Shown in pieces: positions 1-42,301 of a stretch of 42,301 nt of DNA (positions are counted from its first letter, which is position 1; every line of letters begins with the position of its first letter). The notes under the pieces were generated by a model, which ran no database searches, was not told where the DNA came from, and saw only the letters and a list, made by a program, of their open reading frames with translations. The stretch spans positions 1-42,301 of the IMG/VR virus record IMGVR_UViG_3300025940_000013; one strand, written 5' to 3'. Source of the DNA: a virus. Both the position numbers and the translations under genes were made by a program.

Positions 1-426
1 CCTGGCCATGCCGCCGCCGAATATCTCGATGCTGTGGGCCTTGCCGTCGACCAGGTACTTATGCACGGGCAGCATGGAAAATGCTGCGTCGCCCTCGGGC
101 GCCCGGCAGAACAGCGCCACTTTGTACTGGCTGGCGCCGTAGCGGGCGGGTGCACGATTGGATACATCCGGCACGATTTCATCAATGGCCGAAAACACTT
201 GGTCAATTAACGGGTGGTCGATGTCGAGGTCAATTACCCTCAAATTATTAGTCACCCGCAGTCCAGTAGCTTGGAAACGGCGCGGGAATTTCGCTATGTC
301 GGGTAGCCGACTATAATCCGGGTCGTTCCAACCTTTTAGGAAAGTCTGCTTGTCGTAGTTCGGGATGGGCTGGTAGCCGTTAGCAAATAGTTGCTTTCGT
401 AGTTCGATCAGGTCATTAATGGCCAT
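1..426 (-). CDS. Primase-polymerase (prim-pol) N-terminal part, cut by left edge
   Basis: This is the first 142 codons of a gene that continues beyond base 1. The start ATG (426-424) follows a good Shine-Dalgarno, AGGAG, in the leader. The protein has the look of a bifunctional primase-polymerase N-terminal domain (archaeo-eukaryotic primase fold): an early NGYQPIP segment, then the acidic metal-binding motif VIDLDIDHP around residues 64-72, then RYGASQYKVALFCRA and an IEIFGGG strand near the break. In that family the DxD aspartates bind catalytic metals for primer synthesis. The 142 residues are too few for a full prim-pol protein. The matching helicase C-terminus appears on the same strand at the other window edge (41311-42301), so I infer one primase-helicase gene split by the window ends. 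The family call is good; activity is inferred. Confidence 0.8.
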   Translation of the reverse strand, partial: MAINDLIELRKQLFANGYQPIPNYDKQTFLKGWNDPDYSRLPDIAKFPRRFQATGLRVTNNLRVIDLDIDHPLIDQVFSAIDEIVPDVSNRAPARYGASQYKVALFCRAPEGDAAFSMLPVHKYLVDGKAHSIEIFGGGMAR

Positions 427-466
427 GGTTTCTTGTCTCCTGGCAGGGATGGGAAACAGAGTGACT

Positions 467-498
467 GGACCGAAACGGGCGCTCCCCCGTTTCGGTCC
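467..498. other. Perfect 13-bp stem-loop between nuclease and primase genes
   Basis: The arms 467-479 and 486-498 are perfectly complementary around a 6-base loop. The arms begin and end with GGACCG/CGGTCC, the same half-site found in the palindromes near 39.6 kb. On the + strand it is followed by AAATTTTT, so it reads as an intrinsic terminator for rightward transcription, antisense to the primase. In the leftward direction it lies in the 79-base leader between the nuclease stop and the primase start, without a T-run, so it could instead influence primase expression. Confidence 0.7.
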
Positions 499-504
499 AA
501 ATTT

Positions 505-807
505 TTAAGGTGCTGCGGCTGCTAGTAGCTGATCAATATCCTCCAGACTACAGACGATGGCAACATTGGCCTGAAGGGCACGATACTTTTTATGCCTGGC
601 GTGTTGATGCGGCGAAACGTAGGCGGCCGCATTGCGTTTGACTTCAACGAACCAGACTTGTCCACAAGGCAAAATAATTAGGCGATCGAAAAACCCGCGG
701 CGCCCCAGCACGGTAACCTTCTCGGCCACGCCGCCCAGCGCCTCGACGCGCCGGATCAGCTCACTCTCGAGCACACTTTCCTTGACATTCTTTTTCCGCG
801 CGATCAT
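505..807 (-). CDS. VRR-NUC type nuclease
   Basis: A small protein (100 residues from the ATG at 807) matching the VRR-NUC branch of the PD-(D/E)XK nucleases, which often occur alone in phage replication regions and act on branched DNA or replication/recombination intermediates. The core is visible: an N-terminal helix with ESELIRRVEALGG, then GRRGFFDRLIILP with the motif aspartate, then the EVKR motif (VWFVEVKR) that supplies the Glu and Lys, and a final helix and strand ending in a short Ala run. A longer reading starts at 885 but would overlap the divergent gene at 851. The 807 start has a weak AGGTG upstream. It is transcribed toward the primase gene, with a strong hairpin in between, and is divergent from the DUF2800 operon. 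Confidence 0.8.
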   Translation of the reverse strand: MIARKKNVKESVLESELIRRVEALGGVAEKVTVLGRRGFFDRLIILPCGQVWFVEVKRNAAAYVSPHQHARHKKYRALQANVAIVCSLEDIDQLLAAAAP

Positions 808-850
808 CGTGAACACCTGAACATTTGCACCCTGATTATTTGGATACACG

Positions 851-2098
851 ATGGCCAAGCACTCGTCGATCGTCGGCGGTTCCACCGCGGGACGTCTCCT
901 GAACTGTCCAGGATCCTACCAGGCCACGCTGGCCCTGCCACCCTCATCAGATATTTCATCTTCGTTCGCCGAGGAAGGCACTTTCGCGCACGCGGTGATG
1001 GACCGGCTGATGCGCAATCGCCAGCTCGGCGGCCTGGCGGCAAAGCAGGCCGAGCCCGACTACTGGATTGGTCAGCTGATCGGCGATCGCGTGCTGACCA
1101 AGGCGCACGTCGATGACATGATCTGGCCGGCGCTGATGGCGCTCGATACGCTCGAGAAAAAGTACGGCGGCAATTTCGAGGTCGTCGGCATCGAGGTCAA
1201 GGTCACGTTCCCTGGCGTGCCCGGCGGTTTCGGCACCTGCGATTTGGTCCTGCAAAATGACCGCTATTTATTGCTGCTGGATTGGAAGTTTGGCCAGGGC
1301 GTCCCCGTAAAGGCAGTCTACGCGGACGAGGGCGGCGAGTTCGTCAATGCGCAGCTGCTGTACTACGCCACCGGCCTGCTCAACAGCGCCCGGCATTTGT
1401 TCAAGAACAACCGTGCGCTGGTGGTCGCCATCGTCCAGCCGCGCACCGACGAGCCGCTGACGGATGTTGTGATCAGTCGCAAGGAGTTGAAATGGTTCGC
1501 GGAGGATATGAAGGAAGCGGTGATGATCGCCATGGACCGCGACCCGCCGCTCAAGAAGGGCGAGTGGTGCAGGTTCGCGCCGTGCAAGATCAACTGCCCG
1601 CTGTGGACCGGGCCCATGCTCGAGCTCGCCGCGCTGAACCTGGTGCCGCGCACCGAGATGGTGTCGAAGGAGGTCACGCCCTACGCGGAGTACCTGGCGA
1701 GGGCTAAAAACTTCGTCGACCTGTTCGCGATGTACAAGAAGGAAGTCGACGAGCAGCTGCACGCCTACCTCGAGGACGGCGGCAAGGTGCCAGGCTGGAA
1801 GTTGAAGGCCAAGGCCAAGCAGCGGCAGTGGATCGACGAAGTCGAGGTCGCGGCCGAGCTGCAAAAGCTGGGCTTCGCGCCGGACGAGATCTGGCAGTAC
1901 AAGCTGCAGACTTTCGCCACAGCCGACGCCGCGGCGCGGCGCAAGGGCGTTAAGATCCCGGACCATCTTCGCGTAGCGCCGCCTTCAACTGAAACGACAG
2001 TGTGCCCCGAGAGCGATCCGGCGCCGGCCGTCGAGCGCGGCCTCGTTATTGAGCAATTCCAGGCTTCCCTGAAACAGCTGAAGAAGGCGTCCAAATGA
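851..2098 (+). CDS. DUF2800-family Cas4/RecB-like exonuclease
   Basis: A 415-residue protein of the DUF2800 family, predicted PD-(D/E)XK nucleases related to RecB/Cas4 and common in phage replication modules. The signature is clear: N-terminal STAGRLLNCPGS, then an EEGTFAHAV helix, then the nuclease core GFGTCDLVLQ followed by LLLLDWKFGQG (Asp and the D-x-K motif). A Cys cluster CRFAPCKINCP lies near residues 240-250. Together with the early NCPGS Cys it could form the four-Cys Fe-S site seen in Cas4/AddB relatives; the Fe-S cluster is inference. It is the first gene of the rightward replication operon and overlaps the next gene by ATGA. No convincing Shine-Dalgarno or promoter is visible in the 43 bases before the start. 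Likely role: DNA end processing in replication or recombination. Confidence 0.85.
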   Translation: MAKHSSIVGGSTAGRLLNCPGSYQATLALPPSSDISSSFAEEGTFAHAVMDRLMRNRQLGGLAAKQAEPDYWIGQLIGDRVLTKAHVDDMIWPALMALDTLEKKYGGNFEVVGIEVKVTFPGVPGGFGTCDLVLQNDRYLLLLDWKFGQGVPVKAVYADEGGEFVNAQLLYYATGLLNSARHLFKNNRALVVAIVQPRTDEPLTDVVISRKELKWFAEDMKEAVMIAMDRDPPLKKGEWCRFAPCKINCPLWTGPMLELAALNLVPRTEMVSKEVTPYAEYLARAKNFVDLFAMYKKEVDEQLHAYLEDGGKVPGWKLKAKAKQRQWIDEVEVAAELQKLGFAPDEIWQYKLQTFATADAAARRKGVKIPDHLRVAPPSTETTVCPESDPAPAVERGLVIEQFQASLKQLKKASK

Positions 2099-2337
2099 CC
2101 AAATCAACCCGGCCAGAGGTATGGGGCCATCTAAACTCGATCCTGGAACGGGTAGTGGCCGTGCTGGATGACGAGGCGCCCCACGACGCCGCGATAACCG
2201 CCCTCGGCGCCGCCATGATCTACATGGCCCGTGTCCACCCGGACGATCGCAAAAAGCTACTGGATATAATCAAGACCACTGTACTGGATGGCCACGCCGC
2301 CGGCCCGAGCGCGGTTACACGAAGGAGAACACCATGA
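2095..2337 (+). CDS. Small protein of unknown function in replication operon
   Basis: Eighty residues, start codon overlapping the stop of the DUF2800 gene (ATGA) and its own end overlapping the next start, so it is translationally coupled on both sides. The sequence suggests an all-helical fold (EVWGHLNSILERVVAVLDD, then ALGAAMIYMARVHPDDRKKLLDII) with a loose C-terminal tail. There are no cysteines, no signal and no membrane segment. I do not recognise a family. Its tight position between the nuclease and the downstream gene suggests a replication accessory role, by location only. Confidence 0.75.
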   Translation: MTKSTRPEVWGHLNSILERVVAVLDDEAPHDAAITALGAAMIYMARVHPDDRKKLLDIIKTTVLDGHAAGPSAVTRRRTP

Positions 2338-3143
2338 ACGATATCGTCAACCGTAATAACTACCTACCCGACAACTTTGCCGAGATGGTCGAGAAGGGCA
2401 TCGAGGATACCCGCAGCGCCCTGGTCATCGGCGATGGCGGCATGCAGCTATTTCGCCTGATCGAAGGCACTTTCGTCTTTGGCGTCGACGACAACGAAAT
2501 GCAGGAGGGCTCGCACTGGGCGATCCTGTTGCCGAGCATGCAGCGCGGCTGGTGCTGTTGGAACGACGGCAAGCTGCTCGGTCAGACCATGTCTATGATC
2601 TTCCGCGGCGATCCAATGCCGGCGCAGCCGGCGCCGATCCAGGGCAAGGCCTTCACGGAGCAGTTCAGCTTTGAAATGACCTGCATCGACGGCGAGGATC
2701 AAGACACCGCGGTGCTCTACAAGAATAACTCGATGGGCTTCAAACGCATGTTCGATACCTTGATCAGCGCCGTCCACGCCAGGATCCGCGCGGTAAAAGG
2801 GACAGAAAATGCCGCCTATTTTTGGCCTATCGTGACCTGGAAGTGGACCTCCTACGACCACAAGACCTACAAACGGACCATCTACAACCCGATTGCGGTG
2901 ATTACCGGCTGGTCCGACGCCGAGGGCAACATGGCCGGCGCCACGCCCAAGGTGAAGGCACCGGAATCCGGCGCCCAAATCGAGGCCGAGCCCGCCAAGC
3001 CCGCCAAGCCGGCCAGGGTCCGCAAGACGCCGTTGAAGGTGGTCCCAACCGAGCCAGAACCCGAGCCGGTGGCGGCCGCGCCGGAGGCGCCAGTTTCTAC
3101 CCAGCAGGCCCACACCGGGCAGCGCCGCCGACCGGCCCGCTAA
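2334..3143 (+). CDS. Unknown replication-module protein, possible ssDNA-binding role
   Basis: A 269-residue protein in two parts. Residues 1 to about 205 form a compact, aromatic-rich domain with many short strands (for example RGWCCWNDGKLLG, YFWPIVTWKWTSYD, IYNPIAVITGWSD). The last 65 residues are a disordered Ala/Pro/Lys/Glu tail ending in a basic QRRRPAR. In many phages the gene between a DUF2800 nuclease and the DNA polymerase encodes a single-stranded-DNA-binding or annealing protein (DUF2815 type). The domain plus tail layout would fit such a role, but I see no OB-fold signature that proves it. Its start lies right after a GAAGGAGA Shine-Dalgarno within the previous gene's end. Confidence 0.8.
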   Translation: MNDIVNRNNYLPDNFAEMVEKGIEDTRSALVIGDGGMQLFRLIEGTFVFGVDDNEMQEGSHWAILLPSMQRGWCCWNDGKLLGQTMSMIFRGDPMPAQPAPIQGKAFTEQFSFEMTCIDGEDQDTAVLYKNNSMGFKRMFDTLISAVHARIRAVKGTENAAYFWPIVTWKWTSYDHKTYKRTIYNPIAVITGWSDAEGNMAGATPKVKAPESGAQIEAEPAKPAKPARVRKTPLKVVPTEPEPEPVAAAPEAPVSTQQAHTGQRRRPAR

Positions 3144-3156
3144 ATACCCTGAATTA

Positions 3157-3181
3157 CCGGGCCGCCTAACCGGCGGCCCGG
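3157..3181 (+). other. GC-rich hairpin upstream of DNA polymerase gene
   Basis: A 10-bp perfect stem (3157-3166 with 3172-3181) around TAACC, inside the 76-base gap between the unknown gene and the polymerase. There is no T-run after it, so it is not a typical terminator. An mRNA stability or processing element is possible. The polymerase start has its own GGAGA site further downstream. Confidence 0.5.
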
Positions 3182-3219
3182 AAACTACCCATGCACCATG
3201 CACGTAAGGAGAGCGCCCC

Positions 3220-5391
3220 ATGCTCAAGGGCAGAGAGATCGGCGCTACCTTCGCGCCTGACGAAATCGGCTGGATTGATTTTGAGGCCCGCGGAAAGCGG
3301 TCAATCAAAGATGGCACCTACGCCTACGCCACTAACGCCGACGCCATCATCCTGGCGTACGCGATCGGCGACGGGCCGGCGTCTAATATTATTAATTCTA
3401 GGCGTCCAGGCGACGCGCTCGACCTGGCCGACTTGCCGCTCGACTTCCTTAGGCACCACGCCAAGGTGGTGAACGGTACGGCGGTGTGGGCGGCCTGGAA
3501 TTGCTCGTTCGATCGCGCGATCTGGAATTACGCCACGGCGTGGTTCCCCGAGCTCGAGCCGCACATGATCATTGACGTGATGGCGCAGGCCGTCGCCTCG
3601 GGCTTACCGCCCGACCTCAAGATGGCGGCGATTACGACCGGCGCCGCCGAGAAGAAGGAGGCCGGCGATAGGCTGATCAAGTTGTTCTGCCTGCCGGATT
3701 CCACGGCCACACCGCAATCCCACCCCGAAGATTGGAAGATGTTCCTGGTTTATGCCGCCGCCGACATCGAGGCGATGCGCGGCGTGTTCAAGCGTACCCG
3801 GCAATTGAGCTATGCCGAGTGGCAGGAATGCTGGGCGATGGAACGGATCAATGCGCGCGGCGTGGGGGTCGACCTGTCGATGGTCGCGCACGCTAGCAGC
3901 CTGGCGACCGAGGACAAGAGCCGATCCGCGGCCGAAATCCAGCGCCTGACCGCGGGCCGGGTTAAGACCGTTGATGAAGTGGCAAAGATAACCGCCTGGC
4001 TGCTCGAGATATTACCACCCGGCGGCCGCGAGATACTCCTCAAACGCGAGGAAGAAACCGACGAAAATGGCGAAATTGTAAAACCGCCGAAATTCGCCCT
4101 GCGTCGGGCGCAGGTGCAACGCCTTCTGGCCTTCATCCAGACGCTCGATCGCAACAATCCCGACTACCTCAAGGCTGAGCGCGTCTTAACAATTCGGCTT
4201 TGGGGTGGCAGCAAGACGCCGGCGAAATTCGCCAAGATCGAGGCGCAGCACGTCGATGGGTTGCTCTACGGGCAATACGTTTTCAACGGCGCCGCTCAGA
4301 CTGGCCGCGCCTCCTCAAAGGGCGTCCAGATCCACAACCTGGCCAGGGACACCCTCCCGGACGAGCCTGGCGCCATAGATGCCCTGCTCGCCAAGTGCTC
4401 CTACGGCGAGCTGGTGCAGGCCGGCGGCAATGATGATCCGGTTTCCCGCAAGCTGTCACTGCTGATCCGGCCCGCCTTCGTGCCATCAGAGGGGAATGAT
4501 TTTGTCTGGTCGGATTGGTCCAATATCGAGGCGCGGGTGCTGCCCTGGCTCGCCGGCGACGAGGCGCGGTTGGACATATTTCGTGAGGTCGATCGCGACC
4601 CCCGCGTGCCGGATCTCTACACCCGCACCGCGGCGGAGATCTCCAACGTCTCCTACGGCGAGGTCACCAAGCCAATGCGCCAGCGCGGCAAGGTGGTCGA
4701 GCTCGCGCTCGGGTTTGGCGGTGGCGTCGGCGCCCTGCTGACGATGGCGGCCGGTTACGGCATGCACCTCGAGGAGGCCGAGGCCAAGGCCATCGTCGAA
4801 CGCTGGCGCAGGGCCAATGGCTGGGCGGTCCGGTTCTGGGGTCGCCACGACCAGAATGGCAGTTACGGTCTCTGGGGCGCTATCAACCGCGCCCTGCTGG
4901 CGCCCAACACAGTGCAGCGTTACGAACGGATCCACTACTGCTTCAAGCCACAGTACCTTGGCGGCTCATTGCTCTGCGTGCTGCCCTCGGGCCGGATCCT
5001 GACCTATCGGCGGATCAAGTACGAGCGCGTCGAGGAGCTCGACGACGACGACAAACCAACCGGGCAATTCTCCACCAAACTACGCTTCAGCCGCGGCTAC
5101 GCCCGCGTCGTGTTCTGGCACGGCATGGCCTGCGAAAACGTGGTCCAGGCCGTCGCGGCTGATGTGCTGCGAGGAACGCTAGTGCGGCTGGAAAACGAAT
5201 ACCCCGAAGGAAATATGAATGTCCGCTTGCACACGCACGATGAAGTGGTCTGCGAGACGGAATTATCCCTCGCGAAAGCCACGGAGATAAGCCTGCGCTA
5301 CCAGATGCGGCGCGGGTTCGATTGGTCCGAAGGCTTGCCGCTGATGTCGGAGGAGACTGTCAGTCCGTACTACACCAAGCACGAGGGGTAG
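3220..5391 (+). CDS. Family A DNA polymerase with 3'-5' exonuclease domain
   Basis: The 723-residue replicative DNA polymerase. It has a T7-like architecture without a 5'-3' exonuclease domain. The proofreading domain shows Exo I as WIDFEARG (D20, E22), Exo II around NCSFDRAIWN and Exo III as VYAAADIEAM. The polymerase domain shows a fingers/palm entry QTGRASSKGVQIHNL, motif A SDWSNIEARV (D432, E437), motif B RQRGKVVELALGFGG (R487, K491) and motif C LHTHDEVVCE (H673, D674, E675). In motif B the residue equivalent to Klenow Y766 appears to be Phe (F499) and the residue equivalent to F762 is Leu (L495), unusual substitutions at the nucleotide-selection face. The start follows GGAGAG. It lies in the rightward operon with nuclease and helicase genes, and likely works with the prim-pol/helicase. 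Confidence 0.95.
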   Translation: MLKGREIGATFAPDEIGWIDFEARGKRSIKDGTYAYATNADAIILAYAIGDGPASNIINSRRPGDALDLADLPLDFLRHHAKVVNGTAVWAAWNCSFDRAIWNYATAWFPELEPHMIIDVMAQAVASGLPPDLKMAAITTGAAEKKEAGDRLIKLFCLPDSTATPQSHPEDWKMFLVYAAADIEAMRGVFKRTRQLSYAEWQECWAMERINARGVGVDLSMVAHASSLATEDKSRSAAEIQRLTAGRVKTVDEVAKITAWLLEILPPGGREILLKREEETDENGEIVKPPKFALRRAQVQRLLAFIQTLDRNNPDYLKAERVLTIRLWGGSKTPAKFAKIEAQHVDGLLYGQYVFNGAAQTGRASSKGVQIHNLARDTLPDEPGAIDALLAKCSYGELVQAGGNDDPVSRKLSLLIRPAFVPSEGNDFVWSDWSNIEARVLPWLAGDEARLDIFREVDRDPRVPDLYTRTAAEISNVSYGEVTKPMRQRGKVVELALGFGGGVGALLTMAAGYGMHLEEAEAKAIVERWRRANGWAVRFWGRHDQNGSYGLWGAINRALLAPNTVQRYERIHYCFKPQYLGGSLLCVLPSGRILTYRRIKYERVEELDDDDKPTGQFSTKLRFSRGYARVVFWHGMACENVVQAVAADVLRGTLVRLENEYPEGNMNVRLHTHDEVVCETELSLAKATEISLRYQMRRGFDWSEGLPLMSEETVSPYYTKHEG

Positions 5392-5396
5392 TGGCC

Positions 5397-5660
5397 ATGT
5401 ACAACAACGATGATCCCTACGAGCGCGCCCGGGTCCACAGCAAGATTGCTCCGTTGATCATGCACTTTCATGAGCGCATGGCGGGGCGCTCGTTCCACGC
5501 CGAAACGCTGCGGCGTTATGTCATGAGCCACGATGTCCGCATTGCCCCCGACAGCCCTGGCCGGATCCTGCGCGAGCTCAGGCTCGGCGGAAAGCTCGAC
5601 TATGTCGTGCTGAACCGGCGCCAGTCCCTGTACCAGTTCCGTGCCAGGAGAAACACATGA
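5397..5660 (+). CDS. Small winged-helix-like protein between polymerase and helicase
   Basis: Eighty-seven residues from the ATG at 5397, which has a GAGGGG Shine-Dalgarno at the end of the polymerase gene. A longer in-frame start at 5322 would run inside the polymerase and is rejected. The middle part, HAETLRRYVMSHDVRIAPDSPGR and ILRELRLGGKLDYVVLNRRQ, reads like a winged-helix DNA-binding fold (helix, recognition helix, beta wing) of the kind found in small phage proteins next to replication genes. It ends in a basic tail. Its stop overlaps the helicase start (ATGA). The fold is inferred by eye; the function is unknown. Confidence 0.8.
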   Translation: MYNNDDPYERARVHSKIAPLIMHFHERMAGRSFHAETLRRYVMSHDVRIAPDSPGRILRELRLGGKLDYVVLNRRQSLYQFRARRNT

Positions 5661-7060
5661 GGGCTGAATCCGAGCTGCGCGCCTACCAGCAGCGCATCGC
5701 CACCCACCTCTACCAGAACGACGAGGCGTTCTGCGTCGCCAGGCCGGGCGGCGGCAAGACGGTATCGGCATTGACGGCTATTACCGAGCTGCTGCGCGAC
5801 GGCGTGATCCGGCACGCCCTTATCGTGGCCCCCAAACGCGTTGCGCGGGCCGTCTGGCCCGATGAAATCGTGGGGTGGGAACATATCGCAAATTTGCGAT
5901 ATCGGGTCCTTACGGGCTCGCCAGAGGATCGCAAGACCATGCTGGGCCAGGCCGCGGACTATGACCTGACCATCGTCGGCATCGACGTGATCTGCTCGGT
6001 GCTGCACGAGCTCTCGACGCAGCCGGCGGATAGTCCGCTATTCGACCTGCTCGTGATCGACGAGGTGTCCAAGCTCAGGAACCCGACCGGGGTGCGGGCC
6101 AAGGAACTGGCCAAGCACGCCAGGCGCTGGAAGATGGTGTGGGGTCTAACCGGCACATTACGTCCCTCAGGGCCGGAGAACCTGTTCATGCCGGCACGGG
6201 TGGTGACCCGCGGCAAGCTATGGGGCAAGAGCTACTACAACTGGCGCAAGGACCGCTTCTATCCGGCCGACCAGTGGGGCTACACCTGGTCGCCGTTCCC
6301 TGGCGCCGAGGACAAGATCAACGCGGAAATCGCGCCGTACATTGTCACCCTGGCCGAGAACGAGATGCCGCAGATCCCGGCATTGACTATCATCCAGGAC
6401 CGCTTCGACCTGCCGGCCGACGCCAGGCAGATTTACGACGATATGGCGGAGCGGCTGATTACCAACGCCAGGGGCAAGGACGTCCTGGCGGCCTCGGCCG
6501 CGGTCGCGACCGGCAAGCTGGCCCAGATCGCCAACGGGTTTCTTTACGATCCTGACACCCAGCTCCACGCCCTGCGGATCCACCAGGAGAAAAAGCTCTG
6601 GCTCGAGGACCTGGTCGACGAAAGCACCGGGCCGGTGCTTTTGGTCTATGAGTTCCTGGAGGACCTCGACATCATGAAGCAGGTCGTAGGCCAGGATTTA
6701 CCTTACTTGGGCGCTGGCGTTTCGGACAAACAGTCCGATCGTAACATAAAAGCCTGGAACGCCGGCGAGCTGCCGTTCATGGCCCTGCACCCGGCCTCCG
6801 GCGGCCACGGGTTAAACTTGCAGCACGGGGGGTGCGACATCGCCTGGTATAGCCCCACGTGGTCGCCGGAGATGTGGGAGCAGACCATCGCGCGCTTGCA
6901 CAGATCAGGTCAAACCAAGCCGGTAATCTGTCGCGTTTGCTTCGCGAACGGGACGGTGGATGGCTTAAAATGGAATCGCGTTCATCTGAAGATGACGGCG
7001 CAGGAGGCTTTTGAGGCCTACTTGCGCGAGCACCAGGCCAGGAGGGCTAAGGCTGCTTGA
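5657..7060 (+). CDS. SNF2/DEAD-like helicase
   Basis: A 467-residue superfamily 2 helicase of the SNF2-like phage type. Motif Q/I: ELRAYQQRIATHL then ARPGGGKTVSAL (Walker A). Motif Ia: ALIVAPKRVA. Motif II: LLVIDEVSKLRNP, i.e. DEVS in place of DEAH. Motif III: WGLTGTLRPSGPENL. Then motif V HGLNLQHGGCDIAWYSPTWSPEMWEQ and motif VI QTIARLHRSGQTKPV with the arginine finger. In phages this class accompanies family A polymerases and recombination nucleases, and probably remodels forks or branched DNA. It is the last gene of the rightward operon and runs 14 bases tail-to-tail into the leftward gene at 7047. No terminator with a T-run is visible at the junction. Confidence 0.92.
   Translation: MRAESELRAYQQRIATHLYQNDEAFCVARPGGGKTVSALTAITELLRDGVIRHALIVAPKRVARAVWPDEIVGWEHIANLRYRVLTGSPEDRKTMLGQAADYDLTIVGIDVICSVLHELSTQPADSPLFDLLVIDEVSKLRNPTGVRAKELAKHARRWKMVWGLTGTLRPSGPENLFMPARVVTRGKLWGKSYYNWRKDRFYPADQWGYTWSPFPGAEDKINAEIAPYIVTLAENEMPQIPALTIIQDRFDLPADARQIYDDMAERLITNARGKDVLAASAAVATGKLAQIANGFLYDPDTQLHALRIHQEKKLWLEDLVDESTGPVLLVYEFLEDLDIMKQVVGQDLPYLGAGVSDKQSDRNIKAWNAGELPFMALHPASGGHGLNLQHGGCDIAWYSPTWSPEMWEQTIARLHRSGQTKPVICRVCFANGTVDGLKWNRVHLKMTAQEAFEAYLREHQARRAKAA
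5883..5902. repeat. Perfect 20-bp palindrome inside helicase gene
   Basis: ATATCGCAAATTTGCGATAT is a perfect inverted repeat with no loop, AT-rich in a GC-rich gene. It falls within ordinary coding sequence (HIANLRYR). A protein-binding site or chance; no second copy was noticed in the window. Confidence 0.6.
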
Positions 7061-7361
7061 TCACCCGGTACTCGCCGCGGCGGAAACCGTCGCCGCGGTG
7101 GTTCTTCTTGATGTCGCCGTCGCCCACGATCCTGATCTCGACGCCGGCCAGCAGCTCGTTAATCTGGCTGACGTGAACCCGGATCCGCCGCAGCTCGTAC
7201 AGCTCATTACGGCCATACATCCGCTTGGCCATGGTGGCGGCGCTGATGCCTGGGCTTTTCTTGACCATGTCGAAGATCTGCGCCTTCATCGGCGGCAAGT
7301 AGACGCCGGCGCGTTGTTCCGGCGGCAGCGGCTGGCCACAGTGCTTGCACAGCAGTTTCAT
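7047..7361 (-). CDS. Small winged-helix-like protein with N-terminal CxxC
   Basis: 104 residues from the ATG at 7361, one base after the stop of the upstream gene. The first residues contain CKHCGQPLP, a single CxxC that may be half of a zinc site or a remnant zinc ribbon. The middle KAQIFDMVKKSPGISAATMAKRMYGRNE and ELRRIRVHVSQINELL strongly resembles a winged helix-turn-helix (helix, turn, recognition helix, then a wing with EIRIVGDG). The protein ends in basic and glycine-rich residues. It is the last gene of the leftward regulator operon. Probably a DNA-binding regulator; the target is unknown. A longer start at 7589 would overlap the upstream gene heavily and is not used. Confidence 0.75.
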   Translation of the reverse strand: MKLLCKHCGQPLPPEQRAGVYLPPMKAQIFDMVKKSPGISAATMAKRMYGRNELYELRRIRVHVSQINELLAGVEIRIVGDGDIKKNHRGDGFRRGEYRVIKQP

Positions 7362-7362
7362 A

Positions 7363-7614
7363 TCATTCGGCCTCGGCGCCGGCTTTCGTAGAATAGGAAG
7401 CGGTGCCAGCCCCAGGTGAACGGGTTGGCGAACGAGGATCGAACGATAAGAGCTCGGCCTGCCATCGCGAATCTTTCCATGTCTTGTTGTGGATAAGGCC
7501 GGATATCGTCGACTTTGATACGCCGTACAGGAACGCCAGGTCCTTGCCTGACGCCCCTGCGCGGTAGAGATCGCGGATGATGCGAACACTCATCTGGTTT
7601 AGCTTAGGTCTCAT
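7363..7614 (-). CDS. Small helix-turn-helix protein
   Basis: Eighty-three residues from the ATG at 7614, four bases after the stop of the upstream gene; an in-frame ATG at 7635 is the alternative. The segment MSVRIIRDLYRAGASGKDLAF followed by LYGVSKSTISGLIHNKTWK is a resolvase/Hin-like helix-turn-helix of the type common in phage regulators and at the ends of HNH proteins. Here there is no HNH motif, only the DNA-binding part and a polar tail. It lies in the leftward operon behind the Cro-like gene and is probably a transcription regulator. Confidence 0.75.
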   Translation of the reverse strand: MRPKLNQMSVRIIRDLYRAGASGKDLAFLYGVSKSTISGLIHNKTWKDSRWQAELLSFDPRSPTRSPGAGTASYSTKAGAEAE

Positions 7615-7618
7615 GGGG

Positions 7619-7891
7619 TCATCCGGCCTCGTCATACAGCGCGTTCATTTCGGCGCAGATTTCACTGAGCCGCTGCTCCATCTCGATGGCGCGTAGACCA
7701 CCGACGGCCACCTCGTAGTCGGCGCTGGCTATGATCGCTATGGAGTGCAGCAGCACCTCGGTGGCGCAGGTCGAGGTCAGGAACAGCTGCTCGTCGACCG
7801 ACAACCCATCCACGCCCTTTACCGTGCCTTTGTGGCTCGCGAGTAACGCCCGCAAGGTAACGCAGCTCTGGCTGAATTTCGGAATACTCAT
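7619..7891 (-). CDS. Unknown small protein in regulator operon
   Basis: Ninety residues starting at the ATG at 7891, which has AAGGA at good spacing; an upstream TTG at 7918 has no such support. The sequence is helical with no motif I recognise: a MSIPKFSQSC start, then a long helical pair (LSVDEQLFLTSTCATEVLLH and GLRAIEMEQRLSEICAEMNAL). There is no membrane segment. It sits between the Cro-like gene and the HTH genes, so a regulatory or early host-directed role is a guess from position. Confidence 0.65.
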   Translation of the reverse strand: MSIPKFSQSCVTLRALLASHKGTVKGVDGLSVDEQLFLTSTCATEVLLHSIAIIASADYEVAVGGLRAIEMEQRLSEICAEMNALYDEAG

Positions 7892-7907
7892 GCGGCGGTT
7901 CCTTAGG

Positions 7908-7982
7908 CTAAAGGTCAACCGCCGGGACGGGAGTTGAAGTCGTCCCGGCGGCCTTCTCCTGCGCGGTAGCGATGGGGGCCAT
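7908..7982 (-). CDS. Possible 24-residue leader ORF spanning a hairpin
   Basis: A very short reading frame (ATG 7982, TAG 7910-7908) preceded by TTTGAGG, lying between the Cro-like gene and the next gene. A perfect 11-bp stem-loop (arms 7919-7929 and 7941-7951) lies inside it, and its stop is 16 bases before the downstream start. This could be a leader peptide with an attenuating hairpin, or just a chance frame over an RNA structure. Coding status is doubtful. Confidence 0.25.
   Translation of the reverse strand: MAPIATAQEKAAGTTSTPVPAVDL
7919..7951 (-). other. Perfect 11-bp stem-loop in regulator operon
   Basis: Arms 7919-7929 (CCGCCGGGACG) and 7941-7951 are perfectly complementary with an 11-base loop. 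There is no T-run on either side. It lies in the gap downstream of the Cro-like gene and may tune expression of the following genes. Confidence 0.6.
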
Positions 7983-8004
7983 CCTCAAACCCGCGCAGAA
8001 TTGG

Positions 8005-8238
8005 TCAGGCGGTCTTACGTTGCCGTAAAGGAGGCGTCATCGCCCATAGCGAATCAGGCGCACTTCGCCTACGCCGCGTCAGCTCGTCCTTGATCGCCAG
8101 GTAGGTGTGCGCGGGAAAATACCCGAAGTATCTCCAATTGCTGACCGCTTTCGGCTTGGCCTTTAGCATCAGCGCCACGATCTTGTCGCCGCCGAGGAAG
8201 TCTAACACTTCGCCTGTGGTATTGAGTTTGTTTGCCAT
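8005..8238 (-). CDS. Cro/YdaS-like transcription regulator
   Basis: A 77-residue DNA-binding protein. NTTGEVLDFLGGDKIVALML followed by KAKPKAVSNWRYFGYFPAHTYLAI reads as the Cro/YdaS-type helix-turn-helix used by small phage repressors: the GG turn and the SNW recognition helix are typical. The C-terminus is basic (TRRRRSAPDS). It heads the leftward regulator operon and faces the rightward early operon at 8342 across a 103-base control region. Its start codon falls where transcription should begin from a strong candidate promoter (8245-8273), so the mRNA may be leaderless. It probably represses one or both divergent promoters. Confidence 0.85.
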   Translation of the reverse strand: MANKLNTTGEVLDFLGGDKIVALMLKAKPKAVSNWRYFGYFPAHTYLAIKDELTRRRRSAPDSLWAMTPPLRQRKTA

Positions 8239-8244
8239 GGGATG

Positions 8245-8273
8245 TTTTTAGTTCTCCCTAATTATTTTGTCAA
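8245..8273 (-). promoter_or_regulatory. Candidate sigma-70 promoter of the Cro-like gene, leaderless
   Basis: On the minus strand there is a perfect -35 TTGACA (8273-8268), a 17-base spacer and a -10 TAAAAA (8250-8245). The ATG begins at 8238, six bases past the -10 box, which is where transcription would be expected to start. There is no Shine-Dalgarno. A second TGTCAAC (8314-8320) repeats the -35 element (8268-8274), and GTTGA/TCAAC arms at 8305-8320 form a small inverted repeat that could be an operator. Confidence 0.65.
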
Positions 8274-8341
8274 CGCGGCTTGTAGTTCCCAAAAATTTGG
8301 ATAGGTTGATTTATGTCAACACTCAACCAAGGGGGTCTATC

Positions 8342-8626
8342 GTGTCTGCGACTGCCGATACTCAATTGCAAATTTTTAAGTTGAAACGCATTAGCGCCGC
8401 GTCGCTCGGAACCTACGGCGAGCCGCTGGTGATCCGGGTCGAAAGCCAACACGGCGACCTGGAATTGATTCTGTATACTGACAACAAGCTGCTCTCTGAC
8501 CTGGTAGCTGTCGCTATCAATGACGCTGTCGCACTCGCCGGCGGCGCGGCGAAGGAACCACCCTGCCCTTTTGAGCATGCTGCCTACCAGGCCGCGTCCT
8601 ACGCCTATAACGGGGGGTCGCGCTGA
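8342..8626 (+). CDS. Unknown early protein, GTG start
   Basis: Ninety-four residues. I chose the GTG at 8342 because AAGGGGG lies eight bases upstream; the upstream TTG at 8267 would put the start inside the control region. The protein looks like a small alpha/beta domain (LQIFKLKRISAASLG, LVIRVESQHGDLELILYTDN, LLSDLVAVAINDAVAL) with a C-terminal PCPFEHAAYQAASYAY. No family is recognised. It is the first gene of a rightward operon of five small coupled genes, probably an early accessory cassette controlled from the 8239-8341 region. Confidence 0.75.
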   Translation: MSATADTQLQIFKLKRISAASLGTYGEPLVIRVESQHGDLELILYTDNKLLSDLVAVAINDAVALAGGAAKEPPCPFEHAAYQAASYAYNGGSR

Positions 8627-8730
8627 TGCATGACCTCCTGCTCACGGGCCTGGTCTCAACCGTCACGGTCGGGCTCTGCGTCCTGATCTACGTCGCAATC
8701 CTCTCAACCATGCGGGGGCCGCTGCAATGA
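8626..8730 (+). CDS. Single-span membrane micro-protein
   Basis: Thirty-four residues whose ATG shares a base with the previous stop (TGATG) and whose stop overlaps the next start (ATGA). Almost the whole protein is one hydrophobic segment (LLTGLVSTVTVGLCVLIYVA), so it should sit in the inner membrane. Similar micro-proteins in early phage cassettes have unknown or host-takeover roles. It is too early in the map to assume lysis. Coupling on both sides supports it as a real gene. Confidence 0.65.
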   Translation: MHDLLLTGLVSTVTVGLCVLIYVAILSTMRGPLQ

Positions 8731-8900
8731 TCCGCTACTCGGTGTGGCTCGACCAGGCGACCGACACCTACGAGGTGGTGCGCTGGATCGGCAAGGACAG
8801 CCACGAAGTAGTCCAGCGCAACATACTCACCATTGAGAAGGCGTACCGCGCCAGGGACCTCTGGAAGGCGCGCGAGGAGGGTAAAAATGCAGATGCTTGA
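8727..8900 (+). CDS. Unknown small early protein
   Basis: Fifty-seven residues, ATGA-coupled to the membrane micro-protein. MIRYSVWLDQATDTYEVVRW looks like an edge-strand beta hairpin, followed by a strand and a charged helix (IEKAYRARDLWKAREEG). It is probably a small alpha/beta protein. Its end overlaps the next start by 14 bases. No known family is recognised. Confidence 0.65.
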   Translation: MIRYSVWLDQATDTYEVVRWIGKDSHEVVQRNILTIEKAYRARDLWKAREEGKNADA

Positions 8901-9078
8901 GCACCAATCCAAAGAGGACACCAAGGAGATGATCCGGGAGGTGGCCGCCGCAATGCGCGATAACATCCTGGTGCAGCGCGCGGGGGGCGCCGCGACCATG
9001 GACATGAACCGGCTCGCCGTCGCCGCCATCATGGCGATGGTGCTGTGGGCCAAGGATCACCCGCTGAGGATAAACTGA
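8887..9078 (+). CDS. Unknown small early protein
   Basis: Sixty-three residues from the ATG at 8887, with GAGGAGGG in front of it inside the previous gene. The N-terminal half is a charged helix (EDTKEMIREVAAAMRDN), the second half an Ala/Met-rich helix (MNRLAVAAIMAMVLWAK) that is amphipathic or weakly membrane-seeking. Its stop shares a base with the next start. Function unknown. Confidence 0.7.
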   Translation: MQMLEHQSKEDTKEMIREVAAAMRDNILVQRAGGAATMDMNRLAVAAIMAMVLWAKDHPLRIN

Positions 9079-9407
9079 TGCAGGTCTATATCAACGTCAA
9101 CGGCGTCAGCCAGGAGGATGCCTGGGAACAGTACGGAATGCTTCTGTCGATGCTTAAAGAGAGCGACCCACGCAAGGCCGCCGAGCAATTCGACAGCGGC
9201 TATCAGCACGGCGGTGGCTGGAACCCGCCGGCGTGCTACAAGCAGTTCAAGGTCATCAAGAACGAGTGGCTGAAGTATCCTGGCGATGAGCCGATCCGGC
9301 CGATCCTGATCATTCGGTTCCGCGAGGAACGGATTTTCGTCTATGAACACGACATCGTCCGTATAGTACAGCCGGACGGGTCTCACGAAATTTGTCGGAT
9401 GGATTAG
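9078..9407 (+). CDS. Unknown early protein
   Basis: A 109-residue protein, last gene of the small rightward operon, coupled to the previous gene through TGATG. A helical first half (EDAWEQYGMLLSMLKES) is followed by a strand-rich second half (PILIIRFREERIFVYEHDIVRIVQPDGS). There are no cysteine clusters or catalytic motifs. Its 3' end overlaps a small leftward zinc-ribbon frame (9310-9492) coming from the late operon. Function unknown. Confidence 0.75.
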   Translation: MQVYINVNGVSQEDAWEQYGMLLSMLKESDPRKAAEQFDSGYQHGGGWNPPACYKQFKVIKNEWLKYPGDEPIRPILIIRFREERIFVYEHDIVRIVQPDGSHEICRMD

Positions 9408-9492
9408 CGCGCTTTTTGCCGCATTCGTCACAAACCAGCTTTTTGTTTGCGATGCTGATGCCGCAATCCTTACAGCGTAGGAACTTGGTCAA
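9310..9492 (-). CDS. Small zinc-ribbon protein, TTG start
   Basis: Sixty residues starting at a TTG that overlaps the endolysin stop (TTGA), with GGAGGGG just upstream. The first 25 residues hold a convincing pair of knuckles, CKDCGISIAN and CDECGKK, typical of a zinc ribbon. The remaining basic part overlaps the convergent gene ending at 9407. It would be the last gene of the late operon. The zinc motif and ribosome site make it credible; the TTG start and overlap make it uncertain. Confidence 0.5.
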   Translation of the reverse strand: MTKFLRCKDCGISIANKKLVCDECGKKRANPSDKFRETRPAVLYGRCRVHRRKSVPRGTE

Positions 9493-10451
9493 TCTCCCCT
9501 CCAGGGGTAGATCACCTCAACTTCATCGTCCGTTGTGATGCCGAGATCCGCCATCAATCCTGGCGAGAGGTCGGCGATCCGTCCGGTTTTTTCGTTGGGT
9601 CCCCAGTCGGCGGGGAAGGCGGTGAGCGCGATTCCGGTCTTGGCGGCTCGGACGAGGGCGACGCTCTGGAGGAGAGACGGTTTCGGAGTTTGCTCATAAT
9701 CCCATCGGCAGGCCACATAGTGGACGTGGGGGTTGAGGCGGCGGGCAAGCCCGCAACCCACTGTTCCAGGCGTCCCTTCAGGTAGGAATAGATGCGGGGC
9801 ATCTTGTACAGCGTAGATGAAAGCCAGCCCCTCGCTGTCCGAAACGCCTGTCGTATCATCGGGCCCTCCAAAGTGGCTGCACAGGCCGATCTCATGGAAC
9901 AGCGCCGTTGTTTCCGGCGGCATCGGGCTGACCTCGGCGTCGCCGCTGAGTACGTCGGCGATCGCCTCGCAGATCAGCGGGAAGTAGGTGCGGTAGAGCT
10001 CGACATCCCCGGCGTGGTCCAGGAAGCAAACCTCTATAAGAACCGCGGGGGCGGCGGTGTGCCCCAGGAAGAACAGCCCCGGGTCGGGCTTGGCGCCGCG
10101 GTTGGTGAGCCCTGAGACGTTGCTGATGGCGGCCGAGAGTTCGGCGGCGAGTTGCTTTGGACTGCCATAGAACACCTCCACGCCGTGGCCCTGGTGGCTC
10201 TCCGAGGCGTTGAAGTGCACCGAGACGTCGTAGTCTCTTTTGCCCTGGGCGTTGTGCCAATCCACTATTCGATTGAGGCACTCGTTCTGGCTGATGCTGA
10301 CCGTATCGTGGAATTTTTCGACCGCGTAACCCGCGTCGGCCAGGTACAGCGCAACCTCGTCGACGACGGCGGTGGCCTCCTCGACTTCATTCATTATTCC
10401 CACCGCGCCCTGGCATTTCGTCGAGTGCCCGCTGGATATGCAAATACGCAT
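9489..10451 (-). CDS. N-acetylmuramoyl-L-alanine amidase endolysin with C-terminal barrel domain
   Basis: A 320-residue endolysin. Residues 1 to about 170 are an Amidase_3 domain that cuts the amide bond between MurNAc and the peptide stem: ISSGHS (zinc His 9), MNEVEEATA (zinc Glu 22 or 24), DVSVHFNAS (zinc His near 79) and VLIEVCFLDH (catalytic Glu). After a linker, residues about 220-320 contain GCGLARRLNPHVHYVAC, a strand region and GRIADLSPGLMADLG, DDEVEVIYPW. This resembles the double-psi beta-barrel of RlpA/expansin-like wall proteins, an unusual partner. There is no signal peptide, so export needs a holin; the holin-like gene is immediately upstream. The start has AGGAG. Confidence 0.88.
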   Translation of the reverse strand: MRICISSGHSTKCQGAVGIMNEVEEATAVVDEVALYLADAGYAVEKFHDTVSISQNECLNRIVDWHNAQGKRDYDVSVHFNASESHQGHGVEVFYGSPKQLAAELSAAISNVSGLTNRGAKPDPGLFFLGHTAAPAVLIEVCFLDHAGDVELYRTYFPLICEAIADVLSGDAEVSPMPPETTALFHEIGLCSHFGGPDDTTGVSDSEGLAFIYAVQDAPHLFLPEGTPGTVGCGLARRLNPHVHYVACRWDYEQTPKPSLLQSVALVRAAKTGIALTAFPADWGPNEKTGRIADLSPGLMADLGITTDDEVEVIYPWRGD

Positions 10452-10460
10452 CGTGATCTC

Positions 10461-10748
10461 CTAAGGGCTGATGTTTAGTTTCTTGGTCATGACGTCGACG
10501 ATCCGATTGATGCTGCGCTCGTTGTGCTCGATCTGCTGCTCCAGCGCGTTGATCTTCAGTTTCATCTCGTCCATTCGGCCCACCGTGTACGCTGCGCCAC
10601 GCTCCTCCATGATGCTGACCCGCGTCTCCAGCTTGACCATGTAGGCGATCGCAGAAGCAGCCATGGCCCCGATCGCGATGAACTGTGCAATCAGAAAATA
10701 GATCAGCCCAGAGTTCTCTCGCATCCATGACCTGGCTCCCTCGACCAT
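10461..10748 (-). CDS. Membrane-anchored coiled-coil protein, holin-like
   Basis: Ninety-five residues, with the start overlapping the stop of the fibre gene (TAATG). One transmembrane helix sits near the N-terminus (GLIYFLIAQFIAIGAMAASA), followed by a long charged coiled coil (MDEMKLKINALEQQIEHNER). Located right before the endolysin, it is the obvious holin candidate. Single-span plus coiled-coil topology also fits an inner-membrane spanin. No outer spanin lipoprotein is seen nearby. I favour a holin/pinholin-like lysis protein but cannot separate the two roles. Confidence 0.7.
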   Translation of the reverse strand: MVEGARSWMRENSGLIYFLIAQFIAIGAMAASAIAYMVKLETRVSIMEERGAAYTVGRMDEMKLKINALEQQIEHNERSINRIVDVMTKKLNISP

Positions 10749-12097
10749 TAACGTGCCTCCAGCGCCTCGATCCGCGCCATCGCCTCTTGCAGTGCCTTGG
10801 TTAGCGCCGCGATCACGGTCCAGGGGTTGGGCGATTGGATCTCTTCCGTCGTATCCTTGTAGCCAGTCGCCGCATCCATGATCAGCGCGTCTTGCAGTTC
10901 ATGCGCAAGGAAGCCCCAACGCTCGACACCATCGGCCATAAACAACGATGGTGCTTTTGGCTGGCCCTCTTCTGGCGGCGGTGGTATGTGCCACGGCGGC
11001 GTCCAGTCGTTATACTCGAACTTGATCGGATGCAGCGCCTTCACCGTGTCCCACGTGCTGGGAAGGTCGAGAACGTTTTTCTTGGCGCGATAGTCCGACG
11101 TGACGCTGACGTTGCCGGTGTTGACGTTGTCAACCCACTGCTGCATCACCGAGTTGGTCCAGAAATAGTTGAAGGTGTTGCTGTAGCCACCAGCCGTGCC
11201 CTGTTTGCAGGCATAGCCCGAGCCAGACTTGATGCCGCCAGCGAAGAACCCTGCAGAAGACACGATGTTAGAGCCGTCCCAATACAGGCGAACGGTGTAA
11301 CCACCCTCGAAATAAAGCCCGTTGCCGCTAGAGAGATGGAAGTTCGCCGAAGTAAAGATGGAGGAGCTACACGTGAACGCCCCCGACATCGTATCGCCGG
11401 CCTTGTTCAATGGAGTGTAATTGAAATCGCGCGTTGACCAGAGCCTGTGGGTGGCACCGCCGTACGACCAACCGCCAAAATAAAAGTTGTGATCGCTGCC
11501 CAAACCGAAATTGCAGGCGAAGCCACCGCCCGGTCGGTGGAAGGATATCGCCGCATCGCCTGTGCCAGTGCTGCGCACCTCAATCGAGCCGACACTGCCG
11601 CCATAGGCGATGCTCTGCGAGGGGGCGGTAGTGAGTTGGCCAGTCATCTGGTCGCCCGCCTTGGCGACCTTGGCATTGGTGACAGCGGTATCAGCGGCGT
11701 CTACATAATCCTTGCGCACCGCGTTGGCGGCGGCCGGAGAAGTTGGCAGCGACAGGTGCCCCGTCATCGTGTCGCCGTCCTTAGCGACTTTCAGCGCGTC
11801 GGCCGTATCGACATAGTCCTTGCGCACGGCGTTGGCGGCCGCAGGCGAAGCCGGCAGCGTTAAGTGGCCGGTCATGGTGTCGCCGGCCTTCGTCACTTTG
11901 TTATTCTCGAGCGCAGCGATGTCGGCCTCGAGCCCCGATAAGTCGCCGCCCGCGGCGACGTAGGAATCGATCAGGCGGTTGAGTTCTTCCTCAACGTCAG
12001 CCGTGAATACATTATATCGCGCGCTGTCCACCGTGGTGTCCGGCGCCGCCTCGGTGCCGGGCGGCAGGTAGTAATCTCCACCTCCGTTGCGTGGCAT
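10748..12097 (-). CDS. Tail fibre/spike with C-terminal S74 chaperone
   Basis: A 449-residue fibre protein. The N-terminus MPRNGGGDYYLPPGTEAAPD is related to that of the fibre gene at 14803 and is probably the virion anchor. Residues 65-160 hold tandem ~36-residue units built on AGDTMTGHLTLPxSPAAANAVRKDYVD, the common phage fibre repeat. A beta-rich middle follows. The C-terminal 120 residues form an intramolecular chaperone of the peptidase S74 type: TSDYRAKKNV (catalytic Ser near 332), then ALHPIKFEYND and WGFLAHELQDA, ending in a coiled coil (ALQEAMARIEALEAR). Such domains trimerise the fibre and then cleave themselves off. Probably a receptor-binding part. Confidence 0.88.
   Translation of the reverse strand: MPRNGGGDYYLPPGTEAAPDTTVDSARYNVFTADVEEELNRLIDSYVAAGGDLSGLEADIAALENNKVTKAGDTMTGHLTLPASPAAANAVRKDYVDTADALKVAKDGDTMTGHLSLPTSPAAANAVRKDYVDAADTAVTNAKVAKAGDQMTGQLTTAPSQSIAYGGSVGSIEVRSTGTGDAAISFHRPGGGFACNFGLGSDHNFYFGGWSYGGATHRLWSTRDFNYTPLNKAGDTMSGAFTCSSSIFTSANFHLSSGNGLYFEGGYTVRLYWDGSNIVSSAGFFAGGIKSGSGYACKQGTAGGYSNTFNYFWTNSVMQQWVDNVNTGNVSVTSDYRAKKNVLDLPSTWDTVKALHPIKFEYNDWTPPWHIPPPPEEGQPKAPSLFMADGVERWGFLAHELQDALIMDAATGYKDTTEEIQSPNPWTVIAALTKALQEAMARIEALEAR
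11645..11900 (-). repeat. 108-bp tandem repeats within fibre gene
   Basis: Two near-identical copies with exactly 108 bp period (for example the TGCGCAC block at 11713 and 11821) plus a diverged third and a later fourth motif encode the GDTMTG/AVRKDYVD units. Coding repeats of a fibre shaft, not a CRISPR array. Confidence 0.8.
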
Positions 12098-12098
12098 C

Positions 12099-14012
12099 TC
12101 AGATCCCCATGTTCGGCATGTTGAAGCCCGCCGCCGGGATCAGGTAGGTAAAACCATTCGTCAGCGTGGCAGAGCCGTAGCCGTTGGTGGCAACGATATC
12201 GACAAGCCCCTTGGCGTGAGCCGGCGTCACGCAAGTGATGGTGTTAGCGTTGACGACGCTAACACCGGAGGCTGGCGAACCGCCAAACGTCACGGACGTG
12301 ACGCCGGTCAGATCGGCGCCGCTCAGTGTTACCGCCGTGCCGCCGTGTATTAATCCTAGCGCCGGAACCGGCGAGGCAACCGCACTAAGCGATGGTGGCG
12401 TGACGTAGGTGTAGATGTTGGCGTTGCCGGAGCCGTAGCCGTTGGCCACTGCGACGTTGACCAGGCCGGCAGCATGCGCCGGTACCCAGGCGTGGAGCGT
12501 TGTCGAATTGATCACAGCAATAGGGGCCGCCGCCGTGCCGCCAAATGTTATCGAGCTGACGCCGTCCAGATTGGCCCCGGTGATGACGGCCAGGACGGCG
12601 TTGTGAGGCGTGGTTGGTCCTGATGACGGCGCGCAGCTCGAAATTGATGGCGGGTTGACGTAAGTGTAGAGACTGCCGCCAACGCCAGGGCTGGGGCCGT
12701 TGCTTCGGTAGACGTTGACATTGTAGGTGCCGGCGCCGCCCGCGGATGTCGTTCCATAGACATCGGTGCCGTTCCAAGTCATGCCGGTGATTGGCGCACC
12801 GCCAATATTGGCGCTGGTTACCTCAGTGAAGCTGCCGTTGATCCTGACCGCTTGCCCGCCCGCGGTTGGCCCGCTGTTGGGCGATATCCAGTTAATCGTC
12901 GGCGCATATTGCGGCTCGTAGCGGATGACGATCAGGCCGGCGCCGCCCGCGCCGCCGTACTCATTATGGGCAACGCTGCTGCCCATGCCGGCGCCACCGC
13001 CGCCACCGTAATGACTACCTGCCCCGCCAGAGGTGCCCTCCCCGCCCTTGGCGCCCGTGCCACCCGAGCCCGGCCCCCAGGGGCCGTAAATAGCGCCAGG
13101 ACCGGCGCCGCCGCCCGTGACCGTACCCGCCGGGACCACGCTGTTGATATCGCCACCCGTCGCGCCGCCGCCGCTTGGATTGGCCGCAGCGCCACCGCCT
13201 GTGCAGCAAGAACCGTAGCTGCCACCCGCCAGATTGCCGCCGCGCCCGCCGCCATTACCATAGTTGCCAGCATCCGCGCCGCCACCGCCACCGCCGCCGA
13301 CAGGTCCGGCCGCAGAACCGACACCTAGACCGCCACCGCCAACAAGCGCGCGCACCCCTGGATTGGCTGGCGAATAGAAATAAGTGTGCGCCGTGCCGCC
13401 GTTGCCGAGCACTCTATTGCCAAAAGCGTGAGGAGCAGCACCGCCACTGCCAACTTCAAAGGCCATTTGTTGACCTGGCGACCACGCCAGATCAGTGCGA
13501 CGCGCGAAACCACCGCCGCCGCCACCGCTAATGAGGCTGCCGGGCGTGGCGGCGCTGCCGCTACCGCCGGCAGCAATACAGTCAACAAACTCCCCGGCCC
13601 GGTTGGCGAGGCCGTAGCAATCGCCGGGTGAGCCCCAGTTGCCGGACGATGGCCCGATGCCGATGTTCGATACCATGTTGTAGTGAATGCTCGGGTCGCG
13701 AAGCATGTCCGGGTCGAAGTCTGGACAGTAGACCGGCAACTGCTTCAGGTACGGATCATTCTTGATCGTGCCGCCGTAGAGCGCCCACATAAATTCATCG
13801 GCGTCCTCGCGATCCTCAAAGTGACCTTGCCAGATGATCCTGTGCTTGTGGTGAAAATGGAAATGCGGATCGTGACGCCACGCCTGCGCGACCCACGTCA
13901 TGAAATGAAGGTTAACGTCAGGGCCAAAAGGGTGCGGCCTGTACCACTCGCGTTTATGCATCGGCATCAGAAACTTGCCGCGCGCGATGGTCCTGTCGGG
14001 CAGTATGATCAT
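12099..14012 (-). CDS. Tail fibre protein with glycine-rich region and three IPT/TIG domains
   Basis: A 637-residue protein starting at the ATG 14012, which overlaps the stop of the upstream fibre gene (ATGA). A longer frame to 14495 is a shadow of that gene. Residues 1-110 form a mixed domain with His/Trp-rich segments (RHDPHFHFHHKHRIIWQGHF). Residues 135-400 are extremely glycine-rich with GGGG runs, resembling the poly-Gly sandwich of phage adhesins. The last ~230 residues contain three IPT/TIG immunoglobulin-like domains (NWISPNSGPTAGGQAV; SSCAPSSGPTTPHNAV; PALGLIHGGTAVTLSG). Likely a host-binding fibre or adhesin. The three domains read as diverged duplications of each other. Confidence 0.85.
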   Translation of the reverse strand: MIILPDRTIARGKFLMPMHKREWYRPHPFGPDVNLHFMTWVAQAWRHDPHFHFHHKHRIIWQGHFEDREDADEFMWALYGGTIKNDPYLKQLPVYCPDFDPDMLRDPSIHYNMVSNIGIGPSSGNWGSPGDCYGLANRAGEFVDCIAAGGSGSAATPGSLISGGGGGGFARRTDLAWSPGQQMAFEVGSGGAAPHAFGNRVLGNGGTAHTYFYSPANPGVRALVGGGGLGVGSAAGPVGGGGGGGADAGNYGNGGGRGGNLAGGSYGSCCTGGGAAANPSGGGATGGDINSVVPAGTVTGGGAGPGAIYGPWGPGSGGTGAKGGEGTSGGAGSHYGGGGGAGMGSSVAHNEYGGAGGAGLIVIRYEPQYAPTINWISPNSGPTAGGQAVRINGSFTEVTSANIGGAPITGMTWNGTDVYGTTSAGGAGTYNVNVYRSNGPSPGVGGSLYTYVNPPSISSCAPSSGPTTPHNAVLAVITGANLDGVSSITFGGTAAAPIAVINSTTLHAWVPAHAAGLVNVAVANGYGSGNANIYTYVTPPSLSAVASPVPALGLIHGGTAVTLSGADLTGVTSVTFGGSPASGVSVVNANTITCVTPAHAKGLVDIVATNGYGSATLTNGFTYLIPAAGFNMPNMGI

Positions 14013-14803
14013 TGCAGCGCCTTGATGACGTAGGTCGAGACACTGGCGATGCGGCGTATTGAGATAATGAAGCGGTGCCCGTTCGTGGCCGTCAGCAGGT
14101 CGCCGGTGTTGGTGGAGCTGACGGTATAGCCCGAGAACGTGATCGCGCCGGCGCTGGCGCCGTTGCTGATCAGCACATCGAGCGCGCAGTCGAACGCCGG
14201 CCCGACGATGGTGTGGGCGCCGTTGTTGGTGTAGTACTGATAATTGCCGTTGTAGCTGTCCGGCGTGTAGGTCTGCCCCGCCGTCAGCGTGCCGGCGTTG
14301 TAGGACGTGAAGCGGTAGCCGCCCGTTGTGGTGATGCCGCCGGCCGCGAAGCTGTCCAGGATCCAGGAGCCCCAGACGCCGCCGGTCTTGCGGCGGATGT
14401 AGCGTTTGTTGTCGGTAGCGTCGCGCGCCTCGATCACCATGTTGGCGTTGGCCGGCAGCGCCGGCGGCACCACGGCGGGGTCGGAGGTGTAGCAAATGCC
14501 GGAGAAGGCGTGGCCGGACACGGGAGAGTCACTGGCGCTGCTGGCGCAATAGAACGACCCCGAGACAAATACATGGCTGGCGAAATTGGTGACCAGCTGG
14601 TAGGCGACGTCGCCGTGCAGCGCCATCTGGGCGTCGAAGGCGTTGGTGGCGCCGGTGCCGCCGGCGATGATCGGCCTGGCCGCGTTTAAATCTTGCTGGA
14701 TATCCAGCAGGAGACTGTTGTAGTCGCTGCTGACGATGGTCTGGTCGGCCTCGCCCTCGATGCCGGTCGGGTAGGTGTACTGGCCTGACGGATCACGCGG
14801 CAT
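14009..14803 (-). CDS. Tail fibre protein, N-terminal anchor paralogue
   Basis: 264 residues. The N-terminus MPRDPSGQYTYPTGIEGEAD, followed by SSDYNSLLLDIQQDLN, parallels the start of the fibre at 12097, so both probably dock to the same virion site. The remainder is beta-rich and Ser/Thr/Gly/Ala-rich (RKTGGVWGSWILDSFAAGG is a pattern common in phage tail fibre C-terminal regions). No S74 domain or enzyme motif is seen. It is the first of the three consecutive fibre genes in the late operon. Confidence 0.82.
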   Translation of the reverse strand: MPRDPSGQYTYPTGIEGEADQTIVSSDYNSLLLDIQQDLNAARPIIAGGTGATNAFDAQMALHGDVAYQLVTNFASHVFVSGSFYCASSASDSPVSGHAFSGICYTSDPAVVPPALPANANMVIEARDATDNKRYIRRKTGGVWGSWILDSFAAGGITTTGGYRFTSYNAGTLTAGQTYTPDSYNGNYQYYTNNGAHTIVGPAFDCALDVLISNGASAGAITFSGYTVSSTNTGDLLTATNGHRFIISIRRIASVSTYVIKALQ

Positions 14804-14805
14804 GG

Positions 14806-16605
14806 TTATCGCTCCGGTTGCCAGGCTTCTTCTGGCTCATTGACGTAGATGCGGATCGGCCCGCGTGGCGTGTCGACCACCCGCGGCGGCATCTCATCCA
14901 CCATGGTGGGGCCAGGGCTGCCCTGGATGCCCTCCACAAATGGCCTATCGGCCTGCTGCCAGACGCTCTCAGCGTTGCGGCTAACCTGCGGCAGCAGTGC
15001 GTAGGCGACGGCGTCGCGCTGCATCGCGCGGGGGTCATCGATCGGGGCGGCGCCAGGCGCCGGCGCGTAGGGTAGCGGCTGGCCCGGCACCGCGAGGTCA
15101 GTGGAGGCGCCCGCGCCAGGCCCTGGCGTTGAGCGTTCCGCATACAGCGGCGAGTTGCGCCTGATGTTGGCGATCGCCTCCTCGGCGCTCTTGATCTTGC
15201 TTTTGCTGACGGCGTGGCCGGCGCCCAGGCTGATCGCCTTGGGGACGCCGAGCGATAGCGCCGCGCCCGCCACGGCGCCGATACCGCCCGCGGTCGGCGA
15301 GCCGGTCATACCGAAGCCGGCCATGCCACCGCCGCCGGCGCCCATCATGCCGCCGATCGTGGCGGGCCACCAGCCGCCTAGCCCTTGCGAGATCCGGTCG
15401 GCAGTTCGACGGGCAGGCGTTCCCTCGGCGGCAGCTCTAATGACTTCGCGCTCGGCGGGCCGAGCGCCAAAGATGACGTCGGCGCCGGCCTTGTTGGCGT
15501 AGTAGTCCATGACGCGCCGGGAAGCCTCGCCAGGATCACCGAGAGCGCCTCGGGCGGCACTTTGCTCTCGGATAAGATCTTCCTCGATTGTCTGCGCTGT
15601 CTTATACGGGCGCCAATTGCCGCGGCCGCTCGTAAAATTGCGTCGTAGAGATTCCAGGTCGGCGGGGCCGCCCTGGACGAGCATGCCCTCGGGAGGGTTG
15701 ACCATGTATCGGTCGATGAGGTCGGCGGCCTTACCTCCAGCGGTGCCACTGAACCCTTGGAGGCTGTTGAGTTCCTGCCGGAACATGTCGAACTGTTCGG
15801 CCGTGATGGGAGCGTAGTTCTGCCGGGCACGTTCGTACCACCTCTGCATGAGGGCGTAGAACTCGGGCGAGTTCTCGACGATATGAGCAGTCTGGTTCGG
15901 CCCGTGTGGCGTCCGCAGCGCCCGCATCGTCTGGTCAATATAGTCCGTTAATGCTTCGGGGTGGTAGAGCACCGGGCTGGTACGGGTGCGGCCGTAGGCG
16001 GCCGTTCCCGCTGCGCCTAGCTCGTCGTGGGGCCGCTCCGGCCCCGGGCCCTGGCGCGGGTACTTGTACTTATTGAGCTGCGGGAATGTTGGTTCCCGCG
16101 CCGGCAGGAAGGACTCATCGTGGATGCCCCGCGGCGTGTCAGCCATCGGCACCTGCGGCACGCCCTTGACCATGCGCTTGATTTGTAACGCGCCCGGCAC
16201 CATGCCGATCGTGTCCCAGGCAGCCTTGCTGAACTCACCCTTCAGGAGATGGCCAGGCAGGTCCGAGGCGGACAGCACGCCGCCCATGATCGGGTTCATC
16301 GACGCGCCGGTGACGCTGATGTCAGACAGCTTGCGGGCGTTGTAGGGGTCGGCGCCCATTGACATGAAACCACGCTGCGCCAGATCACGTACTGTTTCAG
16401 ACGGCGTAGACGTGGTCGCCCTGGCCTCGCCCTTAGGCGCGTTCATCCGGCTCCAGTCAATATCGCCAGGCCCTGGCTTGGGTGTGTAGCCGTGGATGTC
16501 ACGGGAGAACCGACCGCCTCGTTGCGAGTCCGAGATCGGCGGCGACACGCTCGGCGGCGCCACTATCGGTCCTATTGTGCGGTTCTCCCGGTCGAAGCGG
16601 CCCAT
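14806..16605 (-). CDS. Large internal virion-type protein with Gly/Ala hydrophobic stretch
   Basis: A 599-residue protein, start with GGAGGAAATA and TAATG overlap to the upstream gene. The N-terminal half is polar and Pro-rich. A 65-residue Gly/Ala-rich hydrophobic region follows near residues 415-465 (GGMMGAGGGGMAGFGMTG; GGIGAVAGAALSLGVPKAI), resembling membrane-inserting segments of phage ejection proteins. The C-terminus has PxxP motifs and DMP-like acidic ends. By position, between internal virion proteins and fibres, it may be a DNA-ejection protein. No enzymatic motif is recognised. Confidence 0.75.
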   Translation of the reverse strand: MGRFDRENRTIGPIVAPPSVSPPISDSQRGGRFSRDIHGYTPKPGPGDIDWSRMNAPKGEARATTSTPSETVRDLAQRGFMSMGADPYNARKLSDISVTGASMNPIMGGVLSASDLPGHLLKGEFSKAAWDTIGMVPGALQIKRMVKGVPQVPMADTPRGIHDESFLPAREPTFPQLNKYKYPRQGPGPERPHDELGAAGTAAYGRTRTSPVLYHPEALTDYIDQTMRALRTPHGPNQTAHIVENSPEFYALMQRWYERARQNYAPITAEQFDMFRQELNSLQGFSGTAGGKAADLIDRYMVNPPEGMLVQGGPADLESLRRNFTSGRGNWRPYKTAQTIEEDLIREQSAARGALGDPGEASRRVMDYYANKAGADVIFGARPAEREVIRAAAEGTPARRTADRISQGLGGWWPATIGGMMGAGGGGMAGFGMTGSPTAGGIGAVAGAALSLGVPKAISLGAGHAVSKSKIKSAEEAIANIRRNSPLYAERSTPGPGAGASTDLAVPGQPLPYAPAPGAAPIDDPRAMQRDAVAYALLPQVSRNAESVWQQADRPFVEGIQGSPGPTMVDEMPPRVVDTPRGPIRIYVNEPEEAWQPER

Positions 16606-18782
16606 TATTTCCTCCGCTTCAGCACTTCAAGGTGCAGCCCCGGCCAATTGTAATCATCGTCAAATTCGTCGAGCGTCGCCTGGTCCTTCTTGGCGGCGGC
16701 GTCGCGGACCACGTCGACATGCGCCTGCGGGATGATGTCGACATAGCCGGGCACGCCCAGTGTGTTGTAGTTGTGCCGGGTCTGCTCTGGGGTGTCGCCG
16801 GTGGAGTAGTTGCGGACCGCGGCCTGGTGCTCCACGGCCTTGATCAGCGCCGCTTTGCGGATGTCCGCGAACGCCTCCATCAGCGTCTCGCGCTCCATCT
16901 TCGGATCCGCCATTGCGTTCTTCAGACTGAGAGCAACATCCGCATTGGAGATATTGGCGTTGCCGGAGATCTCGCGGCGGGCCTGCGCCACCAATGGTGC
17001 GAGCTGCGGCACGTACTGCTCGGTCACCGGCAGCTTTGGATCTAGCGGCCAGCCCATCGCGCGCATCAGCTTGGCGCGGAATACGTTCAGGTCGGACGTC
17101 ATGCCGGTAAAGATCTTGTCGTCCTTGAGACTGGATTCGATCTGGCCAATGGTGCGCATCATCGGCGCAATGTTGGCGACGTTCTTCTGCCGCTCGGTCA
17201 GCGCCGCAACGTGCGGTCCACGACCACCAGGGCCAAACCGCTGCATCTCACTGGCCTTCAGCGCGAGCTCTTGCTGCTCGTAGCCGAGTTTGAGCGCGTC
17301 GGCCTTTTCCTTGCCGGGGTAGCGGCGCCGCTCGAGCTCTTTCTGATGCTCGCCCTTACCGACCTCGTTGATGGTTTTCCAGGTCTCCATCGCGGCGTCA
17401 TGCACGTCCTTGCGACGCTTCTCCTCGGCCGCGATCTGGTTCTCGTAGCTCTGCCGCTCGACCGGGTTGCGGGCCTTGTCGCGCTTCAGCTCGGTATTGA
17501 TTTGCCAGTCGGTTTTCGGCTCGAGTTGCGGCGGCGGTTTGTAGTATTTCGATTTCTCGAATTGCTCCTCGACGGGCACGCCGAGCTTTTGCGTGCCCAG
17601 ATCAGGCGGCGGCGTCGTTTTCGTCGCCGGATCGCCCGGCCCCAGCACCCTGTCGCTAATTTGCACCACGGGCCGCGCGCCCTCGCCGCTGCGCGGGAAC
17701 GGCGCCTGGACCGGGCCCTGCGCCAGCTGCGCGCCAGGCGCCATTCGCGGGCCCGGCTCGATGTCGCGCATCACGATCGGGCGGTTCTGTGCCGCCTCAG
17801 GCGGTGAACCAGCCATCGCGGTCTGCATCGGGTTCATCAAACCAGGCAAGCTGCTCGGCATCCTGGCGGGGGTCTGCCCCGCCATCATAGGGTTTTGTGG
17901 GGGCCCTCCCTCTTGCCCAGGCTGCGGCGTCATCATGCTGGCGATGGAATCCCGGTAGCTGGCGCCAGGGTACTGCGGCGGCTCCGGCGGCGGTGGCTGG
18001 CCACCCGGCTGCGCCCCGAAGGCGCCCTGCTCCGGCGGCATGCCGGTCGGGTGCGGCTGCACCGCCTGCATCGCGCCAATGTTGCTCTTGGCCTGACCGA
18101 ACCAGGACGGCGGCTGGCCCGCCATAGCGGCCGGATTACCACCCATCGCCGGCTGTCGCATCGCCACCGATTCCGGCACTTGCGGGCTGGCGACGTCGGG
18201 CCCGGGGAAGCGCGAGTTGGCCTGCGGCTCGATCGGGTACTGGTTCAGCAGCGGGTTCTGCGATGGCGACATCGACGCCGCCTGCTGCGACAGCGCCTGC
18301 GGCGGCACTGGCGCCTGGCGTTCGACCTGGGGCGGCGGGGGCGGCTCCGGCGGCTGGGGCGGGGGTGGGGGCTGCGGCAGCGGCATTGGCGGCAGCTGGT
18401 CAGGCTGCTGCACGGACAGCGCCGCCTGCTGCACGGTAGGCTCCTGCGGCTCGATGAACTCGGCGCCGGGCTTGCCGTACCTGGCATTGAACGAGGCGTC
18501 GTCGAGGTCGTCGCCCTCGCCCTTGATCTTAGGGTTAGTGCCGCGGTTCTCCTCGATGTCTTTGTTAACGCGCTTCTCCTCGTCCGCGAGCATCCGCTCC
18601 AGCGCCTTCATCTGGAACGCGTCCATGATGGAGTCACCGGCCGACATCAGCCCTTCGCCGAGGTTCTTCGGGTAGCCCTGCTTCTGCATCATCTTGGCCA
18701 GGGCGATGCGCTTGCGCATCTCCATGCCCTCGTAGCTGCCGGGCTTACCGGCGAAGAATGCCGAGGTCATTAAGTCAGACAT
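16605..18782 (-). CDS. Large Pro/Gln-rich internal virion-type protein
   Basis: About 725 residues from the ATG at 18782; a GTG one codon upstream is the alternative. Residues 1-90 form a helical domain (MRKRIALAKMMQKQGYPKN; FQMKALERMLADEEKRV). Residues 110-430 are low-complexity Pro/Gln/Gly with PPPPQPPEPPPPP-type runs. The last ~290 residues are helical and highly charged (QKELERRRYPGKEKADALKLG), ending in a compact domain. A long, flexible protein in the internal-virion cluster; likely ejected or structural. No family is recognised. Confidence 0.75.
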   Translation of the reverse strand: MSDLMTSAFFAGKPGSYEGMEMRKRIALAKMMQKQGYPKNLGEGLMSAGDSIMDAFQMKALERMLADEEKRVNKDIEENRGTNPKIKGEGDDLDDASFNARYGKPGAEFIEPQEPTVQQAALSVQQPDQLPPMPLPQPPPPPQPPEPPPPPQVERQAPVPPQALSQQAASMSPSQNPLLNQYPIEPQANSRFPGPDVASPQVPESVAMRQPAMGGNPAAMAGQPPSWFGQAKSNIGAMQAVQPHPTGMPPEQGAFGAQPGGQPPPPEPPQYPGASYRDSIASMMTPQPGQEGGPPQNPMMAGQTPARMPSSLPGLMNPMQTAMAGSPPEAAQNRPIVMRDIEPGPRMAPGAQLAQGPVQAPFPRSGEGARPVVQISDRVLGPGDPATKTTPPPDLGTQKLGVPVEEQFEKSKYYKPPPQLEPKTDWQINTELKRDKARNPVERQSYENQIAAEEKRRKDVHDAAMETWKTINEVGKGEHQKELERRRYPGKEKADALKLGYEQQELALKASEMQRFGPGGRGPHVAALTERQKNVANIAPMMRTIGQIESSLKDDKIFTGMTSDLNVFRAKLMRAMGWPLDPKLPVTEQYVPQLAPLVAQARREISGNANISNADVALSLKNAMADPKMERETLMEAFADIRKAALIKAVEHQAAVRNYSTGDTPEQTRHNYNTLGVPGYVDIIPQAHVDVVRDAAAKKDQATLDEFDDDYNWPGLHLEVLKRRK

Positions 18783-19030
18783 CACGCGCTCCTCGGTTGC
18801 TGTTGCTGTTGCTGCATCATCAGCGCCAGCATCTCTGCCTTACGGCGTTCTTCTTCCTGCGCCTGCATTTGGACCTGGAGCGCGGCCCTCTGCTCGGCGG
18901 CCTGCTGCGCCTGCGCCTGGGCGCGCGCTTGCGCTTCCATTTGTTGCTGCTGCATCACCTGGGCAGCGATCTGCTTGCGCATTTCGGCCTGCTGCGCCGC
19001 GATCTGTTTAGGGCTCGGTTTCGCTGCCAT
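18782..19030 (-). CDS. Small Gln/Ala-rich coiled-coil protein
   Basis: 82 residues starting at the ATG that shares a base with the upstream stop (TGATG). It is essentially one long helix with Gln, Ala, Met and Arg (QIAAQVMQQQQMEAQARAQA) and a final Gln run. Codon choice is highly repetitive. It probably assembles with the neighbouring internal virion proteins. No known family. Confidence 0.7.
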   Translation of the reverse strand: MAAKPSPKQIAAQQAEMRKQIAAQVMQQQQMEAQARAQAQAQQAAEQRAALQVQMQAQEEERRKAEMLALMMQQQQQQPRSA

Positions 19031-20442
19031 CACGCTGCCTTCAGAATGCTGCCCATCACCCGCTCAGGGTAGATGTGCTTGACACCATGCCGTTCAGTAA
19101 CAGCGCGCTTGTCGATCTTCTCCACGTCCTGCGCCATCGGGCCAACTCGACGTTGACCATCGCCGTTCTTGTATTCCCACTCGTAGATCGGCAGCTTCTT
19201 GCGCTCGCCGTCGACGCTGGCCGCGAACACAGTCCCTATTCGATCGACATCCTTCTTGACGCGGCGGTCTGACATGATGGCGGCGCCGCCGAGCTTGCCG
19301 CCGAGACCGAGCAGCCCGCCCATGGTGCTATTCCAGCTCTGCATCTGCTGGCCGTAGATCCCCATCTGGTTCTGAAAATTTTGGTTGACGATGCCCGCGT
19401 AATCCGTGGTCGGGATCTGGGCGCCGGAGCCGCCGGCGTTAAAGTTGGGATCCTTGACCTGCGAGCCGCTCATCAATGCGGTGATCTCGTTGAGCGGCTG
19501 ATTACGCTGCGCGTACTGCTCGCCCATGGACTGGCTGCGCGCCGCGTTCTGCGCGTTGAAGCCGGCCTGGGCCTGCTGCAGCTGCTGCGCCAGGCCCGCG
19601 TTCTCAAAGGTGCCGAGCGCAGCGTTCTGCTGGAATTGCTGCCCGGCGGCCTGGTTGGCGAAGCTGCCGCGGCCCATCGCCTGGTCGTAGGTCTGCTGCT
19701 GCGCCTGGTTTTCGAACCCGGCCCTTTGCGCGGCCATGTCCATCATGCGCTGCTGCTCGGAGCCGGCCTGGCTGATGGCGCCAAACCTCGCGTCGTTGGA
19801 CTGGCGATTGTAATCATCCATGGCGCTCGCGTAGGCCTGGCTCCCGTACCTGATGCCCTGGTCCGCTAACCTTTGCTCAATGTTGCCGCGCTCGCGCGCG
19901 AGCTGCGGGTTCATTCGCTCCATCAATGAATCTTCGACGCGCTGCCGGTCCTGGCTGAAGTCTCCGGCGCCGTAGCTCTTGGTGATGTCGCCGGCGTCAC
20001 CGAACGAGGTCTGGATTTGGCCGCCAGGGTCAAACGAAGTCTTGGCCTTGCCAATGTTGGTGATGCTGCTGGCGTCGCCCGCCGCCGGCGCCGTGGCGGA
20101 CGGGTTGAACGGCGTACTGAGCAGACTGGCGATCTTGCCGGACTGCGCGTTGGCCATCCCGGCCATGTTCATCTGCGCGGCCTGGTTTTGGTCAAAGATC
20201 GCCTGCTGCTGCGGCGAGTAGCTCTGCGTCGATGTGAAAGTAGGTATCTGGTAGGTCTTGCCGGTCGACGGGTCGGTCCAGCCATGGGTGCCCGTCACGT
20301 CGTAGCGCAGGGAGCCCTGCGGCGTGTTTTGGTTGACGTTGCCCAGGAAGCTATTAGCCACAGCCGTTGAGACGTTGGTGCCGGTCTGCGCGGCCGCCGT
20401 CGCCTGCGGGTTGGGGGGCTGTGGTGCGTCGGGCTTACCCAT
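19030..20442 (-). CDS. Virion protein with C-terminal S74-type chaperone domain
   Basis: 470 residues. The N-terminus is Pro/Gln/Asn-rich (GKPDAPQPPNPQATAAAQTG). The middle (130-350) is a long Gln/Ala-rich helical region (DRQRVEDSLMERMNPQLARE, QQTYDQAMGRGSFANQAA) typical of internal virion proteins of podovirus-like phages. The last ~80 residues carry an S74 intramolecular chaperone: MSDRRVKKDVDRIGTVF (candidate Ser near 390), then YEWEYKNGD and RRVGPMAQDVEKIDKRAV. That combination is usual in proteins labelled tail fibre domain-containing, but this gene lies among ejection-type genes rather than fibres. Self-cleavage is expected from the family, not shown. Confidence 0.8.
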   Translation of the reverse strand: MGKPDAPQPPNPQATAAAQTGTNVSTAVANSFLGNVNQNTPQGSLRYDVTGTHGWTDPSTGKTYQIPTFTSTQSYSPQQQAIFDQNQAAQMNMAGMANAQSGKIASLLSTPFNPSATAPAAGDASSITNIGKAKTSFDPGGQIQTSFGDAGDITKSYGAGDFSQDRQRVEDSLMERMNPQLARERGNIEQRLADQGIRYGSQAYASAMDDYNRQSNDARFGAISQAGSEQQRMMDMAAQRAGFENQAQQQTYDQAMGRGSFANQAAGQQFQQNAALGTFENAGLAQQLQQAQAGFNAQNAARSQSMGEQYAQRNQPLNEITALMSGSQVKDPNFNAGGSGAQIPTTDYAGIVNQNFQNQMGIYGQQMQSWNSTMGGLLGLGGKLGGAAIMSDRRVKKDVDRIGTVFAASVDGERKKLPIYEWEYKNGDGQRRVGPMAQDVEKIDKRAVTERHGVKHIYPERVMGSILKAA

Positions 20443-20445
20443 GGC

Positions 20446-20769
20446 TTACATCCTTTGCGGCGGCATACCCTGCGGCGGCATCTGCGGCGGCATCGCTTGT
20501 CCCCCGGGTGCCTGTGGCACCTGGCCCATTGGCGGCGGCTGCGGCGGCATGCCGCCACCCATTGGCGGTGCGCCACCGCCCATTGGCGGCGCGGCGCCGC
20601 CCATCGGCGGGCCGCCCGGAGGCGGTCCCTGCGGCTGTGGCGGCGGCATTTGCGGCATCTGTGGCAGCTGCGGCATCTGCGGCTGGGGTGGTGGCTGCGC
20701 GATGTTCATCAGCGCCATCGCGATCGCGTCGCGCTGGCCACCATTGGCGGCGTTGTTCGGGTACGGCAT
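20446..20769 (-). CDS. Small Pro/Gly/Met-rich protein
   Basis: 107 residues made mostly of Pro, Gly, Gln and Met (PQPQMPQLPQMPQMPPP; repeated PPMGGAAPPMGG blocks). Only the first 25 residues look structured (NAANGGQRDAIAMALMNIAQ). Tandem DNA triplet repeats underlie it. It has a start overlapping the upstream stop. Similar low-complexity proteins sit in internal virion clusters; role unknown. Confidence 0.65.
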   Translation of the reverse strand: MPYPNNAANGGQRDAIAMALMNIAQPPPQPQMPQLPQMPQMPPPQPQGPPPGGPPMGGAAPPMGGGAPPMGGGMPPQPPPMGQVPQAPGGQAMPPQMPPQGMPPQRM

Positions 20770-21245
20770 CAGGCGGCCTCCTGCAGAGGCTGCACAAGAT
20801 GATGCTTGAGCCGCCGGTTAAACTTGTTGGATTCCCAGGCTTCGCGCGTCAGGTGACAGATCACGCCATCGCGCTCGCGGCCAAACAGCCGCGGGAAAGG
20901 GATGAAGGTGTAGCCGTAGCGCGCCAGCATGCCGAGCAGGCGCTCGTCATCGGCCGGCGTGCGCTGCGCCACCATCTGGCAGTCGAGGTACAGGAACGGG
21001 TACTGGTACATGTGCCGGATCGTTTCACGTGAAAGCCACTCCGCGTCCGGCAATGCGGCGCCGCTAATTTCAATGGTCCCCGCGTCGGGGTCCCAATTGT
21101 GATAGACCAGGCCCGCAATCAGTAATCCATCGCGGATCACGCCAAGGGTCATGACGTTTGGTCCGAAGCCGCTCCGGCAATGCGGTATCAGCTGCGCCAC
21201 GAAGGGCGCGACGACATCGTTATAGCCGTAGGCGTATTCGAGCAT
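20769..21245 (-). CDS. GNAT-like protein, T7 gp13-like position
   Basis: 158 residues with GGAGG before the ATG. The fold is GNAT acetyltransferase-like: LGVIRDGLLIAGLVYHNWDPDAGTIEIS, then WLSRETIRHMYQYPFLYLDC, then LLGMLARYGYTFIPFPRLFGRERDGVICHL. Such proteins occur in podovirus-like genomes beside internal virion proteins, where they are thought to be structural or assembly factors (T7 gp13-like position) rather than enzymes. I see no acetyl-CoA P-loop (Q/RxxGxG/A), so catalysis is doubtful. Confidence 0.8.
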   Translation of the reverse strand: MLEYAYGYNDVVAPFVAQLIPHCRSGFGPNVMTLGVIRDGLLIAGLVYHNWDPDAGTIEISGAALPDAEWLSRETIRHMYQYPFLYLDCQMVAQRTPADDERLLGMLARYGYTFIPFPRLFGRERDGVICHLTREAWESNKFNRRLKHHLVQPLQEAA

Positions 21246-21248
21246 CGG

Positions 21249-22601
21249 CTACCTCCTGACCGAAGGCGGATAGGCGTGCGGGATGGACATGTCTTGAGCG
21301 GTCAGCCCGCCGCCGAACCGCGACATCATCGCCGCCGCCAACGCGTCCCGGCCCGCGGCCATATTCGGGGCCGCGCGCGCGGTCGGCTGCGGGCCGTTGA
21401 TGCCGCCGCTAAATGCCGCGCCGGCGTAGATTGCCGGGTTGAACGGGTTGAAGCCGCCAGGCGCCTGTAGCGCCATCCGCTCGGCGACCGTGCCGCCGGG
21501 ATTGCGTGCCGGGGCGAAAGAGCCAAAGCGTTCGGCAAGGGTTGGCGCGGCCGGCGCACGCGCCGCGCCTGCGGTCCGCAGCGCGTTAGCGAGGGCGGGG
21601 TTGCCGGCGCCGAACGATGTGCCCCAATCGTAGCGACCGAGGAATGACTGCCCACCGGGCGCGCTAGCCGGGCGCGCGGCCGGCAGCGGCACCTGCTGCG
21701 GCGACAGCATGGACCGGGCGCGACCGCCGATATCGTAACCCGCGCCGCCGGTCGAGGGCGCGAACGCGCCGCGCTGGTAGGCGTCGAGGAAGGGCTGCTG
21801 CCGCGCCGCCTGGGTGATGCTGTCGAAGTAGTTGGACGGCCCTGGATTTACTCTAGGGAGCATCGCGTTGAACCGGCTATCGAAGCTGGCCGGCTGGGTG
21901 AAATTCCGCTGCGCCATGAGCTGCTGCGCCGCGCTGTTAAAGCTTGGCATGGTTGAGCCGCGGGTGGCGGCGGGCGCGGGCGAGTTGATGTAAACCCGCG
22001 GTAGCGAGGCATTGCCACTTCCCGGAGTGCCGAACCCACCCTGCGCCGGCAGGCCTCGGTTCCACATCTGGAGCTGTTGCGCTGATATCGCCGAGGGCGA
22101 CATCGCCGGCGCGCCGCGGCTGCTCCAGATGTCATTGAAGCTTTGCGTCGGCACCTGCGGCGTAAAACTGCGGGTCGAAAGCGGGGAATAGTTCGGTGAG
22201 AAACTCTGCGCCGGCCCCATCGGGGCGGGGTTGTACAGCGTCCGCGCCCAGGCCGCGGACGCGGCAGGGGAGACAGCCGCCGGTGCCCGCGGCTGCGCCT
22301 GCGGCATCAGATACCCTGGATTGGACGTGCCGGGGTTGCTGATGGTGCCGACACGGCCCGGTGCGCCGGCGAAGCCGCCGGTGGCGCGGCCGTAGGCGGC
22401 ACCGAGGCCGGCGTACATCGCCGTCTGGCCGCCAAAGCCCATTGGTCCGTAGGCGTTGTTCAGGGCGGCCTGGTTTTGCGCGGCGAGCGCCGCGTTCTGG
22501 GCCGGCTGCGCGGCGAACGACGCATTAAGCCGCGCGGCCACGCCGCCGTCATTGCCCGGCATTCCGAGCGTGTTGACCATTGGGTCATACCAGAATGACA
22601 T
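21249..22601 (-). CDS. Low-complexity virion-type protein
   Basis: 450 residues, mostly Ala, Gly, Pro, Asn, Ser and Arg, with no clear domain (for example RVGTISNPGTSNPGYLMPQA, SARG/PSN segments). The N-terminal SFWYDPMVNTLGMPGNDGG and the helix RLNASFAAQPAQNAALAAQN are the most ordered parts. It overlaps its neighbours by one base or so. Position in the internal-virion cluster suggests a flexible structural or ejection protein. Unrecognised. Confidence 0.7.
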   Translation of the reverse strand: MSFWYDPMVNTLGMPGNDGGVAARLNASFAAQPAQNAALAAQNQAALNNAYGPMGFGGQTAMYAGLGAAYGRATGGFAGAPGRVGTISNPGTSNPGYLMPQAQPRAPAAVSPAASAAWARTLYNPAPMGPAQSFSPNYSPLSTRSFTPQVPTQSFNDIWSSRGAPAMSPSAISAQQLQMWNRGLPAQGGFGTPGSGNASLPRVYINSPAPAATRGSTMPSFNSAAQQLMAQRNFTQPASFDSRFNAMLPRVNPGPSNYFDSITQAARQQPFLDAYQRGAFAPSTGGAGYDIGGRARSMLSPQQVPLPAARPASAPGGQSFLGRYDWGTSFGAGNPALANALRTAGAARAPAAPTLAERFGSFAPARNPGGTVAERMALQAPGGFNPFNPAIYAGAAFSGGINGPQPTARAAPNMAAGRDALAAAMMSRFGGGLTAQDMSIPHAYPPSVRR

Positions 22602-23077
22602 TACGCGCCTCCCGGTGGGATCTGGAATGGGTCGTTGTACGGGTTGCCGTAGTTACCGCCGCCCATGAAGCCGGTGCCGTCCCCGCCCATCAGGCCGGGG
22701 AGCTGATTGCCCGTTTGCCACCCCGCGTTTGCGTAGGGGTTCACGCCCATGCGCTGCCCGTAGGCCGCCCAATACGCCGCCATCGGGTTCTGCGGCTGCG
22801 CAGCCGCTGCCTTTTGCTGCGCCTGCGCCGCCGCCGCCACCGAGTCGCGGCGCGCGTTGATGTCGTAGGCGCCGCCTTGTGACAGTGTCCGCAGCGCCTC
22901 GGGGTCGACCATGCCGGCGGGGTTGCCGGTGTTGACCCCCGCCACCGGCGCGCGGCTCTGCTCGACCATGGCGTTGGTCATCGGACGGTTCTTGTCGGTC
23001 CACGTCTGCAGGGTCTGCACCGACGTTGGGTCGCTCTTGAGGTAGGCGGGGGCGAAGAGGTCACCGAGTGCAGGCAT
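22601..23077 (-). CDS. Virion-type protein of unknown function
   Basis: 158 residues, AGGAG before the ATG at 23077. An ordered N-terminal segment (LGDLFAPAYLKSDPTSVQTLQ, TWTDKNRPMTNAMVEQSR) is followed by an Ala/Gln helix (SVAAAAQAQQKAAAAQPQN) and a Gly/Asn-rich tail. It sits directly downstream of the nozzle-like gene. Possibly a tail or internal virion component; no family recognised. Confidence 0.7.
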   Translation of the reverse strand: MPALGDLFAPAYLKSDPTSVQTLQTWTDKNRPMTNAMVEQSRAPVAGVNTGNPAGMVDPEALRTLSQGGAYDINARRDSVAAAAQAQQKAAAAQPQNPMAAYWAAYGQRMGVNPYANAGWQTGNQLPGLMGGDGTGFMGGGNYGNPYNDPFQIPPGGA

Positions 23078-23086
23078 GGCGCGCTC

Positions 23087-24766
23087 CTAAACGTTGACGC
23101 CGAGGCGTTCGAACGTCGCCGCGATAGAGATCAATTCGATATCCGGCTTGGCGGTCTGCGCGATCGTCACCTGCACCACCGGCGCGTGGCTGTATCCGGT
23201 CATACCGACCGATACCCACCCCGTAGATTTGACCGCGGATCCTGACCGCGGCGCCTCCTGGTCCCACTTCGCCCGGTCCCACAGCCCCTGGTCCCAAACG
23301 TCGGAGGTGCCAGGGTCGAGACCTGGCGGCGGCGGCTGCGGCACCGTCACCACGTAGTCGGTGCAGGCAGTGATTTGGGGTATGAAGGTTTCGCCTGAGC
23401 GTGAGCTGAAGGTGGCGCGTGCCTGGTGCCAGACCACAGTGTTCGGAGGTGACTGAAACATCTCCCAGCCGCCGACCAGAGTGCAAACGTAGGGCACGCC
23501 GTCGTCGGTGCCGGTGCGGTCGGCCTGCATGATGAGGCCGTCCATGGTGCCAAAGAACATGTCGCCGCGAAGCCGGGCGAAGCAGGTGGCCGGCCAGGTG
23601 AACCTGGCCCAGGCCATGGTGGCGGTGTTGACCAGGCCGCAGTAGCGGTTGTTACGGGCACCTCCCGGCCAGGCCACGAACATGGCGCCGTACTCGTCCC
23701 AACGCTCCAGGCTCCAGGGCCGGTCGTTCTTGGTCAGCGCCTCACGGCGCCATGTACTCCTAATGTTTTTGGTCAGCATCGCCAGCTCGAGCTGCGCGGA
23801 GTCCTTGGAGATCGAAGCCGAGAGCGGTGTGAGACCATCGACCGTGGCGATTAGCAGGTCGCCGCCGAGCGAGGCGTGGGCGTTCATGCCCATTGGCTTG
23901 CCGATCTGGTAGCGGCCCTCCTGGCGCCAGTTGGCGGGGTCACTGGGATTGCTGCCGGTGAAGATCAGCACCTCACCGAGGTCGGTGACGAACACGCATT
24001 TGTCGTCGATGCCGTCGCCGGCATCGACGCTCCAGGTCGCACCAAAGAGCAGTTTTCCCCCTTTGGTAGCCGCACCCGAGAGCGGGATCATGAGTAGCTG
24101 CCCCTGGATCGAATTGATCCCGAGGTAGTAAGCGTTCATGGTGCCGCCCTCGATAAAGAACCATCGATTGCGGTACTTCCAGACGTAGGTCAGGTTGTGC
24201 CCCAGCACGACCGAGGTCGCCGGCGTGCCGTCGTAGTGGATTTGACCACCATTGAGCGTGGTCCAGCTGGTGCCGTCATAACGCAACGGGTAATCGCCGC
24301 CCTCGTTCAGCACCAGCATGTAGTCGGTAACGGCGCCGGCGCCGGTCGGCACGGCCATCTGTGAAGCGCAGTAATTACCGCTGGTCTGGCCGCTTTTCAC
24401 CAGTGTTGGCGCGCCGGCGAAGGTGACGTCGAATAGCTTGGCGTCTTGCCCCGCAAACATTCGTCTGATGTTGCCGGATTCATATTCGAACGCCGACACG
24501 ACAGGCTTACGCAGGTCGCTCGGGATCGGCGGCACCGTGGTATCGAGCGAATGAAGATCACACCACCGCACCGAGCCGCCGCGGATCTTGGTGCCGCGCA
24601 GGGTCGGCGCCCAGTTGTCGCAGACGACGGCGGCGCCCGGCTGCATGTAGGCCAGGTTTTCGCTCTCGACCAAACCGCGCAACGGCGCCGGGATGGTCTG
24701 CGGCTGCAGGTGCTGCGCGGCCTGGGCCGGCACCGGCTCACGGCGAAAGAATTGGTGCACGCTCAT
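23087..24766 (-). CDS. Tail nozzle-like protein (tail tubular protein B type)
   Basis: 559 residues, beta-rich throughout, with the pattern of the T7 gp12-like nozzle family in podovirus-like phages: an N-terminal PAPLRGLVESENLAYMQPGA and VVCDNWAPTLRGTKIRGG, then repeated short strands with Trp/Asp turns (NRWFFIEGGTMNAYYLGIN; RYCGLVNTATMAWARFTWPA). It ends with a strand-rich domain. The start overlaps the adaptor stop (ATGA). The adaptor immediately upstream supports a short non-contractile tail. The call rests on gene order, size and N-terminal pattern. Confidence 0.8.
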   Translation of the reverse strand: MSVHQFFRREPVPAQAAQHLQPQTIPAPLRGLVESENLAYMQPGAAVVCDNWAPTLRGTKIRGGSVRWCDLHSLDTTVPPIPSDLRKPVVSAFEYESGNIRRMFAGQDAKLFDVTFAGAPTLVKSGQTSGNYCASQMAVPTGAGAVTDYMLVLNEGGDYPLRYDGTSWTTLNGGQIHYDGTPATSVVLGHNLTYVWKYRNRWFFIEGGTMNAYYLGINSIQGQLLMIPLSGAATKGGKLLFGATWSVDAGDGIDDKCVFVTDLGEVLIFTGSNPSDPANWRQEGRYQIGKPMGMNAHASLGGDLLIATVDGLTPLSASISKDSAQLELAMLTKNIRSTWRREALTKNDRPWSLERWDEYGAMFVAWPGGARNNRYCGLVNTATMAWARFTWPATCFARLRGDMFFGTMDGLIMQADRTGTDDGVPYVCTLVGGWEMFQSPPNTVVWHQARATFSSRSGETFIPQITACTDYVVTVPQPPPPGLDPGTSDVWDQGLWDRAKWDQEAPRSGSAVKSTGWVSVGMTGYSHAPVVQVTIAQTAKPDIELISIAATFERLGVNV

Positions 24767-25506
24767 GTCGGTGTTGGCCCTATAAAGATGACGTCAGGGA
24801 ACGTGGAGCGCGACTTGCGGCCAATGATGATCGGTGCCGGCGCGTCGGCGCCCATCAAATTGGTCAGCGCGTCGGCGTAGGTGCCCATGTCCTCCGCGTA
24901 GGGCGAGCCCTTCAGGGCCTTCCACTGCCAAATTATCCCGAGTTTCAACAGCCGCTCATCGATCGCGTAGCGGTCGAGGTCGTTGATGAAACTGTCGCCT
25001 AAACCGCCGGACGCCAGTGCCACGCAGTTGCGGTGCAGGTAGGAAAAATACACGAACTGGTCGGTGTCTAGCGCCGGGTGCAGCAGCAGTTGGCCGCCGG
25101 CCATGGTCCACTCGCCGTAGGTCAGGTTGCCCCAGTTGGCGAGGCGGCGGTTCATCCAGTCGTCGGTGTCGGTGACCAGCATCATCGGCGTGGTGCCTGA
25201 GGTCGAGCGCCAGAGGTTCGACGTTAGCAGCATCCGCTTGTAGTCCGCCGGCAGGTTGAAGGCGCTGCAGCCGATCGTCATCGGGTTGTCGGGGTCGATC
25301 ACGGCGCCGGAGGTAGCGACGTATTTCACCGATTTTTTAAGCATGCTCCAATCGCGCGTATCGTAAGCGATGCGCTGCGCCACTTCATTGGCGAGCGACA
25401 ACATCTCCGTCATGGTGCGGTTGCCTGCGATCCCGGCGAACACCGAGGTTGGCTGCTGCACGCCTACCGTGGCGCAGACGTCTCGGATGATCGACAGGAT
25501 CGTCAT
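24763..25506 (-). CDS. Head-tail adaptor (tail tubular protein A / gp4-like)
   Basis: 247 residues. MTILSIIRDVCATVGVQQPT and LANEVAQRIAYDTRDWSMLKK are typical openings of adaptor proteins that bind the portal ring in podoviruses. The middle NLPADYKRMLLTSNLWRS and DDWMNRRLANWGNLTYGEWT pattern, and the late helix YAIDERLLKLGIIWQWKALKG followed by PYAEDMGTYADAL, match that family. It precedes the nozzle gene, as expected. It likely forms the dodecameric ring between portal and nozzle. Confidence 0.85.
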   Translation of the reverse strand: MTILSIIRDVCATVGVQQPTSVFAGIAGNRTMTEMLSLANEVAQRIAYDTRDWSMLKKSVKYVATSGAVIDPDNPMTIGCSAFNLPADYKRMLLTSNLWRSTSGTTPMMLVTDTDDWMNRRLANWGNLTYGEWTMAGGQLLLHPALDTDQFVYFSYLHRNCVALASGGLGDSFINDLDRYAIDERLLKLGIIWQWKALKGSPYAEDMGTYADALTNLMGADAPAPIIIGRKSRSTFPDVIFIGPTPT

Positions 25507-26228
25507 TATGCAACCTTGTCTGGACTAGCCTCCTCGGCCATTCGCACCAGGGTCTTGCGCGCAATATTGCCCTTCGGCGCCACGCCGGTTTGCGTCGTGA
25601 CGTACTGCCGGATCGCTTCGGTATCCATGTTGTCGAACGCCGACACCGGCGTTGCTGCTTTTTCCTGCTTGCGCTCGCGCGCTTCCTTCATGTCCTCCTC
25701 GAGGATGACATTGCGGGCCTTCAGCGCCTCGAGCTCGGCCATCAGCTGCAGGTTGGGCGCGCCGCGCTTGCTTTCCTCGATGAACTCGACCGCCTGGTTC
25801 TTGATCTCGCGGCCGCCAGGGCCGAGGTTCTTCAGCTCGACGCCGTCGACGCCGGCGAGCGCCTCGACCGTGTAGACATTCAGCGCACGCAGCTCGGCGC
25901 GGCGCCCCTCGGTCAGGAACGGCGCGTGTGACAGGGGCGTACCGCTCTTGGTCTGCGCGGTCATCATCTTGAATTGCTTGTACTGGCGCGAGAACCGCTC
26001 CGCGTAGGTCAGCGGGACCTGCTCGCCGGTTTCTGGATCCTGGCCCCAATGCGAGAAGAATAGTGCCGGGTAGACGCCAACGTTCTTGGAGCCGGGATAC
26101 CGCAGCTCGACGACTTCCATATCGTCATAGATTGGACGGCCCGCCTCGAGGCTTTTCTGCTCGTTCTTGGTGGCGTGGTTCTTAAACAGTGCGACCACGG
26201 AGGCGTCCGGGTCATGGTTGAGTGGCAT
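25506..26228 (-). CDS. Unknown protein with helix-hairpin-helix-like and HeH-like ends
   Basis: 240 residues from the ATG at 26228, which has GGAG six bases upstream; the ATG at 26240 lacks a good site. The first half is soluble and structured (VVELRYPGSKNVGVYPALFF; YAERFSRQYKQFKMMTAQTK). The middle LNVYTVEALAGVDGVELKNLG resembles a helix-hairpin-helix. A charged coiled coil follows. The end, DTEAIRQYVTTQTG and NIARKTLVRMAEEA, looks like a HeH/SAP-type helix-extended-loop-helix. It lies between capsid and adaptor. Possibly a head completion or DNA-contacting virion protein; unproven. Confidence 0.75.
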   Translation of the reverse strand: MPLNHDPDASVVALFKNHATKNEQKSLEAGRPIYDDMEVVELRYPGSKNVGVYPALFFSHWGQDPETGEQVPLTYAERFSRQYKQFKMMTAQTKSGTPLSHAPFLTEGRRAELRALNVYTVEALAGVDGVELKNLGPGGREIKNQAVEFIEESKRGAPNLQLMAELEALKARNVILEEDMKEARERKQEKAATPVSAFDNMDTEAIRQYVTTQTGVAPKGNIARKTLVRMAEEASPDKVA

Positions 26229-26255
26229 AGGGTGCTCCATTCTCGAATTGATAAC

Positions 26256-26294
26256 GCTGGAGCCGCACCCGCCGGGGAGCGGCTCCAGCTTTTT
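26256..26294. other. Hairpin with + strand T-run between capsid gene and next gene
   Basis: A perfect 11-bp stem (26256-26266 with 26279-26289) followed on the + strand by TTTTT, so it is an intrinsic terminator for rightward, antisense transcription. For the leftward capsid mRNA it is a stable hairpin without a T-run, possibly a processing or stability element just before the next gene. Confidence 0.65.
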
Positions 26295-26295
26295 C

Positions 26296-26326
26296 TACAC
26301 GTGAGGTCGCTCCACCCGCACGTGTA
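26296..26326. other. Second hairpin directly after major capsid gene
   Basis: Arms TACACGTG (26296-26303) and CACGTGTA (26319-26326) form an 8-bp stem with a 15-base loop, eight bases after the capsid stop in the transcription direction. No T-run follows it leftward. With the neighbouring hairpin it would protect or terminate part of the highly expressed capsid message. Confidence 0.6.
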
Positions 26327-26333
26327 AAAACTC

Positions 26334-27362
26334 TTACGTAGCGGTATCGCTATCGTAGAACCTCCAGTTGAACATGGGATTGGTTTGCGTGAGTTCCCCC
26401 ATAAATCCAATGAATTGGGCGATGGCGTCCTTATCAATTGGCATCTGACCATCGCCTTCAAATAGCGTGTCAAAGTTGCGTTGAGGGTGATAGCGAAGCC
26501 GCAGCGAGTCGGTGTTCAATCCGAACGTTGTATTCGGCGGCATATTACTGCCGATGCCGCCGTCGAGCACAATCTCTGCGCGTTTTCCGCCGCCGACATA
26601 TTCCAGCGACGAGAACCCGAGCTTGCCCATCGAGGTCTCATTGGTTTGGCGCTGGATCGCGATCGTGGCCGCGTCATACGCCGCGTAGTGCTCGGGGCTC
26701 ATGAGCAGAAGATCCGCGTAATCCTTGCCGCGGCCCTGCTTGGTCATGACGTAGTTGAGCATTGGGCGAATAGTGTCTTTGGTCACTTGCGTGCCGAGCG
26801 GCGTCGACATCGTTTGCGCGTTGAAGATCTTGGTGCGCCAGATCGCGTTCGCGGCTGGTGCGCGGTCTATTCCGCCGTATACACCGCTGTCGACGATGAC
26901 CGGAACCGCGGTGGCCAGGCCGGTGATCGCCTTGCCGCCGTTAGCGGAGCCGTCACCGTATAGCGCGGCGTCCATCGTATCTTCCAGGGAGCGTTCGGCC
27001 GCGTCGATATACGCGTCGTACACATCCATCAGCTGATTTTCGCCCTCATTGTTGAGGATCTCTTGCATGCTGAGAATTACTGGTACCACGACCATCTTCG
27101 GTTCGAAGAAGGCGTCATTGAATAAATCGATCGCTGGGTTCAGCAAAGGATCGTAGCCGGAATACCACTGCGCGACATTTTTTGAGACTTGCAGCGTCTG
27201 GCGAATGCGTGGGCCTGAGTAAGTTTGCCAAAGGCCTTTGCGTTTCATGACAGCCAACAACGCGTTGTTGTTGGAGACGAGGTCTTGATAGCTCGAGCTG
27301 CGCTCCTCGAGCGCCATACTCAAGATCTGCTGGTAGTGAGCATTGGTGGTAACGTTGGCCAT
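26334..27362 (-). CDS. Major capsid protein
   Basis: 342 residues, GGGAG before the ATG. An N-terminal helical arm (HYQQILSMALEERSSSYQD) is followed by the E-loop/P-domain segments of HK97-fold coat proteins, as seen in MVVVPVILSMQEILNNEGENQ and LEDTMDAALYGDGSANGGKA, later DYADLLLMSPEHYAAYDAAT, then SLEYVGGGKRAEIVLDGGIG and a strand-rich end (NPMFNWRFYDSDTAT). It follows the scaffold gene and is trailed by two hairpins that set it apart as a highly expressed unit. No protease gene is seen and the N-terminus is short, so processing is unlikely. Confidence 0.92.
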   Translation of the reverse strand: MANVTTNAHYQQILSMALEERSSSYQDLVSNNNALLAVMKRKGLWQTYSGPRIRQTLQVSKNVAQWYSGYDPLLNPAIDLFNDAFFEPKMVVVPVILSMQEILNNEGENQLMDVYDAYIDAAERSLEDTMDAALYGDGSANGGKAITGLATAVPVIVDSGVYGGIDRAPAANAIWRTKIFNAQTMSTPLGTQVTKDTIRPMLNYVMTKQGRGKDYADLLLMSPEHYAAYDAATIAIQRQTNETSMGKLGFSSLEYVGGGKRAEIVLDGGIGSNMPPNTTFGLNTDSLRLRYHPQRNFDTLFEGDGQMPIDKDAIAQFIGFMGELTQTNPMFNWRFYDSDTAT

Positions 27363-27389
27363 GTCGGCGCTCCCATCGGATGATCAGAA

Positions 27390-28649
27390 CTACGCGGCGC
27401 CATTGACGCGACGGATCGCGTTCGAAATGGCTTCGCGGCGGCCGACCGGCTTATCTGAGCGCCTAGCAGTCCCGTTTGAGGGGCCGGCAGCTGGCGCGCC
27501 GTAGATAGATCGATCGGTAGGTCGGGTCTGAGCCGATGGGTTGCCGGTCTGAGCGGCGTGGGTGGCAGGTCGGAGCAACTCTGCCCTTCTGTAGGCGGCC
27601 TCGATATCGAAACCGAGCTCGAGCTCGTTCTTGATCAAGTCGCCTAATTCGTCGAACCGCGGGTGCCGACCGTCGTCGGCAAACTGGTCCACTTGGGAGC
27701 GAGTGTAGTTGAACTGTATTCCGGTCTGCAACTGCTGCAGCTCGTTTTTTAGCCCATAAATTTCCTGGTGCAGGGAGCCGATCTGCTGGGCGGTGGCGGC
27801 CTGCGCGTTCTGCTGCTGCACCAGCTTGTGGCTGTCGGGGCTCTGGTTGAGGATATGATAGCATATGTCGCGCAGGTCGAGCTTCTCGCCGTCAGACGTC
27901 CTCAGGTTGAGGTTGTTGACGATCACGTCCAGCCCGCCGATGACGTCCTGGCGCAGCTTCTGCTCCATGGTGACGTAGTTGTTCAGGGCCCGGTCCAGGG
28001 TGGTACCGTGCTGCTGCGCCATCTCATGGTAGCCGCGGATGGGTTCGAACGCCTCGGCGGCGCCCCGGTAGCGTTCATACGCTCCCTGGAACTCCTGGTG
28101 CATGCGATAAATTTCGCCCCTCACCCGTTCCGGCGTGGCGTGCCACTCGGCCTTGGCATGGTCGGCCATCCTGGCCGGCGGCTCGGCGTAGGGCGCGTGC
28201 GGCGGCAGCTTTTGGGTGTAACCCCGGGGGTCAGGCTGACCGGGTTGCTGATCTGTTCCCGGTTTGTGGGCAGGGTCGGTGGCGTTTGTTTGGGCGCGCG
28301 GGGCGAAGGTACCGCGCTCCGTCCGTAGCGGCTGGTCGCCGGGCCGTTTCTTGAGGTCGATGCCCTCGGGTGGCGTCTCCTCGGGCGGCTTGTTGTGGCC
28401 AGGGCGGGCCTCAGCGGCCTTGGGAGGGGGTCTGGATGCGTCCTTGGGCTTGGCCTTCGCCGGATCATTGGCGCGATCGAAAGCCGCCTGGATGGCCTCC
28501 CTGCGGGTCTGTGGCTTCTCCGAGGGCGCTTTCTCGGGGGGTTGGTTGCTGACCGGAGCCGGCGCGTTGGCCGGGTTCTGGTCAATCACCACCTCATTGG
28601 ATGGCGTGTCGGGCGCCGCGCTCGGCGGCGCGACGGTTACGTCGGTCAT
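27390..28649 (-). CDS. Scaffolding protein
   Basis: 419 residues directly upstream of the capsid gene with GGAG before the ATG. Residues 1-170 are disordered and rich in Pro/Lys/Glu; the central part is helical (RVRGEIYRMHQEFQGAYERY; TMEQKLRQDVIGGLDVIVNN), then a coiled coil QQIGSLHQEIYGLKNELQQL. A motif recurs near each end: TRREAIQAAFDRAND near residue 50 and GRREAISNAIRRVNG at the C-terminus. Scaffolds bind coat protein through a C-terminal basic helix, so the end copy is the likely coat-binding element. It should be lost from mature heads. Confidence 0.88.
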   Translation of the reverse strand: MTDVTVAPPSAAPDTPSNEVVIDQNPANAPAPVSNQPPEKAPSEKPQTRREAIQAAFDRANDPAKAKPKDASRPPPKAAEARPGHNKPPEETPPEGIDLKKRPGDQPLRTERGTFAPRAQTNATDPAHKPGTDQQPGQPDPRGYTQKLPPHAPYAEPPARMADHAKAEWHATPERVRGEIYRMHQEFQGAYERYRGAAEAFEPIRGYHEMAQQHGTTLDRALNNYVTMEQKLRQDVIGGLDVIVNNLNLRTSDGEKLDLRDICYHILNQSPDSHKLVQQQNAQAATAQQIGSLHQEIYGLKNELQQLQTGIQFNYTRSQVDQFADDGRHPRFDELGDLIKNELELGFDIEAAYRRAELLRPATHAAQTGNPSAQTRPTDRSIYGAPAAGPSNGTARRSDKPVGRREAISNAIRRVNGAA

Positions 28650-28664
28650 GTGGAGCTCCCTGGG

Positions 28665-28997
28665 TTACGGACGATTGGTCCGAGGCCGATGCCCGGCCTT
28701 GTACTTTTCAGTCGCAATTTGAATGGCTTGCCGACGTTCGCGCTTGGTTTCTGCGGAATCTGTCGCGCGCTTTTTCGGTGGAAGCCGTTCATTGCCTACT
28801 TCCGTCAGCCCCAGGGAGCGGCCGACGCGACGGAACTCGGCTTTCGAAGTGTAGAATTTGCCGTCGACCTGCTCGGTCTCCGGCATGGTGTCTGAAATCA
28901 CGTAGGGTAGTGGCAGGCCAGAGCGTGCAGGCGCATGAACTTGACGCTTGACCCGCCACTTGTTGGGTTCGATCTCGATTAGCTCAATCTCTGGCAT
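28665..28997 (-). CDS. Unknown head-region protein sharing the RREAI-like motif
   Basis: 110 residues with GGAGG before the ATG. A strand-rich first half (IELIEIEPNKWRVKRQVHAP; LPYVISDTMPETEQVDGKFY) and a helical basic end, KRERRQAIQIATEKYKAG, which echoes the RREAI(Q/S)xA motif at both ends of the scaffold. Between scaffold and upstream virion genes; could be a coat- or scaffold-binding accessory. No family recognised. Confidence 0.7.
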   Translation of the reverse strand: MPEIELIEIEPNKWRVKRQVHAPARSGLPLPYVISDTMPETEQVDGKFYTSKAEFRRVGRSLGLTEVGNERLPPKKRATDSAETKRERRQAIQIATEKYKAGHRPRTNRP

Positions 28998-29006
28998 CTC
29001 CTCCTC

Positions 29007-29351
29007 TCAGGTTTCGACGACGAGGCCGAACTCGCGAGCCTCGCCCTGCGGGATCAGGTTGTAGCGATCGCCGGATATCAGCCGGAGCGCCTTGCAGCAG
29101 CGCAGCCGGTCCGGGTTGAGCGCGATAATGGTGCCCGGCGGCACATTGAATTGAAGCCTGGTCGAATTCATGCCGTCATACATCGTGTAGAAATTAGCGC
29201 CGTCCGCGGAGCCCTCGATGGTGATGATCGCGGGGGTCCAGTCCGCCGGCATGATCAGGCCGACGACCGCCTTGGCGGTCGAGATGTCGATGGCGTTGGA
29301 GATTCCGGTGACGCCGCCGAACCAAAGTGGAATAACCGTAGGCGTGCCCAT
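29007..29351 (-). CDS. Small beta-rich virion-type protein
   Basis: 114 residues, TGATG start overlap. All-beta pattern (VVGLIMPADWTPAIITIEGSA; STRLQFNVPPGTIIALNPDR; LRLISGDRYNLIPQGE) consistent with a discoidin/galactose-binding-like or decoration-type fold. It lies in a block of IPT-like virion proteins upstream of the scaffold. Probably a structural or decoration protein. Confidence 0.7.
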   Translation of the reverse strand: MGTPTVIPLWFGGVTGISNAIDISTAKAVVGLIMPADWTPAIITIEGSADGANFYTMYDGMNSTRLQFNVPPGTIIALNPDRLRCCKALRLISGDRYNLIPQGEAREFGLVVET

Positions 29352-29878
29352 CAGCGTTTCCTGTTCTTTGGTAGGTGCTTGGTCGGGCGGCCGCGGTGCA
29401 CCGGCTTGAAGTCGCCCTCTTCCTCGGCGGCCTCGATTTCCTCCTCGAGCTCATCAGGATCGGCGAGATCATCAGGGTGAGTATCGGCGTGAGGGTGCGC
29501 CTTGCGCGTTTCCGGCGGTGGCGCGGGCTCGTTCACTGTGAAGGTCTGCCCGTCCGTGGACGCGCCCAGCAGCTCCACCGTCACCGTGTAGGTGCCGGCC
29601 TCGAGGTCGTTGGGCACAGTGGCGTTGAGCTTGTGCGGTGCCTCGTACTCGGTATCGAGCAGGACGCCCTCAAACGTGACGGCGCAGCCCGGTATGAAGT
29701 TGTCGCCGTGCACCACCAGCAGCTGGTCGACAGTGCCGTGCGGCATCTCGGCCGGGTTGAGGCCCTCGATCGTGGGACGCCCCTCCGGCAGCGGCGCCGG
29801 CTCGTTGTGGCTGTTCGGCGTCAGCGTCACTTCACGCGAGAGCTGCGGCTCATTTACGCTTTTTATCATGCTGCTCAT
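29351..29878 (-). CDS. IPT/TIG-domain virion protein with acidic tail
   Basis: 175 residues from the ATG at 29878, chosen for the AGGAGG seven bases upstream; the longer frame to 30076 overlaps the previous gene in a shadow. The middle (PTIEGLNPAEMPHGTVDQLL, HGDNFIPGCAVTFEG, LEAGTYTVTVELLG) is an IPT/TIG immunoglobulin-like domain. The tail is acidic (DPDELEEEIEAAEEEGD) and then basic (GRPTKHLPKNRKR). A probable head decoration or structural protein. Immediate neighbours 30302 and 12099 carry the same fold. Confidence 0.75.
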   Translation of the reverse strand: MSSMIKSVNEPQLSREVTLTPNSHNEPAPLPEGRPTIEGLNPAEMPHGTVDQLLVVHGDNFIPGCAVTFEGVLLDTEYEAPHKLNATVPNDLEAGTYTVTVELLGASTDGQTFTVNEPAPPPETRKAHPHADTHPDDLADPDELEEEIEAAEEEGDFKPVHRGRPTKHLPKNRKR

Positions 29879-30305
29879 TGGCTTCCTCCTCTTCGCGCTC
29901 GCGTTCGCGTTTGGCATCAACCTTGTCCAGCGCCTCTTCCTGATCCCTGGCGGCCTGCGTCCAGGGCTCCTGGAGCGGGGCCGCGCGCTGCTCGTCCCAC
30001 TCCCTCTGCGCCGCCGCCGGGTCATCCAGCTTGCGCTGGGCCTCGGCCTCCGAGGCCTCGATGCGCTGCGGATCAAGATCCTCCGGCACCTGCGGCTGCG
30101 GCTGGTCCCGCTCCTTCAGGATCCGCTCGGCCTGGGCCGGGGTGTAGCCGTGGAACTTGGCCTCAAGCTTCTCGGCGTTGATACGATCGCGCTCCGCCTC
30201 GTCGAGCGTCGGATCTTGAGCAGGGTCGACGCTGCGGTCGGCGTTAGGGTCGACGTTGGGATCGAGGATGTTGGCGTCTTGCTGCTCGTCCTTCGCTTTG
30301 CTCAT
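29850..30305 (-). CDS. Charged helical protein of unknown function
   Basis: 151 residues from the ATG at 30305, overlapping the upstream stop (ATGA); the TTG at 30317 is less likely. Asp/Glu/Arg/Gln-rich throughout (LDPNVDPNADRSVDPAQDP; TPAQAERILKERDQPQPQVP; KVDAKREREREEEEANEQ), with no cysteines. Composition suggests a mostly disordered or coiled-coil assembly factor. It sits upstream of the scaffold, so a scaffold-type helper is possible. Unrecognised. Confidence 0.7.
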   Translation of the reverse strand: MSKAKDEQQDANILDPNVDPNADRSVDPAQDPTLDEAERDRINAEKLEAKFHGYTPAQAERILKERDQPQPQVPEDLDPQRIEASEAEAQRKLDDPAAAQREWDEQRAAPLQEPWTQAARDQEEALDKVDAKREREREEEEANEQHDKKRK

Positions 30306-30997
30306 GACAGGGTCCAATTCTGGGATGCCGTGGTGATCCCCATGGAGGTGACGTTGACCGGCACCTGGCCGGGGGTGGTGCGTTTCAGCGCGTAGCAGGT
30401 CAGCGACGTCGGTGAGACGTAGGTGGTCATGTAATTTTGACCCCCGACGTTCATGACGGCGTCGCGCTTGAAGTTGGTGCCGGTCGCGGTCACCGTGGCG
30501 TAGCCGGAGCCGGAGACGTTGCCGGCGCCGGCGCTGGTGGCGGTGGTCAGCGTCGGTGTCAGCACTGTCGCCGGCGTCAGGCTCGAGGCATGGGTCGCGT
30601 TCGGTCCGGCCGCCCTGGTGGCCGCCGTTTCGACCGGGCCGGCGCCGACCGTGTAGAGCGAGTTATGCGCGGTGCCGCCGGTGTAGGGTGGCGTGTAGGC
30701 CAGCGTCACCAGCGTCTCGGTGCCTTTGCCCTCGTGGTCGACGCTCATGCCGGCGCCTGGCGCGGGCGGCGTCGAGGTCGCGGCGGTCTTGGCCGCAAAC
30801 ACGAATTTGTTCGGGCTCGGCTCGTTGTAGGAGGCGTCGACGACGGGCGTCAGCAGCCGTGAATTAGGCACCGGGGCCGGGATGCCGTCGTCGACCGCGG
30901 GCTGGCTCGGATCTAGCGGCGGTGTGTTGCCGACCGTCGACAGGTTCGTCGGCGGCGTTGGATTGGGCGGGGTAACCGTTAACGCGTTCTGGGCCAT
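30302..30997 (-). CDS. IPT/TIG-like virion protein
   Basis: 231 residues with AAGGAG before the ATG. A Pro/Thr/Asn-rich first third (LTVTPPNPTPPTNLSTVGN), a beta-rich middle (KGTETLVTLAYTPPYTGGTA), and a C-terminal IPT/TIG-like domain (YATVTATGTNFKRDAVMNVG; YVSPTSLTCYALKRTTPGQ; VPVNVTSMGITTASQNW). It probably decorates the virion. It is coupled to the next gene. Confidence 0.75.
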   Translation of the reverse strand: MAQNALTVTPPNPTPPTNLSTVGNTPPLDPSQPAVDDGIPAPVPNSRLLTPVVDASYNEPSPNKFVFAAKTAATSTPPAPGAGMSVDHEGKGTETLVTLAYTPPYTGGTAHNSLYTVGAGPVETAATRAAGPNATHASSLTPATVLTPTLTTATSAGAGNVSGSGYATVTATGTNFKRDAVMNVGGQNYMTTYVSPTSLTCYALKRTTPGQVPVNVTSMGITTASQNWTLS

Positions 30998-31021
30998 GGC
31001 CTTCTCCTTGGGGTTAAATTC

Positions 31022-33871
31022 CTACCTGAGGTAAACCGTGTGCCCGAAATTCAACATTTGGGGCTTCGGCGGCCGGCGCTGCGTCCTCAGATCCACGCTG
31101 ATTCCGCTTAACCGTACCACACCACATTCAGCGGGTAGAGTGTATCGGACACGCTCGGTATAGATTAGCCCCGCGATCCGGCCGCTCAGGACGAGGGCGC
31201 CGGTGTCGACCGGGATCCCGCGCGTCCGCCGTAGCGCAGCGGGTTGGCCGTCCAGCGTCAGCGTCCCCGCCTCCGCCGGCATATTGATGTTGCGGCCATA
31301 CAACAATTCGGTGGCCTGGCCGCTCAGCGTCAGCGTTCCCAGGCCCGCCGTCATCTTGGTGTTGCGGCCGTACCACAGCGCCGTGGCCTGACCGCTCATG
31401 GTCAGCGTGCCGGTCAGGGCCGGCATCTTCCTGTTGTAACGCAGCGTGGCTGGCTGGCCGCCCAGCCCCAGGAAGCCAATCCCGGCTGGCAGGGTCTTGG
31501 AGCCGGCGCCGGACCAGATCAGGTTGACCACGGGCCCGGCCAGCGTCAGCGTGCCGAGGCCGGCAGGCATTCTGCGGCTGTAACGCAGCGTAACATTCTG
31601 GCCGCTGAGCGCCACCGTACCAGTGCCCGCCGGCACTTTGCGCCCAACGCGTAACCCTACGGGCTGGCCGCTCATCGCGGCCGTGCCGTTGGTCACCGGC
31701 AGCCTGCGTGCGCTGCGTAGCGCCGCGGTCTGCCCCGACAGCGCGGCCGTGCCGGTCGCCGCTGGCATCGTGCGGTGCGTGACGCCGCCCCCCGCCGCGG
31801 GCTTCAGCGCAATCAACCACAACGAAGAAGGACTGCTTGACGCCTGTGATTGATCGACGTTGCCCGTCGCGCCTATCGGCGCGTTATCCTTGTCGGCGAA
31901 ATACGTCAGATGATCGTAACGTTCGGTAAAGCCGGTCGGCGGCGTCAGCGTCGTCGAGGCATCCCAATTGTGTTGCCAGAACACCAATTTGGTGTTGGCG
32001 ACTGTCGTTGTGACGCTGTTCGCCCTTCCTGCGCCGGGAACACCACTAGTGTTAGTGGCAATTTGCGGGTTCTTGGAATACGCATCAATTGGTGAACCCG
32101 ACGCGACGCAGCCCGAATACGCCGCGACAACGGCTTGCGTGTTGCCGGTTGCATGCGTGATCGTGTAGCTGCTGCCTTCGCCCGACGCCCGCTTCCACGC
32201 TAAATTGAACGAGCCGTAAAACCCGAAACCATCATTAACAAGCGTGCTGTCGATAATAGTGAAGCCCGCAGGGAACGTCGCCGCTGGCACTGACTCAGAA
32301 CCGTGCAGCTGAAACAACGACAGCAAAATAATATCGCCGTCGACGACCCCCGCGGGCGCGTTGACCGTCGTGTTGGTCCGGCTCGCATAGGTCGTATTGT
32401 CGAACGACCGAAACGGCGGGAATGCGCCAGCCACAGGCGTATAAGTCAGCGTTGCGGCCTGGCCCGCCAGCGCCACCGTGCCGGTATCCGCGGTCATCGT
32501 GCGGTGAACGACCGTAGGATGCTTGAACGCCATCACGATCATGCCGTGTAGCGCAGAAGCAGGCCCTGTAACCGACAGCGAACCCGTAGCACCGGATGTC
32601 GGTTTTACGGCGTCGTAGCAAGCCAAAGCGACACTCGGGCTAGTGGCGTTACCGCGATCAGATCGCTCGGTCCAAGTATTAATCTGTGGGGCAATTGAAG
32701 TGTTAATCGCGCCGGAAGCACCAGTGAGGTTCGTCGCGCCAACCATGTTGGAAGCGTTATCAGCCACGCCCGCAGCGCGTGCTATATAGACGCCCGAAAC
32801 AATTAGTTCATTCGTCGTCGCCGTCGTAATCGACGGACTCATAGTGATAGTTGAGCTAGCCGTCGTTTGAGCGAACTTCATACTGGTGTCAAAGACCGGA
32901 GCGCCTTTGTTCGAGCGATACGCCCGCACCGTGCCTAATGCGCGCGAACCGCCCGTGCGCGCAAATACGTAACTTGGCGGGCTCGCGCCACGAATACAGT
33001 ACCCCGCCTGAAACGAAGTGTCGGACGCGGTAGTGGCGTTGGTGGTGTTGCCGCCCGCGTCGCTTTGCGTAAACGTCCACGCCGCATTGGTATAGATAAC
33101 GGCACCGCGAACAGCAAAGTCCACGATTAACAGATCACCCTGCGCGACCCCCGCAGGCTCGGTCAGCGTGTAGTTGCCGCTGGCGTTGACCGCCGCTTCG
33201 GTAACACCGACGAACGTCCATACCGGCGCCGTCGTTGACAGCGTCGCGGCCTGTCCGGCCAGCGCCACCGTGCCGGTCCCCGCCACCATCGTGTACGGCG
33301 AGCCGGCCGGATCGTTACTCTCAACAAGGTCAACGGAGAAGTTATAGCCGCCGCTACTGCCGGGCTGGATATTAGCAACGATGTTCCAAGCACCGTCAGT
33401 GGTAATGGTTTGCTGTTGGCTCCGGTCTGAAACGCCGGTGTCCTGCTTAAACATCGTCGTCGCAGTGGTGTGGCCGGAACTATACTTCTGACCAGCGAAC
33501 GCGGTGTTATCATTATTGTTGTAGAACGCGACAATGACCCAATCGCCTGCGTTCAACGTCAAGCCGGGATGCGCAATAAGATCCGACGTTACCGTGCTGT
33601 TGCTCGCAACTGTCGTGCTGTTGCTGCCGCCAAACGTCAGCCGAAACGGCGTTGTCGTCATGTCGCAGTTGGAGGGGCCTAGGGTAACCCCGTCCCACTT
33701 GCCGAACGACGCGCCGTAAATTTCCAGCGCATTCGAAAACGAGGCTTGGAAGCGAACTCGCAACGAGCCGTTCGACGCAGCCGACAGCTTAACCAACACA
33801 CGAAAATTCGTGTTGGCGTTAGCGTCGTTTAGCGTCAGCGCCGGTGATGGCGTGTAGACCGTTACAGCCAC
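31022..33871 (-). CDS. Large virion surface protein with ~22-residue beta repeats, GTG start
   Basis: 949 residues; GTG start at 33871 with AAGGA upstream. Residues 1-690 are beta-rich domains (LRVRFQASFSNALEIYGASF; AVYTNAAWTFTQSDAGGN-like segments). A repeat with the core GTxxLxGQxxxLxYxR appears singly near 195 and 457, then about ten times in tandem from about 700 to 945 (AGTGTVALSGQNVTLRYSR; AGLGTLTLSGQATELLYGR). The period of 22-26 residues suggests a stacked beta structure. A probable tail or head fibre/adhesin. It is by far the largest gene of the virion block. No enzyme motif is seen. Confidence 0.85.
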   Translation of the reverse strand: MAVTVYTPSPALTLNDANANTNFRVLVKLSAASNGSLRVRFQASFSNALEIYGASFGKWDGVTLGPSNCDMTTTPFRLTFGGSNSTTVASNSTVTSDLIAHPGLTLNAGDWVIVAFYNNNDNTAFAGQKYSSGHTTATTMFKQDTGVSDRSQQQTITTDGAWNIVANIQPGSSGGYNFSVDLVESNDPAGSPYTMVAGTGTVALAGQAATLSTTAPVWTFVGVTEAAVNASGNYTLTEPAGVAQGDLLIVDFAVRGAVIYTNAAWTFTQSDAGGNTTNATTASDTSFQAGYCIRGASPPSYVFARTGGSRALGTVRAYRSNKGAPVFDTSMKFAQTTASSTITMSPSITTATTNELIVSGVYIARAAGVADNASNMVGATNLTGASGAINTSIAPQINTWTERSDRGNATSPSVALACYDAVKPTSGATGSLSVTGPASALHGMIVMAFKHPTVVHRTMTADTGTVALAGQAATLTYTPVAGAFPPFRSFDNTTYASRTNTTVNAPAGVVDGDIILLSLFQLHGSESVPAATFPAGFTIIDSTLVNDGFGFYGSFNLAWKRASGEGSSYTITHATGNTQAVVAAYSGCVASGSPIDAYSKNPQIATNTSGVPGAGRANSVTTTVANTKLVFWQHNWDASTTLTPPTGFTERYDHLTYFADKDNAPIGATGNVDQSQASSSPSSLWLIALKPAAGGGVTHRTMPAATGTAALSGQTAALRSARRLPVTNGTAAMSGQPVGLRVGRKVPAGTGTVALSGQNVTLRYSRRMPAGLGTLTLAGPVVNLIWSGAGSKTLPAGIGFLGLGGQPATLRYNRKMPALTGTLTMSGQATALWYGRNTKMTAGLGTLTLSGQATELLYGRNINMPAEAGTLTLDGQPAALRRTRGIPVDTGALVLSGRIAGLIYTERVRYTLPAECGVVRLSGISVDLRTQRRPPKPQMLNFGHTVYLR
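31075..31775 (-). repeat. About ten tandem repeats (~66-78 bp) encoding the GT-L-GQ motif
   Basis: In-frame repeats of about 66 to 78 bases at the 3' end of the large surface-protein gene. The DNA copies are diverged but keep the pattern for Gly-Thr, Leu, Gly-Gln and an Arg-rich turn. Coding repeat, not an array. Confidence 0.8.
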
Positions 33872-33890
33872 TGTGACGGTCCTTCAGGGG

Positions 33891-34334
33891 TTAGGGGGTC
33901 ATCGTCATCTGGACGGCGCCGTTGGTCGGGTCGTAGTCAACCGTGAAGGTTTCGGTGTCGGCCAGCGTGATGCTACTGCCGTAATCGTACCAGCCGACCA
34001 GCTTGTTGGACGCAGAAGAATTGTAGAGGTAGGCGTATCTGAACGGCCCAATGCCACCCGCGGTGGCGGTGAATACACTATCTGCTAAGACCAATTTGAA
34101 AATGTAGGATGCCGTAGCGGCACTGGTAACGGTCGGGGTGTTACCGCCGGCGGTGTAGCCGTTCGCCGCCGTCGGCGCCGGGTAGAGGCCGGTCGACCAC
34201 GTCGCATCGGTAAGCCCGTTACCGCCAGTCGGTCCGGTGTTGCTCAGTGCGATCTTGTAGACCGCGGTTTGCAAATTGTGTCCGCCCTTCGACATTTCGT
34301 CGACAAAAGCATTATATTTGTTGAACGCAACCAT
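33891..34334 (-). CDS. Small virion-type protein
   Basis: 147 residues from the ATG at 34334 with GGGGAG upstream; the frame open to 34397 is not the start. MVAFNKYNAFVDEMSKGGHN is followed by strand-rich Gly/Thr/Ala segments (TAVYKIALSNTGPTGGNGL; IGPFRYAYLYNSSASNKLV; TLADTETFTVDYDPTNGA). This pattern is common in phage structural proteins found near the portal. Probably a virion surface or head-tail accessory protein. Confidence 0.78.
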   Translation of the reverse strand: MVAFNKYNAFVDEMSKGGHNLQTAVYKIALSNTGPTGGNGLTDATWSTGLYPAPTAANGYTAGGNTPTVTSAATASYIFKLVLADSVFTATAGGIGPFRYAYLYNSSASNKLVGWYDYGSSITLADTETFTVDYDPTNGAVQMTMTP

Positions 34335-34410
34335 TGTTAATCTCCCCGGGGTTGGTAGGCGTCTTGCGCAGGTCGCTGTAGAGGTCGGCGATATCACCCA
34401 TCCGCGGCAT
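34312..34410 (-). CDS. Possible 32-residue micro-ORF between portal and next gene
   Basis: ATG at 34410 shares a base with the portal stop (TGATG); the frame reads MPRMGDIADLYSDLRKTPTN then ends inside the next gene's start region. It has no hydrophobic segment. It fills an otherwise 75-base gap and fits the operon's coupling style, but it could be a spacer with no product. Confidence 0.3.
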   Translation of the reverse strand: MPRMGDIADLYSDLRKTPTNPGEINNGCVQQI

Positions 34411-36749
34411 CACACCCTCCCACCGCCTGGCGGTTGCGACATCTTGAAGGCCTGCATGGCCTGGCGCTCTTGCTGCTTGGCCTGCATGTCACCGCGGCGC
34501 ATGTTCATTTGCTCGGCGGCGAGGCGCTGCTTCTCCTGCGCGATTTGCACGTCGACCTGTTTTTTCATCATCTCGGACTGATGCTTCTCGCGATCGTGCA
34601 TCGCGTCCTGGTTGGCCTGCTGCGCGTCCGCCTCGGTGTCGCGCTGCTTGGCCTGCAGCTCCATCTGCTTGATGCTGCGATCGTTCTGCAGCTTCTCGGT
34701 GTGCTCCTGCGATTTCTGCTTGAGCTCGGCGGCCTTCATGTCGGACTGCGCCTTGATCTTTTCCTTCTCGGTCTGCTGCTTCATCTGCTCAATCTGGAGC
34801 TGGATCTTGCCCATGGCCGTGGTCGGGTCATCGCCCTTGCCGGCCTCGCCCTTCGCCTTCATTTGCTCGACCAGCTCGTCGATTGCGCCATCGAGTGAGC
34901 GGCCGGCGCGGAACGGCGCGGTGGAAAACTTCAGCACCTCGCCGGCGAATGACGCGGTCTGCGGCTCGGCGGATATCATGGCGGAGAGCTGTTGCAGCAG
35001 GCCGCCGAGCACCTGGGTAAATTCAGTCCGCCGCTGCTTCTCGGCGTTCTCGTCCGGCATGATGGTGGAATCGGTTTCGATATCTAGGACGAAAGCCTTA
35101 GCGCGGCTGTCCTTCAGGAAGCGCAGGACCTGATCGATCGTCGGCTGCTCTTGGATCTTCTGCAGTTCTTTTTGCGCCTGCTGCATCTGTTGTTGCACTT
35201 GCTGCATCAGTTGTTGCGCCATTTGTGGGTTTTGTTGCGCCTGCTGCTGGATCTGCGGGTTCTGCACTGCCTGCGTTGCCTGCTGCACCAGTTGCTGGAT
35301 CTTGCCCTGGATCTGCTGCGCGCTCCGCTCCTGCATCTGGTTGGTCGGCAGCTGCGTCTGGCTCATTTCGATAATCGTCACGTCCGAAAATTTCGAGGTG
35401 ACAATCTCCAAGCAGATCTCGACTAGATCTCTCGAAAGCCGCACTAATTCGTGCTGCTTGTCCCGAATCCTTGTACTCCCGTACTGCGTTTTCAATTGTT
35501 GGGCGCCAAGGGTTTCGTTTGGGTCCGTCGCCCCCCGCATAATATCGGATAGTCCCATTATCTGATAAATGTCGCTGATGACCTCCTTTCGGAGGGCGAC
35601 CAGGCCCGTGATGGTCTGGGCGATCATGTCGATCGGAAGCCATATGATCGGATCCTTGGTGCCGCCGAACGTCGCCCAATTCTTGATTGGGACCAACAAT
35701 CGTCCTGGCGTCTTGATGGCGATCGCGGTTCGCACCGCCTCGTCGAGCTCACCGCCGCCGGCCGGATAGAAGCCTTTGGCTTCCAGCGCATCTGACAGCG
35801 CGTGGATGCGCCCGGTCAGCATGTTCACTTCGTCGAGCTGGTCCCGGTACTGCATGACGTCAGGAACGGGTACAAGCGATCCGCGCTGTAGCGTCCCATA
35901 GGCAGGCTTGGGGCAAGGGAAAAAATTACGTAGCTCGAGATGTGGATCATCCTCGTCGAGGATGTCCTCGCAACCGTGGGCAACCCAAAGCACACGCTGG
36001 TTGGTCTTGTCCCAGACTTCCCAGAACTTGGCGCGCTCGCGCGCGTCGGCGCCGCCGATTTGCTTGGCTTCTTTGTCAACCTTGTACTCCGCGTCCTGGT
36101 AGGCGTCGCCACTGTAGTCCTTGAAACGGTCGCGCGCCTCTGGTCTGGTGAGATAGCTTGCAGCCGCGACCCAGGTCACTTCCCTCCAGTTGCGAGAGAT
36201 CGAATGCAAAAAGTCCCGCCGGCCTTTGAAATCGATACATACTTTCTCGTGCTTGTAGTAGCCCTTGCCCTTGCCGCTCTCATACCGACACCAGGCCGTG
36301 CCGCGGCCGATCATGGCGAGATCGTCGCGCAGAAGCAGCATCAGCTCGTTTATTTCTGTGAGATCAAACGCGACCACGGCGCAGCGTTCAGCGACTTCGG
36401 ACGCTGCCTGATACACCGGCCGTCGATCTTTGAATTTTGGTACTACAACCGGGATCGGAGCTTTGGCGTAAATGCTGGGCTTCACCACTTCGCAATTTGC
36501 CCAGAACATCTGAAATTCTTTGTCGCGTATCTTTTTGCCGGAGTAGGCCAGGTCCGACGACAGCCGCGATAGTGAGGCGTAGAGCCGGTCGATGTTGTCG
36601 CAGTGGTCGTGCCATTCGTCGAACGCGTCCTCGCTCTCACTCAAGAGATTGAGCCAGGCCTTGGCCTTGCCCGGCTCGACGTTCGGGTTGTAGCTGATGT
36701 CGTCGTGGCGCAGATCGTCCTCGACGGGGATGCGGTTTTTCTTAGCCAT
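34410..36749 (-). CDS. Portal protein (P22-like)
   Basis: 779 residues. The clip/stem region resembles P22-type portals: LLSESEDAFDEWHDHCDNID opening, WANCEVVKPSIYAKAPIPVV, the long helix region DQLDEVNMLTGRIHALSDAL with EAKGFYPAGGGELDEAVRTA, then IYQIMGLSDIMRGATDPNET. After the core, residues about 490-560 are Gln-rich and the last 150 residues form a charged coiled coil (QIEQMKQQTEKEKIKAQSDM). The portal ring is the DNA entry and exit channel and the seat for the adaptor. Gene order terminase-portal-scaffold-capsid supports it. Confidence 0.9.
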   Translation of the reverse strand: MAKKNRIPVEDDLRHDDISYNPNVEPGKAKAWLNLLSESEDAFDEWHDHCDNIDRLYASLSRLSSDLAYSGKKIRDKEFQMFWANCEVVKPSIYAKAPIPVVVPKFKDRRPVYQAASEVAERCAVVAFDLTEINELMLLLRDDLAMIGRGTAWCRYESGKGKGYYKHEKVCIDFKGRRDFLHSISRNWREVTWVAAASYLTRPEARDRFKDYSGDAYQDAEYKVDKEAKQIGGADARERAKFWEVWDKTNQRVLWVAHGCEDILDEDDPHLELRNFFPCPKPAYGTLQRGSLVPVPDVMQYRDQLDEVNMLTGRIHALSDALEAKGFYPAGGGELDEAVRTAIAIKTPGRLLVPIKNWATFGGTKDPIIWLPIDMIAQTITGLVALRKEVISDIYQIMGLSDIMRGATDPNETLGAQQLKTQYGSTRIRDKQHELVRLSRDLVEICLEIVTSKFSDVTIIEMSQTQLPTNQMQERSAQQIQGKIQQLVQQATQAVQNPQIQQQAQQNPQMAQQLMQQVQQQMQQAQKELQKIQEQPTIDQVLRFLKDSRAKAFVLDIETDSTIMPDENAEKQRRTEFTQVLGGLLQQLSAMISAEPQTASFAGEVLKFSTAPFRAGRSLDGAIDELVEQMKAKGEAGKGDDPTTAMGKIQLQIEQMKQQTEKEKIKAQSDMKAAELKQKSQEHTEKLQNDRSIKQMELQAKQRDTEADAQQANQDAMHDREKHQSEMMKKQVDVQIAQEKQRLAAEQMNMRRGDMQAKQQERQAMQAFKMSQPPGGGRV

Positions 36750-36750
36750 G

Positions 36751-37110
36751 CTATGCCCCGTACTCCCATTGATGCTTGCAGCCTGGACAGGTCAGCAGCA
36801 GGCGACGACCCACTCTGTCGACGCGACGCGCGGAAATCTCACCGCAGGCCGGGCACGGCCGCGGCGCCGCCGCAGGCAGCTCCATGTTATTGGTGGTCCA
36901 GGTCGGACCGCTCGGTGTTTGCGTTGGGTTTAGCCCTGTCTCCAGCTTCGCCATTGGCTCGCCGAGCGGCTCGTCAAGCAGGTTAGCGGCCTCAACCATC
37001 AGGTTAGCAGCGTCGTCGCTGACCAGCGCCACCCAGCTCTCGCGCGGATCCACCGCCAGGATAGCGGCGGCGCAGGTGCGGAGACGGTAGACCAGATCCT
37101 GCTGGTTCAT
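36751..37110 (-). CDS. Small protein with C-terminal zinc ribbon
   Basis: 119 residues, ATGA-coupled to the terminase stop. Helical N-terminal part (DLVYRLRTCAAAILAVDPRE; NLMVEAANLLDEP), linker, then a clear zinc ribbon CPACGEISARRVDRVGRRLL and TCPGCKHQWEYG. It lies between TerL and portal, so a packaging accessory is possible. The ribbon is seen; the role is unknown. Confidence 0.75.
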   Translation of the reverse strand: MNQQDLVYRLRTCAAAILAVDPRESWVALVSDDAANLMVEAANLLDEPLGEPMAKLETGLNPTQTPSGPTWTTNNMELPAAAPRPCPACGEISARRVDRVGRRLLLTCPGCKHQWEYGA

Positions 37111-38474
37111 ATGATCACCCCACGTTTACGCGGCGCGTCCTGGGGTGGCGGAATGATCCAGCCGCGTTGTATCGGCACGACTACATCGCGCCGCGGCGCC
37201 TGGCGCCAGGCCTGCGCGAGGTAGCGAAAGGCGTCGGCGAAGTGCGAGGTCCAATCATGTAAGGGGGTTAGCCTGAAGGCCTTGAGCTCGTCATCCCACT
37301 CGCGGCGGTACTGCTCGAGCGCGGCCAGCGCCGGCTCGCAGCGCGGGTGGAAGATGCACAGCGGCAGCGTCCGCCTGGCGGCGTTGATGCCGTCCTGCAT
37401 CGTCGACCAGGTCACCAGCATCGGCGATAGCCCGAGCTGAGACATGGTCTCGACGCGGGTTTTCCCGCTGCCCCATTCCTTGACCTTGGCATCGTGCGGC
37501 ACCCAGTCAGTGCCATCGATCCAGCCATGCTCGGCGCGTTTACGCTCGATCACCTCGACGAAGTGCTCGAGGCCCTGGCCAGATGCTGAGTAGCAATCAA
37601 GTATGACGACCTGGCCGCCCTGCATCTGCCACCAAAAGATCGCGGTGTCATCGGTGACGCCAATATCCCAGGCCCGGTGCACAGGTTGACCCTCGATCGC
37701 CTCGCACTCAATGACACGATCTTCCTTGCGCACCGCGGCCATTTCAAAGGCGAACATGGCCCCCAATATCGCTGCGTTGAATGAGCACATCAGCTCCTGA
37801 TCGAACATCGCCTGGCCGGCGTCCTCGCCGTACAAGGTCCTGTACTCAGTGAGCGCCTCGTTGAGTTCATACGAAGATAACGCCGCGGTGTCGTGCGCGG
37901 TCAGCAGCTCGGCGAACCACTCCGGCGAGCGTTGTGCATGCTTGAACATATCGAACGCGTGATTGCGGCCACGCGGCGTTGAGATGAAGCACGCCCAGCC
38001 GCCGTTCTCCTGCAACATCGGCCGGTGATAGGCCCACGCACTCGGATTGCTTAGCGCCCATTCACTGTAGACGATGCCGGCCGGCGAGGCGCCCATGGTG
38101 GCGTCGTAACGATCGCTGCCGATGCAGGCCCAGGTGCTGCCGTTGCGGAAGCGAATAAACATGGTGCTGTCGTTGGTGTTGTCACGAAACTCATGCGGGA
38201 ACGCCTCATCGATGCGGCGCCGACCCGTGTGCGGATTGACTGCCGTCCATATCGAACGACGTGCTTGTTCGAACTCAGGCAAGCAATGCCAGTAATTACC
38301 AACGCGCCGGACCGCACACACCGCGGCATGATGTAACGCAACCTCGTCTTTGCCCGCACGTCTGTGCCAGATCGCGAGCGCCCGCGTGCCACCCTCGTGC
38401 AGGTAGCGCCACAGCTTCATCTGATGCGGCCGCGGCGTCCATTGGTTGTGCGGGATGACGATGTCAGTGCTCAT
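37107..38474 (-). CDS. terL: Terminase large subunit
   Basis: 455 residues, the DNA packaging motor. Walker A is IWHRRAGKDEVAL (about 37-44); Walker B is GIVYSEWALS (about 133-141, the Glu in SEW); the coupling motif is ISTPRGRN near 165. The nuclease domain has RAWDIGVTDDTAIF (D270), VPHDAKVKEWG (D328) and DWTSHFADAFRYLAQ (D414). This is the standard two-domain TerL. The start overlaps a micro membrane ORF by 11 bases. The downstream neighbours are the zinc-ribbon protein and the portal. No separate HNH gene is seen beside it. Confidence 0.95.
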   Translation of the reverse strand: MSTDIVIPHNQWTPRPHQMKLWRYLHEGGTRALAIWHRRAGKDEVALHHAAVCAVRRVGNYWHCLPEFEQARRSIWTAVNPHTGRRRIDEAFPHEFRDNTNDSTMFIRFRNGSTWACIGSDRYDATMGASPAGIVYSEWALSNPSAWAYHRPMLQENGGWACFISTPRGRNHAFDMFKHAQRSPEWFAELLTAHDTAALSSYELNEALTEYRTLYGEDAGQAMFDQELMCSFNAAILGAMFAFEMAAVRKEDRVIECEAIEGQPVHRAWDIGVTDDTAIFWWQMQGGQVVILDCYSASGQGLEHFVEVIERKRAEHGWIDGTDWVPHDAKVKEWGSGKTRVETMSQLGLSPMLVTWSTMQDGINAARRTLPLCIFHPRCEPALAALEQYRREWDDELKAFRLTPLHDWTSHFADAFRYLAQAWRQAPRRDVVVPIQRGWIIPPPQDAPRKRGVII

Positions 38475-38583
38475 ACAGCAGAGCTCCCCGCATCGCCCAG
38501 ATCAGCAGCACCCACAGCGCCAGCGAGATCGCAATGCCGAGCAGACAACCGTCGCCGATATTGTTGTTGTTGTGATTATTCAT
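38464..38583 (-). CDS. Single-span membrane micro-protein just before TerL
   Basis: Thirty-nine residues (ATG 38583, TGA 38466-38464) overlapping the TerL start by 11 bases. After an Asn-rich head (MNNHNNNNIGDG) one transmembrane segment follows (CLLGIAISLALWVLLIWA) and a short tail. It sits right after a similar micro-protein. T7-group phages carry lysis proteins near terminase, so a lysis function is possible by position only. Confidence 0.55.
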   Translation of the reverse strand: MNNHNNNNIGDGCLLGIAISLALWVLLIWAMRGALLYEH

Positions 38584-38587
38584 GGCG

Positions 38588-38671
38588 TCACCGCAGCAGC
38601 AGCACCAGGCACAGCGTCAGCGCCAGCGACAGCGCGACGACGAAGAACGCCAGCCACGGGTTCATGTCCAT
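38588..38671 (-). CDS. 27-residue membrane micro-protein
   Basis: MDMNPWLAFFVVALSLALTL followed by CLVLLLR, then TGA: nearly all hydrophobic, so an inner-membrane single span. Starts at 38671 after a GAAGTGAG stretch, weak as a ribosome site. It pairs with the 39-residue micro-protein next to it; both lie between the TerS-like gene and TerL. Confidence 0.5.
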   Translation of the reverse strand: MDMNPWLAFFVVALSLALTLCLVLLLR

Positions 38672-38677
38672 CGCCGC

Positions 38678-38932
38678 TCACTTCTTTCCCTCGAGGATGT
38701 TGCGAATGGTGATGCGCAGCTCGCCCTCGACGTGGGCATCGTGCGGTTGATTCGGTTTGCCCCAACCGCGATCGAGCAGCTGCGCCGCGGCGCTAACGCG
38801 CGCGGCCTCGCTCTCACCGCTCTCGGCTACGCCGGCGAGCGCGCGTATCGACAGATCCGTGTAGGCGCGCGCCAGGGATCTGACGTGCTGCTCATTCTTC
38901 GGGGTTAATTTTTTCGGTTTCCCGTCCGGCAC
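38678..38932 (-). CDS. Small terminase-like protein (TerS candidate), GTG start
   Basis: 84 residues with a GTG start that lies inside the upstream gene (41-base overlap). The helical core LTPKNEQHVRSLARAYTDLS and AARVSAAAQLLDRGWGKPNQ is the DRGWGKP signature of small packaging-associated proteins (DUF5681-like/TerS-like) in tailed phages. The end has EGELRITIRNILEGKK. No HTH is obvious in this short form. Its place just before TerL supports a DNA recognition role, moderate confidence. Confidence 0.65.
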   Translation of the reverse strand: MPDGKPKKLTPKNEQHVRSLARAYTDLSIRALAGVAESGESEAARVSAAAQLLDRGWGKPNQPHDAHVEGELRITIRNILEGKK

Positions 38933-39080
38933 TTGCTTCGGGTGTACCCCGCTCCCTCTGCTTTAGATCGTCGACATCCTTGCGGAGCCGGGCGATCGTC
39001 AGCTGGAGCGGCTGAACAACCTCGGTGACGGCAGCTTTGATCTGGGCATCGACGAACGAAATGATCTTGGCGTTCGCCAT
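38892..39080 (-). CDS. Coiled-coil protein heading the late operon
   Basis: 62 residues from the ATG at 39080; a longer frame to 39098 is less likely. The core is a helical coiled coil (MANAKIISFVDAQIKAAVTE; VVQPLQLTIARLRKDVDDL) with an acidic end. It follows the terminator at 39099-39128 and begins the late gene series. Function unknown; such short coiled coils can be oligomerisation modules for small terminases. Confidence 0.65.
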   Translation of the reverse strand: MANAKIISFVDAQIKAAVTEVVQPLQLTIARLRKDVDDLKQRERGTPEASAGRETEKINPEE

Positions 39081-39098
39081 CGGTGTGACCCATATCAC

Positions 39099-39128
39099 GG
39101 AAAAGGCCCCACCCGTGGGGGTGAGGCC
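39099..39128 (-). terminator. Intrinsic terminator downstream of the small HTH operon
   Basis: On the minus strand a 10-bp GC-rich stem (one G-T pair; 39128-39119 with 39114-39105) with CCAC loop is followed by TTTT. It would end transcription from the 39584 promoter before the late operon. The space between 39129 and 39157 is too short to identify a late promoter. Confidence 0.7.
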
Positions 39129-39156
39129 CTAAAACTCTACCTGATTTGGGACGTGG

Positions 39157-39390
39157 TCAATAGGACCCGGGCACCCAGGGCGGCACCTTGGGCTTGTCGC
39201 CGCGGGCCACCATGCCGTTGAGCAGCAGCACGATCGGCGTAGCTATATGCCGTTGCCCCCGCACCAGGCGCCTGCCCTGGCGGTCTGACATGCCGAGAAA
39301 CCTGGCGGCCTCGGACTGCGTCAGACCGAGCGCCTCAAACGCCGCCACGAATTGCGCCGGCGTCATCTCACGTTGGTCCTGCCAGCTCAT
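39157..39390 (-). CDS. XRE-family-like transcription regulator
   Basis: 77 residues. MTPAQFVAAFEALGLTQSEA followed by ARFLGMSDRQGRRLVRGQRH is a clear lambda-Cro/XRE helix-turn-helix (turn LTQSEAARFLGMSDRQ; recognition helix to RGQR). The end IATPIVLLLNGMV is hydrophobic, likely dimer contact. It is coupled to the upstream gene and sits behind the promoter with the palindromic operator (39622-39634), the natural target of such a dimer. A feedback repressor of its own operon is the simplest reading. Confidence 0.85.
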   Translation of the reverse strand: MSWQDQREMTPAQFVAAFEALGLTQSEAARFLGMSDRQGRRLVRGQRHIATPIVLLLNGMVARGDKPKVPPWVPGSY

Positions 39391-39584
39391 CCTTCCCTCC
39401 TGATCTGCTCGACCAGGTCGGCGATCGCCTCCATCACCGTGGTGCCATAACCGCAGACGTCGAGATCTTCGTTCTCGCCCTCCTTGACGTAGGCTTTGAA
39501 TTTACCCGGCTCCATTTCAATGGTGACAACCACAGTGCGGTTGTCATCTTCGTCGCGGAAATAGTGTTCTTTGGCGTTGGTCAT
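39387..39584 (-). CDS. Small acidic protein
   Basis: 65 residues from the ATG at 39584 with AAAGG upstream; the frame extending to 39668 crosses the promoter. Strand-helix pattern (YFRDEDDNRTVVVTIEMEPG, FKAYVKEGENEDLDVCGYG, TVMEAIADLVEQIRREG) suggests a small alpha/beta HicB-like or antitoxin-like fold. No HicA-type partner lies nearby. It overlaps the HTH gene by four bases. Function unknown. Confidence 0.75.
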   Translation of the reverse strand: MTNAKEHYFRDEDDNRTVVVTIEMEPGKFKAYVKEGENEDLDVCGYGTTVMEAIADLVEQIRREG

Positions 39585-39613
39585 GTGATGTGCCTTTCGT
39601 TGTTGGTGAAAAA

Positions 39614-39642
39614 ACCATACCGGACCGTTGGTCCAAGTGCAA
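39614..39642 (-). promoter_or_regulatory. Leftward promoter with palindromic operator in its spacer
   Basis: On the minus strand: -35 TTGCAC (39642-39637), 17-base spacer, -10 TATGGT (39619-39614). The palindrome GGACC-n3-GGTCC (39622-39634) fills the spacer. Expected transcription start is near 39607, giving a short leader to the gene at 39584. Confidence 0.65.
39622..39634. promoter_or_regulatory. Palindromic operator O1
   Basis: GGACCGTTGGTCC, inverted repeat with a 3-base centre, identical to O2 at 39693-39705 (71 bases apart). Lies between the -10 and -35 of the leftward promoter, so bound protein would block RNA polymerase. Confidence 0.7.
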
Positions 39643-39685
39643 GCAAAATTATTTTGAATTATTTCCAAATTATTTTGACAAATCG

Positions 39686-39715
39686 CTTGACCGGACCGTT
39701 GGTCCGTGAGACAAC
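39686..39715 (+). promoter_or_regulatory. Candidate rightward promoter with the same operator
   Basis: A CTTGAC/TTGACC -35 element (39686-39692) is followed immediately by O2 and then a weak -10 candidate GACAAC (39710-39715) with 17-base spacing. A better TTGACA at 39675 has no good -10 at the right distance. The pattern mirrors the leftward promoter, so the same repressor may govern both. Confidence 0.4.
39693..39705. promoter_or_regulatory. Palindromic operator O2
   Basis: Second exact copy of GGACCGTTGGTCC. Directly precedes the rightward gene set. Its half-site TGGTCC/GGACCA is the unit of the iterons at 41.1-41.4 kb. Confidence 0.7.
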
Positions 39716-39751
39716 ATGATCACTGAAGCGAACCACACACCGGAGCACGAC

Positions 39752-40030
39752 ATGGCCAACCTCACCACCGCCGCCCAGATCCGCGACCTCTACACCGCCC
39801 ACAAGATGCCCTACGCCACCGCCCACGCCCAACTGGTCACCTTTTGCAGCATGGGTACCCACGAAGCAGACCTGTTCCTGGCCAATCCTGACCGCACTGG
39901 CCACGACACCATCACTGCCTGCGTCAACGGCCAACTGTCCGCCAGCAACGCCATTCGCGCACTGAAGGCGATCGGCATCCCCGCTGACGTTGCCAAGGCC
40001 CGCCTCGCGGCCGCCTGGCACGGCAAATAA
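39752..40030 (+). CDS. Unknown small helical early protein
   Basis: 92 residues from the ATG at 39752, which carries CCGGAGCACGAC upstream, the same leader type as the gene at 40477; an ATG at 39716 has no Shine-Dalgarno. Mostly helical (TTAAQIRDLYTAHKMPYATA; HEADLFLANPDRTGHDT; SASNAIRALKAIGIPADVAK). First gene of the rightward set. No family recognised; could be a regulator or host-directed early protein. Confidence 0.75.
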   Translation: MANLTTAAQIRDLYTAHKMPYATAHAQLVTFCSMGTHEADLFLANPDRTGHDTITACVNGQLSASNAIRALKAIGIPADVAKARLAAAWHGK

Positions 40031-40071
40031 CTCTCTCCCTATCCACCACACACCAAACAGGAAACACGCAC

Positions 40072-40401
40072 ATGACCAACCTCAACACCCTCATCGACCA
40101 GTACGCCGCAGTGAAGGCCGCCCAGGGCAAGCTGGAGCTCGAGAAGAAGATGCTCGAGAAGGCGCTCGCCGACCTGCCCGCAGGCCACTACGAGAGCGAG
40201 AACTACCGGCTCTCGATCTCCAACGCCCTGTCCCAGGTGCCGGATGAGGAGCTCGCCGCCGAGCAGAAGCTGGTCGCCGCCAACGCGATCGAGGCCTACC
40301 GCGCCACCCTGAGCCGGCAGTACATCACCGCGCATACGATCGATAAATCGGTCCGCTCCCACCGCATCGGCCTGCCGACCGGCAAGAACCTCGCCGCCTA
40401 A
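40072..40401 (+). CDS. Unknown early helical protein
   Basis: 109 residues, AGGAAACA before the ATG. Charged coiled coil at the start (KLELEKKMLEKALADLPAG), then a beta-like segment (YESENYRLSISNALSQVPDE) and a helix (KLVAANAIEAYRATLSRQYI). Ends in a basic tail. A strong terminator follows directly. Pattern is similar to siphovirus Gam-like or host-nuclease-inhibitor helices, but I cannot support that by motifs. Confidence 0.75.
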   Translation: MTNLNTLIDQYAAVKAAQGKLELEKKMLEKALADLPAGHYESENYRLSISNALSQVPDEELAAEQKLVAANAIEAYRATLSRQYITAHTIDKSVRSHRIGLPTGKNLAA

Positions 40402-40407
40402 TCCCAC

Positions 40408-40446
40408 CGGCCCGTTAAATCGCACATTTAGCGGGCCGATTTTTTC
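40408..40446 (+). terminator. Intrinsic terminator after first two rightward genes
   Basis: A stem with CGGCCCG and CGGGCCG arms (40408-40414, 40432-40438), extended by TAAAT/ATTTA pairing, followed by ATTTTTT. It splits the rightward set, so the genes from 40477 may rely on read-through or a second promoter. Confidence 0.8.
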
Positions 40447-40476
40447 CTCCTAAACCCAACCCTACCGGAGCACCAC

Positions 40477-40662
40477 ATGTCCAAATACGCCATCCTCGAA
40501 ATCGCCCGCGAAGCCGCCGACAACGCCATCAACGACGTCTGGGACGTCACGCCCGGCACCTTCTCCGCCGACAGCCGCACCGCCGAATACTGGCGTATGG
40601 TGTACGAGAGCGCCGCCGTCGCCCTGGCCAAGATCGACCGCATCGAGAAAGGGATCCACTGA
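40477..40662 (+). CDS. Unknown small early protein
   Basis: 61 residues with CCGGAGCACC before the ATG. Helical (YAILEIAREAADNAINDVWD; AEYWRMVYESAAVALAKIDR). Its stop shares a base with the next start. Function unknown. There is no cysteine cluster or membrane segment. Confidence 0.75.
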   Translation: MSKYAILEIAREAADNAINDVWDVTPGTFSADSRTAEYWRMVYESAAVALAKIDRIEKGIH

Positions 40663-40886
40663 TGACCCGCGTAGCCCTGCTGATGGCCATCCTGATCAAC
40701 GGCGCCGCCGGCGCCGAGCCCAGGATCCCGACCGAGGAGGAGAAGGCCGCCGCCCTCAAGCTGGCCTACATCCTCAACGGCAATTCCATGGTGCGGTGGG
40801 GGAGCATCGACCTGTCCAAGCCGATCGTCCGCCCGTGCAGCGACTGCACGCCGGCGCCGGCCAACCCGAGGCTGATCCTGAAATGA
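40662..40886 (+). CDS. Secreted or periplasmic small protein
   Basis: 74 residues beginning with a probable signal peptide (TRVALLMAILINGAAGAEP; cleavage likely after AGA). The mature part is helical (TEEEKAAALKLAYILNGNSM) and ends with PCSDCTPAPANP, a CxxC that could form a disulphide in the periplasm. The start shares a base with the previous stop and its end overlaps the next start. An exported early protein is unusual and may act at the cell envelope, such as superinfection exclusion; this is a guess. Confidence 0.7.
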   Translation: MTRVALLMAILINGAAGAEPRIPTEEEKAAALKLAYILNGNSMVRWGSIDLSKPIVRPCSDCTPAPANPRLILK

Positions 40887-41083
40887 GCTGGAAACCTGAA
40901 GTCGTTGCCGACAACTCCGGCAAATGGATCGGCAACGGCCTGACCTTCCACACCCGTGTCGAGGCCGACGCCTACGTCCGCGACTTAACCGTACGCTGGA
41001 CCAGTGTCCGCGAGTATCGCGTGGTCGAGAGCGACGACCCCGTCAGCCACATCTGGCGACACGGTAAAGCGACCCCAATCTGA
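40883..41083 (+). CDS. Unknown small protein
   Basis: 66 residues, ATGA overlap with the previous gene. Compact strand-helix pattern (SWKPEVVADNSGKWIGNGLT, FHTRVEADAYVRDLTVRWTS, REYRVVESDDPVSHIWRHG) of a kind often found in small phage proteins of unknown role. Last gene before the strong terminator at 41091. Confidence 0.75.
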   Translation: MSWKPEVVADNSGKWIGNGLTFHTRVEADAYVRDLTVRWTSVREYRVVESDDPVSHIWRHGKATPI

Positions 41084-41090
41084 CACCAAA

Positions 41091-41117
41091 AACCCCGCCT
41101 CTCAGGCGGGGTTTTTT
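41091..41117. terminator. Strong bidirectional terminator
   Basis: Perfect 9-bp stem ACCCCGCCT/AGGCGGGGT around CTC with six T's on the + side and five A's before it, so it works for both strands. It ends the rightward set and would also stop leftward transcription from the iteron region or the helicase gene. Confidence 0.88.
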
Positions 41118-41370
41118 CTTGGATTGGTCCTCAGGTCCTCAGAAGTCCTCGAATTCCCAGAGAGACATATAAACTACACAGGAACTTATTATCTATACAT
41201 ACATGTTATTATCATTTTTTAAGGACCAATAAGGACCAACCACCATAAATTATTGATAAACCTAAATTTTTTGCTGGTCCTCAGAGGGTGTCCTCAGCTG
41301 GTCCTGGTCCTCAGCTCTTGTCTAACGGCGTAAAATCCAGGATCACCGCCGTCATTCCGTGGTCCTCAGC
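41118..41370. other. AT-rich region with GGTCC iterons: candidate replication origin
   Basis: Ten or so copies of a GGTCC(TCAG) unit: GGTCCTCAG at 41126, 41134, 41276, 41306 and 41361; partial units at 41145, 41290 and 41300; and two head-to-tail AAGGACCAAY units at 41221-41240 on the opposite strand. Between the left and right groups (about 41161-41273) the sequence is strongly AT-rich (for example TTATTATC, TTATTATCATTTTTT) in a GC-rich genome, like a DNA unwinding element. The last copies run into the helicase 3' end. Similar layout occurs at phage and plasmid origins. Function is inferred, no initiator known. Confidence 0.6.
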
Positions 41371-42301
41371 TGCCTTGGCGATGATTTTTCGGCTATGTTC
41401 CACCGAGCTCTGCGCGACCCCGGTTTCGGTGATATGTTTGGTGTTAAAACCACGCCAGGACAGGATCCAATGTTTGCCCTGGCTGAGTGGCAACCTGAAC
41501 TCACCATCGACCTTCTTTGCAGCGTTCTTGATCATGCGTTTTACCGACGCAATTTGACCCTCGCCGGCGTTGCCACCGAGCTCACCGAGCACCGCCGCCA
41601 GCACCATTTCGCCGGTGAACAACCCGCGCGGCCCGATCACTTTCTGGATGGCGCTGAACGCAATGTCGACGTCGCTGCGCGCCAGCTCCTGCATGGTGGC
41701 CTTGGTCTCGGTCTCGAGCGGCGCATATGCGTCGAAATGCGTGAGATCGCGCGCCTCGAGCCAGGCGCCGAGGGCGGCGATGTTGCCAGGCTCCCTGGTC
41801 CAGGCGTCGACCTGCTCCGCCTGTTGGGGTGATAACCGGCCGCCATTGGACAGGGCTGTCGCCCTTCGATCGTCCGCCGGCAATTGCAAGGCGTCACGGT
41901 TGTTGGAAAAGATCAAATAGCTGGCGAAGGCCCACGCGACGAAGGCGGGCCGGCCCTTCGGCGTGAACATCCGCTCCACCGGCGCCGGGTCGACCAGCTC
42001 CTTGATCCGCTCGTAGACCGCGCGCCGATCCGCCCACTTGCCGCTCTCCGGCGTGTCCTTGGCCTCGTTGACCACGACCAGGGTCGAATACGCCGCCCAG
42101 TCCGTGTAGACGCCCTGGCTGGAACGCCCCGTGAACACGTCAAAGTCGATCGTGCGCACATACTGCGGTCCCATCAGCCGGCCCAGGATCTTGCGCAGCA
42201 TGCCGCGGCCGGCGCCATACACGGGCCCCTCGTCCGTCGCCGCCACCATGATCACCGCCACGCCCGGGATCCCCGGGTTGCGGTACTTGTGCGCCAGCCA
42301 G
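41311..42301 (-). CDS. Primase-helicase C-terminal part (D5-like ATPase), cut by right edge
   Basis: 329 residues to the stop at 41311, open to the right edge (WLAHKYRNPG...). It matches the D5/DUF5906 AAA+ helicase half of phage primase-helicases: WLAHKYRNP then VAVIMVAATDEG, the P-loop-like YGAGRGMLRKILGRL (Arg where the Walker A Lys usually sits), YSTLVVVNEAKDTPES (Walker B-like Asn-Glu), then an ALDQL-type DNA-binding sensor region (AFASYLIFSNNRDALQLPAD) and a winged-helix-like C-terminus. The prim-pol start at the left edge (1-426) is the likely other end of the same gene. It uses the leftward strand and ends inside the iteron region. Confidence 0.85.
   Translation of the reverse strand, partial: WLAHKYRNPGIPGVAVIMVAATDEGPVYGAGRGMLRKILGRLMGPQYVRTIDFDVFTGRSSQGVYTDWAAYSTLVVVNEAKDTPESGKWADRRAVYERIKELVDPAPVERMFTPKGRPAFVAWAFASYLIFSNNRDALQLPADDRRATALSNGGRLSPQQAEQVDAWTREPGNIAALGAWLEARDLTHFDAYAPLETETKATMQELARSDVDIAFSAIQKVIGPRGLFTGEMVLAAVLGELGGNAGEGQIASVKRMIKNAAKKVDGEFRLPLSQGKHWILSWRGFNTKHITETGVAQSSVEHSRKIIAKAAEDHGMTAVILDFTPLDKS

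Follow-up and report, generated by a model that had tools for sequence, protein, structure and literature searches.

The rep-ori segment of a PICI replicates a plasmid (PMC6092414), and the rep-ori module of SaPI/PICI islands has been reported to be unique to them. On SCCmec, the C-terminal domain of Cch2 binds direct repeats directly downstream of its own gene (PMC7581432), and the alpha protein of phage P4 unites a primase, a helicase, and an origin-repeat-binding winged helix in one polypeptide (PMC4234260). In the plasmid pRN1, 100 bp downstream of the prim-pol/helicase gene (ORF904) are required for replication and constitute a proven origin, which its authors describe as a stem-loop with no iteron structure, proposing the same for phage BIP-1 (PMC4234260). 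Two copies of an 8-nt priming site have been suggested for NrS-1 (PMC7102993). Phages with a prim-pol/helicase are common, with one such protein matching 550 deposited phage genomes; their origins are undefined in the open-licence literature that we searched, and the pattern reported here may be described elsewhere.

The window analyzed here is a 42,301-base virus record that lacks end repeats. Pieces of a prim-pol/helicase lie at both of its ends, and because both match phrog_1156 (DNA primase, 855 positions; the left piece at positions 18 to 146 and the right piece at 568 to 752), they represent parts of one gene, with about 390 codons, or about 1.2 kb, missing from the contig between them. 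It follows that the genome is circular or permuted and that the contig is broken inside the prim-pol/helicase gene. The right-hand fragment contains a DUF5906 helicase core (PF19263, E = 3.1e-07, above its cut-off), and the stop codon of the gene is at 41311 to 41313. A nucleotide search of phages with the window recovered short matches alone, all to other genes, and a scan of genome contigs for close relatives of the window found none. Among the structural genes, positions 23087 to 24766 (- strand) encode a long protein that matches a PHROG annotated as "amidase" (lysis) at 1.7e-119.

The stretch from 41118 to 41370, at the 3' end of the helicase gene, is in all probability the replication origin of this phage, bound by the winged helix of the adjacent prim-pol/helicase. 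The features on which we base this reading are the following.

1 to 426, - strand: N-terminal part of the prim-pol/helicase gene (phrog_1156 match), at the other contig end
3220 to 5391: family A DNA polymerase gene
37107 to 38474: terminase gene, beyond the small + strand genes as seen from the repeats
40796 to 41083: small gene convergent with the helicase gene
41088 to 41116: hairpin with a perfect 13-bp stem, resembling a bidirectional terminator, between the convergent genes
41126 to 41142, + strand: distal direct iteron pair GGTCCTCAGGTCCTCAG, spacing 8 bp
41143 to 41219: AT core between oppositely oriented pairs, about 69% AT (locus 39% AT)
41144 to 41151, + strand: degenerate unit AGTCCTCG
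41163 to 41272: AT-richest 110 bases of the window, 74.5% AT
41220 to 41239, - strand: inverted iteron pair TAAGGACCAA TAAGGACCAA, spacing 10 bp, bordering the AT core on the gene side
41276 to 41284, + strand: exact iteron GGTCCTCAG
41289 to 41297, + strand: degenerate iteron TGTCCTCAG, one mismatch
41300 to 41304, + strand: partial unit GGTCC
41306 to 41314, + strand: exact iteron GGTCCTCAG, covering the helicase stop codon
41361 to 41369, + strand: exact iteron GGTCCTCAG (CTGAGGACC in the sense of the gene), within the 3' end of the helicase gene
41311 to 42301, - strand: C-terminal 329 residues of the prim-pol/helicase, with DUF5906, running off the contig end
41455 to 41673, - strand: predicted winged helix (AlphaFold2; fragment residues 210 to 282), the proposed reader of the iterons

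The original prediction spoke of about ten GGTCC/GGACC units in this stretch, several of them exact copies of GGTCCTCAG, and of an array overlapping the end of the helicase gene, all of which we recovered. Exact GGTCC/GGACC occurs eight times (41126, 41134, 41223, 41233, 41276, 41300, 41306, and 41361; span 41126 to 41365), or ten if the degenerate units at 41289 and 41144 are included, and the density of exact units in these 253 bases is the highest in the window; 1,000 dinucleotide shuffles of the region contained a mean of 0.66 and a maximum of 4. The five exact copies of GGTCCTCAG are all on the + strand (41126, 41134, 41276, 41306, and 41361), with no further exact copy in the 42.3 kb, and the commonest 8-mer of the region is present six times, compared with at most three in 1,000 shuffles. 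The 9-mer family count at the locus is 7, a value that one further window in the 5-kb flank also reaches. Elsewhere in the window, GGC-rich low-complexity coding repeats at about 20400 to 20690 form the sole other stretch that equals the 8-mer count of the candidate origin.

The 110-base AT-rich block that the units were said to flank is the top 110-mer of the window, the next best elsewhere having 63.6% AT. Most units do flank it; the two at 41220 to 41239 instead lie inverted inside it, so the order is better given as a cluster of direct units, AT-rich sequence, an inverted pair, more AT-rich sequence, and a direct pair. Read in the direction of the gene, direct units run from the gene end to 41276 (the cluster at 41276 to 41369), followed by AT-rich sequence, the inverted pair from 41239 to 41220, the 77-base AT core, presumed to be the unwinding element, and the direct pair from 41142 to 41126, the last two pairs flanking the core. 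The hairpin at 41088 to 41116 agrees with the bidirectional terminator that had been noted next to the array. A special hairpin within 41118 to 41370 was considered and rejected (DNA fold z-score -0.84, with 39 of 200 shuffles equally stable), and this fold value does not correspond to a large stable stem-loop (~100 nt) of the pRN1 type. Rfam returned no family above its gathering score over 40801 to 42301. The GC skew has its minimum at 970 and its maximum at 30993, both of them confounded by the direction of the genes and by the sequence missing between the contig ends.

We gathered relatives of the helicase from IMG/VR and from deposited phages, fetching 73 loci, and computed layout statistics on 43 related loci from which near-duplicates had been removed. 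Conservation of the repeat letters in relatives, on which the original prediction had staked its reading, literally fails, as GGTCCTCAG is present in 0 of the 73 fetched loci. We regard that test as badly posed, since position and geometry are conserved with each lineage carrying its own repeat, and we therefore assessed conservation on the layout. In the relatives, the region 3' of the helicase stop is repeatedly the AT-richest place and has its own repeat family, as in the following loci.

L010: CCGTAACA, 10 copies
L015: CGTAGGTACG, 11 copies
L017: TGGTGACAG, 11 copies
L021: TTGTGTCG, 15 copies
L022: CATGTATCC, 12 copies
L039: GTGGCCCA, 9 copies
Achromobacter phage AXY1: AACTAGGATA, 7 copies
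Burkholderia phage AH2: AGGTCCGAA, 14 copies
BcepNazgul: ATTCGGACC, 10 copies
Vibrio phage 1.017.O: TTTGGATAC, 10 copies
Pseudomonas phage Presto: GTGTTGGG, 10 copies

Between -120 and +480 of the helicase stop, 27 of the 43 loci have a 9-mer family more numerous than in any of 60 dinucleotide shuffles, and in 20 of the 43 the count is also above that of every other 600-base window tested in the locus; the count uses the best 9-mer, and the same choice was made for shuffled sequences and for control windows. In 31 of 43 loci (4.4 expected), the 80-mer with the highest AT content in the locus falls within -80 to +600 of the stop. The iterons bordering the AT-richest gap, a gap picked from AT content alone, are inverted in 26 of 27 mapped nonredundant loci (binomial p = 2e-7, an approximate value because the loci are related and some, namely L005, L019, and L040, are below the shuffle threshold on count), and bordering repeats are inverted in 83 of 186 control windows with at least 5 repeats. 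A median of 97 bp separates the inverted border iterons in the mapped loci, and direct neighbors are mostly 7 to 10 bp apart. The first motif pass took GC-rich codon repeats in three loci (L001, L004, and L018), one of which, L001, yielded a GCGTAC family with matching geometry when reexamined with a hand-chosen seed. No clear repeats were seen within 600 bp in about a third of the related loci (including L007, L008, L035, L043, L046, L047, and L052 to L054); either the layout rule is not universal or the origins of those loci lie elsewhere. In two of these, RDJL3 (L052) and Pam3 (L054), the prim-pol/helicase homolog is annotated as an "integrase," probably a misannotation. The recurrence of the same gene, the same side, and the same layout in dozens of distant relatives lends the origin reading strong comparative support at the level of sequence.

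An AlphaFold2 model of the helicase fragment (mean pLDDT of 83) consists of the helicase core followed at residues 210 to 282 by elements in the order H-E-H-H-E-E, which is that of a winged helix as predicted by the model, with local pLDDT mostly between 76 and 91. Foldseek matched the fragment to the C-terminal region of the NrS-1 polymerase (8.5e-10), the SaPI5 primase-helicase (7ola, 2.4e-5), and PriRep1 with double-stranded DNA (7pds, 3.3e-5), and set it beside D5/E5 as well; the closest solved helicase structure by sequence profile is also that of the NrS-1 primase-polymerase (9e-15). The winged helix is far more variable among relatives than the helicase core (mean pairwise identity of 0.21 versus 0.43). 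Across 18 loci, in a comparison that used motif refinement with hand-chosen seeds and an orientation convention, winged-helix identity is correlated with iteron similarity (Mantel rho of 0.31, p = 0.0006; p = 0.0004 after controlling for the core), and helicase-core identity is not significantly so (Mantel p = 0.08). Within the clade of the window, drift of the iteron can be followed in GTCGTGGGCAG (L030), GTCGAGGGCAG (L031), GTCGGGAGCAG (L029), GTCGGTGGCAG (L060), and CTGAGGACCAG in the window itself, while L033, with a winged helix just 19 to 26% identical, has an iteron of another sequence. In each lineage the repeat letters seem to suit the tail with which that lineage's helicase would read DNA.

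The prim-pol/helicase, an HTH protein, and some other factor had all been named as potential initiators, a list that we narrow to the prim-pol/helicase because repeat similarity follows the predicted winged helix and not the helicase core. That same contrast makes it unlikely that the site is a true origin recognized by a different protein, such as a phage HTH protein or host DnaA, with the prim-pol/helicase merely loaded there. In Chi-like phages an HTH gene does separate the repeats from the helicase gene, and several relatives have a small gene, sometimes annotated as Cro, directly upstream of prim-pol, but no HTH gene adjoins the repeats in most relatives, and the helicase fold family includes self-loading initiators.

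The location of the repeats between convergent genes, adjoining a terminator-like hairpin and with one weak promoter-like match within the AT block, is what might be expected of an operator or of a termination or other regulatory array that has no origin function. We think this very unlikely. An operator would be of little use at a site that follows the 3' ends of both genes; the relatives retain the layout with convergent and with codirectional next genes alike; inverted pairs separated by a 100-bp AT core are unlike operator design; and no Rfam family reached its threshold. Least likely of all is a packaging (cos/pac) or recombination site that adjoins the helicase gene by chance. In favor of such a site, the cos end annotated in Nazgul and Seifer is only a few hundred bases away from the repeats. 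Against it, the arrays do not include the annotated cos sequences, covariation with the helicase winged helix would be unexpected for a terminase site, and the small + strand genes separate the terminase gene of the window from the repeats.

For an origin recognized by the prim-pol/helicase, we infer the course of initiation, from binding and melting to the loading of a double ring, priming, and the direction of replication, by analogy with the work on Cch2 and on the PICI rep-ori. The winged helix that ends the prim-pol/helicase would read the GGTCCTCAG iterons 3' of its own gene, and protomers would occupy these iterons, especially the inverted pairs at 41126 to 41142 and 41220 to 41239, which oppose one another on either side of the AT core. 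On these pairs, two helicase rings could then form in opposite orientation, melt the AT core, and load themselves, after which the fused prim-pol domain would make the first primers and the family A DNA polymerase of the phage could extend them.

This arrangement resembles the SaPI/PICI module in that the initiator helicase gene is directly followed by the origin (in the window the repeats begin at the stop codon, and those of relatives are on the same side), the helicase fold is related (7ola and 7pds), and element-specific iterons are matched to the C-terminal domain of Rep, a match that here is statistical (the Mantel result above), with an iteron that differs in nearly every lineage. The differences are that the loci described here belong to full-size phages with their own polymerase and that an archaeo-eukaryotic prim-pol is fused to a DUF5906/NrS-1-like helicase. 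A PICI is a satellite island without virion genes of its own, whereas the window encodes a terminase, a portal, and other virion proteins in addition to a family A DNA polymerase; it is therefore no PICI and would only work like a PICI module. The phage loci contradict the reported uniqueness of the SaPI/PICI layout. SCCmec Cch2 likewise pairs a C-terminal domain with direct repeats 3' of its own gene but has three 5-nt iterons and separate polymerase and primase proteins and is not from a phage, and P4 alpha, which resembles the window protein in combining primase, helicase, and winged helix, differs in having a Toprim-type primase.

In pRN1 the prim-pol, helicase, and winged helix are likewise in one protein, with the origin 3' of the gene, although the middle of the window gene is missing from the contig. 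Our reading of the pRN plasmids, made by eye on three cases, is that each arm of the inverted structure contains a unit twice in tandem at 9-bp spacing, with the two arms in opposite orientation on the sides of an AT core, as in the window. In pRN1 (L071, 5084 to 5183), the 21-nt arms at 5084 to 5104 and 5163 to 5183 are 58 nt apart, each with TGTCCA twice at 9-bp spacing; the arms of pRN2 (L072, 60 to 160) contain GGAC twice and those of pHEN7 (L073, 4684 to 4787) TGTCAC twice, again at 9-bp spacing. These plasmids differ from the window in their archaeal (crenarchaeal) hosts and in having one pair per side. Either a stem-loop or inverted binding sites may account for the pRN1 structure, as compensatory mutants are not described in the accessible text of the pRN1 report (PMC4234260). 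The layout in the phages offers an alternative reading of that proven origin.

Whether these cases form a single class is, in our estimation, an evenly balanced question. Such a class would consist of direct iteron pairs ~9 bp apart, inverted across a 60- to 110-bp AT core directly 3' of a gene for a prim-pol or primase helicase, and would be common to many tailed phages (Chi-like phages, BcepNazgul, BPP-1, and the phage of the window among them), PICIs, and crenarchaeal pRN plasmids; its iterons would diversify rapidly together with the winged helix, and the pRN1 "stem-loop" would represent inverted pairs of binding sites that set two helicase rings head to head. The lineages would offer a natural series of matched protein-DNA specificities from which to learn how a winged helix reads an iteron, and their differing iterons would stop related phages and satellites from using one another's initiator.

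As a working rule, inverted iteron pairs around an AT core directly 3' of the gene would provide a testable origin in dozens of phages, including Chi and BPP-1, although the repeats of BPP-1 and the Chi-like phages are set apart from the helicase gene by a small gene. In Bordetella phage BPP-1, two copies of GTTTGCCTC, an AT core, and then an inverted pair are found 464 to 571 bases past the primase stop; beyond bbp28 (L070, 2608 to 2709), these form a 21-bp perfect inverted repeat in which each side of the AT core holds two 9-bp units in tandem, and which we consider a candidate origin. We do not equate this inverted pair with the stem-loop drawn in PMC4234260, which seems to lie nearer the stop codon. 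Chi and Seifer have AGGTTACAA in the same inverted pattern 430 to 700 bases past the helicase stop, beyond a small HTH gene, and we propose these arrays as candidate origins of Chi-like phages. The AGGTTACAA repeats surround an AT-rich stretch at about 4533 to 4820 in Chi (L049) and at about 4058 to 4345 in Seifer (L056), in the latter near the cos end.
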